In this document: one piece after another, positions 1-62,606 of the stretch
How the letters are laid out: each line of letters starts with the position of its first letter
Numbering within the stretch: the first letter of the stretch is position 1
The notes under the pieces: generated by a model
What the model saw: only the letters and a program-made list of their open reading frames with translations
The model's database searches: none
What the model was told of the DNA's origin: nothing
Position numbers and translations under genes: made by a program
IMG/VR virus record: IMGVR_UViG_3300035703_000095
Coordinates: 1 to 62,606 of that record
Length of the DNA stretch: 62,606 bases
Strand: one strand, 5' to 3'
From: a virus

Positions 1-1
1 A

Positions 2-52
2 TCTTCATTTACAGGAAGTCTAGTTCTAAGATGGGGTGAGGCACAGGCATAA
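2..52 (+). CDS. Possible 3' end of an upstream gene (partial)
   Basis: Frame 2 is open from the window edge to a TAA at 50-52 and encodes about 16 residues ending in WGEAQA. A strong promoter begins at the next base, so an upstream gene ending here fits the layout. Too little is visible to name it, and the open frame could be chance. Confidence 0.3.
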   Translation, partial: SSFTGSLVLRWGEAQA

Positions 53-80
53 TTGACAATTTGGAAAATTGATATATAAT
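53..80 (+). promoter_or_regulatory. Sigma70-type early promoter
   Basis: TTGACA at 53-58 and TATAAT at 75-80 are separated by 16 bases, which is near-consensus. The predicted start at about 87 leaves a 17-base leader before the glutaredoxin ATG at 104. Confidence 0.8.
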
Positions 81-103
81 CTTATTATCACTTGATTTAA
101 AAA

Positions 104-340
104 ATGAAGTTTACAGTTTATTCGAAAGATGGTTGCCCATATTGCACAAAAGTGCAGCAAGTATTGGAGCTAGCAAACTTACAACATGTAGTTTATAAAT
201 TAAACGTTGATTTTACTCGTGAAGAATTTTATTCTGAATTTGGGGATGGGTCTACCTTTCCCCAAGTAATTGTCGATGACGTTCACATTGGTGGATGTAC
301 CGACACTGTTCAATACCTTAAAGAGCAAAATTTAGTTTAA
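104..340 (+). CDS. nrdC: Glutaredoxin
   Basis: This 78-residue protein is a dithiol glutaredoxin. The redox motif CPYC lies near residues 11-14, and the cis-proline stretch TFPQVIVDD and the glycine pair GGCTD follow in the usual places. Length and motif order match class I glutaredoxins. The family supplies electrons to ribonucleotide reductase and reduces mixed disulfides; in cyanophages it probably supports dNTP synthesis. It is the first gene after a strong promoter and its stop overlaps the next start (TAATG). Confidence 0.9.
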   Translation: MKFTVYSKDGCPYCTKVQQVLELANLQHVVYKLNVDFTREEFYSEFGDGSTFPQVIVDDVHIGGCTDTVQYLKEQNLV

Positions 341-699
341 TGACCAATACATTTCACGAAGTTTATGGTGATGTTGAGAAAGCAATCGACTATGCTTTCA
401 AAGGACAATTTGTTTTAAAGTTTTATGACTACCTGAAAATTCGTGGAGCTAAAAAGGTAGAGGTGGAAGAGTTTATCGAAAGTTCGACTGCCAATGAAAT
501 AAGTAACCTTGTAATGGATTTGGACGACTATCTTGAAGGTGGTTCAGATGAAATGCATAAACAACTTCGTGAGGGTTATGGGCATATTCCAAAACCAGAA
601 GCGAGAAAAATAAGAAACTACCTTTATAATATTCTCGAAGATGCCTGGAAATATAATCATGACAAAAGACCAGGAAGAAGGAAAAAGCAAACTAAATAA
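340..699 (+). CDS. Conserved cyanophage protein of unknown function
   Basis: A 119-residue, charged, probably mostly helical protein with a very basic C-terminus (RRKKQTK). I recognise no catalytic motif. Its start overlaps the glutaredoxin stop by one base and its 3' end overlaps the next gene by 41 bases, so it is translationally coupled within the first early operon. Confidence 0.7.
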   Translation: MTNTFHEVYGDVEKAIDYAFKGQFVLKFYDYLKIRGAKKVEVEEFIESSTANEISNLVMDLDDYLEGGSDEMHKQLREGYGHIPKPEARKIRNYLYNILEDAWKYNHDKRPGRRKKQTK

Positions 700-862
700 A
701 AACGAACCCCAAATTAATCGGGGAGTTGAGTTATTACTACGCAATAGGAGAAGATCAGAAAAACCAAAAACTTTTCAAGTGAAGTTTGGTAAAATGATCT
801 CTCTGTTCAAAAGAGAGTTTCACTTTTTTATAGAATTTCACTTTGATGTTAGGAAAAAATAA
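659..862 (+). CDS. Small basic phage protein
   Basis: From the ATG at 659 this encodes a 67-residue basic protein beginning MTKDQEEGK with a central arginine-rich run (LLLRNRRRS). The longer reading from 641 adds six residues inside the upstream gene. The start at 659 is preferred because the sequence that looks conserved begins there. Function unknown; the arginine cluster would suit nucleic-acid binding (inference). Confidence 0.6.
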   Translation: MTKDQEEGKSKLNKNEPQINRGVELLLRNRRRSEKPKTFQVKFGKMISLFKREFHFFIEFHFDVRKK

Positions 863-880
863 ACTCTCTGGAGAAAAAAA

Positions 881-1102
881 ATGCTAGCAGTAACTCTGAC
901 CATAGGGACATTAGTTTCAATTATGTTCTTTTTTGTAGGAGGTGTGGTAGGATGGTTGGCAAAGGAACATTTCTATCAAACTTCCCCAGTTTACACTCAC
1001 CCAGAGATGTTTGATCACAATGGGAATGTAATACCCGACGAAATTTTAGCTGTGAGATTTGAAAATGACTACGACTACGAAGACGAAGAAGACGACGACT
1101 GA
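881..1102 (+). CDS. Small single-pass membrane protein with acidic tail
   Basis: The 73-residue protein has one hydrophobic segment at about residues 3-27, then a soluble part ending in a very acidic tail (about 10 Asp/Glu in the last 14 residues). A good ribosome binding site (ctctggag) lies 8-14 bases upstream. Its 3' end overlaps the next gene by 44 bases. It is probably inserted in the host inner membrane; role unknown. Confidence 0.7.
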   Translation: MLAVTLTIGTLVSIMFFFVGGVVGWLAKEHFYQTSPVYTHPEMFDHNGNVIPDEILAVRFENDYDYEDEEDDD

Positions 1103-1637
1103 AAAACCTATCGAAACTCTTCCGACAAACCCTTTTGTTTTTGAGATTTTAGAACTTGCTTCAAAGCAAAGAACTAATGCAAAGAAAGTTGAAGTTCTTA
1201 AAACTTACGAGCACGATTCATTAAAGACTATTTTTATTTGGAATTTTGATGAAAGTGTTATCTCTCTTCTTCCTGAAGGTGATGTTCCCTATGCAGATCC
1301 AAAAGAGCAAACAGTATATTCTGGATCTCTTTCAGAAAATTTATCAAGAGAAGCAGCAGGTGGAGAATCTGCCACTGGACAAGATCTGGTGGCCAGAGGT
1401 CGTACATCTCTCCGCAGAGAATATCAAAACCTTTATCACTATGTTAGGGGTGGAAATAATACTCTTACAACGGTTCGTCGTGAAATGATGTTTATCAATC
1501 TTCTGCAAGGTCTTCATCCAAAAGAAGCAGAGGTTTTGATTCTTACAAAAGATAAGCGACTGACCGATAAATACAAGATAACTTTTGAGAATGTGAAAGA
1601 GGCATATCCAGATGTTCAGTGGGGTGGCCGTTCGTGA
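1059..1637 (+). CDS. Conserved cyanophage protein (DUF6433-like)
   Basis: A 192-residue protein with a threonine/lysine-rich start (an in-frame ATG at 1065 is also possible), then a conserved-looking core including FVFEILELASKQR and FIWNFDESVISLLPEGDVPY. I recall this core from T4-like cyanophage proteins, possibly DUF6433, but could not check. The late stretch with RREMMFINLLQGLHPKEAEVL may contact nucleic acid (inference). It overlaps both neighbours. Confidence 0.7.
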   Translation: MKMTTTTKTKKTTTEKPIETLPTNPFVFEILELASKQRTNAKKVEVLKTYEHDSLKTIFIWNFDESVISLLPEGDVPYADPKEQTVYSGSLSENLSREAAGGESATGQDLVARGRTSLRREYQNLYHYVRGGNNTLTTVRREMMFINLLQGLHPKEAEVLILTKDKRLTDKYKITFENVKEAYPDVQWGGRS

Positions 1638-1663
1638 CTATTGCAACTGATACGGAGAAGGGT

Positions 1664-1969
1664 ATGGCAGAATATTCAAATGAAGAGAGAATTATTTCGC
1701 CTAGTGCATATGGATGTGAAATTCTTCTAGAAAAAACATCTCTTGCTCAAGCAAAGGACTCTTCTTTTCCCAGTGATGCGTATCTAATTTGGTACAAAGT
1801 AGAAGAAGAAACTTGTATTGATTTGGTAAGAGGGACTAGAGTTCGTATTTTTGATATGTATTATGATAAACTAGGCCCTGGTGCAGTTCAAAAAATTGAT
1901 TTTGGATATGGAAGAACAAATCCAAAACTGTGGGGTATTAAACAACCGGAGAAAAAGAAGAGAAAATGA
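1664..1969 (+). CDS. Conserved phage protein of unknown function
   Basis: The ATG at 1664 gives a 101-residue protein beginning MAEYSNEER. It is preferred over the upstream ATG at 1619 because a GGAGAAGG ribosome binding site sits just before it and the extra residues would overlap the preceding gene. The C-terminus is lysine-rich. It overlaps the next gene by four bases. No function can be assigned. Confidence 0.65.
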   Translation: MAEYSNEERIISPSAYGCEILLEKTSLAQAKDSSFPSDAYLIWYKVEEETCIDLVRGTRVRIFDMYYDKLGPGAVQKIDFGYGRTNPKLWGIKQPEKKKRK

Positions 1970-2178
1970 GTGCTGGATTTGGAGGTCAGGGAAAAGAAAA
2001 TAGAGTCGGTAAAGACGCAAATATAACCATTGACCTAGATAACATCGATCAAGTTATCAAGAAATATAAGAAGATTAGAAAATATATGAAGTCTTCTTTG
2101 TTTGCCGTAAAAACAATTGACGGCACAGAAGAAGTTGTGAGTTCGCTTATCAAAGAAGCGGAGGAGAATCCTTTGTAA
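1966..2178 (+). CDS. Small hypothetical protein
   Basis: Seventy residues with a glycine-rich start, a basic middle (KKYKKIRKYMK) and an acidic end. It overlaps the genes on both sides (ATGA and TAATG junctions), so it belongs to the same translationally coupled operon that ends in speD. I do not recognise a family. Confidence 0.6.
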   Translation: MSAGFGGQGKENRVGKDANITIDLDNIDQVIKKYKKIRKYMKSSLFAVKTIDGTEEVVSSLIKEAEENPL

Positions 2179-2504
2179 TGGGAAAACATTATCTACTTAA
2201 TTTGTATGGATGCTCATTTGTCCTACTGGACGATGAGCGTTGTCTTATAGATTTACTAGAAAATGCAGCCGCTGCAAGTGGTGCTACAGTAATTCAAACC
2301 ATTTCTAAAAAGTTTGATCCTCAGGGAGTTACTGTACTCTGTTTGCTGTCAGAAAGTCATATCAGTATTCATACTTGGCCAGAGGAAGGAACTGCAGCAG
2401 TAGATGTTTATACTTGTGGTGATTGCAACCCAAAGATTGGATGTGATATTATTATTCAACAACTTTATGCAACTGATCATAAGTTAACTTATATTGAGCG
2501 GTAA
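2178..2504 (+). CDS. speD: S-adenosylmethionine decarboxylase proenzyme
   Basis: This 108-residue protein matches the prokaryotic class of AdoMetDC. The processing motif LSESHISIHTWPE lies at residues 58-70, and self-cleavage between Glu59 and Ser60 would create the pyruvoyl group. The catalytic-cysteine region YTCGDC follows at 79-83. The enzyme makes decarboxylated SAM for spermidine synthesis, and speD is a recognised cyanophage auxiliary gene. It is about the usual length and looks intact. It is the last gene before a new promoter and riboswitch. Confidence 0.92.
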   Translation: MGKHYLLNLYGCSFVLLDDERCLIDLLENAAAASGATVIQTISKKFDPQGVTVLCLLSESHISIHTWPEEGTAAVDVYTCGDCNPKIGCDIIIQQLYATDHKLTYIER

Positions 2505-2522
2505 CAAATGTTACAAAAGTAC

Positions 2523-2551
2523 TTGACTATATAAGTCAATGGGTCTATAAT
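2523..2551 (+). promoter_or_regulatory. Near-consensus sigma70 promoter before the riboswitch
   Basis: TTGACT at 2523-2528 and TATAAT at 2546-2551 have the ideal 17-base spacing. The predicted start, about seven bases further on, falls at the first base of the riboswitch aptamer, so transcripts from here begin with the aptamer. Confidence 0.85.
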
Positions 2552-2558
2552 TACCCAA

Positions 2559-2603
2559 CGTTCATCCCTATGGGACGGAAGTAAGCCGACTCGGAACGGA
2601 TCG
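2559..2603 (+). ncRNA. Glutamine-II (downstream-peptide) riboswitch aptamer
   Basis: The sequence fits the glutamine-II aptamer pattern. CGTTC (2559-2563) pairs with GAACG (2594-2598) to close P1, CCC (2566-2568) pairs with GGG (2572-2574), and the hallmark ACGGAAGTA follows at 2575-2583. This class binds L-glutamine and is known from picocyanobacteria and their phages upstream of very short genes. Here it lies between a strong promoter and a 50-codon gene. The three-prime half (GCCGACTCGGAACG) differs slightly from the usual CGAAGGAACG; a closer copy of that half lies at 2755-2770. Confidence 0.82.
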
Positions 2604-2610
2604 TTCATCT

Positions 2611-2763
2611 ATGGAAGCACTCATTCTAACCTGCTTACAAGCACAATTAATTGCTGGAAGAGTCTATCAACAAGGTCTTCCGAAACAAGCAAAGAATGAT
2701 TTAATTTGGGAGATTAAACAGATCTCTCCAAAGGAGTGTAAAATAGACGCAAAAGCCGACTGA
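2611..2763 (+). CDS. Riboswitch-associated small peptide
   Basis: A 50-residue ORF (MEALILTCLQ...CKIDAKAD) begins eight bases after the glutamine aptamer. In this RNA class the controlled gene is typically a short peptide, which fits. No classic ribosome binding site is present; GGAACGGA, the three-prime strand of P1, is the only purine-rich stretch near the start, so ligand-stabilised P1 could hide it (inference). Host homologues of such genes can be glutamine-synthetase regulators, but I see no proof of that here. Confidence 0.75.
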   Translation: MEALILTCLQAQLIAGRVYQQGLPKQAKNDLIWEIKQISPKECKIDAKAD

Positions 2764-2803
2764 AGGAACGCTCTTTAACCTAAAAAACTAAGGAGAAAAC
2801 CTA

Positions 2804-2941
2804 ATGTCTAAAGTAGTATATCGCGGCGTTGAATACGATACGCAAAAGCGTTTAGAGTATCAACAGCAGATGATGCAACAACCCCAACAGTACAACGAAA
2901 CCTATCGCGGTGTTAAGTTTGTAAAGGAGGGGCACAAATGA
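2804..2941 (+). CDS. Small YRG-repeat protein (DUF4278-like)
   Basis: The 45-residue protein contains two copies of a short motif, VVYRGVEY near the start and TYRGVKF near the end, separated by a Gln/Met-rich linker. The YRG motifs resemble DUF4278, a small family common in cyanobacteria. A strong AAGGAG ribosome binding site lies at 2790-2795. The stop overlaps the next start (ATGA). Function unknown. Confidence 0.7.
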   Translation: MSKVVYRGVEYDTQKRLEYQQQMMQQPQQYNETYRGVKFVKEGHK

Positions 2942-3039
2942 ATACTTACTTCGTTCGTTATCTCAAGAAAAAAGCAAAGAAGGAACAACTTCTTCATAAC
3001 GCACAATTGAATATGGCAAAGCAACCACAAGTTGCATGA
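2938..3039 (+). CDS. Very small basic protein
   Basis: A 33-residue lysine-rich peptide (YLKKKAKKEQ) whose ATG overlaps the stop of the preceding gene and is preceded by AAAGGAGG. It ends just before a strong terminator, which supports it as the last gene of the riboswitch operon. Function unknown. Confidence 0.6.
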   Translation: MNTYFVRYLKKKAKKEQLLHNAQLNMAKQPQVA

Positions 3040-3042
3040 TAT

Positions 3043-3072
3043 AAGAGGGGACTTGACTCCCCTCTTTTTTTT
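3043..3072 (+). terminator. Rho-independent terminator
   Basis: A perfect 9-bp stem, AAGAGGGGA (3043-3051) with TCCCCTCTT (3058-3066), has a six-base loop and is followed by a run of T to 3072. It ends the riboswitch operon. Confidence 0.93.
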
Positions 3073-3075
3073 AAC

Positions 3076-3081
3076 TATAAT
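3076..3081 (+). promoter_or_regulatory. -10 element directly after the terminator
   Basis: TATAAT begins four bases after the terminator T-run and ends 22 bases before the ATG at 3103. The same terminator-then-TATAAT arrangement recurs elsewhere in this window. No good -35 is visible. Confidence 0.6.
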
Positions 3082-3102
3082 TAGTTCATCAGGATTGATT
3101 CT

Positions 3103-3282
3103 ATGGATAAAGAAAAACTCAAACTGATTGTAAAAAATCTTGAATCTCTTGTAGAATGCCTTAAATCGGAAGTTTATTCTGATCCAGAGTCTTATAAACA
3201 AGAGTCTAGATATAATCAAATTTCTAATTACATAACAGATTACGACGAAGTATTTTATGACGATGATGGATATCCCGACTGA
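3103..3282 (+). CDS. Small acidic hypothetical protein
   Basis: A 59-residue protein (MDKEKLKLIV...) with an acidic, tyrosine-rich C-terminus ending DDDGYPD. It lies between a terminator/-10 element and thyX and overlaps the longest thyX reading. Probably a thyX co-transcribed early protein of unknown role. Confidence 0.65.
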   Translation: MDKEKLKLIVKNLESLVECLKSEVYSDPESYKQESRYNQISNYITDYDEVFYDDDGYPD

Positions 3283-3982
3283 ATATGAGTTCATGAAACC
3301 AGAAGTAAAACTCATTAGTGTGACACCAGATGCAGAGAAGCATATGGCGTATTGTGCAAGGGTTAGTAACCCTAATAACCAACATAATGATAAGTTTTCT
3401 GGTCTTCTCAAGTATTGCATTCAGCATCAACACTGGAGCATCTTTGAGCAGGCTTCAATGACTGTTGAGATCAATACTACAAGAGGAATTGCAGCCCAGA
3501 TACTGCGCCACCGTTCGTTTACATTCCAGGAATTTTCACAACGGTATGCCGACACAAATCTTTTGGGCGGAACTATTCCTCTTCCAGAACTGCGCCGACA
3601 AGATGATAAGAATCGTCAAAATAGTATTGATGACATTCCCGATTATTTGAAACTGGTTCTCCTAGAGGACATTCGCGTTCTCTTTGAGCACTCTCAGAGG
3701 GTCTACAATCGCCTTCTAGAGAAAGGTGTGGCAAAGGAGTGCGCTCGCTTTGTATTGCCCTTAGCGACGCCTACACGCCTCTATATGACTGGCTCTGTAA
3801 GGTCATGGGTGCATTATATCGATCTCCGTTCGGCCCATGGAACGCAGAAAGAACACATGGAGATTGCAGAACTGGTTCGTTGTATTTTTACTTGCCAGTT
3901 TCCTGCAGTATCTGAAGCACTTGGGTGGACTCGTGATGGATGTTCTGAGTGTGTAGATGCTCCATCCATCACCATTGAATAA
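3257..3982 (+). CDS. thyX: Flavin-dependent thymidylate synthase
   Basis: The protein carries the ThyX signature RHRSFTFQEFSQR (RHRxxSxxxxSxR) at about residues 85-97, plus the later conserved run ARFVLPLATPTRLYMTGS and the RSAHGTQKEH segment. ThyX makes dTMP from dUMP with FADH2 and methylene-tetrahydrofolate and is common in cyanophages. The longest reading has 241 residues. The in-frame ATG at 3293 (MKPEVKL) clears the upstream gene and may be the true start; 3266 is another option. Confidence 0.93.
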   Translation: MTMMDIPTEYEFMKPEVKLISVTPDAEKHMAYCARVSNPNNQHNDKFSGLLKYCIQHQHWSIFEQASMTVEINTTRGIAAQILRHRSFTFQEFSQRYADTNLLGGTIPLPELRRQDDKNRQNSIDDIPDYLKLVLLEDIRVLFEHSQRVYNRLLEKGVAKECARFVLPLATPTRLYMTGSVRSWVHYIDLRSAHGTQKEHMEIAELVRCIFTCQFPAVSEALGWTRDGCSECVDAPSITIE

Positions 3983-3985
3983 ATA
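3979..3985 (+). promoter_or_regulatory. Possible late promoter
   Basis: ATAAATA overlaps the thyX stop, 23 bases before the ATG at 4008. The motif is short and the gene is not obviously structural, so this is tentative. Confidence 0.4.
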
Positions 3986-4007
3986 AACTTACATATTATT
4001 TTAATAA

Positions 4008-4256
4008 ATGGCAACATATCCTGTTATCAATAAACAAACTGGTGAACAAAAAGAAGTGACTCTTAGCGTTCACGATTGGGATCAGTGGAAAAAAGATAAT
4101 CCCGATTGGGATAGAGATTGGTCCGATCCAAGTACATGTCCATCATCTGGAGAACTTGGCGAAGTCTATGATCGACTCAAAAAGTCTCATCCTGGATGGA
4201 ATGATGTTCTTCACGCAGCATCAAAAGCTCCAGGATCAAAAGTAAAACCAATCTGA
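4008..4256 (+). CDS. Conserved cyanophage protein
   Basis: An 82-residue protein rich in Trp and Asp (KKDNPDWDRDWSDP) starting MATYPVINKQTGE. The beginning resembles FmdB-like short phage proteins, but the zinc-ribbon cysteines are missing (only one Cys), so no metal site is expected. It sits just before phoH. Function unknown. Confidence 0.65.
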   Translation: MATYPVINKQTGEQKEVTLSVHDWDQWKKDNPDWDRDWSDPSTCPSSGELGEVYDRLKKSHPGWNDVLHAASKAPGSKVKPI

Positions 4257-4267
4257 TTTTTATTAAA

Positions 4268-5023
4268 ATGCCCACAAAAAGAAATGCACCAAAAACTCCT
4301 GTTCCATTTGGCATGAGCAATAGACAAATGAAGAGAAAGAAACCAATCAATTCTGATTTGATGAGGACTATTGAACCTCTAACTGAAAATCAAGAAGAAC
4401 TCTTCCGCTGCTATAAAAACGACCAGAACCTAGTTGCATACGGTTGTGCTGGCACAGGTAAAACATTCATTACTCTTTATAATGCGCTAAGAGATGTACT
4501 AAATGAAAAAACTCCTTACGAAAAAATCTATATCGTTAGGTCTCTTGTTGCTACTCGGGAAATTGGTTTCCTTCCTGGTGATCATGAAGATAAGTCATCA
4601 CTTTATCAAATTCCCTATAAGAATATGGTGAAGTATATGTTTGAGATGCCAGATGAGTCATCCTTTGAAATGCTCTATGGCAATCTTAAAACTCAAGGTA
4701 CAATCAGCTTTTGGAGCACTTCTTTTATTCGTGGAACAACTCTTGACAATGCAATCATTATCGTTGATGAGTTCCAAAACTTGAACTATCATGAACTTGA
4801 TAGCATCATTACTCGTGTTGGTGAGAATAGTAAAATTATGTTCTGTGGTGATGCTACCCAGTCTGATCTTATTAAGACCAATGAAAAGAATGGCATTGTT
4901 GACTTCATGAAAGTCCTTCGTATCATGCCTTCAATTGATATTATTGAATTTGGAGTAGAAGATATTGTTCGCTCTGGATTAGTGAAAGAATATATTCTTG
5001 CGAAAATGGAAGTTGGTGTATGA
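4268..5023 (+). CDS. phoH: PhoH-like P-loop ATPase
   Basis: The 251-residue protein has a Walker A motif GCAGTGKT at about residues 59-66 and a Walker B IIIVDEFQN near residue 160, followed by the FCGDATQSD motif, as in the C-terminal ATPase of bacterial PhoH. The family is an ATPase often linked with RNA handling or phosphate stress and is a common marker in cyanophages. The N-terminal 40 residues are basic. Its stop overlaps the next start by four bases. Confidence 0.93.
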   Translation: MPTKRNAPKTPVPFGMSNRQMKRKKPINSDLMRTIEPLTENQEELFRCYKNDQNLVAYGCAGTGKTFITLYNALRDVLNEKTPYEKIYIVRSLVATREIGFLPGDHEDKSSLYQIPYKNMVKYMFEMPDESSFEMLYGNLKTQGTISFWSTSFIRGTTLDNAIIIVDEFQNLNYHELDSIITRVGENSKIMFCGDATQSDLIKTNEKNGIVDFMKVLRIMPSIDIIEFGVEDIVRSGLVKEYILAKMEVGV

Positions 5024-5703
5024 GTTTTATTCATCATAATTTTTTAGGTGACGTTGAATTAGAAAAAAAAGAACAGAACGGCATCCGTCTCTATAATCTA
5101 CCAAATGGAGAATGGGTGCCTTCTATTACTTCGGTCACTTCTTTTTACAATCGTCAGATCTTCGTGAAGTGGAGAGAGCGTGTTGGCCTTGAAGAAGCAA
5201 ATCGTATTACTAAAAGAGCGACTGCAAGAGGAACTGACTTTCACCAAGTCTGTCAGGATTATCTTGAGAATAAAGAACTAAACTGGGATGATTATCAACC
5301 CATGACAAAGTTTATGTTTCATCATTTGAAACCTGAACTTGATAAGATAAATAATATTCATGCAATTGAAAGAACTTTATACTCTGAGTACTTTGGGCTT
5401 GCTGGACGAGTAGATTGTATTGCAGAGTATGATGGAGAACTTGCAGTTATTGACTTCAAGACCTCTGAAAAAATTAAACCAGAAGAATGGATTGAAAATT
5501 ATTTCGTTCAGGAGATGTTCTATGCATCTGCCTATTATGAAATGACTCAAATTCCAATTAAAAAATTAATAACATTGATGGTTACTCCTGGTGGAGAAGT
5601 TAAAGTATTTGACAAAAGAAACAAAGACGATTATATTAAACTATTAGTTCGTTATATTAAAGAATTTGTACATCACAATACTGGGACAACGAATGGAGAA
5701 TGA
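5020..5703 (+). CDS. PD-(D/E)XK superfamily exonuclease
   Basis: The 227-residue protein carries the core of a PD-(D/E)XK nuclease: GRVDC near residue 130, then AVIDFKTS (the D-x-K pair) about 12 residues later and a downstream QEMFYASAYY helix (QxxxY motif), as in Cas4/RecB-type nucleases. It is likely an exonuclease in phage recombination or host DNA breakdown. It lies between phoH and gene 33 and overlaps both. Confidence 0.8.
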   Translation: MSFIHHNFLGDVELEKKEQNGIRLYNLPNGEWVPSITSVTSFYNRQIFVKWRERVGLEEANRITKRATARGTDFHQVCQDYLENKELNWDDYQPMTKFMFHHLKPELDKINNIHAIERTLYSEYFGLAGRVDCIAEYDGELAVIDFKTSEKIKPEEWIENYFVQEMFYASAYYEMTQIPIKKLITLMVTPGGEVKVFDKRNKDDYIKLLVRYIKEFVHHNTGTTNGE

Positions 5704-5950
5704 ATTAGAAAAGGTATTAGAGAGTAAATTTTTCTGCCCTTCTCGTTTCGCTCAAGAAATTGAAAATCTTGTTCATAGTGAAGAGAAGATGAGCTACATC
5801 GATGCGATTATTCTTTTTTGCGAGAAGAATAACATCGATGTTGAGTCTGTACCTAAACTGATTTCAAAACCATTGAAAGAAAAAATTAAGTATGAAGCTA
5901 TGGAACTTAACTTCCTCAAAAAGACTTCCAGAGCAAAATTGGTATTTTAA
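5693..5950 (+). CDS. 33: Late promoter transcription accessory protein gp33
   Basis: From the ATG at 5693 this encodes 85 residues. The stretch MSYIDAIILFCEKNNIDVE followed by PLKEKIKYEA aligns by eye with the middle and C-terminus of T4 gp33. In T4, gp33 bridges RNA polymerase to the sliding clamp to activate late transcription. The many TATAAATA-type promoters in this window are its expected targets. The longer reading from 5666 is embedded in the upstream nuclease gene and less likely. Confidence 0.8.
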   Translation: MENELEKVLESKFFCPSRFAQEIENLVHSEEKMSYIDAIILFCEKNNIDVESVPKLISKPLKEKIKYEAMELNFLKKTSRAKLVF

Positions 5951-6005
5951 TCCATTTTTGGTCGAAAAAAACTCCGGCAAAAAATTCCCTATATTACTTT
6001 TTTGA

Positions 6006-6602
6006 ATGATGCCTTTTGATGCCTATAAATGTTATTTGTCTTTAAAGAATCATTTCACTAAAGACAGTTATGACTACCATAAGTATTGTGGTAAGAGTCG
6101 TGCAACTGTTCAATCTTTTTATAAGAGAAAAGATCGAATGTGGTTCGAAAAAGTTGCACGACAAAAGACCGACAAGGAAGTGATAGATTTTTTTGTAGCC
6201 AATTTCGTTTCCTGTAATGATCCCGAAACCCTTTGGATTGGGGAAATGATCAAAGAAGGTGAAGTGAGATATCAAAATTGGCAAAAGAAAATCCAATCAC
6301 TTTCTTATATTTTTAAAGAAGAATCTCAAAGTCTCTTTGAAGAGAACAAATTTGAGGATGTTTTTAAGTGCTCAAAAGGACATCCCATTCTTCTCAAGAA
6401 GTTCCTGAACGGGAAAATTAGCCTGGAAACACTAGTCATCTACGATAGAATTTTCCTGTTCGGGAATACGTTTGATAAGAAACTTCAAGACCCGGTGTGG
6501 CAAACCGTCAGTCGTAGGATTAAAAAATATAATCCGTTTCTAAATATTGATGTATTTCGTTTTCGTAAAATTTTGAAAGAAATCGTTCTGGAGGATTCAT
6601 GA
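6006..6602 (+). CDS. 59: DNA helicase loader gp59
   Basis: The 198-residue, basic, helical protein begins with FDAYKCYLSLKNHF and has KYCGKSRATVQSFYKRKDRMWFEK-like features that match T4 gp59, including the later LLKKFLNGKISLETLVIYD segment. gp59 loads the gp41 helicase on gp32-coated forks. Length is close to T4 gp59 (217). It is followed closely by the gp32 gene, as expected. An ATG three bases downstream is an equal alternative start. Confidence 0.87.
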   Translation: MMPFDAYKCYLSLKNHFTKDSYDYHKYCGKSRATVQSFYKRKDRMWFEKVARQKTDKEVIDFFVANFVSCNDPETLWIGEMIKEGEVRYQNWQKKIQSLSYIFKEESQSLFEENKFEDVFKCSKGHPILLKKFLNGKISLETLVIYDRIFLFGNTFDKKLQDPVWQTVSRRIKKYNPFLNIDVFRFRKILKEIVLEDS

Positions 6603-6943
6603 CTTTCTTCAATTCTGAAGTTGTCCGCGCAGAGATGACTGAAATTGCGGAACTGCAAGAAGAAGTTTATTCAAACGTCTTCAAATTTCCTGCAATGTCG
6701 AAAGAAGAAAAACTTGAACATGTTGGTCTTTTGGAAAGACTTCTAGATAAACAAAAAGTTCTTTATACAAGAATGAGTTTGTCTGATGATCCAGAAGCTA
6801 AAGAAATGAAGGAAAGAATTATGCAATCTGCGATCATGATGGGTATGCCTCCTGGCACTGATATGAGCATCATTTTGAACAATATGTCCAGAATGCTTGA
6901 ATTGATGAAAACCCAGATTGACAAGACGGGTTCCGACCTGTAG
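6599..6943 (+). CDS. DUF1825 family protein
   Basis: The protein (114 residues) begins FFNSEVVRAEMTEIAELQE and continues with a paired-helix pattern (LLERLLDKQKVLYTRMSLSDDPEAKE), matching DUF1825, a family found in cyanobacteria and cyanophages. The C-terminus adds a Met-rich segment (IMMGMPPGTDM). The start overlaps the gp59 stop. Function is unknown; its fixed place between gp59 and gp32 suggests a link to replication. Confidence 0.8.
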   Translation: MTFFNSEVVRAEMTEIAELQEEVYSNVFKFPAMSKEEKLEHVGLLERLLDKQKVLYTRMSLSDDPEAKEMKERIMQSAIMMGMPPGTDMSIILNNMSRMLELMKTQIDKTGSDL

Positions 6944-6992
6944 AATAACGAAGTACACAAAAGCCAAATCCGTACAAATCCGAGGTAATCTA

Positions 6993-7910
6993 ATGTCTTT
7001 TGCTGATCTTAAAAAACAATCTTCTCTTGGTTCTCTTACTCAGAAACTGGTTAAAGAAGTAGAGAAGATGAGTTCAAACTCCAACGGCGCAGATGAGCGT
7101 CTTTGGAAACCAGAAATGGATAAAACTGGCAATGGTTATGCAGTTATCCGTTTCCTGCCTGCACCAGAGGGTGAAGAACTTCCCTGGGTAAAGATGTATT
7201 CACATGCTTTCCAAGGTCCTGGTGGTTGGTATATTGAAAACAGCCTTACTACTTTGGGTCAAAAAGATCCTGTTTCTGAACACAATCGTGAACTGTGGAA
7301 CAGTGGTAGTGAGAAAGATAAGGAAACTGTTCGTAAACAAAAGCGTAAACTGTCTTATTACAGCAACATCTACGTTGTGAAGGATCCTGCAAATCCTGCA
7401 AATGAAGGTAAAGTCTTCCTGTTCAAGTATGGCAAAAAGATCTTTGACAAGATCATGGAAGCTATGCAACCTGAGTTTGAAGATGAAACTCCTATCAATC
7501 CTTTTGACTTCTGGCAAGGTGCTAACTTCAAACTGAAGTTGGTGAAAAAGGATGGTTATTGGAACTACGACAAGTCAGAGTTTGATCGTGTCGCTCCTCT
7601 CCTGGACGATGATGATGCTCTGGAAGCAGTTTGGAAGAAGCAATATTCTCTGTCTGCAGTAACCGCTCCCGACCAATTCAAGTCCTATGAAGATCTTGAA
7701 AAGCGTCTGAAGTATGTTCTTGGTCAAAAACCTGTAGCACGTCCTCGTCTTGATGAAGAAGTTGACGATGAGGACAATGATCGTGGTAGTTATACTCCCG
7801 ATTTTACTTCTCGTCGCTCTGAGCCTGAACTTCCTGTTGTAACTTCAAGTTCCGTTGATGAAGATGAAGATGATGCACTTTCATACTTCCAGCGTCTTGC
7901 TGAAGAGTGA
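6993..7910 (+). CDS. 32: Single-stranded DNA binding protein gp32
   Basis: The ATG at 6993 follows a good GAGG ribosome binding site and begins MSFADLKKQSSLGSL, typical for cyanophage gp32; the ORF extends upstream but that part is not gp32-like. The 305-residue protein has a basic N-terminus, an OB-type core with YAVIRFLPAP, and an acidic C-terminal tail (SVDEDEDDALSYFQRL) for partner binding. It contains no cysteine, so the zinc site of T4 gp32 is absent. It meets gp53 tail to tail with no gap. Confidence 0.93.
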   Translation: MSFADLKKQSSLGSLTQKLVKEVEKMSSNSNGADERLWKPEMDKTGNGYAVIRFLPAPEGEELPWVKMYSHAFQGPGGWYIENSLTTLGQKDPVSEHNRELWNSGSEKDKETVRKQKRKLSYYSNIYVVKDPANPANEGKVFLFKYGKKIFDKIMEAMQPEFEDETPINPFDFWQGANFKLKLVKKDGYWNYDKSEFDRVAPLLDDDDALEAVWKKQYSLSAVTAPDQFKSYEDLEKRLKYVLGQKPVARPRLDEEVDDEDNDRGSYTPDFTSRRSEPELPVVTSSSVDEDEDDALSYFQRLAEE

Positions 7911-8579
7911 TTATGAATAAAGTCTGATATTATCAGCAGTTTTAAGGGTCTCAGTCTTATATTGACTGGACCCTTCTTTATATGGCATAATTTCTTTCAT
8001 ATCATTGAGTACAACGTTTAGATATGATGGTTTTAGAACATATATATTTCTCTTGTTATTTTCCAATTCCTCTTCATATTCGTAGTTTGTCACTGGAATT
8101 GAAAGATTTGGTGTTGTAATTTCTTGATCTATAAAATAGTCATAATAACTTACAAAATAGATTTCGTTCACACGCAACCCTGCAGGAACAATAACTACGC
8201 CTTGACTGTTTTTAGCTTCTTCAGTGACATAGTGATGGATTCCATTGTAGATTGTATCGTAGTCCCCATACTTATCAATCAAAAATCTATCAAAATTGTC
8301 TTGAGTAAGAGGCCATTCTGTTTGAACATTTACAATGTTATTGGATAATAAAACTACCCAGTCTAAAGTAGAATCATTGTAAATTTCGAAGGCAACATTA
8401 TCTGGGCGATCATTACCTTTAATCTGATATTTTTCAAAGAATGCTAGATTTTGAAAAATATCTTCGCGGAGTCTTCCTTTCTTAAAAAGATTTTTTAGTG
8501 GCAAATAATCTCCTATTTTAGCATCAGGAAGAACGCTAACATACTCAAAATTTGGGACTTGGCGAAAGTAACTTGGCAT
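7911..8579 (-). CDS. 53: Baseplate wedge protein gp53
   Basis: The 222-residue product begins MPSYFRQVPNFEYVS and contains NDSTLDWVVLLSNNIVN and EWPLTQDNFDRFL, typical of the gp53 family (T4 gp53 has 196 residues). gp53 joins wedge to hub during baseplate assembly. It ends the minus-strand tail operon behind gp48. Confidence 0.9.
   Translation of the reverse strand: MPSYFRQVPNFEYVSVLPDAKIGDYLPLKNLFKKGRLREDIFQNLAFFEKYQIKGNDRPDNVAFEIYNDSTLDWVVLLSNNIVNVQTEWPLTQDNFDRFLIDKYGDYDTIYNGIHHYVTEEAKNSQGVVIVPAGLRVNEIYFVSYYDYFIDQEITTPNLSIPVTNYEYEEELENNKRNIYVLKPSYLNVVLNDMKEIMPYKEGSSQYKTETLKTADNIRLYS
7944..7975. terminator. Possible terminator hairpin for gp32 inside the gp53 end
   Basis: AAGGGTC (7944-7950) and AGTC (7953-7956) pair with GACT (7964-7967) and GACCCTT (7969-7975) in a bulged 11-bp hairpin, followed on the + strand by CTTTAT. 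It lies within the last codons of gp53. The T-run is weak, so function is uncertain. Confidence 0.4.
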
Positions 8580-8580
8580 T

Positions 8581-9909
8581 TTAGTAACCTACATTATCGT
8601 TATCATCACCATAGTCATCATCAAATAGTGGGACTAGTTCTTGGAATTGAAGTGTCAACTCATATGATGTCATTGAAGGCTCATTTGCCCCAAAAGTCAT
8701 ATAATTTCCATCTGGTGTGTAATTGACATTGCATGAGGTCAGAGCACACTCTTTGAATTTATTTAAGTATGGATGTTGTTTATTTGATGAAAGATAAGAA
8801 ATTGCAAAAGTGTGTGGTGCCTGCAGTAATAAAGCAGCAGTAGACCTCTTAGTTGACATTGCTTGCTTAAAATAACGAAGTATTTTTCTAACAACTATTG
8901 CTTCTTGTTCGCTTCTTGGAGATAATCTAAAAGTAAATCCAAAACTTCTTAGTTGTGGACCATTAAATAGCAATTCCATATTTGGATTCAAAACAGCACC
9001 ATATTGTCTTTGAAGAATTCCAGCATTTTGACCAAGTGCTGCTTGCGTGAATTTTGATGCAGCTGCAATTTGAAAATCTGGAGCATTTTTGGAAGCATTT
9101 TCAAATTCCGATTTTGCAGCCTCTGCTCCTGCTGAGCCTCCACCTGCTATTGCAGATTGTGCAACATTTGCAAGACCTCTGGTAATTTCATCCAGAGAAT
9201 TTGAAGACCAATCAACTGTGTTTGAGTCTGATATTCCTCCAGGTATTGGAAGTGTAATTGTTGTAAGGACTTCTCTTTTATTGATTTCAGGAATTCCCGA
9301 ATTTACAACAACTCTACGTTCTTTTCTAGATGCTTCATCTAACTCTAATCCAGATGCTGAATATTTAATTACTGAAAATTTTATACAATCTTGATGTTCT
9401 AATCTCAATCCAATTGGGTACACCAAACTTTGATCGTAATTAACTCTAGACTTAACTTCTTTTAAAGCTTCTTTAAGAAGTTTATCCGACTGTTGATCTT
9501 TTCCTTCCGTAGGTTTTGAATTTCCAGAAGTAGCGTCAGTTCCACCTGGAGTATTTGCTTTATTTGGAGATACTAGTTTATTTGCTGTTGCTTGTGCCGC
9601 TTCTGGAGATCCACCTGCTGCTTGAACTCCTATAGAAACAGCTTGCGTTGCTTTGTTTTTTATTTCTTTAACGTTATTTGCATCAGATAATGCTTTCCTT
9701 TCAATATTTGTTAGATTTGCGTTTGGATCTGGAGTGAATTTATTAGTTTTTGTATTGATTGTTCCTAGACTTTGATATTGATTTAAAACACCTAGTCTGT
9801 AAATTTGAGTTACTCCCGTTGTTGAATTTACGACAGGAGACAAAACTCCATCAACACCTTTTATAGTGAATGGATTTTTACCAGGTTCTCCGTATGTTCC
9901 CACTGCCAT
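8581..9909 (-). CDS. 48: Baseplate tail tube cap gp48
   Basis: This 442-residue protein has a Gly/Ala/Asn-rich low-complexity insertion at about residues 70-150, then YPIGLRLEHQDCIKFSV and late strands including LRSFGFTFRLSPRSEQEA and MTSYELTLQFQEL, the tube-like fold of gp48/gp54. The family caps the baseplate and templates tube polymerisation. T4 gp48 has 364 residues, so this one is longer by about the insertion. Only one base separates it from gp53. Confidence 0.82.
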   Translation of the reverse strand: MAVGTYGEPGKNPFTIKGVDGVLSPVVNSTTGVTQIYRLGVLNQYQSLGTINTKTNKFTPDPNANLTNIERKALSDANNVKEIKNKATQAVSIGVQAAGGSPEAAQATANKLVSPNKANTPGGTDATSGNSKPTEGKDQQSDKLLKEALKEVKSRVNYDQSLVYPIGLRLEHQDCIKFSVIKYSASGLELDEASRKERRVVVNSGIPEINKREVLTTITLPIPGGISDSNTVDWSSNSLDEITRGLANVAQSAIAGGGSAGAEAAKSEFENASKNAPDFQIAAASKFTQAALGQNAGILQRQYGAVLNPNMELLFNGPQLRSFGFTFRLSPRSEQEAIVVRKILRYFKQAMSTKRSTAALLLQAPHTFAISYLSSNKQHPYLNKFKECALTSCNVNYTPDGNYMTFGANEPSMTSYELTLQFQELVPLFDDDYGDDNDNVGY

Positions 9910-9923
9910 TAGATAAGGAGTTT

Positions 9924-10316
9924 TTATTTATTTAGACGGAATTTTGCATAAGGTATATTTAACATCTCATCAAGTTCTTCATATTTTACAACATGTAGTT
10001 TTCCAATAACTTCTTCCCAGGTATATTGTCTACCTTCTCTCCAGTGAAAATTAATTGCTTTAAACCCCCATCTTTCTAAAGATGTACATGCAATGAGTGG
10101 ATGTTGATCATATTCAATATCAGGAGTTTTGGGACTATACACAAATGTATAGAATTTCCCAGGTTCTGGATATAAAACTTCTTCTTTTAAAGTTTCCATA
10201 ATAATCATCATCAAATCTTCAGGATCACTTGTTTGGGCAGTATCAATTCTCTTTTTCAATTCTCTCATTCTTGGAGGAATTGAATCTTTGGTATATTTGC
10301 CAAAACCTTCTGCCAT
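9924..10316 (-). CDS. Conserved virion-module protein
   Basis: A 130-residue protein with a helical N-terminus and a conserved-looking core (FYTFVYSPKTPDIEYDQHP, ERWGFKAINFHWREGRQYTW). This core is familiar from other T4-like cyanophages between gp48 and gp4, but its role is not known to me. It overlaps the gp4 gene by one base, so the two are translated together. Confidence 0.7.
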   Translation of the reverse strand: MAEGFGKYTKDSIPPRMRELKKRIDTAQTSDPEDLMMIIMETLKEEVLYPEPGKFYTFVYSPKTPDIEYDQHPLIACTSLERWGFKAINFHWREGRQYTWEEVIGKLHVVKYEELDEMLNIPYAKFRLNK

Positions 10317-10759
10317 TATTTGATACCTAATTCGTCTTCTGTGATGATTTTAAATTCTATCATTCTATCATCACAAAATTCTTTTGCTGCTTTCCATTTT
10401 GCTTGATTAACAGCATAAGTTGTACATTCGTGAAGGTATGATTTAGTAACCTTTGTTTTTTTAACAGGAGCTTTGGTTTGTTTTTTCGGTTTTACTTCTA
10501 TCACATAAGTTTTGATTTGCCCATTACTTTCCTTCACTTTAATAATAAAGTCTGGAAAATATCTATGGACTCTATTATCAACTGGAGAGACATAAGGTAT
10601 CCAGAACTCTTCGCTTCCCCATTCCAATATACTCTCATTTAGGTCACACCAATGGCAGAATCTTCTTTCCCAACTACTTCTACAGATAATGTTATCGGGA
10701 TTTCCTTTATATTTGTTCGGATATGATGGTTTGTATTTACTTTTAAGACTTTCTGCCAT
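10316..10759 (-). CDS. 4: Head completion protein gp4
   Basis: The 147-residue protein matches T4 gp4/gp50. CRSSWERRFCHWCD at about residues 26-39 is followed by RYFPDFIIKV and YVIEVKPKKQ, which together form a PD-(D/E)XK-like (TnsA-type) site. gp4 finishes the DNA-filled head before tail joining. It is first in the minus-strand operon, about 23 bases from an exact TATAAATA late promoter. Confidence 0.88.
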   Translation of the reverse strand: MAESLKSKYKPSYPNKYKGNPDNIICRSSWERRFCHWCDLNESILEWGSEEFWIPYVSPVDNRVHRYFPDFIIKVKESNGQIKTYVIEVKPKKQTKAPVKKTKVTKSYLHECTTYAVNQAKWKAAKEFCDDRMIEFKIITEDELGIK

Positions 10760-10781
10760 ACATAATATATAAGGTAAAAAT

Positions 10782-10789
10782 TATTTATA
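10782..10789 (-). promoter_or_regulatory. Exact T4 late promoter (TATAAATA) for the minus-strand operon
   Basis: Read on the minus strand, 10789 to 10782 is TATAAATA, the perfect T4 late promoter. The gp4 ATG begins 23 bases downstream. The surrounding ATTATTTATAAAT is nearly symmetric and also abuts the divergent gp54 start. Confidence 0.85.
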
Positions 10790-10790
10790 A

Positions 10791-11663
10791 ATGCCCAATC
10801 CAAGAACAGTTTCTCAAATTAAAGCAAACTTATTGAGACCTGCTTTAACTTCTCATTTTGAAGTTGAGATTGGAATTCCACCTGGAAATGCTTTTACAGA
10901 CTTTTTAAGACTTAATGGTGTTCCTTGGAATGATTTAACAGTAAATAAACTTCGTTTAATGTGCTCAGAAGCAACTCTTCCTGGTTCTAGTTTGGCAACT
11001 CATGAGATTAATAATGACTTTACCGGAGTTACTGAAAGGCACGTATATAGAAGAATATATGATGATCGAATTGATCTTACTTTTTATGTAGACGCAGAAA
11101 ATTATTTTCCAATTAGATTTTTTGAAACTTGGATTAAGTATATTGTAGACGAAGGTATAGCCCCTCAACCTGAAAGAGGTGGAATTGGATCTAAAAATCC
11201 AAATTATTTCTATAGAATAAGATACCCTGAGGGCGATGGAAAAGGTAATAAGGGGTATGTTGCTGAGGGATTAAAAGTTATCAAATTTGAAAGAGATTAT
11301 AAACAAAAACTGGAATATGATTTTGTAAGATCATATCCAATTAGTATAACATCGATGCCAGTTTCTTATGATTCTTCATCTTTACTTAAATGTACAGTAT
11401 CAATGACATACATTAGATATGTTTTGAATCAAGGAGGTAATCTGACTCAATCACCAACACCAACACCAAAAGAACAATCATACTTCAATCAGGCTCAAGA
11501 CTACTTCTTAAATCCACAATTTGGAGTTGAGGGTCCTCAAGGAACTCCAAAGGGCCCGAATGATTTCTTAAATATTGGTAATCCTGCACTGGATCAATTT
11601 GGAGTTAGAGATCAACTTGGTAGAGGTGCTGCAGGTACAATAGGTGCAAATATTCTTGCGTAA
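10791..11663 (+). CDS. 54: Baseplate tail tube initiator gp54-like protein
   Basis: The 290-residue protein has the tail-tube pattern: SHFEVEIGIP near residue 20, a long strand pair around LMCSEATLPGSSLATHEI and RRIYDDRIDLTFYVD, then YPISITSMPVSYDSSSLL and a final MTYIRYVL. T4 gp54 shows the same order. The last 80 residues are Pro/Gly/Gln-rich. It faces the gp4 operon across a 31-base divergent promoter region. Another tube-fold protein (gp19-like) is the main alternative. Confidence 0.75.
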   Translation: MPNPRTVSQIKANLLRPALTSHFEVEIGIPPGNAFTDFLRLNGVPWNDLTVNKLRLMCSEATLPGSSLATHEINNDFTGVTERHVYRRIYDDRIDLTFYVDAENYFPIRFFETWIKYIVDEGIAPQPERGGIGSKNPNYFYRIRYPEGDGKGNKGYVAEGLKVIKFERDYKQKLEYDFVRSYPISITSMPVSYDSSSLLKCTVSMTYIRYVLNQGGNLTQSPTPTPKEQSYFNQAQDYFLNPQFGVEGPQGTPKGPNDFLNIGNPALDQFGVRDQLGRGAAGTIGANILA

Positions 11664-11669
11664 ATAGCA

Positions 11670-11676
11670 ATAAATA
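11670..11676 (+). promoter_or_regulatory. Late promoter for gp26
   Basis: CAATAAATAATC contains ATAAATA at 11670-11676, 29 bases before the gp26 ATG and after the gp54 stop. Confidence 0.6.
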
Positions 11677-11704
11677 ATCACATCTGAATTTAATATAGGA
11701 TATT

Positions 11705-12424
11705 ATGCCTTTACCAAAGATTGCAACGCCAACATATGAACTTGAATTGCCATCAACAGGAGAAACAATTCAATACAGACCATTCCTAGTCAAGGAAGAA
11801 AAACTTCTTGTAATTGCACTAGAGTCTGAGGATACTAAACAGATTACTACTGCAATCAAGTCAGTCATTAAAAATTGTATTCAATCAAAAGGAATTAAAG
11901 TAGAATCTCTTCCAACTTTTGATATTGAATATCTATTCTTGAACATTCGTGGAAAATCAGTTGGAGAAGAACTTGAGGTTAATATTATTTGTCCAGATGA
12001 TGAAGAGACCACAACTTCAGTTACAATCAATTTAGACGACATTAAAGTTCAGAAGAACGAAAATCATACAAACAAAATTAAAGTTGATCCAAAGATCATG
12101 ATGGAAATGAAGTATCCATCATTGGATCAATTTATTAAAAATAACTTTGATCTGAACGATGCAAGTGCAATGGATCAATCATTTGATCTGATTGCATCAT
12201 GTATCGATAAAATATACACAGAAGATGAAGTTTGGTCTGCTGCTGACGTTACTAAAAAAGAGTTGAATGAATTTTTGGAGCAAATGAATTCAGCTCAATT
12301 CAAAGAAATTGAAAAATTCTTTGAATCTATGCCAAGACTTTCTCATAAAATTAAGGTAACAAATCCAAAGACAGAAGTTGAAAGTGAGGTAGTTCTAGAA
12401 GGGTTAGCATCTTTTTTCGCATAG
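11705..12424 (+). CDS. 26: Baseplate hub assembly protein gp26 (T4 baseplate family)
   Basis: The 239-residue protein begins LPKIATPTYELELPSTGETIQYRPFLVKEEK split over two strands, typical of the T4 gp26 baseplate family (PF12322), with later DIEYLFLNIRGKSVGEE and an acidic helical C-terminus. The family acts in hub assembly. Its last codons contain a T TTT TTC slippery heptamer (12412-12418), and the -1 frame runs straight into the next small ORF. This resembles G/GT tail chaperones, and the genes that follow look like tape-measure genes. Confidence 0.85.
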   Translation: MPLPKIATPTYELELPSTGETIQYRPFLVKEEKLLVIALESEDTKQITTAIKSVIKNCIQSKGIKVESLPTFDIEYLFLNIRGKSVGEELEVNIICPDDEETTTSVTINLDDIKVQKNENHTNKIKVDPKIMMEMKYPSLDQFIKNNFDLNDASAMDQSFDLIASCIDKIYTEDEVWSAADVTKKELNEFLEQMNSAQFKEIEKFFESMPRLSHKIKVTNPKTEVESEVVLEGLASFFA

Positions 12425-12442
12425 CCCTGGTCCATATGGACC
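12412..12442 (+). promoter_or_regulatory. Probable programmed -1 frameshift signal
   Basis: The heptamer T TTT TTC (12412-12418) is in the correct phase for -1 slippage on gp26 codons TTT and TTC, two codons before the gp26 stop. Ten bases later GGTCC (12429-12433) and GGACC (12438-12442) form a short hairpin. After slippage the frame reads CGC ATA GCC CTG GTC CAT and then the ATG of the following ORF without a stop. Confidence 0.72.
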
Positions 12443-12615
12443 TTGAAAACTATTTTCGACTTAATTTTGCCTTGATGCAGTACCATAAATATTCTTTGAC
12501 AGAGATTGAAAATTTGATGCCTTGGGAACGTGATATTTACGTCGCTTTATTAGAACAACATCTCGAAGAAGAAAAATTAAAGCAACAACAAGCAAATGGC
12601 AGTCAGTTCTTCTAA
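12436..12615 (+). CDS. Small helical protein, frameshift extension of gp26 or separate gp51-position protein
   Basis: From its own ATG (12436) the ORF gives 59 residues, MDLENYFRLNFALM...QQANGSQFF, all helical in character with a Gln/Glu-rich end. The same frame is open upstream into gp26 through a slippery site, so it may be made as a gp26 fusion of about 303 residues, as a free protein, or both. Its own ATG lies in the hairpin and lacks a clear ribosome binding site. It occupies the position of gene 51 in T4 but is much shorter. It overlaps the next gene by 20 bases. Confidence 0.75.
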   Translation: MDLENYFRLNFALMQYHKYSLTEIENLMPWERDIYVALLEQHLEEEKLKQQQANGSQFF

Positions 12616-14959
12616 AAATTTATTACCTCCAGGTAAAACGAAGGGTGGGACTGCACTTGTCAGTGAAAAGATAGACGAAAGAATACTTAGGTTAATTGGT
12701 CAAGAAGAAGTTTTTGATATTGATTATGATACATATGCTTCTCTACTAAGAGAAGCAATGATAAGAGGTAGGATGTCTAAAACATCAATACCTACAGAAG
12801 AGATTGAGTTAGTTACAAATGAGTGGAAAAGAGTAAAGGGAAAGAAAGGAAGATTTAAAGTTAAAAAAATTAGTGCCGAAAGTTTTAAAAAAGGAAGTTC
12901 TGTTGGAATCAATTTTTTAAAGCAAAAAAGACTTGCTCCAGTAAAACCACTTTCTCTTTTACCATCAATAGAAAAGTTAAAAGAGAAAAATGAAGTACAA
13001 GAAATTATTGGTCTTCTTGGAGAAATAATTAAGAGTTTAACTCTTTCAAATAAGAATAAGAAAAATGCAGATGAAAAAAGAAGAAAGTCTGAAGAAGCAG
13101 AAAAAAGAGGTCTAGCAGAATCTGCACTTGAAAAAGGTTTTAAAGGAGCAATAAAAGTTGCTGAAAAGATTATTGCACCAATAAAATCATTATTAAGTAG
13201 AATTCTTGATTACTTCACTGCAATTTTCTTGGGAAGAGTTGTTATTAAACTCCTTGAATGGTTTTCAAATCCAGATAATGCAGAAAAGATTAAAACCATC
13301 GGTAGATTTCTTGGTGATCACTGGCCAAAATTATTAAGTCTTTATCTTCTATTCGGTACACAATTTGGTGGATTTGTAAGGAGTTTAATATCTTTATTGG
13401 TAAAAGGCGGTGCAACTCTTCTTAAAGTTGCACTGGGCCTAGCAGCAAAAGCAGGTCTAGGTAAAGCAGGTAAATTTTCAAAATTTTTAGGTGGTAAAAA
13501 AGGAAAACTTTTAGTTGCTGGAGTTGAAGCAGCTACTACAGTTGGTGCCACAATGGCACTTAGTAGCGGTATTGAAAATTTTGCAGGAATAGGTGGAGGA
13601 GAACCAAAAACACAAAAGTTTTCTGGTGGGGGATTAGCAATTCCAAAATTTAGTGGAGGTGGTTTTAACCTTAAAGGTATGATGGGCGGCGCTAGTATAG
13701 GTGCTATGTTTGGACCTTTGGGAATGCTTCTTGGTGGTGCCTTAGGATCTAAACCACAAGAAGGTGGTTTTGTGAGTGGTGAAAAGGGTGTTGATAAAGT
13801 TCCTGCTATGTTAAGTGATGGTGAATTTGTTATGTCCCGTAAAGCTGTACAAAAATATGGTGTTGATACCTTAGAGTCTATGAATGCCGCTGCTGGCGGA
13901 ACAAATAGGCCTAAAATGATTAGTGGAGCAACCTATGCTTATGGCGGAGGTCTTATTGGTAAATCTCCAGATACAAAAGAGAAACCACCCAAAGAAACTT
14001 TCAGACCCGATGCACTTCAATCAGCAAAAGCACTTGCTTCGGGTAAAGGTGTGAATGTTAAAGGAGAAAGCACCGGAAGAAATCTTGGTACGGGTTATGG
14101 TGCAAAATATAATGGAAGAGATGCTTTTGTTATTAAGAATGGTGCAAATAATATGGATCTTTCTGTGACTTTAGGCGGAAAAAGATACTATGGAATGAAA
14201 AAGGGAAATGATGCAGTTTATACTGCATTAGATAGAAGAGATGCTGCAATTTCCGGTGGAGGTTTATTCCAACCGGGAGGATTATTTGGAGGACCAAAAA
14301 TGTCCTCAAGAATGGATTATGCACAATCAAAAGGAAAGTATTATTCTTCTTCTGATCGAAAGACTTATGGGAATTATAATGATGCATTAGCTGCTAAAAA
14401 ATCAAGAATGATATCTTTGGCATCTCAACAAAGATTGGACAAATTAACCTGGGGAAATGTTGGTCCAGATATGATGCCCAAAAGATTTTCTGAAGAAAAT
14501 AGAGTACGTAAAGAAGAGTATGATAAGAGGGGTGGATTTTTTGGTCAGATTGGTAGAGGTTTGACCTCAATGTTTGGAACATATAAGGATATTGATAAGA
14601 ATAAAGCAGCAGATAAGGCATCAGAGGCAAGAGCAAAGCAAGCTGGTGCTGCATCTATTGGTAGATACTATTCTTCCTCTGATGGTAAGTATTATAAAGA
14701 TTACAATGCAGCAGTAAAGGCAAAAAATTTAAGGACTGAAGAAAGAAAAAATTCAGCAAAAATATCTCCATCTAAACCAAATATAAAACCATTGGCACCA
14801 CCTCCTAGACAACAAGTAAAGGTAAGAACTAAACCTATTGGAAGTGGAAAAGGTGGTGTATCAAAGCCAGTTGGTGGAGCACCAAAAACACCAAACTTTG
14901 GTGCAACTTGTCCGTCAAGTAATGCACGTAAAAACAAAAAGATTTTGGGTATTTTCTAA
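12596..14959 (+). CDS. Tape-measure-like tail protein
   Basis: A 787-residue protein. The N-terminal 150 residues are basic and helical, a charged coiled-coil stretch follows at about 150-175, and hydrophobic helices occupy roughly 195-320. At about residues 389-422 the motif GVDKVPAMLSDGEFVMSRKAV appears; tape-measure proteins carry this kind of motif near the C-terminus. A Gly-rich region and two copies of a YYSSSD-x-K-x-Y repeat (near residues 582 and 698) complete it. It directly follows the gp26 frameshift pair, as tape measures follow G/GT. It could instead be a hub protein. Confidence 0.65.
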   Translation: MAVSSSKNLLPPGKTKGGTALVSEKIDERILRLIGQEEVFDIDYDTYASLLREAMIRGRMSKTSIPTEEIELVTNEWKRVKGKKGRFKVKKISAESFKKGSSVGINFLKQKRLAPVKPLSLLPSIEKLKEKNEVQEIIGLLGEIIKSLTLSNKNKKNADEKRRKSEEAEKRGLAESALEKGFKGAIKVAEKIIAPIKSLLSRILDYFTAIFLGRVVIKLLEWFSNPDNAEKIKTIGRFLGDHWPKLLSLYLLFGTQFGGFVRSLISLLVKGGATLLKVALGLAAKAGLGKAGKFSKFLGGKKGKLLVAGVEAATTVGATMALSSGIENFAGIGGGEPKTQKFSGGGLAIPKFSGGGFNLKGMMGGASIGAMFGPLGMLLGGALGSKPQEGGFVSGEKGVDKVPAMLSDGEFVMSRKAVQKYGVDTLESMNAAAGGTNRPKMISGATYAYGGGLIGKSPDTKEKPPKETFRPDALQSAKALASGKGVNVKGESTGRNLGTGYGAKYNGRDAFVIKNGANNMDLSVTLGGKRYYGMKKGNDAVYTALDRRDAAISGGGLFQPGGLFGGPKMSSRMDYAQSKGKYYSSSDRKTYGNYNDALAAKKSRMISLASQQRLDKLTWGNVGPDMMPKRFSEENRVRKEEYDKRGGFFGQIGRGLTSMFGTYKDIDKNKAADKASEARAKQAGAASIGRYYSSSDGKYYKDYNAAVKAKNLRTEERKNSAKISPSKPNIKPLAPPPRQQVKVRTKPIGSGKGGVSKPVGGAPKTPNFGATCPSSNARKNKKILGIF

Positions 14960-14962
14960 CAT

Positions 14963-17884
14963 ATGGAAAACAAAGCACTTCCTCCTGCAAAAATTGATCC
15001 AAAAAAACTTTTACCTGGGAAGGGTACGTCTGCGATTGTTAAAAAAATTAGTTCAAGATCTGTCGAAAAATCTAGTGATGGACTTTCTGTTTCTAATTTA
15101 GAACTAGGTATAATTAAGAAGCAGGTTATAAGGGTAAGAGATTTAATATCAACAAGTGCTTTACTTGAGAAAGAAGAAGAAAAGAGAAAAAGAAAAAATC
15201 AAGAACAAAAAAGATTTAAAGAAAAAGAGGAAAAGTTAGAAAAACCAAAAGAGGAAGGAAAAGAAAAAATTAAATTACCATCTGCACCAAAATTAAGTTT
15301 TCTTGATAGAATTAAAAAGTTTTTATTCAATATTTTACTTGGATTTATTGTCGTAAAATTAATCCCACAAGCTCCAAAATTAATTCAAGTTGCAAAATTA
15401 GCAGGTCAAGCATTAGATTTTATAACTGATTGGGGAGGAAAACTTTTAAATGGACTTGTAACTTTTATTGATTGGGGTTATAAGGCATATGATGGAACAA
15501 GAAAGTTTTTGAGTAATTTAGGTGGAGAAAACTTTGCTAAAGTCTTTGATACTTTTAATGGGGTAGTTGGTAAGGTTATTGAAGCAGCTATTACAACCGC
15601 AATAGTTCTTGGAAGTCAAGGAGATGATGGTGTTCTTGACATTGGTATGGACATGTTGAAGGACCGATTTCTTGGTAAAGGTGCTCAACAAGCAGCTCAG
15701 ACTGGTGCTCAGGCAGCAGGACAAGTAGGAAAAACTGCTGGAATGGGTGCTGGTGCAGTTGCAGGTATTGTTGCTGGTGCTGGACTACTTGCATCTGCTT
15801 TAGGTGAAGGTGCATTTCAAGTAAGAAAGTTTGCAATAAAACCGATACAAAATCTTGAAAAAGCATATAAAGATGATAAAAATCCATTTACAAAATTTGG
15901 TCGTGGTGTTGTTCTTAATATGGTTAGACCTCTTTATGGTCTATTTTCTGCTGTAGGATTCTTACTAGATGTAGTTGGTGCTCCTTTCAGATATGCAATT
16001 GAACTATTACGTTTTCCATTTTTAAGTGAAGAAGATAAAAAGAAACAAGCATCCAATCTATCAAAATTTGATGCAAGAATTCGTGAGGATTTGAGAAAAG
16101 CATTAAATATGCTTACTCTTGGATTAGCATTTAAAGAAAAGGGTTCCTTTGGAAACATTTATGGAAACAAAGGTACTCAAAAAGAGATGATGAGTAAGAT
16201 GGCAGGTGGTGGAATTACTAGAGCTGGTAGAAAAGTCGGCGGTCCAGCAAGAAGAAAGATTAAAAAGAGTAAAGTAAAGAGAGAAATAAGAATTGAACCA
16301 ACAGAATTAAAACCTGGTGCTAATGTTGGTGGAGACAAAAAAATACAAAAAATATTTCCAAAGTCTGAATCGACTGATACAGTAAATCCATTGGGATATA
16401 CTGAAACTTTTTATGATAAGACTAGTGAAATACCTTTTTTTGGTCCTATTTTTGGATTAGCAACAAAATCTTTGGTTGGACAAAAACCTTCTCGTGTTGA
16501 TTATGAAAATGTTGGAAAGGGATTGAATTCTTGGATGGATAATACTTTTAGTAGAGATATATTACGAACTGGAGGAGCATTTGCTGGTGGAGGAGAAGTT
16601 AACTCTGAAATGTTTATGAAAGGAGAAGATCTATCAAGAATTATTGCAAAATCTGTTGAGGACAATATTTCTTCAAGATTAGATAATACAATGAATGAAT
16701 TAATGAAGCAGTTGATGTTGAAAGATATTGATAGAGGAAAAGAACCAGGACAAACAACTCCAGGTGCTGAGGAAGAACCATCAGGATCTCCAACTCTCAC
16801 GGGTAATAGCAACGCAGAAAAAGTTTTTCGTTATTTGACAGATAAAGAAGGATTTACTCCAGAAGCTGCTGCAGGTATTATTGGAAATCTTATGCAGGAA
16901 TCTGGGGTTAATCCTAAATCCAGGCAACTTGGTGGCGGTCCTGGTAGAGGTATTATGCAATGGACAGAAAGTGAGAGATGGGCATCATTAAGCGCATGGG
17001 CAAACAACTCAGGAAAAGATCCTTGGGCACTTGAAACTCAGGTTGAATGGATGGTTAAGGAAATGAAGTCTTATGGAACATATAATCGTATTAAAAGTGT
17101 AACTTCATATAAAAAAGCAGTTGAAATATTCGAGCGTGAAATGGAAAGAGCGGGTACTCCAAACTATCCTAGAAGATATAAGTATGCTGCAGATGCTCTT
17201 GCAAGTTTTGGTGGTAAAGCAGGAGGTCCGGGAATTCAATTGGGTAAAGGATATGGTAGTGAGGGTAGTAAAATTGCTGGAGAACTTGGTAAATTTATTA
17301 AATCTCAATTAAGAAGTCCGGCACAATTCCAGGCCGTCACAGAACACCCAGAACATGGTGGAGTTAGAGGAAGACATGCAAGTGGATCCTATCATTACTC
17401 TAACCGCGCTATCGATATTGGTGCATATACTCATGAGCAAGGTCCAATTTTAAATGTAATTGCTCAATTTAACAAAATGAAAGGTGTCAAACCAGTTGAA
17501 TTGCTTCATGGAGGAAATGATTCTGGACACAGAGATCATGTTCACGTTGCGTATGGAAAAGGTGGTTTAGTTAGAGGATTTACGAAGGCAATACTTGGTG
17601 AGCGCGGTATTGAGTTTGTTCTTGACACGGATACTACCTCAGCATTAGAACAAAATTTCCCTGGATTCTTGAGTGAATTGAACAAAGCAAATTATGATGG
17701 TGCTATTCAGGTTTTAAGAAATTATGCATCATACGAATCTGGAGCTTCTATGGAAGTTGTTGTCGATCAACCAGAACCAGAAGTTGTCTATGTTCCAATG
17801 CCTATCTCCAGACAGTCTATGATTTCTCCCACATCAAATTCTGGGTTTGATTCTTCATATGATTATTCTTATAAGAATGGTTAA
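14963..17884 (+). CDS. Tape-measure/hub protein with lysozyme and M15-like peptidase domains
   Basis: The 973-residue protein has a Lys/Glu coiled coil (about 70-105), a hydrophobic helix (about 120-135), an Ala/Gly-rich part and then enzyme domains. At about 616-760 it matches phage tail lysozyme: EAAAGIIGNLMQESG, then GRGIMQWTESERW. At about 788-870 it resembles M15 peptidases: HYSNRAIDIG followed by GHRDHVHVAY (metal-binding His/Asp and H-x-H). The GERGIEFVLD motif near the end is also tape-measure-like. It probably digests peptidoglycan during DNA entry. Three bases separate it from the previous gene. Confidence 0.75.
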   Translation: MENKALPPAKIDPKKLLPGKGTSAIVKKISSRSVEKSSDGLSVSNLELGIIKKQVIRVRDLISTSALLEKEEEKRKRKNQEQKRFKEKEEKLEKPKEEGKEKIKLPSAPKLSFLDRIKKFLFNILLGFIVVKLIPQAPKLIQVAKLAGQALDFITDWGGKLLNGLVTFIDWGYKAYDGTRKFLSNLGGENFAKVFDTFNGVVGKVIEAAITTAIVLGSQGDDGVLDIGMDMLKDRFLGKGAQQAAQTGAQAAGQVGKTAGMGAGAVAGIVAGAGLLASALGEGAFQVRKFAIKPIQNLEKAYKDDKNPFTKFGRGVVLNMVRPLYGLFSAVGFLLDVVGAPFRYAIELLRFPFLSEEDKKKQASNLSKFDARIREDLRKALNMLTLGLAFKEKGSFGNIYGNKGTQKEMMSKMAGGGITRAGRKVGGPARRKIKKSKVKREIRIEPTELKPGANVGGDKKIQKIFPKSESTDTVNPLGYTETFYDKTSEIPFFGPIFGLATKSLVGQKPSRVDYENVGKGLNSWMDNTFSRDILRTGGAFAGGGEVNSEMFMKGEDLSRIIAKSVEDNISSRLDNTMNELMKQLMLKDIDRGKEPGQTTPGAEEEPSGSPTLTGNSNAEKVFRYLTDKEGFTPEAAAGIIGNLMQESGVNPKSRQLGGGPGRGIMQWTESERWASLSAWANNSGKDPWALETQVEWMVKEMKSYGTYNRIKSVTSYKKAVEIFEREMERAGTPNYPRRYKYAADALASFGGKAGGPGIQLGKGYGSEGSKIAGELGKFIKSQLRSPAQFQAVTEHPEHGGVRGRHASGSYHYSNRAIDIGAYTHEQGPILNVIAQFNKMKGVKPVELLHGGNDSGHRDHVHVAYGKGGLVRGFTKAILGERGIEFVLDTDTTSALEQNFPGFLSELNKANYDGAIQVLRNYASYESGASMEVVVDQPEPEVVYVPMPISRQSMISPTSNSGFDSSYDYSYKNG

Positions 17885-17909
17885 ATAATAAGATAGAGGT
17901 AGTTTATAA

Positions 17910-19286
17910 ATGTCACAAAAATCTACAGATAAAAGGCTTACATCTATAGAAGAGTGCTTAATTGTATCCAATGACTTAAGCACGAAAAAAGACATTCCGG
18001 ATATAATCACTGACTTATATTATTATGAAAGCATATTGAATGAGACAGTAAGAGTTCAGTTAATGTATACTGACACTGGAAATACTGTGAAAAAGGGAGA
18101 TTCTTACAAGACTCTTCTGGAAGGTATGCCTCTAGAAAGAGAAGAGCAAACAACTCTTAGAATCAAAGATTCTTTGGGGACAGAACTGAAATTAGACCTA
18201 TACATTAATAAGATTACCCCAATGTCAAAAGACACAACAAAATCTTTAGTTGGTCTTGAACTTGTTTCTGAAGAGGGTATTACTAATTTTAAATCTGTGC
18301 TGACCAAAAGATATGATGGAAAAATATCTGAGAATGTAAGAAAAATATTAACCGATTCTGGACTTCTTAACACAAAAAAGAAGTTAGACATTGAAGAAAC
18401 TACAAATAATCATAACTTCATTGGTAATCAATATAGACCATTCTATGCATTAACTTGGTTAGCAAAAAAATCTATTCCAAAAACTCCAAGTGCAGAAGGA
18501 AACACTGCAGGATTCTTTTTCTTTGAAACATCAGATGGATTTAAATTCAAGTCCATTGATGGACTATTATCAACAACTGAGCCAAGTGGAGGTAAAAAAG
18601 TAATTAAAAGTTATGCATATAATCAAACATATGATCTTCCAAAGGGATATTCTGGAAAAATTCTAGATTTAGTTCCACCAACTCCAAGCGGAGATATTCA
18701 AACAAAGCTAGAGGCAGGAACCTATTCAACAAGAACTATTCTTTTTAATCCATTTAATTGTTATTATGAAGTAATTAATCCAAATTCTCAAGGAAGTGGT
18801 AAAGGATCTGAGAGTAAGTTACAAAAGGCTGGAAAGAATTTACCAAAAGGAAATCCAAAGTTTACTAAAACAGGAAACAATAAAGATTTTTCAAGAACAC
18901 AATATATTCTTCTTGATACAGGAACTCTTCCAACTGGAAAAGGAATTGGTAAAGGGCAAGAACAAGTTCAAAAATCTAAAGATCAAAACTTTGACCCAAG
19001 AAACATTTTAAATCAGTCTTCGATGAGATACAATCAGTTATTCTCATCACAAACAACAATAACAATAGATGCTGATTTTAGTCTTCATGCTGGAGATTTA
19101 ATTTTTATTGATACTCCAGAATTATCAAATAAAGAATCGAAGCAAATGGATGATCAACTTGGTGGTTATTATTTAATAGCGGATCTGTGTCATTATATTA
19201 ATATTGCTGAAGGTGGATACACAAAAATTATTGCAGTTAGAGATTCTACGGGAAGAAAGGGTAATCCAACTTATAATGCAATATAA
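17910..19286 (+). CDS. Baseplate hub protein (gp27-type)
   Basis: The 458-residue protein has an N-terminal beta-rich half (SIEECLIVSNDL, TLRIKDSLGTELKLDLYINKI) and a later tube-like region ending with LHAGDLIFIDTPEL and GGYYLIADLCHYI. This layout matches the gp27/gpD-type hub that joins tube and spike. It lies between the tape-measure genes and the gp5-type OB protein, the correct place for a hub. Exact T4 equivalence is inferred. Confidence 0.6.
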   Translation: MSQKSTDKRLTSIEECLIVSNDLSTKKDIPDIITDLYYYESILNETVRVQLMYTDTGNTVKKGDSYKTLLEGMPLEREEQTTLRIKDSLGTELKLDLYINKITPMSKDTTKSLVGLELVSEEGITNFKSVLTKRYDGKISENVRKILTDSGLLNTKKKLDIEETTNNHNFIGNQYRPFYALTWLAKKSIPKTPSAEGNTAGFFFFETSDGFKFKSIDGLLSTTEPSGGKKVIKSYAYNQTYDLPKGYSGKILDLVPPTPSGDIQTKLEAGTYSTRTILFNPFNCYYEVINPNSQGSGKGSESKLQKAGKNLPKGNPKFTKTGNNKDFSRTQYILLDTGTLPTGKGIGKGQEQVQKSKDQNFDPRNILNQSSMRYNQLFSSQTTITIDADFSLHAGDLIFIDTPELSNKESKQMDDQLGGYYLIADLCHYINIAEGGYTKIIAVRDSTGRKGNPTYNAI

Positions 19287-19289
19287 ATG
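19282..19289 (+). promoter_or_regulatory. Late-type promoter before cp12
   Basis: TATAAATG, one base from the T4 late consensus, overlaps the hub gene stop and lies 33 bases before the preferred cp12 start at 19322. Confidence 0.45.
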
Positions 19290-19321
19290 TGTTAAATAGT
19301 AATACCATTGTAATCACTATT

Positions 19322-19534
19322 ATGGATAGTGTAGAACAGCATATTGAGCATGATAAAAAGATTTTGGATGATCCTTTAGTTTCTTCTCAGGCAAGAAGAC
19401 ATACTGAAGAAGAACTTGAAGCACTTGAAAAATGGGTACAAAATCATCCCAATGATCATCATGATCCATCTCCTCTTGAGTTGTATTGTGATGAAAATCC
19501 AGATGCTTTAGAGTGTAGAATTTATGATGACTGA
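19322..19534 (+). CDS. cp12: CP12-like Calvin cycle inhibitor
   Basis: The C-terminus, LELYCDENPDALECRIYDD, is the CP12 signature, with Cys56 and Cys65 forming the redox loop. The upstream helix (EEELEALEKWVQ) also fits. CP12 ties GAPDH and phosphoribulokinase into an inactive complex, and cyanophages carry it to divert carbon to the pentose phosphate pathway. The N-terminal cysteine pair of long CP12 forms is missing. The ATG at 19322 is preferred; starting at 19289 adds 11 hydrophobic residues. Its place inside the baseplate cluster suggests late expression. Confidence 0.88.
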   Translation: MDSVEQHIEHDKKILDDPLVSSQARRHTEEELEALEKWVQNHPNDHHDPSPLELYCDENPDALECRIYDD

Positions 19535-19540
19535 TAACTA

Positions 19541-21289
19541 ATGGAAGGCGGATCATTATTCAACCCTGGATTTTTGGGTGCTAATTTTCTCTGGTGGGTA
19601 GGTCAGATAGCTGATGACTCTACCTGGCGAGATAACATGCTGCCAGGAAAATTTGAAAGCAAAGATAGTATTCCAGGATGGGGGCGTAGGTATAAAGTTA
19701 GAATTATAGGTCTTCATGATCAAGAAGAAGCAGTTCTAACATCTGAAGAACTTCCTTGGGCTCAGGTAATGTATCCCGTCACAGGTGGCGGCGGACAAAC
19801 AAACGCTGGTCAGACAGCAAACCTTCGTCAAGGAATGTTTGTATTTGGATTTTTCCTTGACGGGCAAGATCAGCAAGTACCTGTCATTATGGGAGTTTTG
19901 GGTAATAATGCCCAAACACAACTTGCAACTAGTACATCCCTTACTGGTGGAAAAAACTATACAGCACAAAGTGGATATGCCACTAATAAAGATCCGAAAG
20001 AAGGATCTTCTCAAGAGAAAGTTCCAGATGAAGGCCTTGTAACTGTAAAACCAAAAGATCAGCAACAGTCTCAAGAATGTTCTTCTCCTCCTCCAGGTGT
20101 AAATTTAAATCAATTTGGACTTAGACCAGATTTACCACTTTCAAAAGAACAATTTGCAGATCAGCAAAGTGCGATTGCTGAGGCTGAACAAAAAGGATTA
20201 ACAGGTGTAGAAAGAACAAATTTCATACAAAGAAAAGTCTCTGAAGGTATTAGAAATAGATGCAATAGAGCAAACTCTCCAAACTCACCTTCAAAACCTG
20301 GAGCAACAAAAGAGAACGTTGATGCTGTTCATGAATTAAGCGCAGCAGATGTAAAGAGAGAAGATAAGTACCAAGAATGCATTGTATTATTAAAACCCGA
20401 TAATTTTGTCGAATCTGCAATCAAAGCAATTCAAACAGTTTTAGATGATCTGATTCAAAAAATTAACAAATATTTAAATGCTATTCAAAGTTATATTGAT
20501 GCGGTATCAAATACAATCAGAGATATACAGCGAATCATAGCAAATGCTGCTTGTGAAATTGCAAAATATATGAAGATTTTATTTGATAAAATCATGGAGT
20601 ATGTTTTAAAGTTACTCAATAAAGCATTGACTAAAGTTGTTGCTGCAATACCTTCAAGCATGAGACACATGTTTGGGGACATTAAAGAGATTATAACGGA
20701 ACTAATATTATGTTTATATAATAAAATTACAAACAATCTTTGTGGAATAATCCAAGGAATTCTTGATAAAGTTCTTGATGTTGATGGGGCTGAGAGGAGA
20801 ATAAGAGACAATTTAAATGATCCATCAAGAGGATCAAGAAAAATAACACCTGATGTTCCCACATGTTATGCTGAAGATATTATAGGTCAGGCAATTTCAA
20901 TAAACAAGACAGAAATTGATGAGGCAAATAATACAATCTTGACAAATATTAATGCATTTTTAGATGATATTCAAAACCAACTTGCTGGAGTAAGTGGAGC
21001 AATTGCAAATATAAATGCTACGATTAATTCTATTAGTGGTAGTTTATCTGCTGCCCTTTCGTTTGAGAATATCAAACTCAACATCTTTGGATGCGAACTA
21101 AAACCAAATGTTGCAGTTTCCGATTGTTATACATTTGCAAGAGGAGGAACTGCTAAACCAGACTCACAATTACCAAGTACTAAGTCTATTAGTGATTTTG
21201 CTGCAAAACCATCTTCATCAACACCACCTCAAGAGATACCTTTTGCAGAACCACGTAAGGGACAACCATCTGTAAATTTAAAGAAGTAG
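19541..21289 (+). CDS. 5: gp5-type baseplate spike protein (OB-fold)
   Basis: The N-terminal 120 residues match the gp5 OB domain: FLWWVGQIADDST, then RYKVRIIGLHDQEEA, ELPWAQVMYPVTGGGG and GMFVFGFFLDGQDQQVPVIMG split by short loops. The middle (about 280-420) is a long amphipathic helical region and the end is Pro/Ser-rich. There is no lysozyme domain and no beta-helix in this chain, unlike T4 gp5. It probably forms the hub collar of the tail spike. It lies seven bases after cp12. Confidence 0.82.
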   Translation: MEGGSLFNPGFLGANFLWWVGQIADDSTWRDNMLPGKFESKDSIPGWGRRYKVRIIGLHDQEEAVLTSEELPWAQVMYPVTGGGGQTNAGQTANLRQGMFVFGFFLDGQDQQVPVIMGVLGNNAQTQLATSTSLTGGKNYTAQSGYATNKDPKEGSSQEKVPDEGLVTVKPKDQQQSQECSSPPPGVNLNQFGLRPDLPLSKEQFADQQSAIAEAEQKGLTGVERTNFIQRKVSEGIRNRCNRANSPNSPSKPGATKENVDAVHELSAADVKREDKYQECIVLLKPDNFVESAIKAIQTVLDDLIQKINKYLNAIQSYIDAVSNTIRDIQRIIANAACEIAKYMKILFDKIMEYVLKLLNKALTKVVAAIPSSMRHMFGDIKEIITELILCLYNKITNNLCGIIQGILDKVLDVDGAERRIRDNLNDPSRGSRKITPDVPTCYAEDIIGQAISINKTEIDEANNTILTNINAFLDDIQNQLAGVSGAIANINATINSISGSLSAALSFENIKLNIFGCELKPNVAVSDCYTFARGGTAKPDSQLPSTKSISDFAAKPSSSTPPQEIPFAEPRKGQPSVNLKK

Positions 21290-21301
21290 TCAATACTGCT
21301 A

Positions 21302-21308
21302 ATAAATA
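21302..21308 (+). promoter_or_regulatory. Late promoter before the large virion gene
   Basis: CTAATAAATATTAG contains ATAAATA, 40 bases before the ATG at 21348, in the 58-base gap after the gp5-type gene. Confidence 0.55.
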
Positions 21309-21347
21309 TTAGTATTAATTGCCAGAATTGTTAATATATCGGGAAGT

Positions 21348-24300
21348 ATGTCATTCAACCTTTTTGGACCAACAACTAAAAATGATATTAGGGTTGGATA
21401 CATTTCAACTGAAAGAGGTTATGTTGATAGTGTTTCCATATGTGAGGCTAATGATTATGCCAAAAAGAACCCAGGAACGGTCTTTATTCTAAGAAATAGA
21501 AATATTATTAGATATTTAAATATCAATGAGGTTAATGACTTAACAGAAGAAGATCTATTATCCGATGCAGATAGTTGCACCGGTATACAATTTGAATCTG
21601 AATGTGGCCCACCAAAAGTATTTTTTTATGGTGGGGGTGGTGTAGGAGTACAGGCAAATCCAATCATAGGTTTAGATGGTGCTGTTCTTGCAATAGATCT
21701 AGTTCATGGTGGTCATGGTTATCAATATGCTCCGATTGTAGATGTAAAAGATAAATGTGGTATTGGTGCTGGAGCAGTTACCAGAGCTATTTTGGGCGAA
21801 ATTGTAGAGACATATGAAGTTTATGATCAAGAAGGTGATTTTGAAGATTATGAACTGTGCTTGCCTGAAGATGTTGGATTTGGTAGGAGATATGATCCTG
21901 ATGGTAAGGACATTGGATCTTGGGATCCAACTTTATATGCGAATTTGAATAAAGATCCCATCAACAGAGAAATACAAAAGTATCAAGACTTCTTACAGAA
22001 ACTATCAAAACCTTGGTGGACTACTAGAAAGAAAACTCCACTTTCTGTAACATCAGGTTCTAAAGTAACAAGAACAAAATTTAATGTTACCGATAAAACC
22101 TATCGTGAAACTCAAGATGCTAAGGGAAATACTGGATATGTAGGTCTTGGGCAAATTTGGAATGACTTTATGAATAGTCATGCAATATCTCCAGTACCAC
22201 CGTCAAATGTACCTGGAAGTGATTTCGCTGCAGACTTATTTACTTTTGAATGGGAGGAAGATTTCCCTTATGATGGGGAGTATATCTTTAGAGGATGTGG
22301 CGATGGTGCTATTCGAGATCTTTACATAGATAATGATAAAGTTACAACTCTTACATCATACAATGAGGCTCCAGCAGTTGCTAAAAAGGAAATTTCTGCG
22401 GGTGTTCATAGAATCAGATTAGATTTAAAAAATGGTGGCATAACGGATAAGGTATCAGCAGAACCAGCATCTCCCCAGATTACTGTTAAGGAAAAAACAC
22501 CACAACGAATTGATGTAGACTTTAATGTTTATGGTCAGGGTAAGGCTACAGAACAAATGTCATTTTCTTTTGTGTCAGAAGATGGATCTCATTCTTTTGT
22601 AATTAAAGGTGTTAATAAAAACAAACAAAATAGAAAAGATACTATTAGAGTAAAACCAAATGTAAAGTATAAAGTCACAGCAAGTTCAAGTAAAGGAAAA
22701 GTTGAGCAAGGTATAATTAAAAATGGAAAGAAAGATAAGGAAGGTGGAATAGGCGAGTCAAATAAAATTTTTGCAGATCATATTGCATCAGCAAATGATA
22801 ATGATGATATTCAAATTACAACTTCTTCTGGAATCTTTAAGAGTTCAAATAAAAGAAAAGTAGGTGGTAGAAGCACGTTTGACTTGTCTTTTAAAGTTGA
22901 TTACCAACCAAAAACAATAACATACACACCAAGTTTTGGAAAAAGTATTTTCAACACCTCCGATTATATCAATAAAGCAGATAGGAAACTGTGGAAGACA
23001 GATCCAATCCCTTCGGGTGCAAAGGATAATGATTTTGCTACGACCTATGGAGTTATTCCATTTGATAGAAATACTCAGAAAGCAAAGAAAGAAAGTTTCG
23101 CAGGTACTCACGTCATTCGTTGGGCTTTCGTTGAGTTTCCTGTAGATGGAAATTATGTTATTGAAACATGGGTTGATGATAATTTAACTCTTTATATTGG
23201 CAACAGAAATGCAGGAGGTCGCACAGGTGCTGGTAATGGTTTAATCGATGTAGAAAAGGGTGGAGATGAAGTCATTATTACAAAAAGAGGATTTACTGCA
23301 AACGGAGTCAGTACAGGAAAATCTTCTGATACTCGTTATTTTAAAGCAGGAAAATACAGAATTAGAGCAGAATTAGAACAAGGCGATTTTGGTCCACTAT
23401 CGCCATCAAATCCAATGACTCTTGCGATAAACATTACACTTGCAGGAAGTTCTACACCATTAGCATCTGCAAAATCTTGGAATGATAATCCAATGGGAGT
23501 TGCATTAACTATCGATGCTCCTTTACCACCCATTCCCCAAGAACCTATTCCTCAGCAAGAAGGAAGATGTCCGAATAATCCAATTTGGTCAACAAGATTT
23601 CCGGGTTCAGCACAAAAATGGTGGCCAGTTCAATATTCTGAAGTTCTTAGAGCAAATGGTATAATTCCTTGGTCCAATTTCTTAAACAGGTATGCAGTTT
23701 CTCCTATTCCTCCATTAAGTATTGCAGGTAGTGATGGTGGTGGAATTGTATATAAAAATTCTTGGCAGGTAGACATTCCATATGATGGATTTTATCAATT
23801 CGCAGTTCAAAGAGATGAAACTGCCAGAATATATTTGGATGGAACTTTAGCATTTGATATTAAGACTGCGGGTGATATGATCTGGAAAGATTTTAGAAAT
23901 AAACCAAAATTCCAGAAACTATTCATTACTAAAGGAAGACATACTATATCTGTAGAACTTGAAAATAGTACGACAGAAGTATTTGAAAATATTGATAAAA
24001 AAATATTCAGCACACTAGATTGGGCAGTTTCTCCAACCCCTCCACCTCAACCACAACAGTCTTCGACAACAGAAGAGCAGAAGGCAGGAAGTTTATTTGT
24101 AAAAGAGGGAAGTTCATATTATTTGCTTGCAGGTGGTAATGATTTAGTTGAGATTGATTTTGTTTTTGATTGGGATGATAACCCATATATCGCAGGAACT
24201 GCGGTAACGAAGATTACGATACCATCTGAAAAAGGAGGACCAGTAGTTTTTTCTAGACCACAATTTGGTGCATCTGGATCTATTCGTAAAACAGGAACAT

Positions 24301-25691
24301 TCAGAACAAACAAAAAGTATGGTCCAATTATTTTTGAGGGAAGAGCACCAGGATCTCCAGATCCTAAAATTGTTAATACTGGTTCCAAAGAAGATCAGAG
24401 ACAACAAAGAATTAATTTTTATGATGCAGATGGTAATGATGTTAACGCTAAATTAAGTGCAGTAAATGCTAAACAACTATCTCCACCAAGAGTCATTCAG
24501 ACGGCTCCTGCGCCTGCCGAAATTCCAACATCACAAAATTTAACAAAAAGTGGAATTACTTATAGCGGTCCTCCACTTGCGACTTACTTCACTGGTTTTA
24601 TATCTCCTCAATTCAAAAATCCATTCAAAGTTCCAGCAGAAGAAATTCAAGGAAAAACTTGGACTATGACATGGAGTAATGTTGACTTTTTTGAAGATGG
24701 TCAATATGAAATAAAAGCAAAGGTTGACGATGTTCTTGTTATAAAAATTGATGGTGTTGTTTTAAATACTGTAAAAATTGCAGAGGGACTTAAATCATTT
24801 TATTATAATACAACAAAGGGAAAGAAAACACTTCAAGTTGAGTTATCAAACATTAGGGTTGCTTCTACTAGTTTCGCTCAAAATCCTGTTTACTTTTCTT
24901 TAGAAATTACAAAAAAAGTTTCTGTGGGAACTGGAGTAAGTAAATCTTGGACTCAAAACCCTGTAGCAATTTCAGCCATCTTAATTCCTCCACCATGTCC
25001 TAAGAGAATTAGAGGTAAGGGTGTTGTAACTGAAGTTATTGTCGATGATCCAGGAAATGGATATCTAGTTCCACAAAATGATCTTCCTCCAGAAGTAATA
25101 CCAACGTATCCAGTTTCATTACGTCTCAAAAATGTAATTGTAACAAATCCAGGTATTAACTATAACTGCGGAGTAGATAGAATTGAAATAACACCAAATA
25201 ACGGTGCAATACTTGATTATGAATGCGATACTTTTGGAAGAATTGTAAATGTAAAAGTATTGAACCCAGGTCTTGGATTTACTGAATATCCAACAATTAG
25301 AATGGTAACTCCTCCAGCAGATCCAAATGATCCTGTTCCCGTTGTACCAACAGGAGTCAATGCTGCATTTATACCCCAATTTGAAGTTGTACGCGATCCA
25401 ATAGTTGCTGATCTTACAAAATTAATTCAAGTTACTGATCTAGCTGGTCTTGAAAAAACTGGATATGTTGATGGTCGTGCATATTATGGTGCAGTATTTT
25501 ATAAGGAAGGAGTTCGTTATGCTGGATTCTATGAAACACCAGGTGATCTTGTACAAGTTTACACTACTCTTCAAGAGAGCATCGATGCTCAAGTCACTAC
25601 CCCACCATCTGCAATTCAGAGACAGGGTACAAGTGTTAATAGCAACAATCCAAGACTCAATCTTCCAAATACTCCAGATAATCTTATCTAG
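21348..25691 (+). CDS. Large virion protein with four PA14-like beta modules
   Basis: A 1447-residue protein. Four modules share a pattern of an opening strand, F/Y-x-DG-x-Y, a charged D-x2-YID-type turn and a closing x-G-x-H-x-I-x-V/L-E-L: about residues 290-365 (EEDFPYDGEYIF), 588-685 (VEFPVDGNYVIE), 796-875 (VDIPYDGFYQF) and 1103-1175 (FFEDGQYEIKA). This resembles PA14/lectin-like beta sandwiches that bind sugars. Other repeats of the GNGY/GLGF type are near 80-130 and 1225-1340. Probably baseplate- or fibre-associated and surface-binding. Confidence 0.65.
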   Translation: MSFNLFGPTTKNDIRVGYISTERGYVDSVSICEANDYAKKNPGTVFILRNRNIIRYLNINEVNDLTEEDLLSDADSCTGIQFESECGPPKVFFYGGGGVGVQANPIIGLDGAVLAIDLVHGGHGYQYAPIVDVKDKCGIGAGAVTRAILGEIVETYEVYDQEGDFEDYELCLPEDVGFGRRYDPDGKDIGSWDPTLYANLNKDPINREIQKYQDFLQKLSKPWWTTRKKTPLSVTSGSKVTRTKFNVTDKTYRETQDAKGNTGYVGLGQIWNDFMNSHAISPVPPSNVPGSDFAADLFTFEWEEDFPYDGEYIFRGCGDGAIRDLYIDNDKVTTLTSYNEAPAVAKKEISAGVHRIRLDLKNGGITDKVSAEPASPQITVKEKTPQRIDVDFNVYGQGKATEQMSFSFVSEDGSHSFVIKGVNKNKQNRKDTIRVKPNVKYKVTASSSKGKVEQGIIKNGKKDKEGGIGESNKIFADHIASANDNDDIQITTSSGIFKSSNKRKVGGRSTFDLSFKVDYQPKTITYTPSFGKSIFNTSDYINKADRKLWKTDPIPSGAKDNDFATTYGVIPFDRNTQKAKKESFAGTHVIRWAFVEFPVDGNYVIETWVDDNLTLYIGNRNAGGRTGAGNGLIDVEKGGDEVIITKRGFTANGVSTGKSSDTRYFKAGKYRIRAELEQGDFGPLSPSNPMTLAINITLAGSSTPLASAKSWNDNPMGVALTIDAPLPPIPQEPIPQQEGRCPNNPIWSTRFPGSAQKWWPVQYSEVLRANGIIPWSNFLNRYAVSPIPPLSIAGSDGGGIVYKNSWQVDIPYDGFYQFAVQRDETARIYLDGTLAFDIKTAGDMIWKDFRNKPKFQKLFITKGRHTISVELENSTTEVFENIDKKIFSTLDWAVSPTPPPQPQQSSTTEEQKAGSLFVKEGSSYYLLAGGNDLVEIDFVFDWDDNPYIAGTAVTKITIPSEKGGPVVFSRPQFGASGSIRKTGTFRTNKKYGPIIFEGRAPGSPDPKIVNTGSKEDQRQQRINFYDADGNDVNAKLSAVNAKQLSPPRVIQTAPAPAEIPTSQNLTKSGITYSGPPLATYFTGFISPQFKNPFKVPAEEIQGKTWTMTWSNVDFFEDGQYEIKAKVDDVLVIKIDGVVLNTVKIAEGLKSFYYNTTKGKKTLQVELSNIRVASTSFAQNPVYFSLEITKKVSVGTGVSKSWTQNPVAISAILIPPPCPKRIRGKGVVTEVIVDDPGNGYLVPQNDLPPEVIPTYPVSLRLKNVIVTNPGINYNCGVDRIEITPNNGAILDYECDTFGRIVNVKVLNPGLGFTEYPTIRMVTPPADPNDPVPVVPTGVNAAFIPQFEVVRDPIVADLTKLIQVTDLAGLEKTGYVDGRAYYGAVFYKEGVRYAGFYETPGDLVQVYTTLQESIDAQVTTPPSAIQRQGTSVNSNNPRLNLPNTPDNLI

Positions 25692-25729
25692 AGTGGTTAA
25701 ATAGATAATACATCATTAATTTTCCTTTA

Positions 25730-26401
25730 ATGGCAATTGCTAGAAATAGTGCAAACGATAGACTCTCAAGAGATCCTCAAGCAAAAGGTGGATTCGATCC
25801 TCGTTTTGACAATAAAAATCCTACTGATACCGCAAAGCAAAACTATACTGCATTAAGATATGGTAATGATCATGGATCAATATCATTCGGACATATTCAC
25901 AAACAAGCAGACGTAACTGCATCGGTTATTCTTCAAACTCCAGACGGTACTCATCAATTCTCACTTGATGAGGATGGTCCCAGAAAGGGATGGACAACAT
26001 CAACTTCCCCAGGGAACTTCCAGGTAGAATGTGGTAGTGCTAATGAAGAAGCACAAGATAGCTTGATGTTAAATGCAAAGAATGGTAATATTCTTATAGT
26101 TGCAACTAAAGGTAAGATTAGGATGCAAGCAACCGACATCGAGTTAATTGCTGTCGGTGAAGGTGGAAGTAAGGGTAATATTAGACTTGAAGCAACGGAA
26201 AATATTAGTTCTAAATCAAAAAAATTTTTAGTTGATTCTAAAAGTTCTTTTAATATTGTTAGCACTGGAGTTGGAGAAGTTGTAGCACAAAGTAGACTGA
26301 GATTATATGGTTCCGTAATTGGTGGAGTCACTGATGCGGTTGCTAAAAAAGATTCTAAAGTTGGCGGACAAAGTTTCCAAAGAAAGAAAACTCAAACCTA
26401 A
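25730..26401 (+). CDS. Virion protein with gp5-like beta-helix repeats
   Basis: The 223-residue protein has an N-terminal part with FGHIHKQADVTASVILQTPDG and then regular short strands such as NGNILIVATKGKIRMQATDIE and NIRLEATENISSKSKKFLVD, spaced as in the gp5 C-terminal triple beta-helix. It may supply the needle missing from the gp5-type OB protein two genes upstream (inference). It ends in a basic tail and the next gene starts 12 bases later. Confidence 0.55.
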   Translation: MAIARNSANDRLSRDPQAKGGFDPRFDNKNPTDTAKQNYTALRYGNDHGSISFGHIHKQADVTASVILQTPDGTHQFSLDEDGPRKGWTTSTSPGNFQVECGSANEEAQDSLMLNAKNGNILIVATKGKIRMQATDIELIAVGEGGSKGNIRLEATENISSKSKKFLVDSKSSFNIVSTGVGEVVAQSRLRLYGSVIGGVTDAVAKKDSKVGGQSFQRKKTQT

Positions 26402-26413
26402 GGAGGAAAATTA

Positions 26414-27199
26414 ATGGCATTTACTCAAGACGATGTAGTTGTTGGTGGTCAACTTAAGGTAGGAACAGGTATTGTTCCTGCTATTAAAGAAGGTGATCAG
26501 AAAATTAATGGATCAATGTTTGCAGAAGGCCCTGCAGTTTTTGGAAGTCCTACGGAATTTGCAACTGCATATGCAACTGTGATGATAGGTCCACTTGCAA
26601 ACAGTGATCCAGATTCTGTTCCACCTGTGGTTCCTGGATCATTATGTTCTGGAGTCAGCAATCCATACTCATTATGCGTCTCTGGGAATGCTGCAATCTT
26701 TCAAAATATGGACATTAATGGTAAACTTGGTGTAGGTGGCAATATAATTGCACAAGGTGAAGTTATGTCTCGTTGTGGTGGTCATATTCTATCAGCTAAA
26801 AAGAATTTTGATATTCCACACCCAACCAAAGAAGGATGGAGACTTCGCCACACTTGCCCTGAGGGACCATCTAACGATGTATATTATAGGGGAAGAATAA
26901 CTAGCAAAAAAGAAATAATTCTTCCATCTTACTGGGAAAAATTAGTTGATCCAACTACCATTACGGTTAATTTAACCCCAATCGGAGCGCATCAAAATGT
27001 GATCGTAAAAAGAATTTCGGATAATAAAATTCATTTACAATCGCACGGCAATATGCCAATTGATTGCTATTTTCATATTTTTGCAACAAGAGCTGATGGA
27101 GAAAGACTTATCTCAGAATATGAAGGAGAAAGTCCAGCAGATTATCCAGGAAACAATGACGAATACTCTGTTTCTGGGTATCATTACGATATTAAATAA
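26414..27199 (+). CDS. Virion structural protein, paralogue of the next gene
   Basis: The 261-residue protein has a variable N-terminal half and a conserved C-terminal half beginning KKNFDIPHPTKEGWRLRH, with YYRGRITSKKEIILPSYW and TVNLTPIGAHQNV. The downstream protein repeats this half closely. An AAGGAGG ribosome binding site at 26400-26406 supports the start. I infer a fibre or baseplate role from context; the fold is unknown to me. Confidence 0.65.
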   Translation: MAFTQDDVVVGGQLKVGTGIVPAIKEGDQKINGSMFAEGPAVFGSPTEFATAYATVMIGPLANSDPDSVPPVVPGSLCSGVSNPYSLCVSGNAAIFQNMDINGKLGVGGNIIAQGEVMSRCGGHILSAKKNFDIPHPTKEGWRLRHTCPEGPSNDVYYRGRITSKKEIILPSYWEKLVDPTTITVNLTPIGAHQNVIVKRISDNKIHLQSHGNMPIDCYFHIFATRADGERLISEYEGESPADYPGNNDEYSVSGYHYDIK

Positions 27200-27210
27200 G
27201 GAGAATTAAA

Positions 27211-27930
27211 ATGGCTGCAGGAGAATTTGAACCAAGAGATACTAGAAAGAATAATTGTGATGATGGATTTTCTGGTGTAAGAAAGTCCACACGTTATGAT
27301 TATATTATGAAAAGTCTTACTGGAGATGATGATTATCCAGAGGAAGCTTGCCCTCCATGGTATCATGGCAACGCACAGATTGATAATCTTCAAGTAAATA
27401 CTTTACTCAGTGGTGATGGGAGTGTAAATGTTCAAGGAAGTGTTTCATCTAATGGTGGAGCACATGTTCTTTCTAATAAGAAAAATCTTCCATTTGATAT
27501 GCCCCACCCAAATAAAAAGGGGTGGAGACTTCGCCACGTTTGTATTGAAGGGCCGGAGATTGCTGTTTATTGTAGAGGAAAAGTACCTTCTGATGGTGCT
27601 ATTAATCTTCCTTCTTTTTGGGAAGGACTTGTAAATCCTGAAGACATGACAATTAATTTGACTCCAATTGGGGCTTGGCAAGAGTTATTTGTAAAAGAAA
27701 TTATCTGGGGAAAGCAAGTTATTGTAAGAAATAATGCGGGAGGCCCAATCAATGCCGACTATCATATTATTGCAAGAAGAATTGATGATGATTTGGTCGT
27801 GGAATATGAAGGCAATTCTCATGAAGATTATCCTGGAGGTAATGAAGGTTACTCATTTAATTTTGAGCATAATTACGTCAAAAATCTAATTCAAGAAACA
27901 ATTCGCCAACACCTTGACAAAGCAAATTGA
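27211..27930 (+). CDS. Virion structural protein, paralogue of the previous gene
   Basis: At 239 residues, its C-terminal half (KKGWRLRHVCIEGPEIAVY, RGKVPSDGAINLPSFWEGLV, NLTPIGAWQELFV) closely matches the preceding protein while the N-terminal 75 residues differ. A local duplication with divergence of the attachment end is likely. A sigma70 promoter for the next operon overlaps its last codons. Confidence 0.65.
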   Translation: MAAGEFEPRDTRKNNCDDGFSGVRKSTRYDYIMKSLTGDDDYPEEACPPWYHGNAQIDNLQVNTLLSGDGSVNVQGSVSSNGGAHVLSNKKNLPFDMPHPNKKGWRLRHVCIEGPEIAVYCRGKVPSDGAINLPSFWEGLVNPEDMTINLTPIGAWQELFVKEIIWGKQVIVRNNAGGPINADYHIIARRIDDDLVVEYEGNSHEDYPGGNEGYSFNFEHNYVKNLIQETIRQHLDKAN

Positions 27931-27942
27931 TCGTGCTATGAT
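27914..27942 (+). promoter_or_regulatory. Near-perfect sigma70 promoter
   Basis: TTGACA (27914-27919) and TATGAT (27937-27942) have 17-base spacing. The predicted start near 27949 gives a short leader to the ATG at 27969. It begins an early-type island inside the late region. Confidence 0.85.
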
Positions 27943-27968
27943 ACCTAGGTAATCAACGGACGAACCAA

Positions 27969-28151
27969 ATGCAAGATGAGTACCTGACACGATGCGTCGT
28001 TGATCCTCTGAAGCGTACAGTGTATTTGTATTCCAGTGAGGGGTCAGAAAAGCAAGTGTCATGTGATACGGTAGAAGAGTTCATGAATGTGCTAGACTTT
28101 GTTCGTGCAACAGTTGACGAAGACACTCTCTCTTACGCAAATCCTCTATGA
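27969..28151 (+). CDS. Small conserved phage protein
   Basis: Sixty residues (MQDEYLTRCVVDPLKRT...), beta-rich then acidic and helical. It is the first gene after a strong promoter and overlaps the next start (ATGA). Function unknown; likely an early takeover protein by context. Confidence 0.65.
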   Translation: MQDEYLTRCVVDPLKRTVYLYSSEGSEKQVSCDTVEEFMNVLDFVRATVDEDTLSYANPL

Positions 28152-28327
28152 GACCAGAGACAAGGCAATCAATGGAAATGCTCTTTGCCGCAAAATGGAA
28201 TGTTCCAACTGCGGCTAAAAATTGTAATCTTACTAATAAAGAAATGAAGATTACATTTAATGAATACTGTCGTTTACATCCTGCTACTTACGTAGTAAAA
28301 TCTGACAATCAACTCAGTTTCTTCTGA
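28148..28327 (+). CDS. Small conserved phage protein
   Basis: A 59-residue ORF beginning MRPETRQSMEMLF and ending KSDNQLSFF, translationally coupled to the previous gene. The spacing AAKWNVPTAAKNCNLTNKEM suggests a small helix-turn-helix-like fold (weak inference). It ends nine bases before a tRNA gene. Confidence 0.6.
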   Translation: MRPETRQSMEMLFAAKWNVPTAAKNCNLTNKEMKITFNEYCRLHPATYVVKSDNQLSFF

Positions 28328-28335
28328 GTTTTCTT

Positions 28336-28408
28336 GCCCGTGTAGTCCAACGGCAGAGACAGAGGACTTAAAATCCTTCCAGTGTCGGTTCGAATCCGAC
28401 CACGGGTA
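28336..28408 (+). tRNA. tRNA with UAA anticodon (Leu)
   Basis: All four arms fold. The acceptor GCCCGTG (28336-28342) pairs with CACGGGT (28401-28407) with a G-U first pair. The anticodon stem GAGGA/TCCTT encloses CTTAAAA with TAA at 28369-28371, and the T arm GTCGG/CCGAC encloses TTCGAAT. No CCA is encoded. The variable region is only five bases (28379-28383), whereas leucine tRNAs normally have a long variable arm, so charging identity is open. Confidence 0.88.
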
Positions 28409-28432
28409 TTAGAGGAAATAAACGCCCTCTAA
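28409..28432 (+). other. Hairpin after the tRNA
   Basis: TTAGAGG (28409-28415) pairs with CCTCTAA (28426-28432) around a 10-base loop, directly after the tRNA discriminator. There is no T-run, so it may be a processing or stability element rather than a terminator. Confidence 0.45.
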
Positions 28433-28457
28433 ATAAGTAAAAGTAGGAATTAATCCT

Positions 28458-28727
28458 ATGAAGTACAGAATTGATACCGCATATTGTTGGTACAATAAAG
28501 GAACTATAATTGTTCTAATGTACTTTATAAGCGGAGTTCCTTTTACTTTTGATGAACTTCCAGATTGTGCCATGCAAGATCTGGAAATAATTCATTTAGC
28601 AGATAACGAAAGAAGATTTGAGCCAGAGGACCTATACAGATCATCATTTTATCTAATTGATGAGCAATGCCACCCTCTAATGTTTGAATTGGAACTGGAA
28701 AATCCAGAAATGTTACCTGCAGATTAA
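28458..28727 (+). CDS. Conserved hypothetical protein between two tRNA genes
   Basis: The 89-residue protein has a hydrophobic beta-type N-terminal half and an acidic C-terminus (ELELENPEMLPAD). A purine-rich site AGGAATTAATCCT precedes the ATG. It lies between the tRNA genes and ends one base before the second. No family recognised. Confidence 0.6.
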   Translation: MKYRIDTAYCWYNKGTIIVLMYFISGVPFTFDELPDCAMQDLEIIHLADNERRFEPEDLYRSSFYLIDEQCHPLMFELELENPEMLPAD

Positions 28728-28728
28728 T

Positions 28729-28800
28729 GCCCTTGTAGCTCAGTGGTAGAGCAACGGTTTTGTAAACCGTTGGTCGTCTGTTCGAATCAGATCGGGGGCT
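28729..28800 (+). tRNA. tRNA-Thr (UGU)
   Basis: A standard class I cloverleaf of 72 bases. The acceptor GCCCTTG pairs with CGGGGGC (28793-28799) with G-U pairs. The anticodon stem ACGGT/ACCGT encloses TTTGTAA with TGT at 28761-28763, and the T loop is TTCGAAT. No CCA is encoded. Confidence 0.92.
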
Positions 28801-28819
28801 TGAGTTCTATAAAACTCCA

Positions 28820-28975
28820 ATGTCATTAATTTCTCAAAAAGACCGTGAAAACGTTATCGAATCCATTGACTTTTATCTATTCAGCAAAGGAATCGATTTT
28901 AGCGAAGAAAAAAGAGCAGAGTTTAATGCACTTCTCAACTGGATACGACTCGAACATTTCAAACATGAAAATTAA
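28820..28975 (+). CDS. Small hypothetical protein
   Basis: A 51-residue helical, charged protein (MSLISQKDRENVIE...) starting 19 bases after the Thr tRNA and overlapping the next gene by 11 bases. Its frame is preferred over the longer overlapping frame that starts at 28845, whose real start appears to be 28965. Confidence 0.55.
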   Translation: MSLISQKDRENVIESIDFYLFSKGIDFSEEKRAEFNALLNWIRLEHFKHEN

Positions 28976-29138
28976 TCTCTGGTATTGTAAAGATATGAGT
29001 CAGTGGAGATGGACTCTCACTGATGATTCTAGACCAATCATAAAGCAAGAATCTGGTCAACAACCTTTTCTTAGAGATGCTATGAATGATGTGGCAAATA
29101 CTGTAGAATATATGCTAGAGTGTAAGCAACCTGAATGA
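28965..29138 (+). CDS. Small conserved phage protein
   Basis: From the ATG at 28965 this gives 57 residues: MKINLWYCKDMSQWRWTLTD, then a helical end (AMNDVANTVEYML). The pattern of a Trp-rich sheet and one helix looks like a compact alpha/beta protein. It overlaps both neighbours and is coupled to the Mom-like gene. Function unknown. Confidence 0.6.
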   Translation: MKINLWYCKDMSQWRWTLTDDSRPIIKQESGQQPFLRDAMNDVANTVEYMLECKQPE

Positions 29139-29758
29139 AGTCTGACTTCTATATTGATAAAGTCACTAAGAAACAAGCAGAAGATATTTTACTCCAATAT
29201 CATTATCTAAAAGACTTTTCAAAAGGGTTTAAGTCTGGATATAACTATGGCCTTTTTGAAAAGAATGAGTTTTCTCCACTAAATCTTGGTGGAGTTAAAG
29301 GTGTTTGCATTTTTACTGGATTACCTGTACCTGAAGTTGCTAAAGGAGCATTTGGACTTGAAAGAAACGAACAACAAGGACTCTTTGAACTCTCAAGACT
29401 TTGCATCGAACCTAGTACGCAGTCATGCGAATATAACATCACTTCTTGGTTTGTGTCACGAGCGATTAGACAACTTCGGAAAGATACTGAAGTTAAAGCA
29501 ATCCTTTCTTATGCTGATTCAGATTTCCATTCTGGTACAACTTATCGTGCTTGCAACTTTAAGTATTACGGTCTCACGGATCGAAAAAAAGATTTCTATT
29601 ATTCAGACGGAACTAAACACTCTCGTGGAAAAATAAAAGGATCTGAAGGTGAATGGAAAGACCGTAGTAGAAAGCATAGATACTTAATGGTATTTGATAA
29701 GGAACTTCAAAAACGCTTGACATGGAAAGAAGAATCATGGTATGATAATAAGGTGTGA
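29135..29758 (+). CDS. Mom-like DNA modification acetyltransferase-fold protein
   Basis: The 207-residue protein resembles phage Mom-type GNAT-fold proteins: FELSRLCIEP, SWFVSRAIRQLRK and SYADSDFHSGTTYRACNF in order. In phage Mu, Mom converts adenine to a carbamoylmethyl form that blocks host restriction; a similar anti-restriction role is inferred here. The C-terminal 60 residues are basic and aromatic, suiting DNA binding. It is the last gene of the tRNA island, before a strong terminator. Confidence 0.72.
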   Translation: MKSDFYIDKVTKKQAEDILLQYHYLKDFSKGFKSGYNYGLFEKNEFSPLNLGGVKGVCIFTGLPVPEVAKGAFGLERNEQQGLFELSRLCIEPSTQSCEYNITSWFVSRAIRQLRKDTEVKAILSYADSDFHSGTTYRACNFKYYGLTDRKKDFYYSDGTKHSRGKIKGSEGEWKDRSRKHRYLMVFDKELQKRLTWKEESWYDNKV

Positions 29759-29768
29759 AGGAAGTGCG

Positions 29769-29801
29769 AAAAGGGCAGCCAGAAATGGTCTGCCCTTTTT
29801 T
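29769..29801 (+). terminator. Strong rho-independent terminator
   Basis: AAAAGGGCAG (29769-29778) pairs with CTGCCCTTTT (29790-29799), extended by CC/GG across a bulge, and is followed by T bases to 29801. It separates the early-type island from the late fibre genes. Confidence 0.93.
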
Positions 29802-29803
29802 CG

Positions 29804-29814
29804 TATGATAAATA
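29804..29814 (+). promoter_or_regulatory. Overlapping -10 (TATGAT) and late (ATAAATA) promoter motifs
   Basis: TATGAT (29804-29809) overlaps ATAAATA (29808-29814), just after a terminator and 32 bases before the large fibre gene. It could serve both early and late polymerase forms; the late role is more likely for this gene. Confidence 0.6.
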
Positions 29815-29845
29815 ACTTATAACGGAAACTATAAGTATTAATAAG

Positions 29846-32800
29846 ATGGGTCTCTCTCGTTTAGACAATTTTCTGAAGTCGGTTAGAGGAACTATTCTCT
29901 ATGTAAACCCAAACGATTTAGATGCTACGGATAGTATAGAGAATCAAGGAAATTCTCTGACTCGTCCATTTAAAACTATCCAGAGAGCTCTTATTGAGTC
30001 TGCGAGATTCTCATATCAAAGAGGTCTTAATAATGACAGATTTGGTAAGACAACAATTCTTGTCTATCCCGGAGATCATATTGTAGACAATAGACCTGGA
30101 TGGATTCCTGATGGATCTAATAATTTTAGACTAAGGGATGGAACTACTTCAAATGATTTTAGTCAGTTTGATTTAACTTCAAACTTTGATCTATCAACAC
30201 CAGAAAACGAACTCTACAAATTAAACAGTATCCATGGTGGAGTTATCATTCCAAGAGGTACTTCAATTGTTGGTCTAGATCTAAGAAAGACTAAAATCAG
30301 ACCAAAGTATGTACCAAATCCAACGAATGATAATATTGAAAGATCTGCAATTTTCAGAGTAACTGGTGGTTGCTACTTCTGGCAGTTCTCAATGTTTGAT
30401 GCTGATCCAAATGGTCAGTGCTTTATTGATTATACATCTAACCTATTTGTTCCCAATTTCTCTCACCATAAGTTAACTTGCTTTGAATATGCAGATGGTG
30501 TAAATGGTGTAAATATCAACGATACTTTCCAAACATATTCTACAGATCGTACTGATCTGGATATGTATTATGAAAAAGTTGGTCTTGCATACGGTCAATC
30601 TTCTGGTCGTCCAATCGAACCTGATTATCCATCTGCTGCACTTGATATTGAACCAAAAATTGATGAATATCGCATTGTAGGATCTACAGGAGAGGCTGTA
30701 GGAATTACCAGCATTAGATCTGGAGATGGAATCACTTCCAATGCAACAGTTACTGTAACTACAGCAACTCCAGTACCAGGATTAGATGTAGATACCCCAT
30801 TCAGAATTCAAGGTATTACTGCAGTTGGTTATGATGGTCAGTTTGTTGTTACTGAAAAAATAAGTGATACTCAAGTTTCATATAGAGTCCAAAATGCACC
30901 AGCAAATCCTCTCCCATCCGTAACTGGAGCAACTCTATCACTATCTTCAGATACTGTAACTTCAGCATCTCCTTACATTTTCAACATCTCTCTACGTTCA
31001 GTATATGGAATGTGTGGAGTTCTTGCTGATGGTTTTAAAGCATCTGGATTTAAATCCATGGTTGTTGCACAATTCACTGGAATTGGACTTCAAAAGGATG
31101 ATAATGCATTTGTAATTTTCAATGAGAATAGTGGCGTATATGATGATGCTTCTGTTCCTGGAAATGAAACAATTAGCAATAATTCCAGAGCTGTTTTCAA
31201 ACCAGAATACAGAAACTTCCATATTAAAGTAACAAATGATGCATTTGTTCAGAACGTTTCCATCTTTGCTATTGGATATGCAGAGCACTTTGTAACAGAA
31301 AATGGTGGTGATATGTCTATCACCAACTCCAACTCAAACTTTGGTGCAAAAGCTCTTGTTGCATCTGGATTTAGAAGTGCAGCATTCCCTCAGGATGATA
31401 TTGGTTATATTACTCATATTATTCCACCAAAAGAACTTTCACGTACAGAAACTGCGATTGAATTCAATTCAATTGATGTTCTAAAAACATCATCAGTTAC
31501 TGGTGTTGGATCAACAGGTAATCTCTACCTATACAATGAAACAAATGCTGACGTTCCACCAGAAAATGTTATTGAAGGTTATAGAATAGGTGCCAGACAA
31601 AATGATACTCTGGGAGTATTAGTTTCTTATGCAGGATCTGTTACTGAATACAGATCAAGAATTGTTATGCCAGGATCTCAATCAAGCAGTGAGAAGAGAT
31701 TCCAGGTTAATAGAAGCAGTGTAGGTATTAATAGTATAACAAATAACACCCTTACACTTAGAGAAAATCATACACTCTTTAATGGCGAATCTATTCGCAT
31801 TTTAAGTGATACAGGACAACTTCCAGATGGTATTATTCCAAATACAGTTTATTATGCAATTACAAGTGGAAACCCAAGCAGCGGTTTAACCACTACGACT
31901 GAAATCAAGATTGCAAAAACTCAGAATGATGCGGTAAATGCAACTGAACTAAACATTAATAACAAAGGTGGAGTCTTAAGTATTGTAAGTAGAGTCTCTG
32001 ATAAGAACTCTGGTGATGTTGGCCACCCAATTCAATATGATGAAACTGCAGGGCAGTGGTATATTAAAGTTTCTACTGCGGCTACAGATAATACAATCTA
32101 TCCAACTATTGTTGGTCTTGGTTCAACAGCACTTGGATCCGCAACACCAAGAACATACATTACCAGACTTCAAGACAATAGAAATGCTATCGATACTCTG
32201 TACAGAGTTAGATATGTTCTACCTTCAAATTCTGGTATTAATGCAAGACCTCCTAGTGATGGATTCATTGTACAAGAATCTAACTCATCTATTGGAATTA
32301 CAACTGCTGAAGTTCAAACTTACTTTGGTTCAGGGTCTCTATCAAATGTCAATGAGCAAAGAAACTTCAGACTTATTGCAGGTGCAACTTGGGACGGAAC
32401 TAACGCAAGTATCATAACTGAACTTCCACATAATCTTTCTGTTGGGTCTCAAGTTGAGTTATTCAACATAAAGAGTACTTTAAATACGACTGGTGCAAGA
32501 AATAGTGGATTCAATAGAGTTTATAATGTTGTTGGAATTAGCAGTTCAAAGCAATTTACTGTAGGACTTTCAACAAATCCAGGAACCTTTACAAATGATA
32601 CTTCATCTAGAGGTACTTCACTTCCATATTTCGAAAGAAAGAGATACAAAAACACATATTATGTCTACAGAACACAAGAAGCTCAAAAATATGTTTCGGG
32701 TGAGCAGGATGGTATCTATTACCTGACTATTCTGAATGCTTCAAACTCTCCAACGATTGCACCATTCACAGAAGAAAAATTCTCTCAACCAGTTAAAGAA

Positions 32801-35698
32801 CTTTATCCACAAATCAATCGTGATAATCCAAAATCAGATCCAGATGCATCTAGATCTTTTGCATCATCACAACTAATTGGTGAAGTTTTTGTTAACGATG
32901 TTCAGAATAGTATCACAAAAGAAACTATCAATAAAGTCCTAATTGATACTAACATTGGAGTTGGCCTTACTGATGTAGTTTCTGTAGGAGCAACTCATAC
33001 TATTCATACTTCGATTGAGCATGGTCTGAATAGACTTGTAAAAGTCAGTATTGCTAATAGCGGTATTGGATATGGATCTGGTACTCCATCAACCATTTAC
33101 AATGCCAACCTTGTTGGATTTGCAGGATCCGTTACTGGATCTAATGCTACTGCAAAGATTTCCACCAATGCGTTAGGTAATATCACTGACATTAAGATTA
33201 TGGATGGTGGTAGCGCATATGGAATTGGAAATACTCTTGCTATCGTTGGAGTAGCAACAACAGCAGGATATTCTCAAGCAGTTGTAACTGTAACTGGTAT
33301 CTATAACAACGTTGGTGATGTTGTTAGAGTTTCCGGAGTTTCCTCTTCATCTTATCAAGAATACAATAATCTCTATAGAATAACTGAGGTTTCAATTGGC
33401 AATCCAACTCAATTTAAAGTAACCTCCACAAATCCATTCCAATCTGCACCTTCAACTGGTGTAGGTGCGACTCAAACACAAAATGCATTTTTCTCTATTA
33501 CAGGAGAATCTATTCTAGTTGATACTATTTCTTATAATAATTTAACTGGAATTGCAAACATTACGACCATTAATCGTCATGGTCTAAAAGTTGACAGTAA
33601 AGTAAAATTTGTCGGAGCTGATCAGGGAATTTATAGTGGCGATTTTGTAGTCACTGAGGTTCAAGGACTTACATCATTCTCTGTTAATATTGGAATTAGC
33701 ACAAACTCACCTACTGCAACTGGCACAATCTATGCATATCGTGGAGGAGTTACCTCAAATGGTGGAGTCATTACTGTAGATAATGAAAATCTAAACGGAA
33801 GAATGATTCCTGCGTATGCAGGCATTACAACAACACTATCTGCTTTAATTCCAGACCCAATCATCGATGAAATTAATCTACAAGGAATTTCAAATCTAGA
33901 TGTTAATATTGGTGATTATTTCATGATTGATGATGAGATTGTAAGAGTTAAAACGACAACATCATCAAGTAGTATAACTGGGCCATCAAATCCCGTTTAT
34001 GTTTTCCGTGGTGTTCTTGGAACAAAGGCAGTTAATCATGCAATTAACTCCGTTGTAAGAAAAATAAAAGTTAATCCAATTGAGCTAAGAAGACACTCCA
34101 TCTCTCGTGCATCGGGACATACATTTGAATATGTTGGTTTTGGCCCTGGTAACTACTCAACTGCATTCCCAGATAAGCAGGATCGTCAAATTTCTGCACA
34201 AGAAGAACTTCTTGCACAGTCAACAAGAAAAGATGGAGGAATTAACTTCTACACAGGTATGAATGACAAGGGCATTTCATACTCTGGCAATAAAAAGTTA
34301 AGTACAGTCACTGGCCAGGAAGAAATTTTTGATACTCCAATTCAAACTGTAACTGGTGAAGATATTGGAAATCTTCCAGGATTAAATGTTATCAACCCTA
34401 TTGAAGGTGTTTTCAATAGATTGATTCGTGTAGAAGGTGGATCTGACGGTAAGGCAACATCAGAATTTTCTGGACCAGTAATCTTCAGTAATAAGATTAC
34501 TTCAACATCGAATAAAGGAATTGAATCAAATTCGATTCTGCTTCAGGGTGATGCAACAGTTTCCAGAAAGTATACCGTTGGTATTGCCACACCATCACTA
34601 GCAGGAAACCCAGGAGATGTTGTTTACTATGCAAACCCATCATCAGGTGGTTATGTTGGTTGGATTTATACATTAGATAATGAGTGGTATCGCTTTGGAA
34701 ATATCAGTATCTCCAAAAATAGCAATATTGGCATCTTTGATCAGATTGGTATTTCTACAAGCACTCCAGGACAAGCAAAACTTCTTGTTGGTTCAGGAAC
34801 AACTCAGGTTAGTGTTGATGGAAATGGTGGAGTTGGAATTGGTACGACTGCAAGTTCTTATAAACTGAATGTTAATGGAAACACAAATATTGCAGGAACT
34901 TGCTATGCAGTCTCCTACATAGGAGATGGTAATGGACTTACAAACTTAAATGCAAGTTCAACTGGATGGACAGTTATTGGTGGTGGAATTTATAATACGA
35001 GTTTAAATAATGTTGGAATTGGCACATCTGTCCCAAGATTCTCACTTGAAATTGGATCTATTGGTGTTGGTGGTACTTCACTTTGGGTAAATAATAGTGC
35101 AAGATTTGATGGATTCCTAAGTGCTAATGATGTAACGGTGACAGGAATTCTTACTGCATCATCTTTTGATCTATCAGGTGGAACTGGTAGAATTAATGCA
35201 GGAATTGTTACGACTTCAACTCTCGTAGTTGGAGCATCTGGAGCAACTATTACAACAAATGGTTTAAATGTTGGAGTTGGAACAACCGTACCTAGAGCAA
35301 AACTTGATGTTGAAGGTACGATAAGAATTAAGACTCTCCGTGAGGCTGTAGAATCACTTTCTATTAGTGGAAATGCAGTTTCAGTTGATCTCTCTAGAGC
35401 ACAAAACTTCAACTTAACCCTAAATGATAATGTAAGTTACTTCACTATTACAAATACTCCATCTGAAGCAAGTTCATTTACTATTAGAATAACTCAAGAT
35501 GGAACTGGTGGAAGAGTAGTTGACATCGATGACTTCAAAACTTCCGGAGGTGCTTCAATTCCCGTTTATTGGCCAGGTGGTGGTGTCATCCCAATCATTA
35601 CACCAACAGCAAATCGAACTGACATTTATTCGTTCAAGACTTTTGACGGTGGATCTAATTGGTATGGAACTGTTATCGGACAAAACTTTACAAATTAA
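29846..35698 (+). CDS. Very large fibre or baseplate-attached structural protein
   Basis: With 1950 residues it is the largest protein in the window. The N-terminus has the pectin-lyase-type opening TILYVNPNDLDATDS and PFKTIQRALIESARFS, pointing to a right-handed beta-helix. The middle is made of repeated beta modules (GDGITSNATVTV; SGIGYGSGTPS). The C-terminal 350 residues are fibre-like with YIGDGNGLTNLN, and the last 100 residues match the tip domain shared by three other fibres here (ending FKTFDGGSNWYGTV). Probably a long tail fibre or wedge-attached protein. Confidence 0.7.
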   Translation: MGLSRLDNFLKSVRGTILYVNPNDLDATDSIENQGNSLTRPFKTIQRALIESARFSYQRGLNNDRFGKTTILVYPGDHIVDNRPGWIPDGSNNFRLRDGTTSNDFSQFDLTSNFDLSTPENELYKLNSIHGGVIIPRGTSIVGLDLRKTKIRPKYVPNPTNDNIERSAIFRVTGGCYFWQFSMFDADPNGQCFIDYTSNLFVPNFSHHKLTCFEYADGVNGVNINDTFQTYSTDRTDLDMYYEKVGLAYGQSSGRPIEPDYPSAALDIEPKIDEYRIVGSTGEAVGITSIRSGDGITSNATVTVTTATPVPGLDVDTPFRIQGITAVGYDGQFVVTEKISDTQVSYRVQNAPANPLPSVTGATLSLSSDTVTSASPYIFNISLRSVYGMCGVLADGFKASGFKSMVVAQFTGIGLQKDDNAFVIFNENSGVYDDASVPGNETISNNSRAVFKPEYRNFHIKVTNDAFVQNVSIFAIGYAEHFVTENGGDMSITNSNSNFGAKALVASGFRSAAFPQDDIGYITHIIPPKELSRTETAIEFNSIDVLKTSSVTGVGSTGNLYLYNETNADVPPENVIEGYRIGARQNDTLGVLVSYAGSVTEYRSRIVMPGSQSSSEKRFQVNRSSVGINSITNNTLTLRENHTLFNGESIRILSDTGQLPDGIIPNTVYYAITSGNPSSGLTTTTEIKIAKTQNDAVNATELNINNKGGVLSIVSRVSDKNSGDVGHPIQYDETAGQWYIKVSTAATDNTIYPTIVGLGSTALGSATPRTYITRLQDNRNAIDTLYRVRYVLPSNSGINARPPSDGFIVQESNSSIGITTAEVQTYFGSGSLSNVNEQRNFRLIAGATWDGTNASIITELPHNLSVGSQVELFNIKSTLNTTGARNSGFNRVYNVVGISSSKQFTVGLSTNPGTFTNDTSSRGTSLPYFERKRYKNTYYVYRTQEAQKYVSGEQDGIYYLTILNASNSPTIAPFTEEKFSQPVKELYPQINRDNPKSDPDASRSFASSQLIGEVFVNDVQNSITKETINKVLIDTNIGVGLTDVVSVGATHTIHTSIEHGLNRLVKVSIANSGIGYGSGTPSTIYNANLVGFAGSVTGSNATAKISTNALGNITDIKIMDGGSAYGIGNTLAIVGVATTAGYSQAVVTVTGIYNNVGDVVRVSGVSSSSYQEYNNLYRITEVSIGNPTQFKVTSTNPFQSAPSTGVGATQTQNAFFSITGESILVDTISYNNLTGIANITTINRHGLKVDSKVKFVGADQGIYSGDFVVTEVQGLTSFSVNIGISTNSPTATGTIYAYRGGVTSNGGVITVDNENLNGRMIPAYAGITTTLSALIPDPIIDEINLQGISNLDVNIGDYFMIDDEIVRVKTTTSSSSITGPSNPVYVFRGVLGTKAVNHAINSVVRKIKVNPIELRRHSISRASGHTFEYVGFGPGNYSTAFPDKQDRQISAQEELLAQSTRKDGGINFYTGMNDKGISYSGNKKLSTVTGQEEIFDTPIQTVTGEDIGNLPGLNVINPIEGVFNRLIRVEGGSDGKATSEFSGPVIFSNKITSTSNKGIESNSILLQGDATVSRKYTVGIATPSLAGNPGDVVYYANPSSGGYVGWIYTLDNEWYRFGNISISKNSNIGIFDQIGISTSTPGQAKLLVGSGTTQVSVDGNGGVGIGTTASSYKLNVNGNTNIAGTCYAVSYIGDGNGLTNLNASSTGWTVIGGGIYNTSLNNVGIGTSVPRFSLEIGSIGVGGTSLWVNNSARFDGFLSANDVTVTGILTASSFDLSGGTGRINAGIVTTSTLVVGASGATITTNGLNVGVGTTVPRAKLDVEGTIRIKTLREAVESLSISGNAVSVDLSRAQNFNLTLNDNVSYFTITNTPSEASSFTIRITQDGTGGRVVDIDDFKTSGGASIPVYWPGGGVIPIITPTANRTDIYSFKTFDGGSNWYGTVIGQNFTN

Positions 35699-35704
35699 TC
35701 AAAA

Positions 35705-38461
35705 ATGATTAATAAACAAACTACTCTGGATCTCAATGGTCCTATTCTATCTTTCATACAACAACCACAATCGGCAAATGTAGATCACAACGGATCCACA
35801 ACTTTTGTTGGAATTGCAACGGCATCATTTCCCACACAAACTCCAGCAAATACTGCAACAAATACGGGAACATTAAGATACAGATGGTATGCTGAAGGGC
35901 ATGGAGCTCTAAGTGACGGAAGTTTTCGTGGTGCAACAATCAGTGGAACTGGAACAACAACTCTTACAGTTTCTAATGCGGTTAGTCCAACCACCAGTAG
36001 AACTAATTTTTATCTTACTGTAGATTATGAACCATCTGCATATGCACAACCTGCTGGTTCCGAAGTTAATCAATCCACATCAAGATCAACGGGAAATGCA
36101 ATCAATGATGTATTAAATTCAAATATTGCTACATTACTAGTTTATCCATATATTACAATCACCTCTCAACCAGAATCCACTACTGCTGCAATTGGTAGTA
36201 ACGTTTCATTGTCGGTAGACGCAACTCTATCTGATCCAAGTTTTGGTGACCTTTCATATCAGTGGCAATACATAAATTCGCCAGCTCAAGATTTTGGTGA
36301 GGGTGCAAATCAAGGGCCAGATTCTGCATTTACTGTTCAAGGAGCTAGAAGAAATGCATTATTCTTGGTTTCAAGAGCAGGAGGACCAACTACAACGAAT
36401 TTAAGAGCGGCTGTCAGTAACCCAAATGCAACGACAGTATTTTCAAATACAGTATCCTTATCTACAATTAACCCAAGAAGTATCATAATATTTGAGGGAT
36501 TTGATCCACAGAATAACTATGTAAGAAGACAAGTAAATTTAGAGAATGGTGCAAGTTTTCAATTAACTGATAGTACATTTGGTCCAAATTTTAATATTGT
36601 TACCTTCTATGCTCCAGAAAATGATTTAGATATTGATGTAGAAATTCGCGCAAGCAAAGGTAACGATAATAGTGGATATTCAGGTGGTGCGGGAGGATAT
36701 TCAAGAGTTAGATTTACAATGAGAAGAAATGATGAATACACTGCATTAGGAATATCAAATAATAGTGGTGTTTTCCTCTACAGGGGATCTTCATTAATTG
36801 CTGCAGTTGGAAAAGGTGGCGATGCCGGTACTGGAGGAAATGGCGGAGCTGGTGGTGGCGTAAGTAATGCAGGTGCAAATGGATCGGGAAGAAATGCAGG
36901 AACTGGTGGATCTTATGTTGCAAGTGGCCAATTAACAACAACTGGAATTTTTGGTTCAAACTCCTCAGTTTTAGCACAAAATATTCTTCCTGGAGATAGT
37001 AAGGCAGCAATACCTTCTGGGGGAAGAGCAATATCATGCACAAAAGGTTCTTACTGGACTAAACAAGGTAAAACTCCATGTGAAATCAACGGAGTAACGC
37101 AATTTTATAACACTACAGAATCTTTAATATCAAGAAGTGCATTCATTAACAGAGGATTTAAACCAGGATATACTATAACAGCGACTGAAGGCAGAGCTAC
37201 TTCTGTTGGAGGTAATGGAGGCAATGGTGCCGTAGGTGGAAGTGGTGGTGGTGAAGGTGGAGGCGGTGGTGGTAGTGGATATATTGACAGTTCTATTACA
37301 CAATTAGCATCGACTCAGGGCGAAAATAATTCACAAAAATCCACAATAAACTTTAAGATTTACGTTCCACCCCCACCACCACCCCCACCACCAACGTATT
37401 CATATGTATCAGAATCTTCACCTGTAGTATCTCAATCAAGTTGCCCAGATCCCGATACTTTAATTTTAATGTCTGATGGATCTCAAAAACGTGCGGGGGA
37501 TCTTAAAGTTGGTGATTATGTTAGAACTAAACACGAAAGTACTTTACAATGGGGCGATTACCCAGTTCTAGATGTAAAAATTGTAGAAGATGATAAAGTA
37601 AATCTTATTTTTGATGAGACCAATCTTATCTGTTCATATAGCCATAAATTATATGTTGATGGTCAAGGTTGGAAACGTGTTAGTGATATGTCAATAGGTG
37701 ACATCGTTTCTGGATTTGTTTTAAAAGAGATTGTAGAACATGAAAGAGGCGAAGTTGTTGGCATTGAAATTGATAGGGCTCATGCATATATCTCAAACAA
37801 ATTATTATCTCACAACTTAGTCGGTAAAGGTAGTTGCCCAGATCCAGAAATGCCAATCCTGATGGCAGATGGTTCAGAAAAGAAAGCAGGTGATATTGAA
37901 ATTGGTGATGAAATTTTAACCCAACATGAACACACTCTTGAATGGGGAACTTATAAGGTTATCCAGAAGAGTATTCTTCATGAGAAGAAACTAAAAATGA
38001 TTTTTGCTTCAACTGAAGATGATTCATACAAAGAAATCATTTGTTCAGATTCTCATCAATTTTATTCAAATGATTCTGGATGGATAAGTTCCTTAGAAAT
38101 GAATATAGGTGATACTGTTGAAAACTATAAATTAATTTCATCTGAAAAAATTGAAAGTGGTCAGGTGGTTCAACTTGCTGTTGATGAGGCACACACATAC
38201 GTTTGCTGTGGATTGTTATCTCATAACAAACTTGTTGCACCAGTATATCAAGGTGTTGCGGGAGGTTTTAATCAAAATGCAGGATATAGCCAAAGTCAAA
38301 TATATGGTGGAGGAACTAGTGCTGTTCTAGGAGCAAGTGCGGTTGATCGTGCCGTAAGTGGCGGATACACTCTTTCTTCAATTCAAGCATGGGTCAATTC
38401 TACAGGTGCAACCGTGGGCCCAGCAGCACAAGCTCTTGGTATTAGACCTGCAAGAAGATAA
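35705..38461 (+). CDS. Fibre protein with Ig-like domains and two tandem Hint domains
   Basis: A 918-residue protein. Two Ig-like parts (SFIQQPQSANVDHNGS; TITSQPESTTAAIGSN) precede a Gly-rich beta region and a nine-proline hinge near residue 560. Two Hint domains follow. Hint-1 runs from Cys580 (CPDPDTLILMSDGS) to His703-Asn704; Hint-2 from Cys711 (CPDPEMPILMADGS) to His840-Asn841. Both have the mid-domain S-x-S/D-S-H block and end LLSHN. The residues after HN are Leu and Lys, not splice nucleophiles, so they resemble bacterial intein-like domains that cleave or ligate. A 77-residue tail follows. Confidence 0.82.
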   Translation: MINKQTTLDLNGPILSFIQQPQSANVDHNGSTTFVGIATASFPTQTPANTATNTGTLRYRWYAEGHGALSDGSFRGATISGTGTTTLTVSNAVSPTTSRTNFYLTVDYEPSAYAQPAGSEVNQSTSRSTGNAINDVLNSNIATLLVYPYITITSQPESTTAAIGSNVSLSVDATLSDPSFGDLSYQWQYINSPAQDFGEGANQGPDSAFTVQGARRNALFLVSRAGGPTTTNLRAAVSNPNATTVFSNTVSLSTINPRSIIIFEGFDPQNNYVRRQVNLENGASFQLTDSTFGPNFNIVTFYAPENDLDIDVEIRASKGNDNSGYSGGAGGYSRVRFTMRRNDEYTALGISNNSGVFLYRGSSLIAAVGKGGDAGTGGNGGAGGGVSNAGANGSGRNAGTGGSYVASGQLTTTGIFGSNSSVLAQNILPGDSKAAIPSGGRAISCTKGSYWTKQGKTPCEINGVTQFYNTTESLISRSAFINRGFKPGYTITATEGRATSVGGNGGNGAVGGSGGGEGGGGGGSGYIDSSITQLASTQGENNSQKSTINFKIYVPPPPPPPPPTYSYVSESSPVVSQSSCPDPDTLILMSDGSQKRAGDLKVGDYVRTKHESTLQWGDYPVLDVKIVEDDKVNLIFDETNLICSYSHKLYVDGQGWKRVSDMSIGDIVSGFVLKEIVEHERGEVVGIEIDRAHAYISNKLLSHNLVGKGSCPDPEMPILMADGSEKKAGDIEIGDEILTQHEHTLEWGTYKVIQKSILHEKKLKMIFASTEDDSYKEIICSDSHQFYSNDSGWISSLEMNIGDTVENYKLISSEKIESGQVVQLAVDEAHTYVCCGLLSHNKLVAPVYQGVAGGFNQNAGYSQSQIYGGGTSAVLGASAVDRAVSGGYTLSSIQAWVNSTGATVGPAAQALGIRPARR

Positions 38462-38468
38462 TTCTTAC

Positions 38469-38475
38469 ATAAATA
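38469..38475 (+). promoter_or_regulatory. Late promoter
   Basis: ATAAATA at 38469-38475, 27 bases before the GTG start at 38502. Confidence 0.6.
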
Positions 38476-38501
38476 GTAAAAAATAACGGGGATAGTGAAC
38501 C

Positions 38502-40538
38502 GTGGCAGTCGATAAGAATTTTGTAGTAAAGAACGGACTTGAGGTAAATGAAAACCTCATTCTTGCCGATGCAACTGCAAAGAAGGTTGGCATCTCATCT
38601 CTAAATCCAAGATATACATTAGATGTTGCTGGTGGTATTGGAGCAACAGATTTATATGTTGTAGGTGTTAGTACAGTTCTAACAGAATTCAATATTGGTG
38701 CTAATGGAACCACCCTTACTGGTATTGGTGGTTCTATTGGTATTGGAACAGTAACTCCAGCATTTCTCTTAGATGTTCGCTCTCCAGTTTCTACTGGAAA
38801 AACTGCAATTTTTGCCCGTGGGGATGTATATATTACCGGCACACTTAGATCGGACGATCTAACTGGTAACAGCGCAAATATAAACGCATTAAATGTTGCA
38901 AATACCACAACATTAGGTGGATCATTATCAGTAACTGGATTATCTACATTTTCAAATTCAGTTACCATATCAGGTAATGTATCAGCATCAGGAATATCAA
39001 CATTTAATAATCAAGTAAATATTACAAATAATCTCCAGGTTAGTGGAGTATCAACACTCTCAACTTTAGGAGTAACTGGCCTCACCACAACCCAAAATCT
39101 TAGAGTTACTGGTGTCTCTACTCTTTCGACCCTAGGAGTAACTGGACTTACTACATCTCAAAATCTTAGAGTTACTGGTGTTTCTACTCTTGGCACAGTT
39201 CAAATTTCCTCTGGCATTGTAACTGCGACTTCTGGAATCGTAACTTATTATGGTGACGGAAGATTCTTAAACATTACAAATAATGCAAGCACTGGTATAG
39301 GAATTGGAACTACCGGTGGTATAGTTGGTTATGGTATTACTTTCTTAGATCTAAAGGGTGCAGGAGTATCTACTGCATTCTATAATTCTAATGTTGGTAT
39401 TGCTACAATCTTCTTTGAAGGTGGTGGATCTGGTACAATTGGAATTGGTACTATCTTCCCAACAACTTTTGCTGGTAATGGTGACTTATTCTATCATATT
39501 GATTATGGAAGAATATTTGTATACTATGATGAAGTTGCTTTAGGAATTGGTTCCACTGCTGTTTGGGTAGATGCTGCACCATTCAACATTGGAATTGTTG
39601 ATATTGATGAACTTTCACTATCAAAATTAACCGTCACTGGACCAGGTGGAGTACTTAAATCTGGAATTGGAAACACTGCATTAATAGTTGAAGGTGATGC
39701 TAGAATTACTGGAATTTTAACAGTTGGGTCCAGCAGTTTAACTCTAAATGGAAATACCAATCAAATTAATGGAGTAACTATTAGTTCTGGTATTGTTACT
39801 GCAACTACTTTTAATGGACAAGTTAATGCCGGTGTTGCTACAATTACAACGTTAAGTGCAACAAATGCATCTTTTGGTGGAAATGTAACAATCGGTGGTA
39901 CATTGACCTATGAAGATGTCACGAATATTGATTCGATTGGATTAGTTACAGCAAGAAATGGAATTGTTGTTACTTCTGGTGGCATTAATGTTAATGGTGG
40001 ATCAGTTAATATTAATGTTGGTGGATTAACTGTATCAGGAGTTTCAACTTTTGCGGGCATTACAACTGTTACAGGAACTACTTTGTTTGCAAAACAAGTA
40101 AATGTTTCTGGAGTTACAACTTCAAATGAAACTAGATTTTTATCCGTTGCAGAAAAACTAGTTAGAATTAATGGCAATACTGTTAGCATTGGATATACAT
40201 CTAGTGGAGCTAACATTGGATTATGTACAAACCCATCTGGAGATATTGTTCTCAATGTGACAAATATTCCTACTGACAGTTCTTTTGATAACCATACTAT
40301 TTCTTTCAGTGTGATTGTTATTCAAGCAGGAACTGCAAGAAGCTGCACTTCAATTACATTGAATGGTGTCAGTAAATCCATCAAATGGGTTGGTGGATCA
40401 TTTGCAAATGCAATTGCAGGCGTAACCACCAGTTCTGGATATGACATATACAACTTTGTTGGTATTAATACTATTGGATCTGCAAGTACAACAGCAAATT
40501 ATGATGTTCTTGGCACTGTAAATGGAGGATTTAGATAA
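38502..40538 (+). CDS. Tail fibre protein (GTG start)
   Basis: The start codon is GTG at 38502 (MAVDKNFVVKNGLEVNENL). The 678-residue chain consists of short beta repeats such as GVSTLSTLGVTGLTT-x-QNLRVT and the fibre motif YYGDGRFL. The segment VTIGGTLTYEDVTNIDSIGL also occurs in the fibre at 42689. The last 120 residues form a compact head domain (SIKWVGGSFANAIAG). It is likely a trimeric shaft with a receptor-facing tip. Confidence 0.75.
   Translation: MAVDKNFVVKNGLEVNENLILADATAKKVGISSLNPRYTLDVAGGIGATDLYVVGVSTVLTEFNIGANGTTLTGIGGSIGIGTVTPAFLLDVRSPVSTGKTAIFARGDVYITGTLRSDDLTGNSANINALNVANTTTLGGSLSVTGLSTFSNSVTISGNVSASGISTFNNQVNITNNLQVSGVSTLSTLGVTGLTTTQNLRVTGVSTLSTLGVTGLTTSQNLRVTGVSTLGTVQISSGIVTATSGIVTYYGDGRFLNITNNASTGIGIGTTGGIVGYGITFLDLKGAGVSTAFYNSNVGIATIFFEGGGSGTIGIGTIFPTTFAGNGDLFYHIDYGRIFVYYDEVALGIGSTAVWVDAAPFNIGIVDIDELSLSKLTVTGPGGVLKSGIGNTALIVEGDARITGILTVGSSSLTLNGNTNQINGVTISSGIVTATTFNGQVNAGVATITTLSATNASFGGNVTIGGTLTYEDVTNIDSIGLVTARNGIVVTSGGINVNGGSVNINVGGLTVSGVSTFAGITTVTGTTLFAKQVNVSGVTTSNETRFLSVAEKLVRINGNTVSIGYTSSGANIGLCTNPSGDIVLNVTNIPTDSSFDNHTISFSVIVIQAGTARSCTSITLNGVSKSIKWVGGSFANAIAGVTTSSGYDIYNFVGINTIGSASTTANYDVLGTVNGGFR
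39045..39200 (+). repeat. 66-base in-frame tandem repeats in the fibre gene
   Basis: Units start at 39045 and 39111 (66 bases each), with a third partial unit from 39177. Each encodes GVSTLSTLGVTGLTT-x-QNLRVT. The in-frame unit suggests the fibre shaft can lengthen or shorten by recombination. Confidence 0.8.
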
Positions 40539-40541
40539 TTT

Positions 40542-42632
40542 ATGGCACCTCTATTATCAAGAATTGCTGGAAAAGATTTGACGGTAATATCAAATATTAT
40601 TAGAAAACTTACTAATATAGAATACGCTGTTATTGCTGGCGGCGGCGGGGGCGCTGGAGAGCTTGGTGGTGGAGGAGGAGCAGGAGGTTTCAGAGTAGGA
40701 ACTTTAAGTATTTCCATGGGCACTTCTTATCCCGTTACGGTTGGGGGAGCAGGTAGTTATGCATATAGTAATCCAGATGGAAATCCAGCTGTTGCTCTTT
40801 ATTATTATGGAACTCCTGGGCAACCTTCTAGTTTTGGACCCATAACTGCTACAGGTGGTGGTGGTGGAACTGGATATTGGAGCACTGCATTTCCGGGAGG
40901 ATCTGGTGGTGGTGGATCTCAAGGTATAGGTGGATATGGAATAAATCCAACAACACCTGCACCTCTTGGAGGTCCTTTTGCAAGAACAGAAGGTTATCCC
41001 GGTGGTACAGGAAATGCTTATGGTATGGGTGGCGGTGGCGGAGCTGGATCTGCTGGAGGCGATCACTTATCAGGAACAGGTCCTACTCCTCCATCAGGAA
41101 ATGGTGGCAATGGAGCTCCTGTAGATTGGCCAGAAATACCTGCTAGTTATGGAGTTTCTGGACCTGCACCAGGACGTTGGTTTGCTGGAGGTGGTGGAGG
41201 TGGTGGTGGAGCTCCTGGATATTCAAGAGCTTTTCCAGGATCTCCAGGTATTGCAGGAAATACTTATGGTGCCGGTGGGCAAGGTGGAGGAACTCCATCT
41301 TCCACTGGTAGTACTGGTTATGCTGGAATTGTGATGCTAAGAGCACCAATCAATTTTGGATATTCTGGGTCGGGATATACTACTAATGCATCTCCAACTC
41401 ATAGAGTTTTTATATTTACAAGTCCAGGATCAATTGCATTTAATTCTGTCCCAGAGCCAGCATATTTTGTATCACCATCAACAAGTTCGGTTAATGAAGG
41501 TTCTAGTGTAACATTTACTGTCAATACGGTTAATGTACCAAATGGCACTACTTTATATTGGACCACAAGTGCAGTTTCTGGATCTGTTAATTCATCAGAC
41601 TTTAATGATTCTGTAACTTCAGGTTCCTTTACAATTACGTCTGGTTCTGGAACAATTACAAGAACTTTAAGTAATGATGTTACATCAGAAGGTTCTGAAA
41701 GTTTTCAATTAGAAATTAGAACAGGATCTACCTCTGGACCTATTGTTGCAACAAGTTCCACAGTAACAATTAATGATACTTCAACTCCTGCATTTACTGT
41801 AACAGGAGGAACTAAAGTTACATCAGGATCTTACACATATCATTATTTCTACAATACAAGTTCCTATACAATTACGGGAAATACAACAGGTTATTCTTTT
41901 GATTGGTTATTGGTTGCTGGTGGCGGCGCTGGTGGAAATGGATATAGCAACGGAGGATCAGGGGGTGGCGGTGCTGGTGGTATGAAAACAGGAACAGTTA
42001 GCAGTGCTTCTCCTGGAACAAGATCATTCACTATTGGAAGTGGTGGTACAGCTGCAAATAAATACAGTTTAAACTCATCATCTAATGGATCCCCATCATC
42101 TGCGACTTTACCGGATGGGACTCTTGTTTCTGTAACAGGGGGTGGAGTAGGATTAGGTATTGCCGAGTCACTATCCAGTGCTAATGGTGGATCTGGAGGT
42201 GGTGGTAGTTTTGGAGCAGTTTCAACTTATGGTACTGGTGTTTCCGGTGAGGGAAATAATGGCGGCGGGGGTGCATCTGCAGCTGCTGGAGGCGGTGGTG
42301 GTAAAGGTGCTGTAGGTGGTAATGGAGTTCAAAGTCTAAATGGAGGTCCCGGAGGAATTGGTGCTGCTTGGGTTGATGGTTCTTATTATGCAGGCGGCGG
42401 TGGTGGCGGCGCAAGAAATGGTGGCCAACCTGGAGGTTCTGGTGGCCTCGGTGGTGGCGGTGCAGGCGGAAATGGTACTAACAGTGGCAATTCAAGTGGA
42501 GCAAATGGTGCATCAGGAACTCCAGGAACTGGCGGAGGTGGTGGAGGAGCTGGATATGAAGCTGATCAATATGGTGGTCAAGCAGGTGCTGGAGGTCCAG
42601 GAATTTTTGCTATCCGATATTTAACTCCATAA
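40542..42632 (+). CDS. Glycine-rich adhesin with a Calx-beta-like domain
   Basis: The 696-residue protein has two glycine-rich domains (about 25-265 and 460-690), each opening with a strand pair (EYAVIAGGGGGAG; FDWLLVAGGGAGG) and full of GGGGGxG loops, like the polyglycine sandwich of T4-type fibre adhesins (gp38 of S16). Between them, about 300-415, is a Calx-beta-like domain (VNEGSSVTFTVNT, TITRTLSNDVTSEGSESFQLEI). It is probably a receptor-binding tip of a fibre and follows the previous fibre by three bases. Confidence 0.72.
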   Translation: MAPLLSRIAGKDLTVISNIIRKLTNIEYAVIAGGGGGAGELGGGGGAGGFRVGTLSISMGTSYPVTVGGAGSYAYSNPDGNPAVALYYYGTPGQPSSFGPITATGGGGGTGYWSTAFPGGSGGGGSQGIGGYGINPTTPAPLGGPFARTEGYPGGTGNAYGMGGGGGAGSAGGDHLSGTGPTPPSGNGGNGAPVDWPEIPASYGVSGPAPGRWFAGGGGGGGGAPGYSRAFPGSPGIAGNTYGAGGQGGGTPSSTGSTGYAGIVMLRAPINFGYSGSGYTTNASPTHRVFIFTSPGSIAFNSVPEPAYFVSPSTSSVNEGSSVTFTVNTVNVPNGTTLYWTTSAVSGSVNSSDFNDSVTSGSFTITSGSGTITRTLSNDVTSEGSESFQLEIRTGSTSGPIVATSSTVTINDTSTPAFTVTGGTKVTSGSYTYHYFYNTSSYTITGNTTGYSFDWLLVAGGGAGGNGYSNGGSGGGGAGGMKTGTVSSASPGTRSFTIGSGGTAANKYSLNSSSNGSPSSATLPDGTLVSVTGGGVGLGIAESLSSANGGSGGGGSFGAVSTYGTGVSGEGNNGGGGASAAAGGGGGKGAVGGNGVQSLNGGPGGIGAAWVDGSYYAGGGGGGARNGGQPGGSGGLGGGGAGGNGTNSGNSSGANGASGTPGTGGGGGGAGYEADQYGGQAGAGGPGIFAIRYLTP

Positions 42633-42652
42633 TAAAGATTCTCCTCTGAATT

Positions 42653-42660
42653 TATAAATA
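42653..42660 (+). promoter_or_regulatory. Exact T4 late promoter (TATAAATA)
   Basis: TATAAATA at 42653-42660, 29 bases before the GTG start at 42689, in the gap between two fibre genes. Confidence 0.85.
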
Positions 42661-42688
42661 GAAACAATAGAAGAGTAATAGAAGATCT

Positions 42689-44101
42689 GTGGCACTTAAT
42701 TTTCCAGATAACCCTACAATAGGTTATGTCTACGTAGATTCTACTTCAAATTTTAGTTATGAATGGGATGGAACGGTATGGAAAAGTTATACCGGTGCCA
42801 GTTCAAGCAATATTAAAATTCTTGATGATATTTCTGGTTCTTTTAATGGTATTACAACTTCATTTACACTAACCAGTTCTGGAAATCTTGTTTATCCACC
42901 AACACCACAATCTCTAATTATCAATGTAGGTGGCGTTATTCAAGATCCATCTGATGACTATTCAGTATCAGACTCTAGCATCTCATTTTCAACTGCACCA
43001 GAACCAGGACTTTCGTTCTCTGGTATTTTATTAGGATCTGCAATTCCTATTGCATATGCAAATGATGGAAACCTTTATATTCGCAAAAATTACACTGGGG
43101 CTGGTACAACAGGACCTTTTGATATTGTAGAGGGGTATACTCCAGGTAACTTAGATGTTTATCGTAATGGTGTCAGATTAGTTTATGAAACGGATTTCGT
43201 TGGTACTAGTGGAACAAACTTTTTCTTATCAGAAGTAGCAACTGTTAATGATGAAATTGAAGCAGTTGCATATCAGATAACTTCTTTAGTTCAATCATCA
43301 TCTAACTTAGATAATCTAAATGTTATTGGAATTACGACGACTGGAAGATTAAATGTAAGTACAAATGCTGTAGTATCTGGCATACTAACTGCGACTGGTG
43401 GATTTGTAGGAAGTTTAACTGGAACATCATCACTTTCGCAGGGATTAACTGGCAATCCAAATATAACTGTTAATAATATTACAGGTACTGCAGCTACATT
43501 TTCAGGGAATGTAACAATTGGTGGCACATTAACTTATGAGGATGTGACCAATATTGATTCTATTGGATTGGTTACCGCAAGATCTGGAATAAGAATTACA
43601 AGCGGTGGATTAAATGTAGTTGGAGTAACAACTTCTACTGGAGGATTTGTAGGAAATTTAACTGGTACTGCATCAACTGCAGGTGTTGCCACTTATGCAT
43701 CAACTGCTGGTGTATCTACTTCTTCACAAGGACTTACCGGAACACCAAATATATCAGTAGGAACAGTCAACTCTTCAAAAATAGATCTTTCGGGACAATA
43801 TGTTCAATCTATTAATGCTGTAGGAGCACTGGATATTAACTGCAGTACTGGTAATTATTTTACCAAAACAATAAGCTCAAATAGTATATTCACTTTCAGT
43901 AATGTTCCTTCTTCCCGTGCTTATAGTTTCACTTTAGAATTAACACACACCAGTGGATCAGTTACTTGGCCAAGCGAAGTTAAATGGCCCACAGACAGTA
44001 CGCCAACTTTAACTACTGGAAAAACACATTTGTTTGTATTTGTTACAGACGACGGAGGAAGTCGCTGGCGCGGTGGAGCACTTGTTGATTATGTAAACTG
44101 A
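42689..44101 (+). CDS. Tail fibre protein (GTG start)
   Basis: The start is GTG at 42689, 29 bases after an exact late promoter. The 470-residue protein opens with FPDNPTIGYVYVD and YEWDGTVWKSYTG, a common fibre attachment module, then two beta domains (IINVGGVIQDPSDDY; VYRNGVRLVYETDF), a shaft sharing VTIGGTLTYEDVTNIDSIGL with the fibre at 38502, and the shared C-terminal tip (WPSEVKWPTDSTP, FVTDDGGSRWRG). Confidence 0.78.
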   Translation: MALNFPDNPTIGYVYVDSTSNFSYEWDGTVWKSYTGASSSNIKILDDISGSFNGITTSFTLTSSGNLVYPPTPQSLIINVGGVIQDPSDDYSVSDSSISFSTAPEPGLSFSGILLGSAIPIAYANDGNLYIRKNYTGAGTTGPFDIVEGYTPGNLDVYRNGVRLVYETDFVGTSGTNFFLSEVATVNDEIEAVAYQITSLVQSSSNLDNLNVIGITTTGRLNVSTNAVVSGILTATGGFVGSLTGTSSLSQGLTGNPNITVNNITGTAATFSGNVTIGGTLTYEDVTNIDSIGLVTARSGIRITSGGLNVVGVTTSTGGFVGNLTGTASTAGVATYASTAGVSTSSQGLTGTPNISVGTVNSSKIDLSGQYVQSINAVGALDINCSTGNYFTKTISSNSIFTFSNVPSSRAYSFTLELTHTSGSVTWPSEVKWPTDSTPTLTTGKTHLFVFVTDDGGSRWRGGALVDYVN

Positions 44102-44109
44102 GGTAGATT

Positions 44110-45291
44110 ATGGATCCCCTTTCCCAAAAAATTTTATTGGCTTCATCGAGTAGTGGTGAAGAATACTGGATTAGATATTCCAATTTTGCCACAAATAGAT
44201 TTCCTGGAGGTCTTTTACTTGATAATGATGGAAATATAGTTGGTAGTGGTTGGATATATTCAGGATCGGCATCAATATGGTATCCTTGGCATTGGAAATT
44301 AAATAGAAAAGGTGATATTCTCAACAACCTCGTCTGTAGTGATTATCCAACCGTCTCTATAGCAGGTGCATTTGTAACTCAACTTCCAAGTGGGGGAGAT
44401 TATATCTTCACAAATGGAGACTGGAGAACAAGAAGGGGAACAGATTTTACAGAAGGATCTAGAATCTCTGGATTAGGTGGTGGATATATTACTGATAGTT
44501 CTGGAAACTCTTATGGTGGTCTATACTCTATCGATAGTAATCTAAATCTTCGATGGGGAGTTGCACAAGGTGGTGTTGGTTACATTGCGAGAAGAACTGA
44601 CGGTAATATTATTCTTCCAAGCAATACTCCTAGCACCCCAGGAGATGCCAATTTACTTGTATTCGATTCTTCTAATGGATCTCTAGTATCATCATATAAA
44701 ACTTCTGGTGCTACTGACCATTACGCACAATCAACTGCTGTAGATAGTTCAGGGAATATGTATTGGGGAGGAGGGTATTCTATTTCTTCTTATGGTGCTT
44801 TAATATATAAACTCAACTCCGCCGGATCTTTGCTATGGTATTATTATAAGTATTCATTAGGACTTGGTGTTTATCCAAGCTCAGTCATTGGTATTGATTT
44901 TGATAGTGAAGGAAATGTTTATATTCAGACAGGATCTTATTTGTTTAAATTAAACTCTTCTGGCACTCCTCAGTGGTGCGTGAACATTTTTGGTTCAGAT
45001 ATTACATTTCAACTAAATCCAAGAGCGTTCAGGATTTTTGGATCATCAATTTATATTAGTACTAGAAATGCTCTTTTAAAATTACCTTTAGATGTTACAT
45101 CAATACCCAATGGAACTTATGGTCCTGCAACTTTCCAAACAGTAACTGCTAGTCTTACTAGTGATGTTCTTCCATCTGCATCATGGTCTTCTTATTCTGA
45201 GAGTCAACCAACTTATACATCCCCAACAATTGGATCACAATTTGGAACTTTTTCCACATCATCCGCCTTTAATAATATCTACCAATTCTAA
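44110..45291 (+). CDS. Beta-propeller-like protein in the fibre locus
   Basis: The 393-residue protein has blade-like repeats with the pattern GGLLLDNDGNIVGSG, GYITDSSGNSYGG, AVDSSGNMYWGGG and IDFDSEGNVYIQTG, as in PQQ/SBBP-type propellers. There is no signal peptide and no fibre shaft. Lying eight bases after a fibre gene and before a fibre assembly gene, it is probably a virion adhesin or decoration (inference). Confidence 0.65.
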   Translation: MDPLSQKILLASSSSGEEYWIRYSNFATNRFPGGLLLDNDGNIVGSGWIYSGSASIWYPWHWKLNRKGDILNNLVCSDYPTVSIAGAFVTQLPSGGDYIFTNGDWRTRRGTDFTEGSRISGLGGGYITDSSGNSYGGLYSIDSNLNLRWGVAQGGVGYIARRTDGNIILPSNTPSTPGDANLLVFDSSNGSLVSSYKTSGATDHYAQSTAVDSSGNMYWGGGYSISSYGALIYKLNSAGSLLWYYYKYSLGLGVYPSSVIGIDFDSEGNVYIQTGSYLFKLNSSGTPQWCVNIFGSDITFQLNPRAFRIFGSSIYISTRNALLKLPLDVTSIPNGTYGPATFQTVTASLTSDVLPSASWSSYSESQPTYTSPTIGSQFGTFSTSSAFNNIYQF

Positions 45292-45303
45292 TAGGTTAAA
45301 AAA

Positions 45304-45771
45304 ATGTACGCTCTAATTAAAAATAATTCTGTTGCTAAGTATCCCATCGGATTAGGCGACTTAAAAAAAGAATATCCAAATACTTCTTTTCCTTCTCGAT
45401 TTTCGGAGTTTGATCTTACAGATTATGGTGTTGTTGAGGTAGTTTCTACGGAAGTCCCTAGTTATAATCCAGATGCTGAAAGAGTTATTGAAGGAACACC
45501 ATCATTAAAAGATGATGTTTGGGAACAAGTTTGGGTTATCGAACCTCTTTCTGCTGAAGAACAACAACAAATCTTAAATAATAAAGTTTCTTCCGTTAGA
45601 TCTCAAAGAGATAGACTCCTACAAGAAACAGATTGGGTTGTTATAAAAGCAAAAGAGACTGACACAAATCTTTCTGCAGGATTTAAAGAGTATCGTCAAG
45701 CACTTAGAGATATTACAGAACAAGAAGGATTCCCGCATAATATAATTTGGCCAATTAAACCAAATTTTTAA
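45304..45771 (+). CDS. Tail fibre assembly-like protein
   Basis: A 155-residue protein. The C-terminal half (SVRSQRDRLLQETDWVVIK, then YRQALRDITEQEGFPHNIIW) matches the family of phage tail fibre assembly chaperones (Caudovirales tail assembly). It follows the propeller gene by 12 bases and likely helps fold or attach neighbouring fibres. Confidence 0.78.
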   Translation: MYALIKNNSVAKYPIGLGDLKKEYPNTSFPSRFSEFDLTDYGVVEVVSTEVPSYNPDAERVIEGTPSLKDDVWEQVWVIEPLSAEEQQQILNNKVSSVRSQRDRLLQETDWVVIKAKETDTNLSAGFKEYRQALRDITEQEGFPHNIIWPIKPNF

Positions 45772-45778
45772 AATTATC

Positions 45779-45785
45779 ATAAATA
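45779..45785 (+). promoter_or_regulatory. Late promoter
   Basis: CATAAATAC contains ATAAATA at 45779-45785, 21 bases before the ATG at 45806. Confidence 0.6.
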
Positions 45786-45805
45786 CCTAAAAATAGCCAT
45801 AAAAA

Positions 45806-46870
45806 ATGTCTAGAGCATCCAATCTTGCGGGATTTGTAACAAGTATAACTCCAGTTAATAATCTATCTGTTGGTGTTGTTACTGCAACAAGTTTTATTGG
45901 AGATGGATCAGGACTCACTGGTATTGTTGGTTCTGGATCTGGAATAATTATACTTGATGGTAATGTTACTGTAGGAACAGCAGGAACAATTAATTTTGGT
46001 GAAAATTTAAGTGTATCTCCAATTTCTGCGGGATTGGTAACTGTAACTGGCAGTTCTTATGTAAACACTGCTGGTGTATCGACTTATGCAAGCACTGCAG
46101 GAATTTCAACATATACTTCAGAATGGATTCTTGGTGCTAATGGGTCAACTGATTATACTTTCACTGGCCCTGGATTTACTACGGCAACCAATGACCCAAC
46201 TTTATTCTTAATAAGAGGTCAACAGTATAGATTTACAAATACAATGGGTATACACCCATTTAGAATTCAAAGCACTCCAAATGGATCTGTTGGTACTCAG
46301 TACAATACTGGAATCACCAACAATGATGTAACGAATGGCACATTAACTTGGAACGTTAATTTTAATGCTCCAGATATTTTATATTATCAATGTACTTCCC
46401 ATGCATCAATGGGTGGAAAAATTTATATTTTAAATGCTGGCATATCATCAGATACAAGTATTAACACAACTGGCATTGTAACCGCATCAACCTTTGATGC
46501 CTTTAGTGGCAGACTAAGGAATGTAGAACTTGAAAATTACTCTGAAAGAGTTTATAACTTAGGTAACACTGGAGTATCAACAACAATAAATCTAGTCAAT
46601 GGAAACTTTGTAACTGCAACCCTTACTGATGACTGTACATTTACTTTCAACACAGGTATCTCTACAGGTGCAGTTTCATTTACTTTATTCCTAACAAATG
46701 ATGCAACTCCCAATAGATCTATTACTTGGCCTGTATCTGTAAAATGGCCAAATAATATAATTCCAACAAGAACAACTGCTGCAAGTAAATCTGACGTATA
46801 TACATTTTTTACTTATGATAATGGAACATCTTGGTATGGAAATCTAACACTATTCAATTATCCAACCTAA
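45806..46870 (+). CDS. Tail fibre protein with a cupredoxin-like domain
   Basis: The 354-residue fibre has the FIGDGSGLTGIVG motif near residue 30. A domain at about 110-212 resembles a cupredoxin: DYTFTGPGF, an IHPFRIQ strand with His150, and the C-terminal loop YYQCTSHASMGGKIYIL with Cys196, His199 and Met202, the set expected for a type 1 copper site. The last 110 residues are the shared fibre tip (WPVSVKWPNNIIPTR, FFTYDNGTSWYGNL). Copper binding is inferred. Confidence 0.75.
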   Translation: MSRASNLAGFVTSITPVNNLSVGVVTATSFIGDGSGLTGIVGSGSGIIILDGNVTVGTAGTINFGENLSVSPISAGLVTVTGSSYVNTAGVSTYASTAGISTYTSEWILGANGSTDYTFTGPGFTTATNDPTLFLIRGQQYRFTNTMGIHPFRIQSTPNGSVGTQYNTGITNNDVTNGTLTWNVNFNAPDILYYQCTSHASMGGKIYILNAGISSDTSINTTGIVTASTFDAFSGRLRNVELENYSERVYNLGNTGVSTTINLVNGNFVTATLTDDCTFTFNTGISTGAVSFTLFLTNDATPNRSITWPVSVKWPNNIIPTRTTAASKSDVYTFFTYDNGTSWYGNLTLFNYPT

Positions 46871-46884
46871 GTTAAGGTAAAGTT

Positions 46885-48135
46885 ATGTCTTTTATTCATA
46901 ACAGAATCCGAAAAGGACCAATGTTTCCGCAAGGATCAGTAACTTTTAATGCTCCCGGAAACTGGACTTCTCCTGCAAGAATTTATTCAGTTACAGTATC
47001 GGGACAAGGTGCTGCCGGCAATCCAGGAGAAGCAGGAGTTGCAGGATCTGCTGGAGATGGAAACCCGGGAACTCCGGGAACTAATGGTTCTGGAGGATCT
47101 GGTGGAGCTGGTGGTACAGGAAATCCAGGAAACCATGGTAATGGAGGTGGTGGAGGAGGTGGTGGTGCTATGGGAAGATCGGGAAACCCAACTCTGCTAG
47201 GCGTTCCCGGATCGAATGCCGCAACAGTAATAATCCCATTTTCTGCGGGAACTGGTGGAGCAGCAGCTAATGCTGTTTCAACACCAGCAAATCCTGGATT
47301 TGCTGGAAATACTGGAAATGCAGGATCTGGTAATCCAGGATCTGCAGGTAATCCAGGAACTGCCGGAAGTGCAGGAAGTCCTGGTTTTTCCAATCCAGGA
47401 GGTGCAGGAAGTCCTGGAGCAAATGGAAATATAGGAGCATTTTCCTCTGCCTTGGGGATTGTTTTCCCAGGTGGAGCTGGTGGTACTGGTGGCACTGGAA
47501 ACCCAGGAACCGGAGGAAATGCTGGAACAGGAGGAAATGCGGGAAATCCAGGATCTGTAGGAGGAACTGGAAATCCTGGAGTAGGGGGTAATGGTGGTGG
47601 TAGTGGTTCTGGTGGAGGTGGTGGAGGTAATAGTCCAGCTCCAAGTGGAAATCCTGGAACTGGTGGCGCAGGTGGAGGGGGTGGTCTTGGAGGAAACCCA
47701 GGAGGATTTTCTGGCGTTGCTGGATCTCCAGGATCTCCATCTCTTCCTTCTGGTGGTGATGGTGGGACTAATCCGACGCCCGGTAGTGGATATCCATTTC
47801 CCGTTACGCAAGCAACATGGGGTGGATCTGGTGGATATGGCGGATCTCCAGGAAATCCTGGTTCTCGTTATGCTGGAGGCGGTGGCGGAGGTGGTGCTGG
47901 TGGATTTGGTGGATTTGGAACACCAGGAACCACAGGAGCTTCAGGAAATCCTGGTTCTGGAGCGACAGCAGGAACTTCAGGATTTCCAGGATCATCTGGT
48001 TCATCAAACCCAGGATCGGCAGGATTGAGTGCAACTCCTGCATCATCATATCCAGTTCAGGTTGCGGCATCAACCGTCTATCCAATAACTGTTGGACCTG
48101 GTGGTTATATAACCATCTCTTGGACCACTCAATAA
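46885..48135 (+). CDS. Collagen-like glycine-rich fibre protein
   Basis: The 416-residue protein has a short N-terminal beta module (SVTFNAPGNWTSPARIYSV) and about 340 residues rich in Gly-X-Y triplets, many GNP, GTP or GSP with proline in the Y position (GNPGTPGTNG, GSPGFSNPGG). GGGGGGGG-type loops occur too. It ends with YPITVGPGGYITISWTTQ. It may form collagen-like triple helices or polyglycine-II sheets. It begins a cassette repeated at 51823 and lies close to three 2OG oxygenase genes. Confidence 0.72.
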   Translation: MSFIHNRIRKGPMFPQGSVTFNAPGNWTSPARIYSVTVSGQGAAGNPGEAGVAGSAGDGNPGTPGTNGSGGSGGAGGTGNPGNHGNGGGGGGGGAMGRSGNPTLLGVPGSNAATVIIPFSAGTGGAAANAVSTPANPGFAGNTGNAGSGNPGSAGNPGTAGSAGSPGFSNPGGAGSPGANGNIGAFSSALGIVFPGGAGGTGGTGNPGTGGNAGTGGNAGNPGSVGGTGNPGVGGNGGGSGSGGGGGGNSPAPSGNPGTGGAGGGGGLGGNPGGFSGVAGSPGSPSLPSGGDGGTNPTPGSGYPFPVTQATWGGSGGYGGSPGNPGSRYAGGGGGGGAGGFGGFGTPGTTGASGNPGSGATAGTSGFPGSSGSSNPGSAGLSATPASSYPVQVAASTVYPITVGPGGYITISWTTQ

Positions 48136-48141
48136 TAAATA
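48135..48141 (+). promoter_or_regulatory. Late promoter
   Basis: AATAATAAATAATAA contains ATAAATA at 48135-48141, overlapping the collagen-like gene stop and 22 bases before the ATG at 48163. The same sequence follows the paralogous gene at 53238. Confidence 0.6.
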
Positions 48142-48162
48142 ATAAAGAAACTTTGATATGAA

Positions 48163-48609
48163 ATGAAAAATAAAAAAGAATCTCAAATGAGGAAAAAAAT
48201 TAATGAATTTTATGAAAAACAAGAGTATCTGAGTATTCAACAAAATCCAAATCGTGCTAGATCGGTTACAGTTGGAACTGCATTTGGTGGTATTGTTGAA
48301 TTAATTGTAAGGTCTGATGTTGCAACAGTATGGGCTCAAATGCAACCAGTTGAAGCAATAGAATTGATGGAACAAATTGCAGCTGGTTGTGGTGTTGAAA
48401 TTGCGATGAGACCAAAACAAAACTTTGCAGCATGGAGAGGATGGGAAGAAGTTATTGATAGAGATATTTCAGTTAATAAACTTGAATGGAAAGGAGCCGC
48501 TCCATATCAATTAAACCAAAGGGAAGAAGAATTAAAATTACTAGAAGAACCAAAGAAAAAAAGAACCAGAAAAAAAGTTGAAAAGGAGGAAAAAGTAAAT
48601 GAAGAATGA
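48163..48609 (+). CDS. Cassette accessory protein A (copy 1)
   Basis: The 148-residue protein matches the one at 53272 along most of its length (RKKINEFYEKQEY, NRARSVTVGTAFGGIVE, PVEAIELMEQIAAG). The C-terminal 50 residues are Lys/Glu-rich. An in-frame ATG at 48187 is an alternative start. It always follows a collagen-like gene here, so a role as chaperone or attachment factor is inferred. Confidence 0.7.
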   Translation: MKNKKESQMRKKINEFYEKQEYLSIQQNPNRARSVTVGTAFGGIVELIVRSDVATVWAQMQPVEAIELMEQIAAGCGVEIAMRPKQNFAAWRGWEEVIDRDISVNKLEWKGAAPYQLNQREEELKLLEEPKKKRTRKKVEKEEKVNEE

Positions 48610-49168
48610 CTATTATGTTTTAGTTGATTACAACTTAAACCAAATCATCGACCATGTAAAGAAACTCCCAAACAATTGGGTTAATATTTCAGGTCTCCCA
48701 AATTACAGTGACCAAAAATTAGAAGATCTAACTTGGGCAGGGCATCCAACATTGGGATGGATTAATATATCATCACCAAAATTATCTGAATTTACATATA
48801 GTGACGAGTGGTTGGAAATTAATAAAAATAATTTAAAGAAATCTATTTCAGATGAAAGATCTACAATTCAAAATGAAGTATTGAATTACAAGGGCAATAA
48901 TATTGTTGCCAATGAGAAAAATAAAATTAATTTGTTGGTAAAAAATTCAATCTCCAGTGAAAGTTTTTATTGGAAATTTATAAATTCTCACCAACTGCTT
49001 TCAACTGAAGAAGTTAACACTCTATTGAATCTTTTGGATAATTATACACAAGAGTGTTATAATGAGGAAGCAAGATTATATTCTCTAGTAGATGAAATTG
49101 CAAATATTGATGATTTAATTTCTATTGAATTATCACCAAACTGGCCTGATACACTACTGGCAGAATAA
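48599..49168 (+). CDS. Cassette accessory protein B (copy 1)
   Basis: The 189-residue protein is a paralogue of the one at 53748: YYVLVDYNLNQIIDHVKKLP, the DLTWAGHPTLGWI strand pair, and a helical C-terminus. The layout resembles short tail fibre assembly proteins with an N-terminal beta domain and helices. It overlaps accessory gene A by 11 bases, so they are translated together. Confidence 0.7.
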   Translation: MKNDYYVLVDYNLNQIIDHVKKLPNNWVNISGLPNYSDQKLEDLTWAGHPTLGWINISSPKLSEFTYSDEWLEINKNNLKKSISDERSTIQNEVLNYKGNNIVANEKNKINLLVKNSISSESFYWKFINSHQLLSTEEVNTLLNLLDNYTQECYNEEARLYSLVDEIANIDDLISIELSPNWPDTLLAE

Positions 49169-49171
49169 ATA
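49165..49171 (+). promoter_or_regulatory. Late promoter
   Basis: ATAAATA at 49165-49171 overlaps the preceding stop codon and lies 21 bases before the ATG at 49192. Confidence 0.6.
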
Positions 49172-49191
49172 CACGAGATTGATTATTTTAT

Positions 49192-49812
49192 ATGGCTTTT
49201 CAAAGTGTTTGGTATTTTAGTAATTTACCAGAAGATATTGTAGAAATTATTGATAAAGATCTCTCATCCAACTTTGATTCCCAAATGGGAGATTCTATGT
49301 TGATTGGAGATGCATTAAACAAGGACAAAAGAAACTCAAGAAATGCATGGGTTCCTACCAATCATTGGTTGGGAGGTTTCATGTGGCACTATATTCAAAG
49401 AGCAAACAGGGAAAATTTTCTCTATGACTTGAGGAATATTGATGGTGAGAGTATGCAATATACTCAATATGGCCCTGGACAATTTTATGGTTGGCATAAT
49501 GATGCAGGAATTGCAGGGCATTATAAACCACAAGCAGTGGGAAATCGTGTCGATGGACTTGCAAGTGACTTTGTAAATGAAAATATTGAACTTGTAAGAA
49601 AACTTTCATTCGTAGTTCAACTTTCAGATCCTGATGATTATGAAGGTGGCAATTTCCAACTTCTCTCTGAGGATGGAAAGTCTTATTTCGCACCAAGAAA
49701 AAGAGGAACTGTAATTGTTTTTGATTCAAGAGCACAACATCGTGTCCTTAAAGTCACAAAAGGACTTCGTAAATCTCTTGTTGGTTGGGTAGTTGGTCCG
49801 AGGTGGAAGTGA
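49192..49812 (+). CDS. 2OG-Fe(II) oxygenase (PKHD-type hydroxylase-like)
   Basis: The 206-residue protein carries the iron triad: His102 and Asp104 in YGWHNDAG, and His183 in SRAQHRVLKV. Arg193 ten residues later fits 2-oxoglutarate binding. KLSFVVQLSDPDDYEGGNF is the typical strand between them. Such enzymes hydroxylate proteins or small molecules. Set among collagen-like fibres, prolyl or lysyl hydroxylation of fibre proteins is an attractive inference. It overlaps nothing but is one base from the next oxygenase. Confidence 0.87.
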   Translation: MAFQSVWYFSNLPEDIVEIIDKDLSSNFDSQMGDSMLIGDALNKDKRNSRNAWVPTNHWLGGFMWHYIQRANRENFLYDLRNIDGESMQYTQYGPGQFYGWHNDAGIAGHYKPQAVGNRVDGLASDFVNENIELVRKLSFVVQLSDPDDYEGGNFQLLSEDGKSYFAPRKRGTVIVFDSRAQHRVLKVTKGLRKSLVGWVVGPRWK

Positions 49813-49813
49813 T

Positions 49814-50524
49814 ATGGCAGAACAAATGACCGAAGAACAACTCTTCCACCAAGAAAGATTCAATACTGGATCATCAAAAACAAATAATGAGGACTTTGAA
49901 AGAGACGGATATCTAGTAGTAAAGAGCCTTTGGAATCCTGATGCACTAATTCGTCCAGTTCCACAAGAACGAGGACAAATTAATTATTGGGGCAAGAAAT
50001 TAGACCAATTCAGTTATTCTGAATTAGAACAACAGGTAGAAGGATCTCTTGCAGTATATTCTCACCCACAATACAGAGAAATTCATTCTGGTATTCGACT
50101 AAAACTTGAAAATATCATAGGGAGAAAATTATACAATACTTACTACTATGATAGATTCTATTTTAAGGGACAAGAACTTACTCGCCATGCAGATAGAGAT
50201 GCATGTGAAATTTCAGTAAGTGTCAACATCAGTACAAATTTAAAGGAATGTTGGCCTCTATGGATTAAAACTCCAGATACTTATAAAGACGATTCAAAAC
50301 TAGAAATTATCAAAAGAGGGGAGAATCGTTCAGTATGTCTTAATCCTGGCGATGGAATGGTATATAAAGGTTGCGAAAGACCTCATTGGAGAGATCCCCT
50401 TCCATCAAGACACAAAGGATTTAGATTCTTTAGAAAAGACGACACTTATTATCACCAAGTATTTTTTCATTATGTTCTCGCAGATGGTGGGAGAGCACAT
50501 TGTGCAAATGACATGTCAAGATAA
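49814..50524 (+). CDS. Second 2OG-Fe(II) oxygenase-like protein
   Basis: The start at 49814 (MAEQMTEEQLF) has an AGGTGGAAG ribosome binding site; the longer reading from 49793 lies inside the previous gene. In the 236-residue protein, LTRHADRDACEISVSVNI gives His125 and Asp127, and YKGCERPHWRDPLP gives distal His191, the pattern of phage-type 2OG oxygenases. FERDGYLVVKSLW is a typical N-terminus for the family. It is not close in sequence to the neighbouring oxygenases. Confidence 0.8.
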   Translation: MAEQMTEEQLFHQERFNTGSSKTNNEDFERDGYLVVKSLWNPDALIRPVPQERGQINYWGKKLDQFSYSELEQQVEGSLAVYSHPQYREIHSGIRLKLENIIGRKLYNTYYYDRFYFKGQELTRHADRDACEISVSVNISTNLKECWPLWIKTPDTYKDDSKLEIIKRGENRSVCLNPGDGMVYKGCERPHWRDPLPSRHKGFRFFRKDDTYYHQVFFHYVLADGGRAHCANDMSR

Positions 50525-50529
50525 ATTTG

Positions 50530-50536
50530 ATAAATA
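50530..50536 (+). promoter_or_regulatory. Late promoter
   Basis: GATAAATAC contains ATAAATA at 50530-50536, 24 bases before the ATG at 50560. Confidence 0.6.
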
Positions 50537-50559
50537 CTAAAAAAAGATAGCACGAGATA

Positions 50560-51183
50560 ATGTCTCAAACGAAAGCCCAATTAGTAGCTCCTGTAGGAAT
50601 ATTAACGGTCACTGGTATCAGTGCCAGTGGTATCGTAACAGCATCTAGTTATAGGGGTGACGGATCTCAACTTACTGGTATTGTTGCAGGTGCTACATTA
50701 ACGGGTTCTGGAAATACTGAGCGTCTGGTTTTAACAAGTCAGACCTCAGGTACAATGACATCTGCAGCAACTACATCTAATCTGACTTATAATACATCAT
50801 TAAATACATTTGATCTGAACGGCACGACATTAGATAAATCTGTATTAAGAAATTACACTGAAGGAGTTTCTGCACTAGGTAATACTGGCACTGCAGCAAC
50901 GATTAACCTGGCAAACGGAAACGTATTTACTGCAACTCTAACAGGAAACTGTACGTTTACATTTACAACAGGAGTAACTTCTGGAGCAGCATCATTTACT
51001 CTTATTCTGGCAAATGATGGTACTGCAGGAAGATCTATTATTTGGCCACCAGCAGTAAAATGGCCAAATAACTCAACTCCAGTAAGAACAACCACGGCAA
51101 ATGCTACTGATATCTGGTCATTCTTTACGCCAGATAATGGTACAACCTGGTACGGTAATATCGCACTATATAACTTTACATAA
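50560..51183 (+). CDS. Short tail fibre protein with the shared tip
   Basis: The 207-residue fibre has a short N-terminal part with YRGDGSQLTGIVAG and a C-terminal 110-residue tip nearly the same as the fibre at 45806 (GNCTFTFTTGVTSGAASFTL, WPPAVKWPNNSTPVR, FFTPDNGTTWYGNI). It is close to a minimal version of the fibre: attachment motif plus tip. Confidence 0.75.
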   Translation: MSQTKAQLVAPVGILTVTGISASGIVTASSYRGDGSQLTGIVAGATLTGSGNTERLVLTSQTSGTMTSAATTSNLTYNTSLNTFDLNGTTLDKSVLRNYTEGVSALGNTGTAATINLANGNVFTATLTGNCTFTFTTGVTSGAASFTLILANDGTAGRSIIWPPAVKWPNNSTPVRTTTANATDIWSFFTPDNGTTWYGNIALYNFT

Positions 51184-51195
51184 TAACTTAATTTT

Positions 51196-51792
51196 ATGAC
51201 ACCAAAATATATTGATTTTATTGGATTATATGATAATGTTTATCCCGATGGATTTTGTAATCATATGATTGAAGAGTTTGAAAGACTCTTATCTTCAGGA
51301 TCATGTTATAATCGACAAGATACAGAAAAAACTTTGAAGAAAACAAAGCAGGATGAGTTTTTCTTCTTAAATCTCAAAAACCATAACCCCTCTTCATTTA
51401 ATGGAGAATCTCCAATGAAGATTTTTTGGGAAGGTCTTCAAAGGTGTTACGATGAGTATAGTTCAGAATATGATGTTCTAAAAGAACTTCCAATTAGATG
51501 CACCACTGCAAAAATGCAAAAAACAAATCCAGGTGCTGGATATCATGTTTGGCATTGTGAGCAACATGAAGGTGATATGGCAAATCGTGCATTAACATAT
51601 AGTCTTTATTTAAATACTCTTGACAAGGATTCTGCCGGAGAAACTGAATTTTTATATCAAAGATTGAGAATCCCACCCAAAGAAAATTCGATGATAATCT
51701 GGCCTGCTGCATATACTCATACACATCGGGGAAATGTTGTTCATGGTGATAGGGCAAAGTACATTATAACTGGTTGGTTCTATCTTGATTGA
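51196..51792 (+). CDS. Third 2OG-Fe(II) oxygenase-like protein
   Basis: The 198-residue protein has YHVWHCEQHEGD (His120 and Glu122 as an H-x-E variant; His117 is near), then LTYSLYLNTLD, GETEFLYQRLRIPPKENSM and WPAAYTHTHRGNVV with candidate distal His175 or His177, and IITGWFYLD at the end. This strand order is typical of prolyl-4-hydroxylase-like 2OG enzymes. It sits immediately before the second collagen-like fibre gene. Confidence 0.82.
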   Translation: MTPKYIDFIGLYDNVYPDGFCNHMIEEFERLLSSGSCYNRQDTEKTLKKTKQDEFFFLNLKNHNPSSFNGESPMKIFWEGLQRCYDEYSSEYDVLKELPIRCTTAKMQKTNPGAGYHVWHCEQHEGDMANRALTYSLYLNTLDKDSAGETEFLYQRLRIPPKENSMIIWPAAYTHTHRGNVVHGDRAKYIITGWFYLD

Positions 51793-51798
51793 TAAATA
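51792..51798 (+). promoter_or_regulatory. Late promoter
   Basis: GATAAATATT contains ATAAATA at 51792-51798, 25 bases before the ATG at 51823. Confidence 0.6.
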
Positions 51799-51822
51799 TT
51801 TTTTAAGATAGTGTAGGAAAAG

Positions 51823-53238
51823 ATGCCTTTAGGAGCCAGCGGAAAGAACAGATCACCTGGATACATGATTCCTGCGGAGACTGTGACTTTTAATGCACCA
51901 GGAACTTTTATTGCTCCAAATAGATTACGTTCTATTTCTGTCACAGGAAAAGGTGGAGATGGAACACCAGGAACACCAGGAACTGCAGGAGTTGGTGGTT
52001 TAGGTGGAACAAGAGGGTTTGGTGGTGCTGCAGGAAACCCAGGAAGTCCAGGAAATAATGGAGCTGGCGGTGCTGCAGGAAACCCAGGAGGTCAAGGTAA
52101 TCCCGGATTTCCGGGATTTGCTGGTGCTTTTGGTGGCGGAGGCGGTGGCGGAGGAGGCGGGGCCCAAGATGACGCAGGCCGTGCATACTTTCCTGCTCCA
52201 GGGTATCCGGGAAATAGTGGCCAGGCAGGACAACCTTCAACTTTTGGAGGAAGTCCTGGTGGTTATGGTGTTGGAGGCCTTCAATGGGCAGGTGCATATG
52301 GTTCATCTGGAGTTGCTGGAGGTGTCGGCGCAACAGGTATTAATGGCACTCCAGGAAATACAGGAAATAATGGCACAGGTGAAGGTGCAGGAGGTTCTGG
52401 TAGTTCAGGATCTCCAGGATTTGGAGCTGGTACAGGAACACCAGGAAATCCAGGACAAGCAGGATCACCCGGATCACCAGGATCTGCAGGATCTACGGGA
52501 GCAAGTTCTTCAGTATTTGGATTGTTTTTCCCAGGTGGTGCTGGCGGAGCTGCTGGAACTGGTAATCCTGGAGCCACGGGAGTTGCTGGAAATCCAGGTA
52601 GTCCAGGAAATAACGGAGTAGGAGGTAATGCAGGCAATCCAGGGAGTCCCGGTTCTGCAGGAACTGGTGGTGCTGGAGGTGCTGGTGGTGCTGGAAGTGC
52701 TGGTGGAAATGGTGGAGCAGGTGGTGCTGGTGGATTTTCATCTTTAGGTGGTGGAGGAGCAGGTGGTGGTGGCACCACTGGTAATCTACAACCAGGCAGT
52801 TCATATAATGGATTTGCAGGAAACCCAGGAGCTGCTGGTGGTTCTGGAGGAAGTGGTGGATCTGCAGGATCTGCTCAAGGTGGTTCTGGTGGTCAGAGTG
52901 GTGGGCCTGGTCCAGCAAGTCCCCTAGGGGGCGGTGGAGGAGGTGGCGGTGGTGGTGGTGGAGGCGTCGCTGCTGCCGGCGGTGCTGGTCAACCAGGACA
53001 ATTAGGAAATCCTGGATCTGCTGGAAGTCCTGGATTTGGTGCAACTTCAGGTACTTCTGGATCAGCAGGTTCTGATGGAACAGATGGATCTCAAGGAGCT
53101 CCAGGAAATGCAAATCCAGGAGGTGCAGGAAGCGCAGCAAATGCTTCAAATCTTGCATCAGTGATTACTGGTGGACAATCTTATCCCGTAACTGTTGCTC
53201 CCGGTGGATTTGTAACAATTTCCTGGACAACTCAATAA
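51823..53238 (+). CDS. Second collagen-like glycine-rich fibre protein
   Basis: The 471-residue paralogue of the protein at 46885 has the module VTFNAPGTFIAPNRLRSI, a long Gly-X-Y region (GTPGTPGTAG, GNPGSPGNNG, GSPGSPGSAG) with proline mostly in the Y position, polyglycine runs, and the same end (YPVTVAPGGFVTISWTTQ). It is followed by the same two accessory genes as the first copy. A collagen-like or polyglycine-II structure is likely. Confidence 0.72.
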   Translation: MPLGASGKNRSPGYMIPAETVTFNAPGTFIAPNRLRSISVTGKGGDGTPGTPGTAGVGGLGGTRGFGGAAGNPGSPGNNGAGGAAGNPGGQGNPGFPGFAGAFGGGGGGGGGGAQDDAGRAYFPAPGYPGNSGQAGQPSTFGGSPGGYGVGGLQWAGAYGSSGVAGGVGATGINGTPGNTGNNGTGEGAGGSGSSGSPGFGAGTGTPGNPGQAGSPGSPGSAGSTGASSSVFGLFFPGGAGGAAGTGNPGATGVAGNPGSPGNNGVGGNAGNPGSPGSAGTGGAGGAGGAGSAGGNGGAGGAGGFSSLGGGGAGGGGTTGNLQPGSSYNGFAGNPGAAGGSGGSGGSAGSAQGGSGGQSGGPGPASPLGGGGGGGGGGGGGVAAAGGAGQPGQLGNPGSAGSPGFGATSGTSGSAGSDGTDGSQGAPGNANPGGAGSAANASNLASVITGGQSYPVTVAPGGFVTISWTTQ

Positions 53239-53244
53239 TAAATA
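53238..53244 (+). promoter_or_regulatory. Late promoter
   Basis: AATAATAAATAATAA contains ATAAATA at 53238-53244, identical in context to the one at 48135, and 28 bases before the ATG at 53272. Confidence 0.6.
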
Positions 53245-53271
53245 ATAAGAAGATTTAAATTATTATTTGCA

Positions 53272-53751
53272 ATGGCAAAAAAAGAAGAATCTGAGATTCG
53301 TAAAAAAATTAATGAAATGTATGAAGAGAATGAGTATGCAAATCTTCAACAAAATAAGAATCGTGCTCGTTCAATCACTATAGGAACTGCCTTTGGTGGA
53401 GCAATTGAAGTTAATATGAGAGGTGATTATCATTCTTTATGGTGTATTTTGAGTCCTGTTGAAGCTATAGAAGTTCTTGAACAACTAGCAGCAGCTGCAG
53501 GTGTTCAAGTTGCGACGAAACCAAAGGATGACTACAGTGCATGGCGTGGTTGGGATGTTAATAATGTAAATTATCTTCATTGGAAAGGTGCTGCTCCCTG
53601 GCAAGTTGATCCAGAAAATAGACATGAAAACAAGGAGTTGGAAGCAGCAAAAGAACCAAAACAACTTCCACCGGGAAAAGAAGAGTCAGATTCAGAAAAG
53701 GAACCCCCTAAAAAAACAAGAAGATCAACTAGAAAAAGAGTAGAAGAATGA
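53272..53751 (+). CDS. Cassette accessory protein A (copy 2)
   Basis: The 159-residue paralogue of the protein at 48163 shares RKKINEMYEENEY, NRARSITIGTAFGGAIE, PVEAIEVLEQLAA and a WRGWD motif. The C-terminal 45 residues are Lys/Glu/Pro-rich and more diverged. The stop overlaps the next start by four bases. Confidence 0.7.
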   Translation: MAKKEESEIRKKINEMYEENEYANLQQNKNRARSITIGTAFGGAIEVNMRGDYHSLWCILSPVEAIEVLEQLAAAAGVQVATKPKDDYSAWRGWDVNNVNYLHWKGAAPWQVDPENRHENKELEAAKEPKQLPPGKEESDSEKEPPKKTRRSTRKRVEE

Positions 53752-54329
53752 CCAGAAAAAACTTTTATGTTTTAGTTGATAAAACTAATAAGACTGTTCT
53801 CAGTTATCCAGTGGAACTTCCAGAAAACTGGAATAACATTCATGGGTTAAATTCTTTTACTGATGAACAACTTTCTGATCTAGAGTGGGCTGGTCATTCT
53901 GATTTTGCTTGGATCAAATTCAACACCAGATTTCCAAGTGGTTATACGTTTGGAGATGGTTGGGTAACCTTTGCAAAAGAAATTGTAAAGGAAACTTATG
54001 CTAAATTGAGATGGAATGCGGAATCGAAAGGTATCTTATATAAAGACATAGAAATTAAGACAGACGATAGAACAAGAACAACAATTCTTCTAAAGAAACA
54101 ATTATTGAGTGAAGGTTCGACCGAAACTTTTAGTTGGAAATATAACGGTTCTATTATTAAATTTACTGCCGAAGATGTAGTTAATATTTCAAATGCAATC
54201 AATGAGTATGTACAAAATTGCTATGAAGTTGAAGCAGAACTCATTGAAAAATTAGATCTAGTGACAAGTATCTCTGAACTAAAGAGCTTTAATTTAAATA
54301 TCGAGTGGCCATCAAATGATTACAACTAG
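53748..54329 (+). CDS. Cassette accessory protein B (copy 2)
   Basis: The 193-residue paralogue of the protein at 48599 shares FYVLVDKTNKTVLSYPVELP and DLEWAGHSDFAWI, then helices. The late region LLSEGSTETFSWKYNGS matches SISSESFYWKF in copy 1. It is the last gene of the fibre locus before a terminator. Confidence 0.7.
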   Translation: MTRKNFYVLVDKTNKTVLSYPVELPENWNNIHGLNSFTDEQLSDLEWAGHSDFAWIKFNTRFPSGYTFGDGWVTFAKEIVKETYAKLRWNAESKGILYKDIEIKTDDRTRTTILLKKQLLSEGSTETFSWKYNGSIIKFTAEDVVNISNAINEYVQNCYEVEAELIEKLDLVTSISELKSFNLNIEWPSNDYN

Positions 54330-54355
54330 GGCCAATTTTTAAACTGTCCACCATG

Positions 54356-54380
54356 ACCCCCAGACGACCTCTGGGGGTTT
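54356..54380 (+). terminator. Rho-independent terminator at the end of the fibre locus
   Basis: A perfect 9-bp stem, ACCCCCAGA (54356-54364) with TCTGGGGGT (54370-54378), and a five-base loop, followed by a short run of T. Confidence 0.92.
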
Positions 54381-54386
54381 TATAGT
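54381..54386 (+). promoter_or_regulatory. -10 element directly after the terminator
   Basis: TATAGT begins at the end of the terminator T-run and ends 22 bases before the ATG at 54408, the same spacing as at 3081, 56824 and 62045. Confidence 0.55.
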
Positions 54387-54407
54387 AGCTAAAGAAACGC
54401 AAAACCA

Positions 54408-54512
54408 ATGAGGTACTCCTCCCTGGACAGATTGATTTTTGTCACATCCTTCCTGATTCTGATGAACTGGGGTGTTAGGATTTGTAACGTTGCAATGAAC
54501 GCGGTATTCTGA
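54408..54512 (+). CDS. Very small membrane peptide
   Basis: A 34-residue ORF (MRYSSLDRLIFVTSFLILMNW...) with one hydrophobic segment (about 9-20). The stop overlaps the next ATG (TGATG), and the start lies 22 bases from a -10 element, which supports translation. Function unknown. Confidence 0.6.
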   Translation: MRYSSLDRLIFVTSFLILMNWGVRICNVAMNAVF

Positions 54513-54967
54513 TGCTCACATTATACACCAGCGGCTATAATTATAGCAAGCATCGCTGTACTGATGCAGTGAATTGGTTTATTGAAAAATATCTTCCAAG
54601 ACACAAACTTGAGATCACTGTCAATCACCGTGGTCTTGCACGAGAGGGTGTCTATGGGTGGTGTACTGTAATGGATTGTAATTATCGACCCAGAGAGTTT
54701 GAGATCGAACTGCACAATCAAATGAATAATGATCTGTACCTACAGACCCTTTTTCACGAGCTGTGGCACGTTTATCAGCACGTTATGGGTAATCTGAAGG
54801 ATAAGCACGGTAAACGTCTCTGGAGGGGCATAGACCACACGGAGACGGACTATTCTGATCAACCATGGGAAGTTGAAGCAAGACAGATGGAAGAACAACT
54901 CTATAACGAATATCTGGGAATCAATGATTTCATCTACAGTTTCCCTAATCGCTTGACACAACGATGA
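54512..54967 (+). CDS. SprT-like zinc metallopeptidase
   Basis: The 151-residue protein has the HExxH motif in LFHELWHVYQHVMG near residue 77, with a downstream acidic helix (PWEVEARQMEEQL) that can give the third ligand (Glu). Size and layout fit the SprT-like family, which cleaves DNA-bound proteins in eukaryotes and is of unknown role in phages. It is translationally coupled to the membrane peptide. The next gene's promoter overlaps its end. Confidence 0.8.
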   Translation: MLTLYTSGYNYSKHRCTDAVNWFIEKYLPRHKLEITVNHRGLAREGVYGWCTVMDCNYRPREFEIELHNQMNNDLYLQTLFHELWHVYQHVMGNLKDKHGKRLWRGIDHTETDYSDQPWEVEARQMEEQLYNEYLGINDFIYSFPNRLTQR

Positions 54968-54981
54968 AATCTCTATACAAT
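54953..54981 (+). promoter_or_regulatory. Sigma70-type promoter
   Basis: TTGACA (54953-54958) and TACAAT (54976-54981) with 17-base spacing, overlapping the end of the SprT-like gene and 35 bases before the ATG at 55016. Confidence 0.75.
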
Positions 54982-55015
54982 TACCTTTGTCGAGGTTCAA
55001 GAAAATATAGGCTCA

Positions 55016-55495
55016 ATGAAAACAGTAGAGAGACCAAGATACAAAGATAATAGAGTTTTTCAGGTAAGAAAGTTATCTTTTGAGCCTTACAGATATTCAG
55101 AGAATATGTTGAGTCTGGTGATGGGATTGATTCGCAAGAATCTCACACCAGATCTTTTAACACCTAAGTATCGAGAGGAAAATGTAACAAATCCAATGTT
55201 TGGACATTGTTATCATTCCTCGCAAGCATTATTTTATCTTATGAATACCGACTTGCTTGTTCCAATGTGTGGTAAAGATTATCGCAATGATTATCACTGG
55301 TGGTTGCAAGATGAAGAAAAAATCTATGACATAACTGCAGAGCAATATTATAGCGTAGGAAAACTACCTCCATATCATAATGGTAAACCAACAAAATGGT
55401 ATGGATGGAAACAAAGACCACATCAAAGATCTCTGGATCTTATCGTCAGAGTCTTAGGAGAGGATAAAGTCAAAGACGAGACCTTGACTTTTTGA
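55016..55495 (+). CDS. Conserved phage protein with possible Cys-His-Asp site
   Basis: The 159-residue protein has MFGHCYHSSQALFYLM at about 61-76, then YHWWLQDEEKIYDITAEQYY at about 93-112. A Cys starting a helix, a His before a strand and an Asp after it is the order of a papain/transglutaminase-like triad. That is an inference from spacing only. It has its own sigma70 promoter and may be an early protein. Confidence 0.62.
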   Translation: MKTVERPRYKDNRVFQVRKLSFEPYRYSENMLSLVMGLIRKNLTPDLLTPKYREENVTNPMFGHCYHSSQALFYLMNTDLLVPMCGKDYRNDYHWWLQDEEKIYDITAEQYYSVGKLPPYHNGKPTKWYGWKQRPHQRSLDLIVRVLGEDKVKDETLTF

Positions 55496-55523
55496 ACTGG
55501 GCCCCTTAAAGTGTCCTAGTAAT

Positions 55524-55557
55524 GTGAGGGACAAGAGGTTACGACCACTTCTCTCAC
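55524..55557 (+). other. Hairpin with a TACG tetraloop
   Basis: GTGAG (55524-55528) pairs with CTCAC (55553-55557), and AAGAGGT (55533-55539) pairs with ACCACTT (55544-55550) with one mismatch around TACG. It lies in the 114-base gap between two genes, just upstream of a TTGACA element. No T-run follows; it may be a leader or trailer RNA structure. Confidence 0.5.
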
Positions 55558-55565
55558 TGCCACAC

Positions 55566-55594
55566 TTGACAACGGTTCTCCGATTTGTTAATGT
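55566..55594 (+). promoter_or_regulatory. Possible sigma70 promoter
   Basis: TTGACA (55566-55571) is perfect, but the -10 at 17-base spacing is TAATGT (55589-55594), which matches poorly. The ATG at 55610 follows 16 bases later. Confidence 0.5.
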
Positions 55595-55609
55595 GGCTTC
55601 TGTAAACCG

Positions 55610-56779
55610 ATGAGTCAAATGCCCTTGGCAAATAAGCACTCATCATATATGCCCCTGGCAAACACAAACATCATGACTAACACATCTAAAATGGTCTTCA
55701 ACACTCAAGTTGATTTGGCCGAATATGAAGAAAAATGGAATCCTGCTGATCCTGCGGTACAAGCATACGTTAAGGATAAGTTTGGTGCAAGTCTTATCAA
55801 ATTCCTTTGGCTTGATCTGAGCACCAAAAACGAAGATGCTGATGAATTTACTAATGTCGGTGTCCGTGATGAACAAAACACAGGAACTGCAGTAAATGAC
55901 ATGGAAAATTCCATCCGAGTTGATGGATGGTTGAAGGATAAATTCCCTGGCATTGTATTTTCCGACCAAAAACTTAAGGATGCTCGTACTCGTGCTCTGG
56001 CACTGATGCGACTGGGTGTTCGATACATGCCCGTTGCTCTCTGTAGTCCTCTGGTTGAGGGTCTTCGCGGTGAACTGAACACTGGTCTGCTTGGAAACTA
56101 TCACACCGTTCAACGCCGTGTGGTTCAAGATGACTTTACCATCGCTGGATGTAAGGCAATTTCTGAAGGTGTTCTCAACCGCAACAAGGCTGACATCGAG
56201 CGTTGGTTGTATGAAGAACTGAACATCGAGAAGATTTATCCTGCCAATGCTGGTGGGGCAATCACGAAAATCATCAACGCTATCTATCTGCGATCTGAAG
56301 GTGACTCTGCCAAGATCGTTCGCAAGAAAGATCGTGAGCAATGGCTTGATTGGCTCGAGACTTCTCCTGATATGAAGGATGCTGCAGGCAATCGCATTGA
56401 TCCCCGTATTCAACTGGACTCTGATCCTGCTTTTGTCTTCTACAAACCTGGCATGACGAACACTGCTCGTCTGATTCGTAACATTCTTGAGAATGGTGCT
56501 GCTGGCCGTCACACTTACGTTGCTTTCTATGATGATACTCAACGTAGTCGTGAAACTCTGAAGCAAGAGTTTATTGATATGCGGTCTGCAGTTGAGTCTG
56601 CTCATGCAAACATCTTTAACTATGCTCAAAAGTCCCTGAATGTTAAGGGTATGAATATCTCTGAGATGGAAAATACGGTTCAGTTCACTATTCTGGGTGC
56701 TGTTCCTCTGATGATGGATGGAAACGGTCACGAGAAAGCATATGCTGCTCACCGCCTGATTGAACTGGACAAGTTCTGA
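55610..56779 (+). CDS. Conserved cyanophage protein of unknown function
   Basis: A 389-residue soluble protein with no motif I can name. Segments such as VDGWLKDKFPGIVFSD and NTARLIRNILENGAAG look conserved. The leader contains MPLAN twice (residues 4-8 and 14-18), from a repeated ATGCCCYTGGCAAA, and in-frame ATGs at 55673 and 55691 are alternative starts. A terminator follows 9 bases after the stop. Codon choice (more GC-ending) resembles well-expressed genes such as gp32. Confidence 0.72.
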   Translation: MSQMPLANKHSSYMPLANTNIMTNTSKMVFNTQVDLAEYEEKWNPADPAVQAYVKDKFGASLIKFLWLDLSTKNEDADEFTNVGVRDEQNTGTAVNDMENSIRVDGWLKDKFPGIVFSDQKLKDARTRALALMRLGVRYMPVALCSPLVEGLRGELNTGLLGNYHTVQRRVVQDDFTIAGCKAISEGVLNRNKADIERWLYEELNIEKIYPANAGGAITKIINAIYLRSEGDSAKIVRKKDREQWLDWLETSPDMKDAAGNRIDPRIQLDSDPAFVFYKPGMTNTARLIRNILENGAAGRHTYVAFYDDTQRSRETLKQEFIDMRSAVESAHANIFNYAQKSLNVKGMNISEMENTVQFTILGAVPLMMDGNGHEKAYAAHRLIELDKF

Positions 56780-56788
56780 ATCTGTCAC

Positions 56789-56816
56789 AAGGGGTCATCT
56801 CTGACCCCTTTCCTTT
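56789..56816 (+). terminator. Rho-independent terminator
   Basis: A perfect 9-bp stem, AAGGGGTCA (56789-56797) with TGACCCCTT (56802-56810), and a TCTC loop, followed by TCCTTT. Confidence 0.85.
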
Positions 56817-56818
56817 GC

Positions 56819-56824
56819 TATAAT
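56819..56824 (+). promoter_or_regulatory. Extended -10 promoter directly after the terminator
   Basis: TGCTATAAT (56816-56824) is an extended -10 with perfect TATAAT. It ends 22 bases before the ATG at 56846. Confidence 0.7.
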
Positions 56825-56845
56825 ACTTAAAGTTCAATGCTTAAG

Positions 56846-57046
56846 ATGAAAACCAAACGTAAGTTCGTTAATGTTCAACCAAAAAGTTCTAAAGCAAAGA
56901 ATCGTTTTGTGAATATTATGGAATCCTTTCATGCAATGGAGGTTGAACAAGAAACTTCTGATATGTTCTTTCTAGTTTCTATCAACCGAATGTACTGCAC
57001 TTGGGTTCCTAAAACAGGAAATGAACACTGGGAGATTGTTAAATGA
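56846..57046 (+). CDS. Small basic phage protein
   Basis: The start at 56846 (MKTKRKFVNVQ) is chosen over 56837 because the -10 to ATG distance of 22 bases matches three other promoters here and leaves a normal leader. The 66-residue product has a very basic N-terminus, then a compact C-terminal part (MFFLVSINRMYCTWVPKTG). It overlaps the next start by four bases. Confidence 0.65.
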   Translation: MKTKRKFVNVQPKSSKAKNRFVNIMESFHAMEVEQETSDMFFLVSINRMYCTWVPKTGNEHWEIVK

Positions 57047-57354
57047 TTGGATTGATTGCTGGTCTGACATGTGGAGTTGCCACATTCTATGGTGTTGGTG
57101 ATGGGTTTCATGGACAACGTACTGCTAACGGAGAACGATTCGATGCTTATCGTTGGACTGCTGCTCACCCTTACCTAAAGATGGGTAGTAGAATCAGGGT
57201 CACGAATCAAGATAACGGCAAGCAGGTTATTGTCCGTGTTAATGATCGAGGCCCCTATTCACATGCAGATCTAGATCTTTCTTATTCTGCTTTTTCACAT
57301 ATTGAATCTGCCCGCAAGGGTAATGCTACTGTTTGTTGGAGGGTAATTGGATGA
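57043..57354 (+). CDS. RlpA-like double-psi beta-barrel protein
   Basis: The 103-residue protein has the RlpA/DPBB pattern: GVATFYGVGDGFHGQRTANGE split over the first strand pair, FDAYRWTAAHPYLKMGSRIRV, and VIVRVNDRGPYSHADLDLS at the end. RlpA proteins act on naked glycan strands or bind peptidoglycan. The first 12 residues are hydrophobic and may target export. It is coupled to a gene with a clear signal peptide, suggesting a periplasmic module. Confidence 0.82.
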   Translation: MIGLIAGLTCGVATFYGVGDGFHGQRTANGERFDAYRWTAAHPYLKMGSRIRVTNQDNGKQVIVRVNDRGPYSHADLDLSYSAFSHIESARKGNATVCWRVIG

Positions 57355-57722
57355 AAAAACTTCTTCTTGCTGCTGCACTTCTGTTTTCTTCTCCTGCATT
57401 TGCACAAGAGACCAAAACCTATCGTCCATTTCGATACGAAACCCCATGCTTGCTTGAGCAAGGTATTCAAACCTATCCTGATGTCTGTGTTGTGATTGAA
57501 ACCCGTGAGGCAGGTGGAGCACTTCGCACTCGTAACATCTATTCCAATAAACATAGCCTTACCATTAAGGGTCGATTTGATAAAGAGAAGGGATATATGA
57601 CTTGGGATAGTCATAATAAGTTTGAATACAAGTGGGAATATAAAGTTGGAGGCAATAATGATCTTGGTGCCTGGACTTATGTGATGCCTGGATTCCTGGT
57701 TCAGAATGTTTCCTGGGATTAA
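57351..57722 (+). CDS. Exported protein with signal peptide
   Basis: The ATG at 57351 overlaps the RlpA-like stop and begins a classic signal peptide, MKKLLLAAALLFSSPAFAQ, with cleavage expected after AFA (residue 18). The mature ~105 residues are beta-rich with two cysteines (CLLEQGIQTYPDVC) that may form a disulfide. No family recognised. Likely periplasmic. Confidence 0.75.
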   Translation: MKKLLLAAALLFSSPAFAQETKTYRPFRYETPCLLEQGIQTYPDVCVVIETREAGGALRTRNIYSNKHSLTIKGRFDKEKGYMTWDSHNKFEYKWEYKVGGNNDLGAWTYVMPGFLVQNVSWD

Positions 57723-57746
57723 ATATTACTGAATTCCTTTAAAGCA

Positions 57747-57989
57747 ATGAAATTCCTTCCTATCTTACTATTATCATTCATTCCTATTCCTGCCCAAGCA
57801 ATTACTTGGGGAGAATTTTGGGCTCCATTTACATATGATCGCCCATATTATCGTCCCTATTATGAGAGGAGATATGAACCTGTTTGTACTCGTCGTGTCT
57901 TTCGTGAAGAGTACATTCCTGGAGATTATTGGAATCCTGGATATGTGAGAAGGTGGTCTGAAGTTGTACGTGTTCCTTGTACTTATTAA
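57747..57989 (+). CDS. Small exported Tyr/Arg-rich protein
   Basis: The 80-residue protein has a signal peptide (MKFLPILLLSFIPIPAQA) and a mature part rich in Tyr, Arg and Pro (YDRPYYRPYYERRYEPVC) with two Cys. With the two preceding genes it forms a small cluster of exported proteins. Function unknown. Confidence 0.7.
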   Translation: MKFLPILLLSFIPIPAQAITWGEFWAPFTYDRPYYRPYYERRYEPVCTRRVFREEYIPGDYWNPGYVRRWSEVVRVPCTY

Positions 57990-58012
57990 ATAGTATATCT
58001 ACAAATTAATTC

Positions 58013-58183
58013 ATGGAAGAATCTCAGGAAGTCAAATGGAATCGAGGACTTGATTTGTTCATCGAATCCGTTCATAAACCAGATCATGAGCTGAGACAAT
58101 GTGCTCATAATCAAAAGTGTTACAATGAACTCATGGAAGTACGTGATCATGTGTTAGAATATCTTAAAACACTGAGAAAATGA
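58013..58183 (+). CDS. Small hypothetical protein
   Basis: A 56-residue charged helical protein (MEESQEVKWNRGLDLF...) with two Cys in LRQCAHNQKCYNEL. It overlaps the next start (ATGA). Function unknown. Confidence 0.6.
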   Translation: MEESQEVKWNRGLDLFIESVHKPDHELRQCAHNQKCYNELMEVRDHVLEYLKTLRK

Positions 58184-58416
58184 CTTACTATGCATGGTTC
58201 ATTGTATTTGCAGTAGTAGCATACTTCATCGTCACTGATGATAGTATTGCTGCTGCTTTTTATTATATTACAAGATTGATTAAGAGCAGATATTTGATAT
58301 TTCAATGGTGGTTAATTCATAATCCAGCAACACCATGGGCAAGATATTCGATGTGGAGACGCTCAAATAGACTTGCAAAAGAGTTAATGGATGAGTTAAA
58401 ATCAAGAAATAAATAA
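58180..58416 (+). CDS. Small membrane protein
   Basis: The 78-residue protein has one or two hydrophobic segments (WFIVFAVVAYFIV at about 6-18 and a weaker AAFYYITRLI) and a basic C-terminus. It is coupled to the previous gene. Probably in the inner membrane with a cytoplasmic tail. Confidence 0.65.
   Translation: MTYYAWFIVFAVVAYFIVTDDSIAAAFYYITRLIKSRYLIFQWWLIHNPATPWARYSMWRRSNRLAKELMDELKSRNK
58409..58415 (+). promoter_or_regulatory. Late promoter
   Basis: ATAAATA at 58409-58415 overlaps the preceding stop and is 22 bases before the ATG at 58437. Confidence 0.55.
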
Positions 58417-58436
58417 TCATTATCTGAATAATACAT

Positions 58437-58757
58437 ATGCTCTCAACTCAATATCGTCTGCGTGTGGAAGCAATTTGCGATAAGATTGTAAAAGGAGAAA
58501 CAGTAGAGTTAAGCGAGATGATATGGGTTGAGAAACTATCAAAGGCAAATCGAAGTGCTGCTACACTTCTAAGGCAAGCAAGAAGAAAAGCAGCAAATCC
58601 TGATATGAAGGAGGGAGATATGGATGATTTTTTGAATCAACTTGATCTGGGCCATCCAGATCCATCAACACACAAATCAAACTTTGGTGGTGGTGTAGAT
58701 GATATTCTTGATTTCTTTATTGAAGACAAACCAGAAGACTGGAGACAACGTGACTAA
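58437..58757 (+). CDS. Conserved cyanophage protein
   Basis: A 106-residue protein, helical and basic in the first half (YRLRVEAICDKIVKGE, LLRQARRKAAN) and acidic in the second (DDILDFFIEDKPEDW). I have seen this layout in other cyanophages without an assigned role. It lies between late promoters, so a virion or assembly role is possible. Confidence 0.65.
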   Translation: MLSTQYRLRVEAICDKIVKGETVELSEMIWVEKLSKANRSAATLLRQARRKAANPDMKEGDMDDFLNQLDLGHPDPSTHKSNFGGGVDDILDFFIEDKPEDWRQRD

Positions 58758-58758
58758 A

Positions 58759-58765
58759 ATAAATA
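58759..58765 (+). promoter_or_regulatory. Late promoter
   Basis: ATAAATA at 58759-58765, 32 bases before the ATG at 58797. Confidence 0.55.
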
Positions 58766-58796
58766 TCTAAAGTAAGAAAATTTTTAATATCTATCA

Positions 58797-60998
58797 ATGA
58801 ATACTTATTCGAGAGCATTAAGACATATCAGTATGGTAGATGTTAAAAAGAAGCATCGTCAGAAGATTGTTGAAGAAAAAGTACAAAAAAAACTAGAAGA
58901 GGAAGAAAAAAAATATATCCAATCGGTGATGGAGAATAAAAAATATGATTGGAGAAAAAAACTAAATGAACAGATGACTTCCTCTGGGGTATTTTTTAAA
59001 ACACTTCCTGCAAGTGGGGATACTGATATTGCATCAATTGATGTATCTAATCAGTCAAGTTATTCTAGTATCTCTAACACTGATATTGGATCTGATTCTT
59101 TTTTCAGTCAATATGGGGGTTTACAAAACGTTTTAACTACTAGTTCATATAAAGTCAATCCATATGCTAGTTTAAATTCCATAGATACATCTTCTGTCGA
59201 TACAATATCATTTACTGGAGTTGCTGGAAATTTCTATAATGGAGGCCTACCCACAAATTCTGATTTATTATTATTGTGGTATAATCCCGATAATAATCAA
59301 TTCGGACAATTTGTTGCAATATCAAAAAATGCAACAGATCTTACCACTTATAATATTACTCTACCTCCAGAAGCAAGAGGAAAAAACGTAGAATTTCTTA
59401 TATATCAACCAAGAACAAGTCAAAATGCAGGTCAAGATTTGATTGGTCTTTATATACCGATTGGTAGTGAATATGGGGAAATTACTGATAATAATGACGG
59501 ACTAATTGCATCATTATTAATAAACTATGATGGAACTGACGCTGATGCAATTGATTGGGGAAAACAAATAATGAGTTCGTTTAGTAGAAATGTTGTTGGT
59601 GGTTACCCAAGTTTTTATTATCCAGGATATGCTGGTCCAGTTAGTGGAAATGCAGGTAATCCAAATATAGATGGTTTTAATGGCGATCTATCGACTTTAA
59701 AAACTCAAAACAGTATTGGGTTTACTCTTGGATATCTTGGTGGAAATACTCAACAGCAAATGATAAATTTGTTTGCCGACACTAATATGAACGCAGCCGC
59801 TTTGTACATTGAGTTGGGTGAGTATAGCACTGCTGCTGATCTAGCAGATAGTTACTATGCACAGTATGTAAATTATGATATGGCTGGGAATACAAATCTT
59901 GCAAATTATTATTTAAATTTATCTAACCAACAAACAACAATAAGAGATACTAAGGCGGCCGCAGTGATGTCTAGAATTAATTCAGCAACTCCTCTTCCCG
60001 ACTCTCGCTGGACAGATGCTGATTTTAAGAAAATCACAACAGACATATATGGTCTGAAAGGTAGTGCATCATATGCCATAACCAGTTTTTCTACAAAACG
60101 AAGAACCCCAATGAATGTTTTTGTTTCTCTTGATAATCCAGAAGCCTCTGCATTCATTAGAACAGATCCGATCATGGCAAATCTTTCTCCTCAAGAAAGA
60201 ATGCAAAAACTGAAAGAAATGCTTGAAGCTTCTGATGAATATGTAATGAAAATTTTGGGTTCTGATTTTCCTGGAACTGGTGCTGTTCCTCCTGGGGAGT
60301 TTGATCCATTCGCACAAACACCTCCAGGTGAAGCAGGAACTACTCCTGGTGTTGATATTGCAGGACTTCCACCTGGGATGTTTCCATTTAATCCACTTGG
60401 CGGCCAGGCACCAGCACCTCAGGGGTATAAGCAACCGGGTACTTATGATCCAAATCAATTTTATAATCTTGCCCCCGGCAGTTTACCATCACCAAATATA
60501 CCAAGAACTCCTCCTGGATTATCTCAGTCAAATGATAATGACACTCAAATTGCCCAGCAATGGACTGATGATCCATCAACATGGCCCTCAATTAAGAATC
60601 CAGTAAAGACACCACCAGCAATTATTGATCCAAAGACGGGTTGGCCATCTGTTCCAAATGTTCCACCATCATATAGAGGAAAACCTGGAGGTCAACAAGT
60701 TAGAATGGCTCATTATGAACCTCAAGGAGAAGTAATCACTGAAAGAAAGAAACTTAAATCTCCACAAGAAGTTTTGAATAAGATTCCTGGATATTATGAT
60801 GGAAAACCAGCACCATTAGGTTTTCCAGAAACACCTCCACCCAAAATGAAAAATGGTATGCATCCAGATTTAGTTGATGGTAAGAAAGTTTCTGATAGAT
60901 TTAATCGTTTAGATCCTGAAAGTGCAAGATCCATGCCCCCAACAGGAAATCCTCATATTGATAAGAAAGTCAAGGCTGCAGCAAAGAAACCAAAATAA
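58797..60998 (+). CDS. Large virion structural protein
   Basis: The 733-residue protein has a charged coiled-coil start (KKLEEEEKKYIQSVMENK), a Ser/Thr/Asn/Gly-rich middle, and a Pro-rich C-terminal third (PPGEFDPFAQTPPGEAG) ending in VRMAHYEPQGEVITERKKL and a basic tail. The C-terminal block is familiar from large structural proteins of T4-like cyanophages. A late promoter and terminator flank it. Exact location in the virion is unknown. Confidence 0.68.
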   Translation: MNTYSRALRHISMVDVKKKHRQKIVEEKVQKKLEEEEKKYIQSVMENKKYDWRKKLNEQMTSSGVFFKTLPASGDTDIASIDVSNQSSYSSISNTDIGSDSFFSQYGGLQNVLTTSSYKVNPYASLNSIDTSSVDTISFTGVAGNFYNGGLPTNSDLLLLWYNPDNNQFGQFVAISKNATDLTTYNITLPPEARGKNVEFLIYQPRTSQNAGQDLIGLYIPIGSEYGEITDNNDGLIASLLINYDGTDADAIDWGKQIMSSFSRNVVGGYPSFYYPGYAGPVSGNAGNPNIDGFNGDLSTLKTQNSIGFTLGYLGGNTQQQMINLFADTNMNAAALYIELGEYSTAADLADSYYAQYVNYDMAGNTNLANYYLNLSNQQTTIRDTKAAAVMSRINSATPLPDSRWTDADFKKITTDIYGLKGSASYAITSFSTKRRTPMNVFVSLDNPEASAFIRTDPIMANLSPQERMQKLKEMLEASDEYVMKILGSDFPGTGAVPPGEFDPFAQTPPGEAGTTPGVDIAGLPPGMFPFNPLGGQAPAPQGYKQPGTYDPNQFYNLAPGSLPSPNIPRTPPGLSQSNDNDTQIAQQWTDDPSTWPSIKNPVKTPPAIIDPKTGWPSVPNVPPSYRGKPGGQQVRMAHYEPQGEVITERKKLKSPQEVLNKIPGYYDGKPAPLGFPETPPPKMKNGMHPDLVDGKKVSDRFNRLDPESARSMPPTGNPHIDKKVKAAAKKPK

Positions 60999-61008
60999 GA
61001 ACTGGCAC

Positions 61009-61040
61009 AAGACCCCTTGATTTTTAGGTCAGGGGGTCTT
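61009..61040 (+). terminator. Rho-independent terminator with embedded promoter
   Basis: AAGACCCCTTGA (61009-61020) pairs with TCAGGGGGTCTT (61029-61040) with one G-U pair around an eight-base loop. The T-run is short because a TATAGT hexamer begins at once. Confidence 0.8.
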
Positions 61041-61045
61041 ATAGT
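61017..61045 (+). promoter_or_regulatory. Sigma70-type promoter nested in the terminator
   Basis: TTGATT (61017-61022), inside the terminator stem, and TATAGT (61040-61045) have 17-base spacing. The ATG at 61069 follows 24 bases later. Confidence 0.6.
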
Positions 61046-61068
61046 ATGTGTATTGAAGCACCTCTCTA

Positions 61069-61482
61069 ATGACTTACAACGCTGAAGTTCAATTCAAGTT
61101 TGATGCCACTTATACTTATTCTTATGGTTCATCGTTCTCTGATGATGACTTTATTCCCGAAGAGCATTATTTGATTACTGCTCCTGCTGCTGACCTGAAT
61201 GCAAAGCAGTATTTTAAGCTCTTTGAGAAGTTTATGCTGTGTGTAGGTATGTGCCCCCAAAGTATTCGTAGTGGTGCAATGTCTCTGGTGTTTAATGATT
61301 TCGTGACATTAGAAGAACAGCGCAAGATCTGCAAAGAATATGAACTGACGATGGATGAAGACCTTGAAGATAAGTTCAAGGAATGGAAAGTGCGTGATGA
61401 AGAGATTGCTCGTCTGGTGAAAGGCCCAATGGGAACTGTACTGACTGAAGAAGAGCTTACCAACCTTGAGGAAGGACAATGA
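61069..61482 (+). CDS. Conserved cyanophage protein
   Basis: The 137-residue protein has a Tyr/Asp-rich beta start (FKFDATYTYSYGSSFSDDD), then helices (AKQYFKLFEKFMLCVG; LEEQRKICKEYELT) and an acidic tail. First gene after a terminator/promoter element; it overlaps the next gene by four bases. Function unknown. Confidence 0.68.
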   Translation: MTYNAEVQFKFDATYTYSYGSSFSDDDFIPEEHYLITAPAADLNAKQYFKLFEKFMLCVGMCPQSIRSGAMSLVFNDFVTLEEQRKICKEYELTMDEDLEDKFKEWKVRDEEIARLVKGPMGTVLTEEELTNLEEGQ

Positions 61483-61754
61483 AACTGATTTCTTTTAAGC
61501 ATCGTGAGGATTATGGCCACGAATGGTATGTTCAAGTCCTTCACAACAAACGATGGGCACTTCTTCAAGCATCAGTTTCTTGGAATGAGTATGCTAGTTG
61601 GCCTTTTATTCAAGTCAAATCTGGTGCAGGAACTCTTTTGAGTATTGTGCTCTGGTGTTGGAAGATTGGATTTGATATTGGTGTCTGTGAGCACACTTGG
61701 AACTTTGAGTATCTGAACGACCTTGATGTAGAAGAGAAAAATGAGATTTCGTGA
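61479..61754 (+). CDS. Small hypothetical protein, relative of the one at 62067
   Basis: A 91-residue protein with a beta start (EWYVQVLHNKRWALLQASVS) and a hydrophobic stretch (GAGTLLSIVLWCWKIGFDIG) that may be a buried core strand pair or a membrane segment. The pattern resembles the protein at 62067. It overlaps the next gene by 14 bases. Confidence 0.62.
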   Translation: MKLISFKHREDYGHEWYVQVLHNKRWALLQASVSWNEYASWPFIQVKSGAGTLLSIVLWCWKIGFDIGVCEHTWNFEYLNDLDVEEKNEIS

Positions 61755-62001
61755 TATTGAGTTCCGTTGGAGTAAATGTAACAACAAGTATGAACTCGTC
61801 AAGTGGTATCAATCTAATGGTTCGGGAAAAAAGAACTGTTATGTAATTGCTTTCTTTGATAAAGACAAAGAATGTTATAATATGAGAACCATAGGTGATA
61901 GGTTCTTTGAGGATAAAGATGCCTGGGTTGTGGGTAAGTATGGTTTGGAGTTTCTAAATGAAATCTTTGAGATTGAGAAACAAGAAAAGGACAATCTCTA
62001 A
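61741..62001 (+). CDS. Small conserved phage protein
   Basis: An 86-residue alpha/beta protein (MRFRDIEFRW..., CYVIAFFDKDKECYNMRT, WVVGKYGLEFLNEIF). It overlaps the previous gene and ends just before a terminator. No family recognised. Confidence 0.62.
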   Translation: MRFRDIEFRWSKCNNKYELVKWYQSNGSGKKNCYVIAFFDKDKECYNMRTIGDRFFEDKDAWVVGKYGLEFLNEIFEIEKQEKDNL

Positions 62002-62008
62002 ACTGACA

Positions 62009-62035
62009 CAAGGCTCCTCCACAGGTGCCCTTTTT
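62009..62035 (+). terminator. Rho-independent terminator (imperfect stem)
   Basis: AAGGC-CCT (62009-62018) pairs with AGG-GC-CTT (62022-62032) with one T-T mismatch and a bulged C, followed by a T-run to 62035. Confidence 0.65.
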
Positions 62036-62039
62036 GGTC

Positions 62040-62045
62040 TATAAT
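62040..62045 (+). promoter_or_regulatory. -10 element directly after the terminator
   Basis: TATAAT starts five bases after the T-run and ends 22 bases before the ATG at 62067. It rules out the longer reading of that gene from 62025, which would begin upstream of the transcription start. Confidence 0.65.
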
Positions 62046-62066
62046 GACTTCATACACAACAAACCG

Positions 62067-62327
62067 ATGAAACCCTATCAGTACAACCTAAAAGTTTGGG
62101 AAAATGGTGAAACTGACCGCACTTGGCAGTTTGGTGTCATCAACAATCGTTCATTACTTTGGGTGAATTATGAAAATCCCAGTAGTTTAGTCCATAGCAA
62201 TGGTGGATTTCACATCATGCTCTCATTTCTTACTTCTTCTTCTCTTTTTGGAGTAGATTTTCAAGTTGGTAAGGTTGGTTTGAGTTTTCATTTCTTTACT
62301 GAATACTTTGAGGGGTGGCAAGAATGA
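62067..62327 (+). CDS. Small hypothetical protein, relative of the one at 61479
   Basis: Starting at 62067 (MKPYQYNLKVW) it has 86 residues. The layout of a beta start followed by SNGGFHIMLSFLTSSSLFGVD and an aromatic end is like the protein at 61479. The start is fixed by the TATAAT at 62040-62045. It overlaps the next gene by four bases. Confidence 0.65.
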   Translation: MKPYQYNLKVWENGETDRTWQFGVINNRSLLWVNYENPSSLVHSNGGFHIMLSFLTSSSLFGVDFQVGKVGLSFHFFTEYFEGWQE

Positions 62328-62488
62328 AAATCTATTGTGTGGTTGATAATGTTGATTTGGGTTATCATATTGAGTATGCTTCCACTTCCAAAGACAAAGC
62401 AAATGAGGTATTGATTGTGAAACTTCAGGAAGAACGACAAAAATTTTATACTACTTATGAAATGATTGAGATTGAGGTGGAAGAATGA
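62324..62488 (+). CDS. Small hypothetical protein
   Basis: A 54-residue acidic alpha/beta protein (MKIYCVVDNVDLGYHIEYAS...EIEVEE). Both ends overlap neighbouring genes by ATGA junctions. Function unknown. Confidence 0.6.
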   Translation: MKIYCVVDNVDLGYHIEYASTSKDKANEVLIVKLQEERQKFYTTYEMIEIEVEE

Positions 62489-62606
62489 GTATTCTTGAAG
62501 ATTTTAGAACTTGGTTGTGGATTATGAAAAATAACTATAACCCACATATGAGTGAATATTTTTTCAATCGTGTTGGTTCTAATCTTCCAGAACAAACATT
62601 TATAAA
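62485..62606 (+). CDS. Hypothetical protein, cut by the window edge
   Basis: An open frame from the ATG at 62485 to the end of the window gives about 40 residues (MSILEDFRTWLWIMKNN...). The ATGA overlap with the previous stop supports a real start. The rest lies outside the window. Confidence 0.55.
   Translation, partial: MSILEDFRTWLWIMKNNYNPHMSEYFFNRVGSNLPEQTFI

Follow-up and report, generated by a model that had tools for sequence, protein, structure and literature searches.

The locus examined here raises the question of whether the gp26 gene of a T4-like phage and the 59-residue open reading frame behind it are two independent genes, or whether they are joined by a programmed -1 ribosomal frameshift into a short and a long tail assembly chaperone, as a first-pass annotation had proposed. 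The DNA studied is a virus record of 62,606 bases (IMG/VR IMGVR_UViG_3300035703_000095), and this whole stretch is called the window below. From the sequence comparisons we conclude with high confidence that a T4-like marine phage encodes its tail chaperone pair here: gp26 would be the short chaperone (TAC-N) and a -1 ribosomal frameshift product of 303 residues the long one (TAC-NC). The membership of the first gene in the gp26 family is clear from its matches to PF12322 (T4_baseplate, E=8.9e-78) and phrog_150 (E=2.7e-82); the NCBIfam search gave nothing above the cut-off and the sequence search of the PDB no useful relative. The features of the locus are collected in Table 1.

Table 1. Features of the gp26 frameshift locus (positions in the window)
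Feature	Position	Strand	Description	Basis
gp26, TAC-N (short tail assembly chaperone)	11705..12424	+	239 aa including the terminal Ala past the slip site	PF12322, phrog_150
SD-like GAAGGG	12398..12403	+	candidate internal Shine-Dalgarno stimulator, 8 nt upstream of the heptamer	codon choice
Slippery heptamer T_TTT_TTC	12412..12418	+		T_TTT_TTC in 225, T_TTT_TTT in 31 of 256 distinct junctions
TAC-C extension	12418..12615	+	-1 frame, 65 codons + stop	phrog_634; tblastn
Zero-frame stop TAG of gp26	12422..12424	+		sequence
Stem-loop GGTCC-ATAT-GGACC	12429..12442	+	10-nt spacer after the heptamer	covariation, folding energy
Downstream large tail protein	12596..14959	+	787 aa, tape-measure candidate	phrog_35029 E=1.6e-51 (unknown function)

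The gp26 gene ends with the codons TCT TTT TTC GCA TAG, and the zero-frame codon boundaries divide the heptamer as T_TTT_TTC, which is the phase needed for tandem -1 slippage. This phase had been recognized in the first-pass annotation; its placement of the slip site two codons before the stop has to be amended, since only one codon, GCA, lies between the heptamer and the stop. The -1 frame reads TTT TTT CGC ATA GCC CTG GTC CAT ATG (the ATG at 12436) and, as had been stated, runs without a stop from the slip site past the ATG of the 59-residue ORF; it ends with the TAA at 12613-12615. The predicted fusion would carry the junction peptide ...LASFF-RIALVHMDLENYF, and its earlier estimate of about 303 residues agrees with the sum of 238 and 65. 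The window has 82 mechanically called ORFs with a length of 100 aa or more, and among these there is only one other in-phase run of six T near a stop, namely T_TTT_TTA at 38477-38483 on the minus strand, near the end of a probably spurious minus-strand ORF. This was rejected as a second frameshift site and regarded as background, its -1 extension being just 13 codons long.

Relatives were collected from IMG/VR with the window, pf16, Mosig, Ackermannviridae and P-SSM2 as queries, and annotated phages were added; the contig scan with an Aeromonas gp26 query returned no contigs. A first set was selected with gp26 homology as the sole criterion, the heptamer playing no part, and 83 of its cyanophage junctions were complete at the end. 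In 83/83 of these an in-phase T_TTT_TTC precedes the second domain, which is read in the -1 frame, and the alignment of the junction across T4-like cyanophages, which had been suggested earlier as a check, showed the heptamer, the -1 phase and the downstream ORF all to be kept. Among 83 close relatives there is no variation in the heptamer columns, while the adjacent wobble positions vary, and in 82 of them the slip is followed by CGN, an Arg codon in the -1 frame. The pooled set, which was built from loci with T_TTT_TTC or T_TTT_TTT, contains 256 distinct junctions after de-duplication; in all 256 the -1 frame carries the second domain, and in 198 of them the distance from the first base of the heptamer to the stop is 10 nt. 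In many marine relatives (L085, L136, L148, L222, L226 and similar loci) the zero-frame stop comes 31-61 nt past the heptamer start, therefore their short form has extra residues beyond the slip site.

The codon usage of the slip site was compared in 279 sequences, which had been chosen for the T6 heptamer: the first slip Phe is TTT and the preceding codon ends in T in all 279, for the second slip Phe 246 have TTC and 33 have TTT, and each of the six other conserved Phe columns of the gene holds a mixture of TTT and TTC. An in-phase slippery heptamer of the X_XXY_YYZ class of -1 frameshift sites is kept across the relatives.

Annotations of relatives name the second domain gp51, 'baseplate hub assembly catalyst'. 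Its 59-aa part from the ATG at 12436 matches phrog_634 (E=8.5e-27) and also positions 242-281 of phrog_150, and the latter match suggests that some members of phrog_150 are fused proteins. It could be argued that the 59-aa ORF is a gene in its own right (gp51), whose translation starts at this ATG and is perhaps coupled to the termination of gp26: many deposited cyanophage genomes annotate it separately, the ATG is in frame in the window phage, and most relatives have an ATG among their first 10 -1 codons. We consider this very improbable. In 102/256 relatives there is no ATG among these 10 codons, so in them the second ORF is no gene of its own, and the conserved domain begins at the slip codon: the tblastn matches of the extension start at the first post-slip codon, upstream of the ATG, in most of the phage records listed, and 35 aligned extensions are conserved from the first post-slip residue on. 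Moreover, a free 59-aa product would leave the invariant heptamer unexplained, the ATG overlaps the hairpin described below, and in T4 the same domain is fused in frame in gp51. The whole genomes of P-SSM2, S-PM2 and S-CAM1 were searched for a separate long gene and none was found; these phages have only a gp26 with its stop and the domain in the -1 frame.

T4 offers the in-frame equivalent of the predicted fusion. T4 gp51 matches phrog_150 over positions 13-280 as well as phrog_634, and in hhalign comparisons its N part aligns with the gp26 profile (E=2e-7) and its C-terminus with the -1 domain (E=1.4e-6). In T4, gp26 corresponds to TAC-N, whereas gp51 combines a TAC-N-like part and TAC-C in one frame; the whole T4 genome holds this full-length second long gene separately from gp26, and since the two genes are divergently oriented, there is no frameshift in T4. 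The T4-like chaperone genes of Vladimirov and co-workers are said to be the gp26 and gp51 families, which agrees with the T4 gp51 profile matches and the whole-genome comparison made here. Compared with other gp51 proteins, that of cyanophages was noted to lack ~200 aa at its start (Sullivan et al. 2010, PMC3037559), and the frameshift would supply just these residues, thus it would account for this remark.

The first-pass annotation had equated gp26 with G and the fusion with GT of phage lambda. This proposed equivalence to the short and long chaperones gpG and gpGT is supported by the conserved heptamer, phase and downstream domain and by the in-frame fusion in T4 gp51. Compared to lambda, the present locus has T_TTT_TTC with a covarying hairpin and an AGGG motif, and it belongs to a contractile T4-type tail. 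Weak additional support for the likeness of gp26 to G comes from modelling gp26 with AlphaFold2 (mean pLDDT 84, the alignment consisting of the window and the fetched related contigs only): among PDB entries 2OB9, the tail assembly chaperone of HK97, matches the model with the highest probability (0.84; E 0.94, not significant). The similarity of fold is therefore suggestive at most.

Downstream of the heptamer the 5-bp hairpin reported at first pass, 10 bases past the slip site, is indeed present. Its spacer is on the long side for a -1 frameshift, and its predicted MFE is -8.3 kcal/mol, which gives z=-10.6 against a synonymous-codon (codon-preserving) null that ignores relatedness. Compensatory changes were found at all 5 pairs with 84.6% of the cells paired, and the covariation score was reached by 0/500 shuffles and was lower in every slid control. 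All five stem pairs form in about half of 79 close junctions.

Upstream of the heptamer an AGGG is kept in 82/83 close relatives by switching between GAG GGN and GAA GGG at the Glu-Gly codons before the slip site. In the rest of the gene just 17/329 Gly codons are GGG, and most Glu codons are GAA. The SD-like energy has z=-7.0 against a gene-usage null, but shuffling codons within columns gave no SD-like energy signal (z=-0.06), consequently the case for the AGGG is based on codon choice and not on pairing-energy covariation. The frameshift site of E. coli dnaX is composed of an upstream SD-like element, a slippery heptamer and a downstream hairpin. The arrangement of AGGG, heptamer and hairpin found here resembles this internal Shine-Dalgarno layout, while dnaX differs in its A_AAA_AAG heptamer and tighter spacer and in being a cellular gene.

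An identical long protein would also be produced if the RNA polymerase, instead of the ribosome, slipped on the T-run, and this run reaches 7 T in 31/256 relatives. In the other 225, however, it consists of 6 T followed by C, which is short for transcriptional slippage, and the phase-specific codon constraint together with the covarying hairpin fits ribosomal -1 slippage; slippage during transcription is accordingly even less probable than a separate gp51 gene. T-runs are common in AT-rich DNA, and 9 in-phase T6 runs occur in the ORFs of the window, but the least probable explanation of all, a chance motif or a sequencing error splitting one gene, was rejected by the identical split, phase and heptamer in the 256 distinct junctions, which come from contigs and isolates independent of one another.

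Loci devoid of the heptamer were found in two T4-type phages, in Ackermannviridae and in Vibrio phage D533, and four further loci carry it farther upstream of the stop. In Kuttervirus-type Ackermannviridae (L088 2938-3741, L257-L274) gp26 ends with GAR ATT TTC ATY TAA; a TAC-C-like domain is open in the -1 frame, usually with no ATG at the junction, and no X_XXY_YYZ heptamer was found at these gp26 ends (R_ATT_TTC_ATY_TAA). In Vibrio phage D533 (L091 2899-3639) gp26 ends with CTT TTC AAG TAA and the -1 ORF has an overlapping TAATG start; this ORF may use reinitiation. Tentatively, and we regard it as rather unlikely, the hairpin over the ATG and the AGGG might both stimulate slippage and suppress independent initiation, so that TAC-C would be made only in the fusion, and the Ackermannviridae might reach the long form by a different, undescribed route.

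For the ribosomal frameshift, which we prefer, we infer the slippage itself, its efficiency and the chaperone action as follows. Most ribosomes would stop at the TAG and release gp26. A minority, with tRNA-Phe in the P and A sites on T_TTT_TTC, would move back by one base to TTT TTT and read on in the -1 frame to 12615, resulting in TAC-NC; the downstream stem-loop, Shine-Dalgarno-like pairing of the upstream AGGG and the near stop codon would be likely helpers. If the pair works like lambda gpG/gpGT, the role of TAC-N would be to coat the tape measure protein, and that of TAC-C to bring in the tail tube subunit.

Large tail genes directly follow the chaperone locus; the 787-aa protein has only weak matches to tape-measure families, which weakly suggests that these genes encode the tape measure. 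Further downstream, 14963-17884 encodes a protein of 973 aa that contains a Phage_lysozyme2 domain (PF18013, E=5e-31). Directly upstream of gp26, at 10791-11663, there is a homologue of the tail tube protein (PF23849, E=2.4e-9).

It had been said at first pass that no such frameshift was known for T4-type gp26, and a 2016 review (PMC5009743) considered the G-T frameshift widely conserved 'except T4'. The former statement is contradicted by Vladimirov, Gautam and Davidson (2022; Virology 566:9-15, PMID 34826709), who identified tail chaperone genes of T4-like phages, as this work is cited in PMC10885494 for T4-like phages with separate short and long genes and in PMC12846349 for poly-T signals of -1 frameshifting that T4-like phages have in their TAC-N genes. 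A conserved -1 site with a poly-T slippery sequence and an open -1 frame is also present in the TAC locus of Vandenendeviridae/Andersonviridae, which differs in its GTTTTT motif and belongs to another phage lineage (PMC12846349).

The frameshift signal described here is real, and according to these citing papers the chaperone frameshift of T4-like phages has been known in kind since 2022. Relative to Vladimirov et al. 2022 as represented there, the present analysis adds the breadth of conservation, the covariation of the hairpin, the AGGG motif and the exception of the Ackermannviridae. It corrects the many genomes of cyanophages and marine T4-like phages that list 'gp51' as a short gene of its own, and provides marine material for measuring the chaperone ratios of T4-type tails.

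What the first reader, a model, noticed from the sequence alone, without database searches (positions are those of the whole stretch)
37442..38229. Two tandem Hint (intein-like) domains inside a fibre protein
Seen: Cys580-to-Asn704 and Cys711-to-Asn841 of the protein at 35705 both begin CPDP-x-x, contain an S-x-S/D-S-H block and end LLSHN, with a six-residue linker. The residues after HN are Leu and Lys, so normal splicing is unlikely. Known: bacterial intein-like and hedgehog-type Hint domains cleave or ligate proteins. Inference: the fibre may self-cleave, release its 77-residue tail, or form ester/amide links to another virion or host-surface molecule. Two copies in series are unusual.
Basis: partly seen in the sequence, partly recalled or inferred. 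Interest (0 to 1): 0.84.

Follow-up and report, generated by a model that had tools for sequence, protein, structure and literature searches.

The report
Self-processing Hint domains on phage adhesin
A marine virus of bacteria carries two intein-like, probably self-cutting domains on the end of its host-attachment protein, and they belong to a widespread, apparently undescribed family added to the tips of phage tail proteins and marked by a lysine just after the cut site, which suggests that phages chemically finish or cross-link their attachment proteins by themselves.

Summary
In detail: the 918-residue protein at 35705-38461 ends in two Hint domains, C580-N704 and C711-N841, with every splicing-type catalytic residue in place. 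AlphaFold2 models copy 2 at pLDDT 94; its closest solved relative by fold and by profile is the ciliate intein-like domain BIL2. The residue after HN is Leu or Lys, so canonical splicing is not expected.

The array is an add-on. In syntenic cyanophage genes the same adhesin ends exactly where the window's poly-proline linker begins. Of 57 homologues in viral contigs 48 have no Hint; nine freshwater ones have four in tandem, gained separately on the fibre tree.

A family search found 99 non-redundant copies in phage virion proteins, chiefly as C-terminal appendages of adhesins and of lambda-type tail proteins I and J in Sphingomonas and myxobacterial prophages, often with only 4-14 residues after HN. 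A lysine stands at +1 or +2 in 93 of 98 (0 of 18 toxin-type Hint controls), moving between the two positions on the tree.

Best reading: BIL-A-like autoprocessing modules that cut, and perhaps lysine-ligate, the adhesin's C-terminus. The chemistry is inferred, not shown. Known fold, new subfamily and context.

The parts
29846..35698 (+). upstream tail fibre protein (1950 aa), syntenic partner
   Evidence: phrog_529 tail fiber, 1466 bits; same gene pair in P-TIM68, S-SM2 and the freshwater contig L006
35705..38461 (+). adhesin/fibre protein carrying the Hint array (918 aa)
   Evidence: phrog_24848 over aa 209-552
36467..37366 (+). glycine-rich adhesin domain; homologues in isolates end where it ends
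   Evidence: AlphaFold2 pLDDT 95, closest fold the glycine-rich TG domain of ALK/LTK
37367..37441 (+). linker PPPPPPPPP-TYSYVSESSPVVSQSS, absent from Hint-less relatives
37442..37816 (+). Hint domain 1, C580 to N704; SxxH, block F His and HN present; +1 is Leu
   Evidence: groups with L097 and the four freshwater copies
37817..37834 (+). six-residue linker LVGKGS between the Hints (Lys at +4)
37835..38227 (+). Hint domain 2, C711 to N841; +1 is Lys842
   Evidence: model and fold matches; groups with L003
38228..38458 (+). 77-residue C-terminal tail, no detectable relatives

Best explanation
The two domains are autocatalytic Hint modules with the chemistry of bacterial intein-like type A domains, fused behind the finished receptor-binding adhesin of a T4-like marine phage. 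Each should form a thioester at its first cysteine (C580, C711) and cleave after its last asparagine (N704, N841) by cyclisation. Lacking a Cys, Ser or Thr at +1 they should not splice canonically. The net result should be release of the adhesin's C-terminus from the Hint array during assembly, either by hydrolysis (plain maturation cleavage) or by capture of the thioester by an amine, for which the conserved downstream lysine is the obvious candidate (isopeptide bond within or between chains). Shown here: homology, fold, catalytic residues, C-terminal add-on position, purifying selection in relatives, lysine conservation. Inferred: activity, order of steps and biological purpose.
For: Catalytic set kept across the family: C1 in 95 of 99, [ST]xxH with invariant His in all 54 aligned rows, HN in 97 of 99. 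The fold matches active splicing domains and BIL domains. All four Hints of the freshwater protein are under purifying selection between two alleles (dN/dS 0.10, 0.30, 0.06, 0.09) against 0.25 for the adhesin. C-terminal add-on architecture in adhesin, gpI and gpJ. The Lys at +1/+2 is specific: 93/98 against 0/18 controls, with at least 10 changes of position state on the tree. Precedent: BIL2, the nearest solved relative, is reported to make an isopeptide bond with a lysine (PMC8616854), and a BIL domain has been reported to ligate without a nucleophilic side chain (title of Aranko 2013, cited in PMC7664689).
Against: No activity data. In BIL2 itself the reported acceptor lysine is in the neighbouring ubiquitin-like domain and is not at +1/+2 (MQ follows the mutated Asn in the construct). 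Window copy 1 has no Lys at +1/+2 (LVGK). Two of four freshwater copies have each lost one reaction centre yet are retained, so a structural role is possible. Block F His is Arg or Tyr in 8 of 54 rows. No model coordinates were available to measure whether the lysine can reach C1.
Confidence: 0.62

Rival explanations
1. Lysine-capture ligation: the amine of the Lys at +1/+2 (or of a neighbouring chain's tail) resolves the C1 thioester, Asn cyclisation frees the Hint, and the adhesin ends in an isopeptide bond, giving covalently cross-linked or capped tail tips. (A specific form of the best explanation.)
For: Lys at +1 or +2 in 93/98, kept while switching position; +3 to +12 are not conserved. 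BIL2 precedent. Tip-type tails are only 4-14 aa and Lys is their only shared feature.
Against: Lys may instead be a structural or kinetic requirement for C-terminal cleavage; BIL2's acceptor is not at +1/+2; window copy 1 lacks it.
Confidence: 0.25
2. Self-removing hitch-hiker: the Hint is a selfish or neutral module that attaches to the ends of virion genes and clips itself off, so catalysis is kept only to avoid harm.
For: Patchy distribution (9 of 57 fibre homologues), separate gains, unrelated carrier proteins including either end of VrlC, no homing endonuclease.
Against: Restricted to virion or probable virion proteins as far as carriers could be named; conserved Lys; retention and purifying selection of half-decayed copies; carried by every complete gpI relative found in the sampled myxobacterial genomes.
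Confidence: 0.17
3. Catalytically idle structural spacers or caps: the Hint fold serves as a folding or trimerisation domain at the adhesin tip.
For: Freshwater copies 1 and 2 lost HN and C1 respectively but remain under constraint.
Against: Nearly all other copies keep C1, [ST]xxH and HN exactly.
Confidence: 0.1
4. Ordinary inteins that splice the flanks together.
For: Fold and blocks A, B, F, G; profile hits to inteins.
Against: No Cys/Ser at +1 in any copy and Thr in only two of 98; no intein-less allele with contiguous exteins: relatives simply end before the linker.
Confidence: 0.06

Closest known systems
BIL2 domain of the Tetrahymena BUBL1 locus (PDB 6Y75, 6TMM)
   Same: Best profile hit (4e-12) and best Foldseek hit (TMq 0.81); C1, block B His, C-terminal HN; no Cys/Ser/Thr at +1; reported lysine isopeptide product (PMC8616854)
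   Different: 17% identity; flanked by ubiquitin-like domains in a ciliate; lysine not at +1/+2; not a virion protein
Type A bacterial intein-like (BIL) domains, e.g. 2LWY of Clostridium thermocellum
   Same: HN end, no +1 nucleophile, sits in variable proteins (PMC7765530, PMC7664689)
   Different: BIL-A described in bacterial proteins; the Lys rule, T-x-H-E-x-T-x-x-W-G signature and C-terminal tail-tip position are particular to this family
PT-HINT of polymorphic toxins (PF07591)
   Same: Copy 2 and the whole protein pass the Pfam threshold
   Different: No toxin domain follows; 0/18 controls have Lys at +1/+2
Hedgehog Hog/Hint
   Same: Fold (1AT0, Z 17.1); Hint C-terminal to the cargo
   Different: Terminal HN present here; no sterol-recognition region identified
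Phage terminase inteins (Corynebacterium phages, phiCbK group)
   Same: 20-33% identity
   Different: Inside terminase large subunit, not in adhesins

Membership tests
Hint (hedgehog/intein) superfamily | Hint fold with blocks A, B, F, G | tested here: met
Canonical (class 1) intein | Cys/Ser/Thr at +1 | tested here: not met
   Leu705 and Lys842; 0 of 98 copies with Cys/Ser and 2 with Thr
Canonical (class 1) intein | insertion in a conserved site with contiguous exteins in intein-less homologues | tested here: not met
   relatives end before the linker; nothing homologous follows
Bacterial intein-like domain type A | C-terminal His-Asn with no +1 nucleophile | tested here: met
Bacterial intein-like domain type A | auto-cleavage or alternative ligation activity | not testable with these tools
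   needs expression and mass spectrometry
Bacterial intein-like domain type A | closer in sequence to BIL-A than to other Hints | tested here: inconclusive
   BIL2 and 2LWY rank high, but Ssp DnaB ties in Z; no BIL-A sequence set was available
PT-HINT (PF07591) | Pfam gathering score | tested here: met
   31.1 bits against 27.7 for the whole protein; 29.1 for copy 2. Copy 1 alone not listed
PT-HINT polymorphic toxin | toxin domain downstream of Hint | tested here: not met
   77 aa without relatives here; 4-14 aa in tip-type relatives
BUBL (ubiquitin-like plus BIL) | flanking ubiquitin-like domains | tested here: not met
   the window protein has a glycine-rich adhesin upstream. In myxophage gpI a weak Lambda_tail_I (published as ubiquitin-like) match lies upstream
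BUBL (ubiquitin-like plus BIL) | lysine isopeptide product | not testable with these tools
   only the conserved Lys was observed
Hedgehog Hog | Hint without terminal Asn, with a sterol-recognition region | tested here: not met
   HN present in both copies

The most novel reading that the evidence does not exclude
Phages carry a genetically portable, enzyme-free conjugation module: a Hint domain added to the C-terminus of adhesins and tail-tip proteins that activates the protein's own end as a thioester and transfers it to a lysine amine, cross-linking tail tips or joining the adhesin covalently to another molecule, possibly on the host surface.
Probability: 0.22. Interest if true: 0.92.

Novelty: new variant of a known kind. 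Interest (0 to 1): 0.74.

Why it matters
Hint domains in phages are known mainly as selfish inteins in replication and packaging genes. A subfamily added to receptor-binding and tail-tip proteins of unrelated phages, with a lysine conserved just past the cleavage site, points to chemical self-maturation or covalent cross-linking of host-attachment devices. It is testable with one small recombinant protein, it could supply new compact autoprocessing or ligation domains, and it gives a prokaryotic parallel to the ciliate intein-based ubiquitination system.

Tried and rejected
Copy 1 alone as query in viral contigs: patterns too specific, nothing. Alignments A3 and A6 too diverse for scans of viral contigs (A3) or genome contigs; replaced by A4, A6 (viral contigs only) and A8. 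Exact adhesin sequence scan: no relative; the alignment A9 worked. The 77-residue tail has no relative in phage records or viral contigs. Canonical intein: rejected on +1 and on architecture. Toxin release: rejected, no cargo. Recent tandem duplication of the two window copies: rejected, they fall in different sub-branches, although support is SH-aLRT only. A JAB isopeptidase partner: present beside gpI/gpJ in three myxophages but absent from three other records, and usual in lambda-type tails anyway, so not used as evidence. Prior description: searches of the held paper library gave only intein and toxin Hints; the library omits most subscription journals, so novelty is not proved.

Full report
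OBSERVATION. The ORF at 35705-38461 encodes 918 residues. Residues 580-704 and 711-841 are two Hint domains, 45% identical, separated by LVGKGS and followed by 77 residues. Pfam PT-HINT passes its gathering score on the whole protein and on copy 2; Hom_end_hint is at its threshold; copy 1 alone matches only sub-threshold. The window is an IMG/VR virus record with exactly two such domains. Neighbouring genes are T4-like baseplate and fibre genes.

FOLD AND CATALYTIC SITE. AlphaFold2 on a 54-row alignment models copy 2 with its flanks at pLDDT 94.2. The top four Foldseek hits are chains of the Tetrahymena BIL2 domain, followed by gp41-1 and Ssp DnaB, with the Clostridium BIL domain at rank 11. 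VIA-align gives Z 20.1 for Ssp DnaB and 19.8 for BIL2, a tie. A profile of the family hits BIL2 first in the PDB, 4e-12. Of 99 non-redundant copies, C1 is present in 95 (three of the four exceptions are alleles of one decayed freshwater copy, the other is cut by a contig end) and HN in 97. In the 54-row alignment block B is [ST]xxH throughout.

WHAT CARRIES IT. The gene after the large fibre gene is syntenic in P-TIM68, S-SM2 and the freshwater contigs. In the isolates the adhesin ends (FEIGV*, LRVVT*) exactly where the window has FKIYV-PPPPPPPPP and the Hints. Of 57 homologues in viral contigs, nine have Hints, all four in tandem, and 48 have none; most of those end about 30 residues after the last Gly4 run. 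On the adhesin tree the window and the freshwater proteins lie in different starred clades and at least two changes are forced, so gain happened separately or loss was frequent. On the Hint tree window copy 1 groups with L097 and the four freshwater copies and copy 2 with L003, so the window pair is not a recent duplication, whereas the freshwater four are a lineage-specific expansion (SH-aLRT support only).

A FAMILY IN PHAGE VIRION PROTEINS. Profile scans found the same subfamily, with the signature T-x-H-E-x-T-x-x-W-G (83 of 83 pattern hits encode it), at the C-terminus of lambda-type host-specificity protein J and tail assembly protein I (phrog_32), both together in myxobacterial prophages, in Sphingomonas and Sphingopyxis, and at either end of the VrlC/DUF4815 virion protein. 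Hint-less gpI genes of isolates end about five codons after the homologous region, so in gpI too the Gly-rich linker, Hint and short tail are an extension. Among the sampled myxobacterial genomes every complete gpI relative carries it. Several marine carriers have no family match, so their role in the virion is unproved.

THE LYSINE RULE. After HN, 93 of 98 copies have Lys at +1 or +2; none has Cys or Ser at +1 and two have Thr. At 50% identity clustering it is 21 of 22. Positions +3 to +12 and -1 to -8 show no such preference. The state (Lys at +1, at +2, neither) changes at least 10 times on the tree. Eighteen PT-HINT domains from Myxococcota have none (Fisher 6e-17 on all copies, 2e-10 on clusters; relatedness makes these p-values too small). 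Window copy 2 obeys (K842); copy 1 does not (LVGK).

SELECTION. Between two freshwater alleles the four Hints have dN/dS 0.10, 0.30, 0.06 and 0.09, the adhesin 0.25 (few substitutions each, so approximate). Freshwater copy 1 keeps C1 but ends LLSRT and has lost the block F His; copy 2 has lost C1 but keeps HN. The pair retains only its outer reaction centres, which would let it leave as a unit, or may be coincidence (one of four possible patterns of loss).

MECHANISM. From intein chemistry: N-to-S acyl shift at C1, Asn cyclisation at HN. Without a +1 nucleophile, BIL domains give mainly cleavage (PMC7664689), and some BIL-type splicing uses amines: BIL2 is reported to yield a lysine isopeptide (PMC8616854). 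I therefore favour self-cleavage that frees or finishes the adhesin's C-terminus, with lysine capture as an open sub-hypothesis. Canonical splicing and toxin release are disfavoured by sequence and architecture. A self-removing hitch-hiker module is a serious rival.

NOVELTY. The fold and chemistry are known; the subfamily, its carrier proteins, the tandem arrays and the lysine rule were not found in the held literature. Filed as a new variant of a known kind.

Noticed in passing
36467-37366: The phage adhesin domain upstream of the Hints models at pLDDT 95 and its best solved matches are the glycine-rich TG domain of animal receptors ALK and LTK (Z 14.1, 187 residues, 2.7 A), far above phage fibre matches (Pam3 fibre, Bxb1 tip, Z about 6).
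   Followed up: partly
L054:3667-10036: Myxobacterial prophage tail operon in which gpI and gpJ both end in a Hint domain, with a Prok-JAB gene directly upstream of gpI: an apparent parallel to ciliate ubiquitin-like/intein loci.
   Followed up: partly
L006:5026-6819: Freshwater relative with four Hints; copy 1 has lost its C-terminal centre and copy 2 its N-terminal one, so only the outer ends of that pair are reactive.
   Followed up: partly
L097:4480-4869 and L111:5001-5378: The same VrlC/DUF4815 virion protein family carries the Hint near its N-terminus in one phage and near its C-terminus in another.
   Followed up: no
L061:111-1067: A second, unrelated marine protein with two complete Hints in series.
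   Followed up: no
38228-38458: 77-residue C-terminal tail with no relative in phage records or viral contigs.
   Followed up: yes
L019:4001-4348: Human faecal phage scaffold MT835519 has the Hint at the very end of a tail-tip protein, about 9 residues before the stop.
   Followed up: partly

Follow-up and report, generated by a model that had tools for sequence, protein, structure and literature searches.

A predicted cupredoxin domain with a conserved type 1 copper ligand set in the tail fibre of a T4-like phage

The stretch of viral DNA analysed here (IMG/VR record IMGVR_UViG_3300035703_000095, 62,606 nucleotides; hereafter the window) is a fragment of a T4-like phage in which baseplate hub, tube cap, tail tube and fibre families surround a tail fibre ORF (Table 1). 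Residues 56 to 210 of the fibre match positions 256 to 410 of the 412 positions of phrog_677, the cyanomyovirus baseplate wedge tail fibre connector (E 2.5e-32), and the C-terminal domain of that family corresponds to the predicted cupredoxin domain of the window. The families found at the C terminus of the fibre recur at the C termini of the window ORFs at 42689-44101 and 29846-35698. The segment in which the original prediction had placed a type 1 copper site made up of His150, Cys196, His199 and Met202 lies after the N-terminal part and ahead of the C-terminal domain. Translation of the ORF confirmed all four residues at these positions, the last three in the loop YYQCTSHASMGG, which begins at fibre residue 193. 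The C-x2-H-x2-M pattern of this loop occurs only once across the six frames of the 62.6 kb window. The bounds of the domain are best set at approximately the coordinates in Table 1; the span first proposed was 46133-46443 (residues 110-212).

Table 1. The tail fibre gene, its parts, the putative copper ligands and the gene directly upstream, in window coordinates.
Feature	Coordinates	Strand	Evidence
Tail fibre assembly-like gene, directly upstream of the fibre ORF	45304..45771	+	phrog_4912, E 1.2e-20
Tail fibre ORF, 354 aa	45806..46870	+	phrog_677 match and C-terminal tail-fibre families phrog_9017/7760
Fibre N-terminal part, residues 1-106	45806..46123	+	residues 13-95 match tail fibre family phrog_6942; phrog_677 match begins at residue 56
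Predicted cupredoxin domain, residues 107-210	46124..46435	+	HMM match 46124-46432; AF2 model; PDB matches
His150, putative first ligand (HPF motif; GIHPFR)	46253..46255	+	H in 43/44 representatives
Cys196, putative ligand	46391..46393	+	C in 43/44 representatives
His199, putative ligand	46400..46402	+	H in 43/44 representatives
Met202, putative axial ligand	46409..46411	+	M in 41/44 representatives
C-terminal fibre domain, residues 213-354	46442..46867	+	phrog_9017, 7760, 22179

A PDB search with the fibre sequence alone retrieved no cupredoxin; its only matches were subunits of ATP synthase plus a single unrelated chain. When a profile of 34 relatives was used, 93 distinct sequences were matched at E values up to 10, and the best 60 of these 93 were all cupredoxins or cytochrome oxidase subunit 2. 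The matches listed include copper nitrite reductase (1.1e-6), plastocyanin (1.7e-5) and amicyanin (3.1e-5), as well as rusticyanin, pseudoazurin, azurin, auracyanin, another cupredoxin and cytochrome oxidase subunit 2. The 34 rows of the profile are the window domain and 33 others, taken from 39 distinct sequences after near-identical rows, the ligand-free copy at 557-655 of locus L029 and a copy from L033 had been dropped; the list of 39 was already free of the ligand-free L022 and L023, of short matches and of duplicates. In the profile alignment to plastocyanin 2plt (E 1.7e-5), the H, C, H and M all coincide, and the alignment bears out the earlier statement that the loop is two residues shorter than that of plastocyanin; its spacing is that of amicyanin, a likeness that had been missed. 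When the 49 members were searched one by one against family models at E values up to 0.1, the Pfam models PF00127 (Copper-bind) and PF25489 matched 18 and 22 members, and among NCBIfam models amicyanin matched the most (22), followed by halocyanin (15) and plastocyanin (5). The window domain alone falls below the curated cut-offs of both collections.

Structure prediction corroborated the profile search. The AF2 model of the domain (pLDDT 94.5, pTM 0.87) has eight strands, and VIA-align placed it closest to the N-terminal cupredoxin domain of Hyphomicrobium nitrite reductase 2dv6 (Z 10.5, 18% identity) and to rusticyanin 2cal (Z 9.7, 22% identity, rmsd 2.0 over 91 residues), both of which occur in other contexts. 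Foldseek gave one PDB match below 0.001, again 2dv6 (8.9e-4), with TM-scores of about 0.5. The model and the matches to solved cupredoxins thus agree on the Greek-key beta-sandwich of about eight strands that characterizes cupredoxins, and the His/Cys/His/Met order is that of a type 1 copper protein, as the original prediction had held. Judged from the model and the sequence matches, residues 107-210 of the fibre almost certainly form a cupredoxin domain.

Among the named families, amicyanin (NCBIfam TIGR02657; Paracoccus denitrificans, PDB 1aac) shares with the window domain both the cupredoxin fold and the C-x2-H-x2-M loop, whose ligands in amicyanin are Cys92, His95 and Met98 (PMC12723479, available part). 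The window domain, however, scores 16.5 bits and does not pass the TIGR02657 cut-off of 110.2 bits, it belongs to a phage fibre while amicyanin is a free electron carrier, and it has His-Pro instead of His-Asn after the first ligand. Proline follows the first His in 40 of the 44 representatives, while the available part of PMC12723479 gives Asn at this position in amicyanin and Ser in rusticyanin; because of this proline, the second sphere differs from that of these two proteins. The same part of that source describes a change of potential and stability when Asn54 of amicyanin is replaced by Ser, and the redox properties of the window domain may be unusual because Pro stands where amicyanin has Asn54. 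Plastocyanin (PF00127) has the same fold and all four ligands in the same order (2plt), but its C-x2-H-x4-M loop is not found in the window domain, where the stretch between His and Met is the shortened one. The best Pfam match of the window domain is the At5g54830-like domain PF25489 (E 0.00068, 20.0 bits), below its cut-off of 27, which is passed by a lipoprotein-like gammaproteobacterial relative, L219 (29.1 bits).

To what extent the four ligands are conserved was assessed with a ligand-blind profile of the N-terminal half of the domain, with the His masked and the loop left out. Many loci had been found by loop-containing patterns, so that intact copies are favoured among them, a bias that the ligand-blind profile lessens, although its rows were the same ones. 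After 47 of the 404 matches had been set aside for want of enough downstream sequence, 357 usable distinct matches were left. His and the loop were both present in 349, neither was present in five, two had His and C-x2-H without Met, and one had a gap; in 48 clusters at 60% identity, the same categories numbered 41, 4, 2 and 1. Loss of the His with the loop retained was observed in none of the 357. Where the site was intact, the loop was seven residues long in 345 of 349 matches. In a separate set of 399 distinct matches, 350 read HCHM, two read YSQS and one each read HCHQ, HCH-, H--- and -CHM, while the other 43 were matches to the N-terminal half only, without the His, and were wedge copy 2 (see below) as far as inspected.

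The six best-kept columns among the 44 representatives (domain numbering) are Tyr88 (44), His93, His44 and Cys90 (43 each) and Phe37 and Met96 (41 each); all four ligands fall within these six, and the loop residues between them vary. A further alignment contained the window and 48 of the 105 representatives, including the ligand-free L022; those left out were mostly wedge-type copies, together with more of the closely related sequences and the rows reading HCHQ and HCH-. Of 388 codons at the Cys, 297 were TGT, 89 were TGC and two were replaced, and the second His was encoded by CAT in 269, by CAC in 117 and replaced in two. The change at these two positions is therefore almost exclusively silent, compared with 33-37 different codons at each x position of the loop. 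The first-His column holds other residues as well, contributed by wedge-protein copies without the site.

With few exceptions, then, a sequence either keeps all of the ligands or has lost them as a set. The Cys, His and Met did not vary freely on a retained fold but were kept against a varying background, and the site put forward in the original prediction has thus survived comparison with homologous fibres. The motif goes beyond chance because the PDB profile matches are cupredoxins, the fold agrees and the ligands are kept amid a varying background; with profile, fold and conservation in accord, a chance motif was rejected. The site is very probably maintained for a metal. That this metal is copper is plausible for the fibre domain and, in our assessment, probable.

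Some individual variants depart from the common form. In two nearly identical relatives (L022 3001-3273 and L023 3001-3246), Tyr, Ser, Gln and Ser replace the four ligands and the domain is kept. Phage S-SKS1 (L024 3001-3339) has C-x4-H-x2-M, in which an insertion sets Cys and His two residues further apart, a form seen in three distinct sequences. Gln replaces Met (C-x2-H-x2-Q) in residues 426-536 of a wedge ORF segment (L105), and one copy in L083 also lacks the Met; Gln serves as the axial ligand in stellacyanin.

The domain was found by tblastn (E up to 0.01) in 351 of 50,697 phage records, mostly cyanophages; by name, 268 are Synechococcus, 55 'Cyanophage' and 21 Prochlorococcus. In many cyanomyoviruses it terminates a gp9/gp10-like baseplate protein. 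In the phrog_677 members of syn9 and S-SSM5, for example, it forms the C terminus and a T4 gp9/gp10 domain (PF07880) the N terminus, whereas the window fibre has no PF07880 match; about the first 60 residues of the syn9 protein match T4 gp10 and gp9 in the PDB. An AF2 model of the whole 408-residue S-SSM5-type connector has a mean pLDDT of only 60.3 and a pTM of 0.33, with the C-terminal domain from about residue 301 at 79-89. The domain is also carried by podovirus fibres, those of the Autographiviridae P-GSP1 and P-SCSP2, and phages of Methylophilales and Pelagibacter have a more distantly related version. A search of BFVD returned cyanophage fibres and, more weakly, beta-sandwich proteins of Pithovirus and Marseillevirus. 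Bacterial assemblies contained 23 loci with the domain, some resembling phage contigs and others exported or lipid-anchored cell proteins; from their N-termini, read by eye, L211, L213, L214, L219, L220 and L222-L224 look like the latter.

A second line of evidence comes from a relative of the fibre, and applies to that protein rather than to the fibre itself. In cyanomyoviruses, the connector gene is followed by one for a baseplate wedge protein (phrog_708, syn9), which has one or two copies of the domain. Among seven phages compared, copy 2 is intact in ACG-2014d, S-RIM14 and S-SSM6b, all of which lack copy 1, and is without the site in S-SSM5, S-RIM2, S-RIM12 and syn9 (the last partial), all of which have an intact copy 1. 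The count was extended to 140 rows, of which 45 with an incomplete copy 2 were set aside, the other 95 giving 70 distinct sequences. Copy 1 is intact and copy 2 without the site in 53 of the 70, and copy 2 is present alone and intact in 14. The other three comprise one with copy 1 intact and HSDH in copy 2, one with copy 1 short of the Met only and copy 2 dead, and one with both copies intact. Hence exactly one copy with all four ligands is present in 68 of the 70, and no wedge sequence among the 70 lacks any site. One or a few evolutionary events, perhaps a single exchange, may lie behind the two wedge groups, so these counts amount to one strong pattern, not to 68 independent ones. As read from these sequences, the pattern shows that the domain can exist without the site and yet that each wedge chain keeps one. 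Since a wedge chain retains an intact site while tolerating a ligand-free second copy, a job beyond folding is suggested.

On balance, we favour the hypothesis that the fibre domain is a true cupredoxin whose type 1 copper site, with its loop of amicyanin length, is intact and under selection, and that the metal-loaded pole of the domain forms a contact face in the tail machine. In known cupredoxins, the ligand pole with its exposed C-terminal His docks on partners, which leads us to propose a contact-face role for the fibre domain; this part of the hypothesis is tentative. The fibre, in which no export signal is evident, would be assembled in the cytoplasm, where copper is scarce and the site may at that stage contain no metal or one other than copper. 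Copper would then be taken up after lysis, from host debris or sea water, and would be bound at one pole of the beta-sandwich, with the strand of His150 on one side and the Cys/His/Met loop on the other; once loaded with metal, this pole could serve as a preformed contact face.

Copper or another metal might instead act solely as a structural pin that stiffens a small beta-sandwich exposed in sea water, like the metal ions of other fibres. Exposed fibre and baseplate modules would gain from stability, the site ties distant parts of the chain together, and its ligands are strongly conserved. But the fold is apparently independent of the site because wedge copies without it persist, in 53 of the 70 distinct sequences, yet one intact copy per chain is kept; rigidity alone, among the roles first suggested, is weakened by the retention of these copies as domains, and we consider it an unlikely explanation. 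A redox role for the site is possible, given that the ligand set is complete and belongs to a class built for electron transfer, that baseplate connectors of cyanomyoviruses bear the domain and that each wedge chain has one intact site. In its explicit form, copper would be reduced or oxidised at the host surface or in the periplasm, and would either accept electrons or work as a switch in attachment or tail contraction. No redox partner or conserved docking patch was identified, however, and the domain also occurs in fibres of podoviruses and in phages whose hosts are not photosynthetic; there is perhaps a minor chance that this form is correct.

It is rather doubtful that the site no longer binds copper and persists as a conserved hydrogen-bond or packing network, or for another ion such as zinc. 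Folding in the cytoplasm and a second sphere with His-Pro instead of His-Asn would be in keeping with such a site, but Cys, His and Met are kept around a freely varying loop and lost jointly, which a metal site fits better. That the domain mimics a photosynthetic electron carrier of the host, for instance plastocyanin, is very improbable, and such mimicry, also raised in the original prediction, was rejected. Most carriers of the domain are cyanophages, but the loop is of amicyanin and not plastocyanin length, and related domains exist in Methylophilales and Pelagibacter phages, whose hosts are not photosynthetic, and in lipoprotein-like proteins of Gammaproteobacteria. Finally, a redox or copper switch might operate the tails of marine T4-like phages, with every connector or wedge chain requiring one intact type 1 copper site, the state of that site (copper bound, reduced or oxidised) governing fibre deployment or commitment to infection, and cyanophage virions forming an oceanic pool of protein-bound copper; this we regard as speculative and improbable.

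The known type 1 copper sites belong to electron carriers and oxidases, and the sequences described here hint that ocean phages employ a metal site in their infection machinery. If so, a metal cofactor would be added to the virion machine, in the fibres and baseplates of hundreds of cyanophages, and would provide a testable handle on cyanophage attachment. Phages would also be linked to the marine copper cycle, as they were to iron by the Ferrojan horse hypothesis, according to which metal ions (iron) in phage fibres are used for host entry (Bonnain et al. 2016, as cited in the available part of PMC10892097). Among titles and abstract starts of the open-access literature, none was found that describes a cupredoxin domain as part of a phage fibre or baseplate, and the terms copper and gp9 are absent from the available part of PMC3037559; some of these proteins may already be labelled as cupredoxins by automatic annotation.

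Several minor observations concern the bacterial loci and the neighbours of the fibre gene. Six of the cell proteins (L213, L219, L220, L222, L223 and L224) come from Gammaproteobacteria and other Proteobacteria, are about 510-530 aa long and begin like lipoproteins; they have the loop CRNHKxM and His-Asp instead of His-Pro. Four loci filed as bacterial assemblies (L208, L209, L210 and L229) resemble T4-like phage DNA; Pfam assigns gp9/gp10-like N-termini to L229 and, just below the cut-off, to L208, and similar starts were seen by eye in L209 and L210. In the window, the fibre ORF is adjoined at 46885-48135 by a glycine-rich protein with many repeats of the GNPG, GSGG and collagen-like kinds, whose match to PF01391 (E 0.00095) lies below the cut-off. 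The 393-aa ORF at 44110-45291 has no PHROG match and only a weak match to a beta-propeller repeat (PF06739). Farther upstream, at 21348-25691, lies a 1447-aa virion protein whose internal segment 775-1067 matches the major head protein family phrog_773 (E 1.6e-39).

Follow-up and report, generated by a model that had tools for sequence, protein, structure and literature searches.

A prolyl-hydroxylase-like enzyme encoded next to a glycine-rich Gly-X-Y adhesin in a conserved cassette of uncultured viruses

Introduction

In the known case of PBCV-1, a viral enzyme is connected with the occurrence of hydroxyproline in proteins of the virus (Eriksson 1999, as cited in PMC9301287). Gly-X-Y repeats are also described for phage collagens, namely the EPcl proteins, in which proline is mainly located at the X position (PMC3368898). 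Many cyanophages carry 2OG-Fe(II) oxygenases. These have no accepted role and are usually entered among the repair or the auxiliary metabolic genes. A sequence-only reading of the window analyzed here (the whole stretch of DNA, 62,606 nucleotides of the IMG/VR virus record IMGVR_UViG_3300035703_000095) had proposed that the phage hydroxylates its own collagen-like fibres by means of three oxygenases encoded between them.

A cassette consisting of a Gly-rich receptor-binding protein and a prolyl-hydroxylase-like enzyme, usually accompanied by two more oxygenases, was found in this marine cyanophage and in about a hundred related uncultured viruses. Its conservation suggests that these viruses chemically modify their tail-fibre tips. 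Within open-licence papers, no report of hydroxylated phage fibres or of such a cassette was found.

Layout of the host-recognition region

The region from 46885 to 53238 is best read as a late-expressed host-recognition cassette of a T4-like cyanophage, the adhesin part of which is duplicated. Genes encoding the Gly-X-Y protein, the companion protein and the tail-chaperone-like protein are each present in two copies, within tail-fibre operons of T4-like cyanophage type. The following features were annotated:

45778..45785, + strand: late-promoter-like NATAAATA site, 28 bp 5' of the 45806 start; first fibre/adhesin operon
45806..46870, + strand: tail fibre protein, connector-like; phrog_677 (E 2.5e-32), phrog_9017, phrog_7760
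46885..48135, + strand: Gly-X-Y adhesin 1, 416 aa; Pro at Y 15:0; 48% identity to adhesin 2
48134..48141, + strand: late-promoter-like site
48163..48609, + strand: companion protein ('comp'), copy 1, 148 aa; 52% identity to the 53272 protein
48599..49168, + strand: tail-assembly-chaperone-like protein, copy 1; DUF4376/Phage_tail_APC group
49164..49171, + strand: late-promoter-like site
49192..49812, + strand: oxy1, PKHD/P4H-type 2OG-Fe(II) oxygenase, 206 aa; PF13640, 53.9 bits
49814..50524, + strand: oxy2, probable divergent 2OG-Fe(II) oxygenase; database name 'ferrochelatase'; alternative TTG start 49793
50529..50536, + strand: late-promoter-like site
50560..51183, + strand: tail fibre protein; phrog_7760, phrog_9017
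51196..51792, + strand: oxy3, prolyl-4-hydroxylase-type 2OG-Fe(II) oxygenase, 198 aa; the oxygenase associated with Gly-X-Y proteins
51791..51798, + strand: late-promoter-like site
51823..53238, + strand: Gly-X-Y adhesin 2, 471 aa; Pro at Y 22:0
53237..53244, + strand: late-promoter-like site
53272..53751, + strand: companion protein, copy 2, 159 aa; conserved family directly 3' of Gly-X-Y genes
53748..54329, + strand: tail-assembly-chaperone-like protein (DUF4376), copy 2; PF14301 E 5e-13

The late promoters claimed previously were recovered as six late-promoter-like NATAAATA sites, located 28–35 bp upstream of the starts at 45806, 48163, 49192, 50560, 51823 and 53272. The tail fibre proteins encoded at 45806 and 50560 have a C-terminal domain in common, and the oxy3 gene lies immediately 5' of the second Gly-X-Y gene. 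No family was found for the first companion protein copy, and no Pfam family above cut-off for the second. The 53748 protein and its relatives match PF14301 and PF16778 (Phage_tail_APC) and represent predicted tail-fibre chaperones encoded downstream of the adhesin; a structure search with this family returned unconvincing matches only.

Three oxygenases of different standing

Three distinct oxygenase genes with an H-x-D/E...H triad had been noted. Two of them, oxy1 and oxy3, match PF13640 above cut-off, and oxy2 is a probable third oxygenase with an invariant HxD...H in its alignment. Invariant residues of oxy1 are H102-x-D104...H183 and R193. The enzyme resembles PKHD-type hydroxylases and P4Hs (3dkq, PiuC, E 1e-14) and matches 345 phage records; NCBIfam equivalog cut-offs were not reached, and oxy1 was therefore assigned to the superfamily only. 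For oxy2 itself no Pfam match was obtained, and PF13532 was matched by 4 of its 24 aligned relatives. Its placement in phrog_2954 carries the label 'ferrochelatase', an annotation that was rejected: the PHROG label stands alone, no Pfam or NCBIfam ferrochelatase match was found, the HxD...H is invariant in the alignment, and some relatives match PF13532.

The oxy3 protein scored above the Pfam cut-off for PF13640 and matches 368 phage records. H120-x-E122, H177 and K188 are invariant among 20 sequences and align with the P4H residues, the first acidic ligand being Glu (HxE) and not Asp (HxD). Profile searches against the PDB retrieved prolyl 4-hydroxylases only. Furthermore, the AF2 model (pLDDT 86.5, pTM 0.86) is predicted to adopt the double-stranded beta-helix fold of the P4H/PHD type, and all 50 of the 50 Foldseek matches listed are prolyl hydroxylases, with the PBCV-1 collagen hydroxylase in first place (5c5t, E 1e-9).

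The pair encoded at 49192 and 49814 is a common cyanophage tail-fibre pair that usually occurs without Gly-X-Y proteins: 38 of the 41 loci that were anchored on oxy2 and had 3 kb flanks carry both oxy1 and oxy2 but no Gly-X-Y family gene, as is also the case for S-SM2 and Bellamy. Consequently, oxy1 and oxy2 were rejected as Gly-X-Y-specific enzymes. Y-position proline did not differ between loci with and without oxy2 (p 0.51), and oxygenase content correlated weakly with adhesin composition. A particular adhesin residue as oxy2 target gave no convincing signal, the differences in Asn, His and Tyr being small and uncorrected.

Conservation of the cassette and its proline signature

Among the closer oxy3 relatives in IMG/VR (at least 44% identity, enough flanking sequence), 58 of 58 have a Gly-rich Gly-X-Y gene next to them or one gene further, compared with 0 of 13 more distant relatives. 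Searching directly for relatives of the Gly-X-Y proteins with alignment A1 yielded two loci only; since the Gly-X-Y patterns are of low complexity, the companion family was used as search anchor. All 45 non-redundant loci obtained in this way carry both the Gly-X-Y gene and oxy3. An N-terminal motif proved unreliable for calling Gly-X-Y genes, with true members overlooked and false ones included, and Gly content together with position was used instead. In a control of 49 loci from the same region, anchored on gene 54512, the scan's rule found a Gly-X-Y gene in two, one of which is the sole locus with a strong oxy3. Moreover, when 116 oxy3-type enzymes were placed on a tree, the Gly-X-Y-linked label required 4 changes versus 19.6 after shuffling, and the window enzyme falls inside a set with 99% support in which 36 of 37 members are linked. 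The survey of co-occurrence recommended earlier revealed a link for the 51196 enzyme. The finding set out beforehand as refuting, namely oxygenases occurring just as often without Gly-X-Y fibres, holds for the 49192/49814 pair and is false for 51196.

The cassette enzyme was detected in none of the cultured phages searched. A tblastn search of the Gly-X-Y proteins against these phages likewise gave no match, a result weakened by low-complexity masking; the companion protein, which is not of low complexity, was also absent from them.

The proline signature accompanies this linkage. GNP, GSP and GTP are the commonest proline triplets in both window adhesins, and within triplet runs proline stands only at Y (37:0 for the two proteins together); the sequence-only reading had described such triplets with proline at Y. 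Across 107 non-redundant cassette Gly-X-Y proteins, proline accounts for 17.6% of Y versus 2.4% of X positions. Counted by protein, the bias of Y versus X was 100:0 in cassette proteins and 33:18 in other Gly-X-Y proteins of the same loci (Fisher p 3e-10). Half of all cassette-protein prolines are located outside G-x-P-G.

Genes linked in a host-range module may move as a group even where no enzyme–substrate relation exists. It is unlikely, however, that co-transfer of a whole host-recognition module is the entire explanation, with the oxygenases acting elsewhere, e.g., on a host surface glycan or protein, on nucleic acid or on a small molecule. The wide occurrence of oxy1 and oxy2 without Gly-X-Y proteins agrees with it, as do proposals that cyanophage 2OG oxygenases carry out AlkB-like repair (PMC2984593) or serve as auxiliary metabolic genes (PMC12542629). 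Yet oxy3 and the Gly-X-Y gene remain together in diverged viruses, in either of two gene orders, the Y-proline bias is confined to the linked Gly-X-Y proteins, and a Gly-rich protein lies within 3 kb at 29 of 37 oxy2 loci versus 17% of random control positions. In its structural and profile matches, moreover, oxy3 is close to prolyl hydroxylases and not to AlkB.

Sequence and predicted fold of the adhesins

Glycine makes up 34% of the 46885 protein and 38% of the 51823 protein. Their longest unbroken Gly-X-Y runs comprise 18 and 24 triplets, respectively, whereas 500 composition shuffles never exceeded 12; runs of at least six contain 65 and 85 triplets versus shuffle maxima of 25 and 27. A chance periodicity arising from composition was thereby ruled out. 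The description of these fibres as mostly Gly-X-Y therefore stands as regards the triplet periodicity, but the runs have breaks and contain poly-Gly blocks that are conserved. In the 51823 protein, N-terminal beta strands are followed by Gly-X-Y segments, poly-Gly blocks and C-terminal YPVTVAPGGFVTISW strands, and the poly-Gly columns are invariant in the alignment of Gly-X-Y proteins.

The monomer model of the 51823 adhesin is poor overall (pLDDT 61, pTM 0.46), with a confident core (residues 16–75, 205–270 and 410–471) and two long low-confidence loops. It shows a compact beta plus Gly-X-Y core. The best structural alignment was to the Pam3 fibre (Z 6.5, 2.4 A, 82 residues, 22% identity), a weak match barely above unrelated beta domains (GGCX, Z 6.3). 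Foldseek returned no significant match in the PDB and one unnamed protein in BFVD (E 1e-7).

True collagen-like fibres, with three chains forming a triple helix that oxy3 would stabilise by hydroxylating Y-prolines, are quite unlikely. Such fibres would fit the periodicity, the weak Pfam Collagen matches (PF01391), the exclusive Y position of proline, which is like that of hydroxylated collagens, and the first Foldseek match of oxy3. The Collagen matches lie below cut-off, however, with 19.3 and 15.4 bits against 27.2. Furthermore, the median longest unbroken run of the cassette proteins is 11 triplets, just 20% of residues lie in runs of at least eight, at least seven consecutive Gly occur in 95 of 107 proteins, and such blocks destabilise triple helices. 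Three separate adhesin segments are, moreover, predicted at high confidence in the monomer. Because of the sub-cut-off Collagen scores, the interruptions, the poly-Gly blocks and the compact modelled core, it is doubtful that hydroxylation stabilises triple helices, as had been suggested. The Gly-X-Y proteins probably do not form the triple helix of collagen; a polyglycine-II lattice like that of Pam3 gp24 or S16 gp38 is likelier.

Asn-hydroxylating 2OG oxygenases are known, Asn occupies 33.7% of X positions in cassette runs and is slightly more frequent in oxy2-containing cassettes (p 0.009, uncorrected, about 20 tests), but a target at Asn or another adhesin residue instead of proline is very unlikely, given that the nearest structures to oxy3 are all prolyl hydroxylases and that Y-proline is the feature dividing linked from unlinked Gly-X-Y proteins.

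Proposed role of the oxygenases

A dedicated link between enzyme and fibre is supported by conserved synteny, cassette-specific Y-proline and similarity of oxy3 to P4H/PHD enzymes by profile and fold. The idea of a phage hydroxylating its own fibres is retained in this respect and not for all three enzymes, which are not equivalent: a dedicated Gly-X-Y link was obtained for 51196 and not for 49192/49814. It appears somewhat probable that oxy3 hydroxylates Y-prolines of a polyglycine-II-type adhesin within the late host-recognition cassette. The Gly-X-Y proteins would represent receptor-binding tips. Their Gly-X-Y segments would lie next to one another as polyproline/polyglycine-II helices, packed onto a small beta domain in the manner of Pam3 gp24 and S16 gp38 and without three-chain collagen winding. 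Proline residues, mostly in G-N-P-G, would be 4-hydroxylated before or during chaperone-assisted folding of the adhesin. Hydroxyproline would bias the backbone towards PPII and set hydroxyl groups on the outer face, where they could stabilise the lattice or tune glycan binding. Against this reading, G-x-P-G could be no more than a favourable motif for PPII turns; the prolines outside G-x-P-G, the weak correlation of oxygenase content with adhesin composition, the HxE of oxy3 and the poor overall adhesin model with its weak Pam3 match also count against it. Since oxy1 and oxy2 also adjoin other Gly-rich adhesins, they probably act on Gly-rich fibre tips in a more general way. Tentatively, a class of tailed phages may possess a dedicated tip-modification system, in which a prolyl hydroxylase, often together with two further 2OG oxygenases, acts on Y-prolines of polyglycine-II adhesins.

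The conserved cassette and its matching proline signature provide a testable substrate for one oxygenase subfamily. If correct, the proposed role of oxy3 would mean that a prolyl-4-hydroxylase-type enzyme acts on a Gly-X-Y protein other than collagen, and that phage host recognition has a chemical layer which is invisible in the DNA sequence alone. Hydroxylation of receptor-binding proteins would then depend on host oxygen, iron and 2-oxoglutarate, which bears on sequence-based host-range prediction, and recombinant production of such fibres would need the co-expressed enzyme.

Comparison with known systems

The predicted fold as well as the iron and 2OG residues of oxy3 are common to PBCV-1 vCPH (5c5t), bacterial and animal P4H and PHD2. 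Identity to these enzymes is about 15%, their HxD is replaced by HxE, and, unlike theirs, the oxy3 gene is part of a fibre cassette of a tailed phage, with one specific Gly-X-Y gene as its neighbour. The window oxy1 and oxy2 correspond to the cyanophage pair T4-GC 412 and 615 of S-SM2, Bellamy and S-MbCM6 (identity to S-SM2 82.5% and 62.6%, respectively), whereas these phages are devoid of the cassette-subfamily oxy3, the companion protein and the Gly-X-Y proteins. EPcl proteins of E. coli prophages also feature Gly-X-Y repeats in fibre proteins (PMC3368898); they have long uninterrupted runs and a host without prolyl hydroxylase, in contrast to the Y-proline, interruptions and poly-Gly blocks of the window proteins. 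In the open-licence papers on the Pam3 and S16 fibres, linked hydroxylases are not described. Pam3 gp24 and S16 gp38 resemble the window adhesins in the beta domain with Gly-rich segments, as modelled for the latter, the conserved poly-Gly motifs and the chaperone-type genes downstream, while the strict Gly-X-Y phase, the Y-proline and the two long low-confidence loops distinguish the window adhesins from both.

Organization of the fibre region

The window, a 62.6 kb virus record whose nearest named relatives are S-SM2 and Bellamy, encodes a baseplate hub as well as baseplate and tail-fibre proteins, representing the tail/tail-fibre region of a T4-like cyanophage. Re-location of the ORFs yielded the coordinates that a sequence-only reading had assigned to two Gly-X-Y and three 2OG-Fe(II) oxygenase genes, and also a duplicated trio absent from that reading.

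Genes of the cassette stretch
46885-48135: Gly-X-Y protein (416 aa), copy 1
48163-48609: companion protein, copy 1
48599-49168: chaperone-like protein, copy 1
49192-49812: oxygenase oxy1
49814-50524: oxygenase oxy2
51196-51792: oxygenase oxy3
51823-53238: Gly-X-Y protein (471 aa), copy 2
53272-53751: companion protein, copy 2
53748-54329: chaperone-like protein, copy 2

Identities between the copies are 48% (Gly-X-Y), 52% (companion) and 31% (chaperone-like, DUF4376/Phage_tail_APC members). Six late-promoter-like NATAAATA sites are located 28-35 bp upstream of gene starts in this stretch, compared to approximately two expected from their density elsewhere. Genes of the companion family, for which no known family was matched, are invariably found behind the Gly-X-Y gene, and in other viruses the two frequently overlap; the protein is possibly a chaperone or adhesin partner. 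The same fibre region harbors a further Gly-rich adhesin (40542-42632), a clear PF21722 Gly_rich_2 member (E 2e-18) without the Y-proline Gly-X-Y pattern. Genes for tRNA-Leu(TAA) (28335-28409) and tRNA-Thr(TGT) (28729-28800) directly precede the long tail fibre gene, an arrangement shared with S-SM2.

Linkage of oxygenase and Gly-X-Y genes

In total, 80 relatives each of oxy2, oxy3 and the companion protein were collected, along with a control set anchored on the unrelated gene 54512 just downstream. Among oxy3 relatives of at least approximately 44% identity with enough flanking DNA, a Gly-rich Gly-X-Y gene was found next or one gene on in 58 of 58 loci (not made non-redundant); at 37-46% identity, this applied to none of 13. 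In a tree of 116 distinct oxy3-type sequences (95 linked, 21 unlinked), linkage takes 4 changes compared to 19.6 in shuffles. Moreover, with the companion protein as anchor, which carries no information on oxygenases, a Gly-X-Y gene directly upstream and oxy3 were present in all 45 non-redundant loci, and all three oxygenase families occurred within 5.2 kb in 30 of the 37 loci with more downstream sequence. Cassettes follow the order oxy3, Gly-X-Y, companion, chaperone-like, oxy1, oxy2 or the order oxy1, oxy3, (oxy2), Gly-X-Y, companion. Control loci lacked both Gly-X-Y and strong oxy3 in 47 of 49 cases; one had both, and one had Gly-X-Y by the scan rule without strong oxy3.

Near relatives of the window's oxy1 and oxy2 form a pair; in 38 of 41 loci with 3 kb flanks, no Gly-X-Y gene accompanies it, and the same holds for S-SM2 and Bellamy. 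The co-occurrence for which a survey had been proposed holds for the closer oxy3 relatives but not for the oxy1/oxy2 pair. Within 3 kb of oxy2, 29 of 37 loci encode a Gly-rich protein, versus 17% at random control positions. S-SM2 (NC_015279, 36881-39415) has a row of four genes bearing oxygenase or 'ferrochelatase' annotations, flanked by tail fibre genes; the clustering of 2OG oxygenases with fibres therefore extends beyond the cassette.

Enzyme families

Prolyl 4-hydroxylases were the only matches of the oxy3 profile among solved structures. The AlphaFold2 model of oxy3 is good (pLDDT 86.5, pTM 0.86), and prolyl hydroxylases account for each of the 50 Foldseek matches listed, headed by the viral collagen prolyl hydroxylase of PBCV-1 (E 1e-9). 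Furthermore, H120-x-E122, H177 and K188 are invariant in the family alignment and align with the iron and 2OG residues of P4H. Oxy1 is a PKHD/P4H-type enzyme. Since its HxD...H motif is invariant in the alignment, some relatives match PF13532 and no ferrochelatase model matches, oxy2 is regarded with moderate confidence as a divergent 2OG oxygenase; the name 'ferrochelatase', given by phrog_2954 and many GenBank records, looks like a propagated misannotation.

Proline signature and fold of the adhesins

The Gly-X-Y periodicity of both window proteins far exceeds that of composition shuffles; within the runs, proline is confined to Y (15:0 for 46885, 22:0 for 51823), in agreement with the sequence-only reading. 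Among 107 non-redundant cassette Gly-X-Y proteins, proline fills 17.6% of Y positions, compared to 2.4% at X, with more of it at Y in 100 proteins and at X in none; other Gly-X-Y-containing proteins of the same loci are without such bias (33 vs 18). The commonest G-x-P-G motif is G-N-P-G (808 of 1315), and Asn occupies one third of X positions, unlike in collagen. Phage-borne collagens described previously carry proline mainly at X, and Y-proline in human collagen has been attributed to hydroxylation (PMC3368898). This bias is consistent with a substrate of a prolyl hydroxylase, but the same pattern could arise from a structural preference for x-P-G.

The repeats are real, but the collagen-like fibre proposed previously is the less likely fold. 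Both window proteins score under the Pfam Collagen cut-off, and merely 7 of 55 relatives reach E 0.01 or better. The longest unbroken run has a median of 11 triplets, runs of at least 8 take in just 20% of residues, and 95 of the 107 proteins contain at least seven consecutive glycines. AlphaFold2 modelled the 471-aa protein poorly overall (pLDDT 61, pTM 0.46); the three confident segments of the model (approximately 16-75, 205-270 and 410-471), separated by two Gly-rich regions of low confidence, are built from beta strands together with Gly-X-Y stretches that show isolated bridges, and match the positions of the family's invariant columns. Foldseek against the PDB returned nothing significant for this model, and with a second aligner the top-ranked structure was the fibre of cyanophage Pam3 (Z 6.5; 82 residues aligned at 2.4 A with 22% identity), barely above unrelated beta domains. 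In Pam3 gp24, which S16 gp38 resembles (PMC6851490), a beta domain passes into Gly-rich segments that form a lattice, poly-Gly being at the centre; its tip is variable, and the fibre has its own chaperone (PMC9608196). Possible counterparts of this chaperone in the window are the DUF4376/Phage_tail_APC chaperone-like genes. Taken together, Collagen scores, short runs, poly-Gly, model core, Pam3 ranking and chaperone-like genes point to a polyglycine-II adhesin as more likely than a collagen fibre.

Proposed mechanism

Building on the established genes, gene order, late-promoter-like sites, enzyme family, proline pattern and conserved linkage, the adhesin would be produced late in infection together with the companion, the chaperone-like protein and oxy3. 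Using O2, Fe(II) and 2-oxoglutarate, oxy3 may hydroxylate Y-prolines of exposed Gly-X-Pro segments before or during their packing. The hydroxyl groups would stiffen PPII geometry and could also offer host glycans a surface for hydrogen bonding. Oxy1 and oxy2 may act on Gly-rich adhesins more generally; comparison of adhesin composition gave no clear clue to their target residues.

Distribution and relation to known systems

Among cultured phages, neither the companion family nor the cassette subfamily of oxy3 was found, nor was the Gly-X-Y family, for which low-complexity masking weakens the searches. One cassette copy, which looks like phage DNA, comes from a contig assigned by binning to a Verrucomicrobiales genome. 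On this contig, a tryptophan halogenase (PF04820, E 3.5e-102; L317 8118-9617) is encoded 2 kb downstream of the cassette, a further tailoring enzyme beside the fibre module. A literature search limited to open-licence papers returned no paper on the cassette. Counterparts of each part, namely prolyl hydroxylases and Gly-rich phage adhesins, are already known; the new element is the dedicated coupling of a prolyl-hydroxylase-type enzyme to a Gly-rich adhesin.
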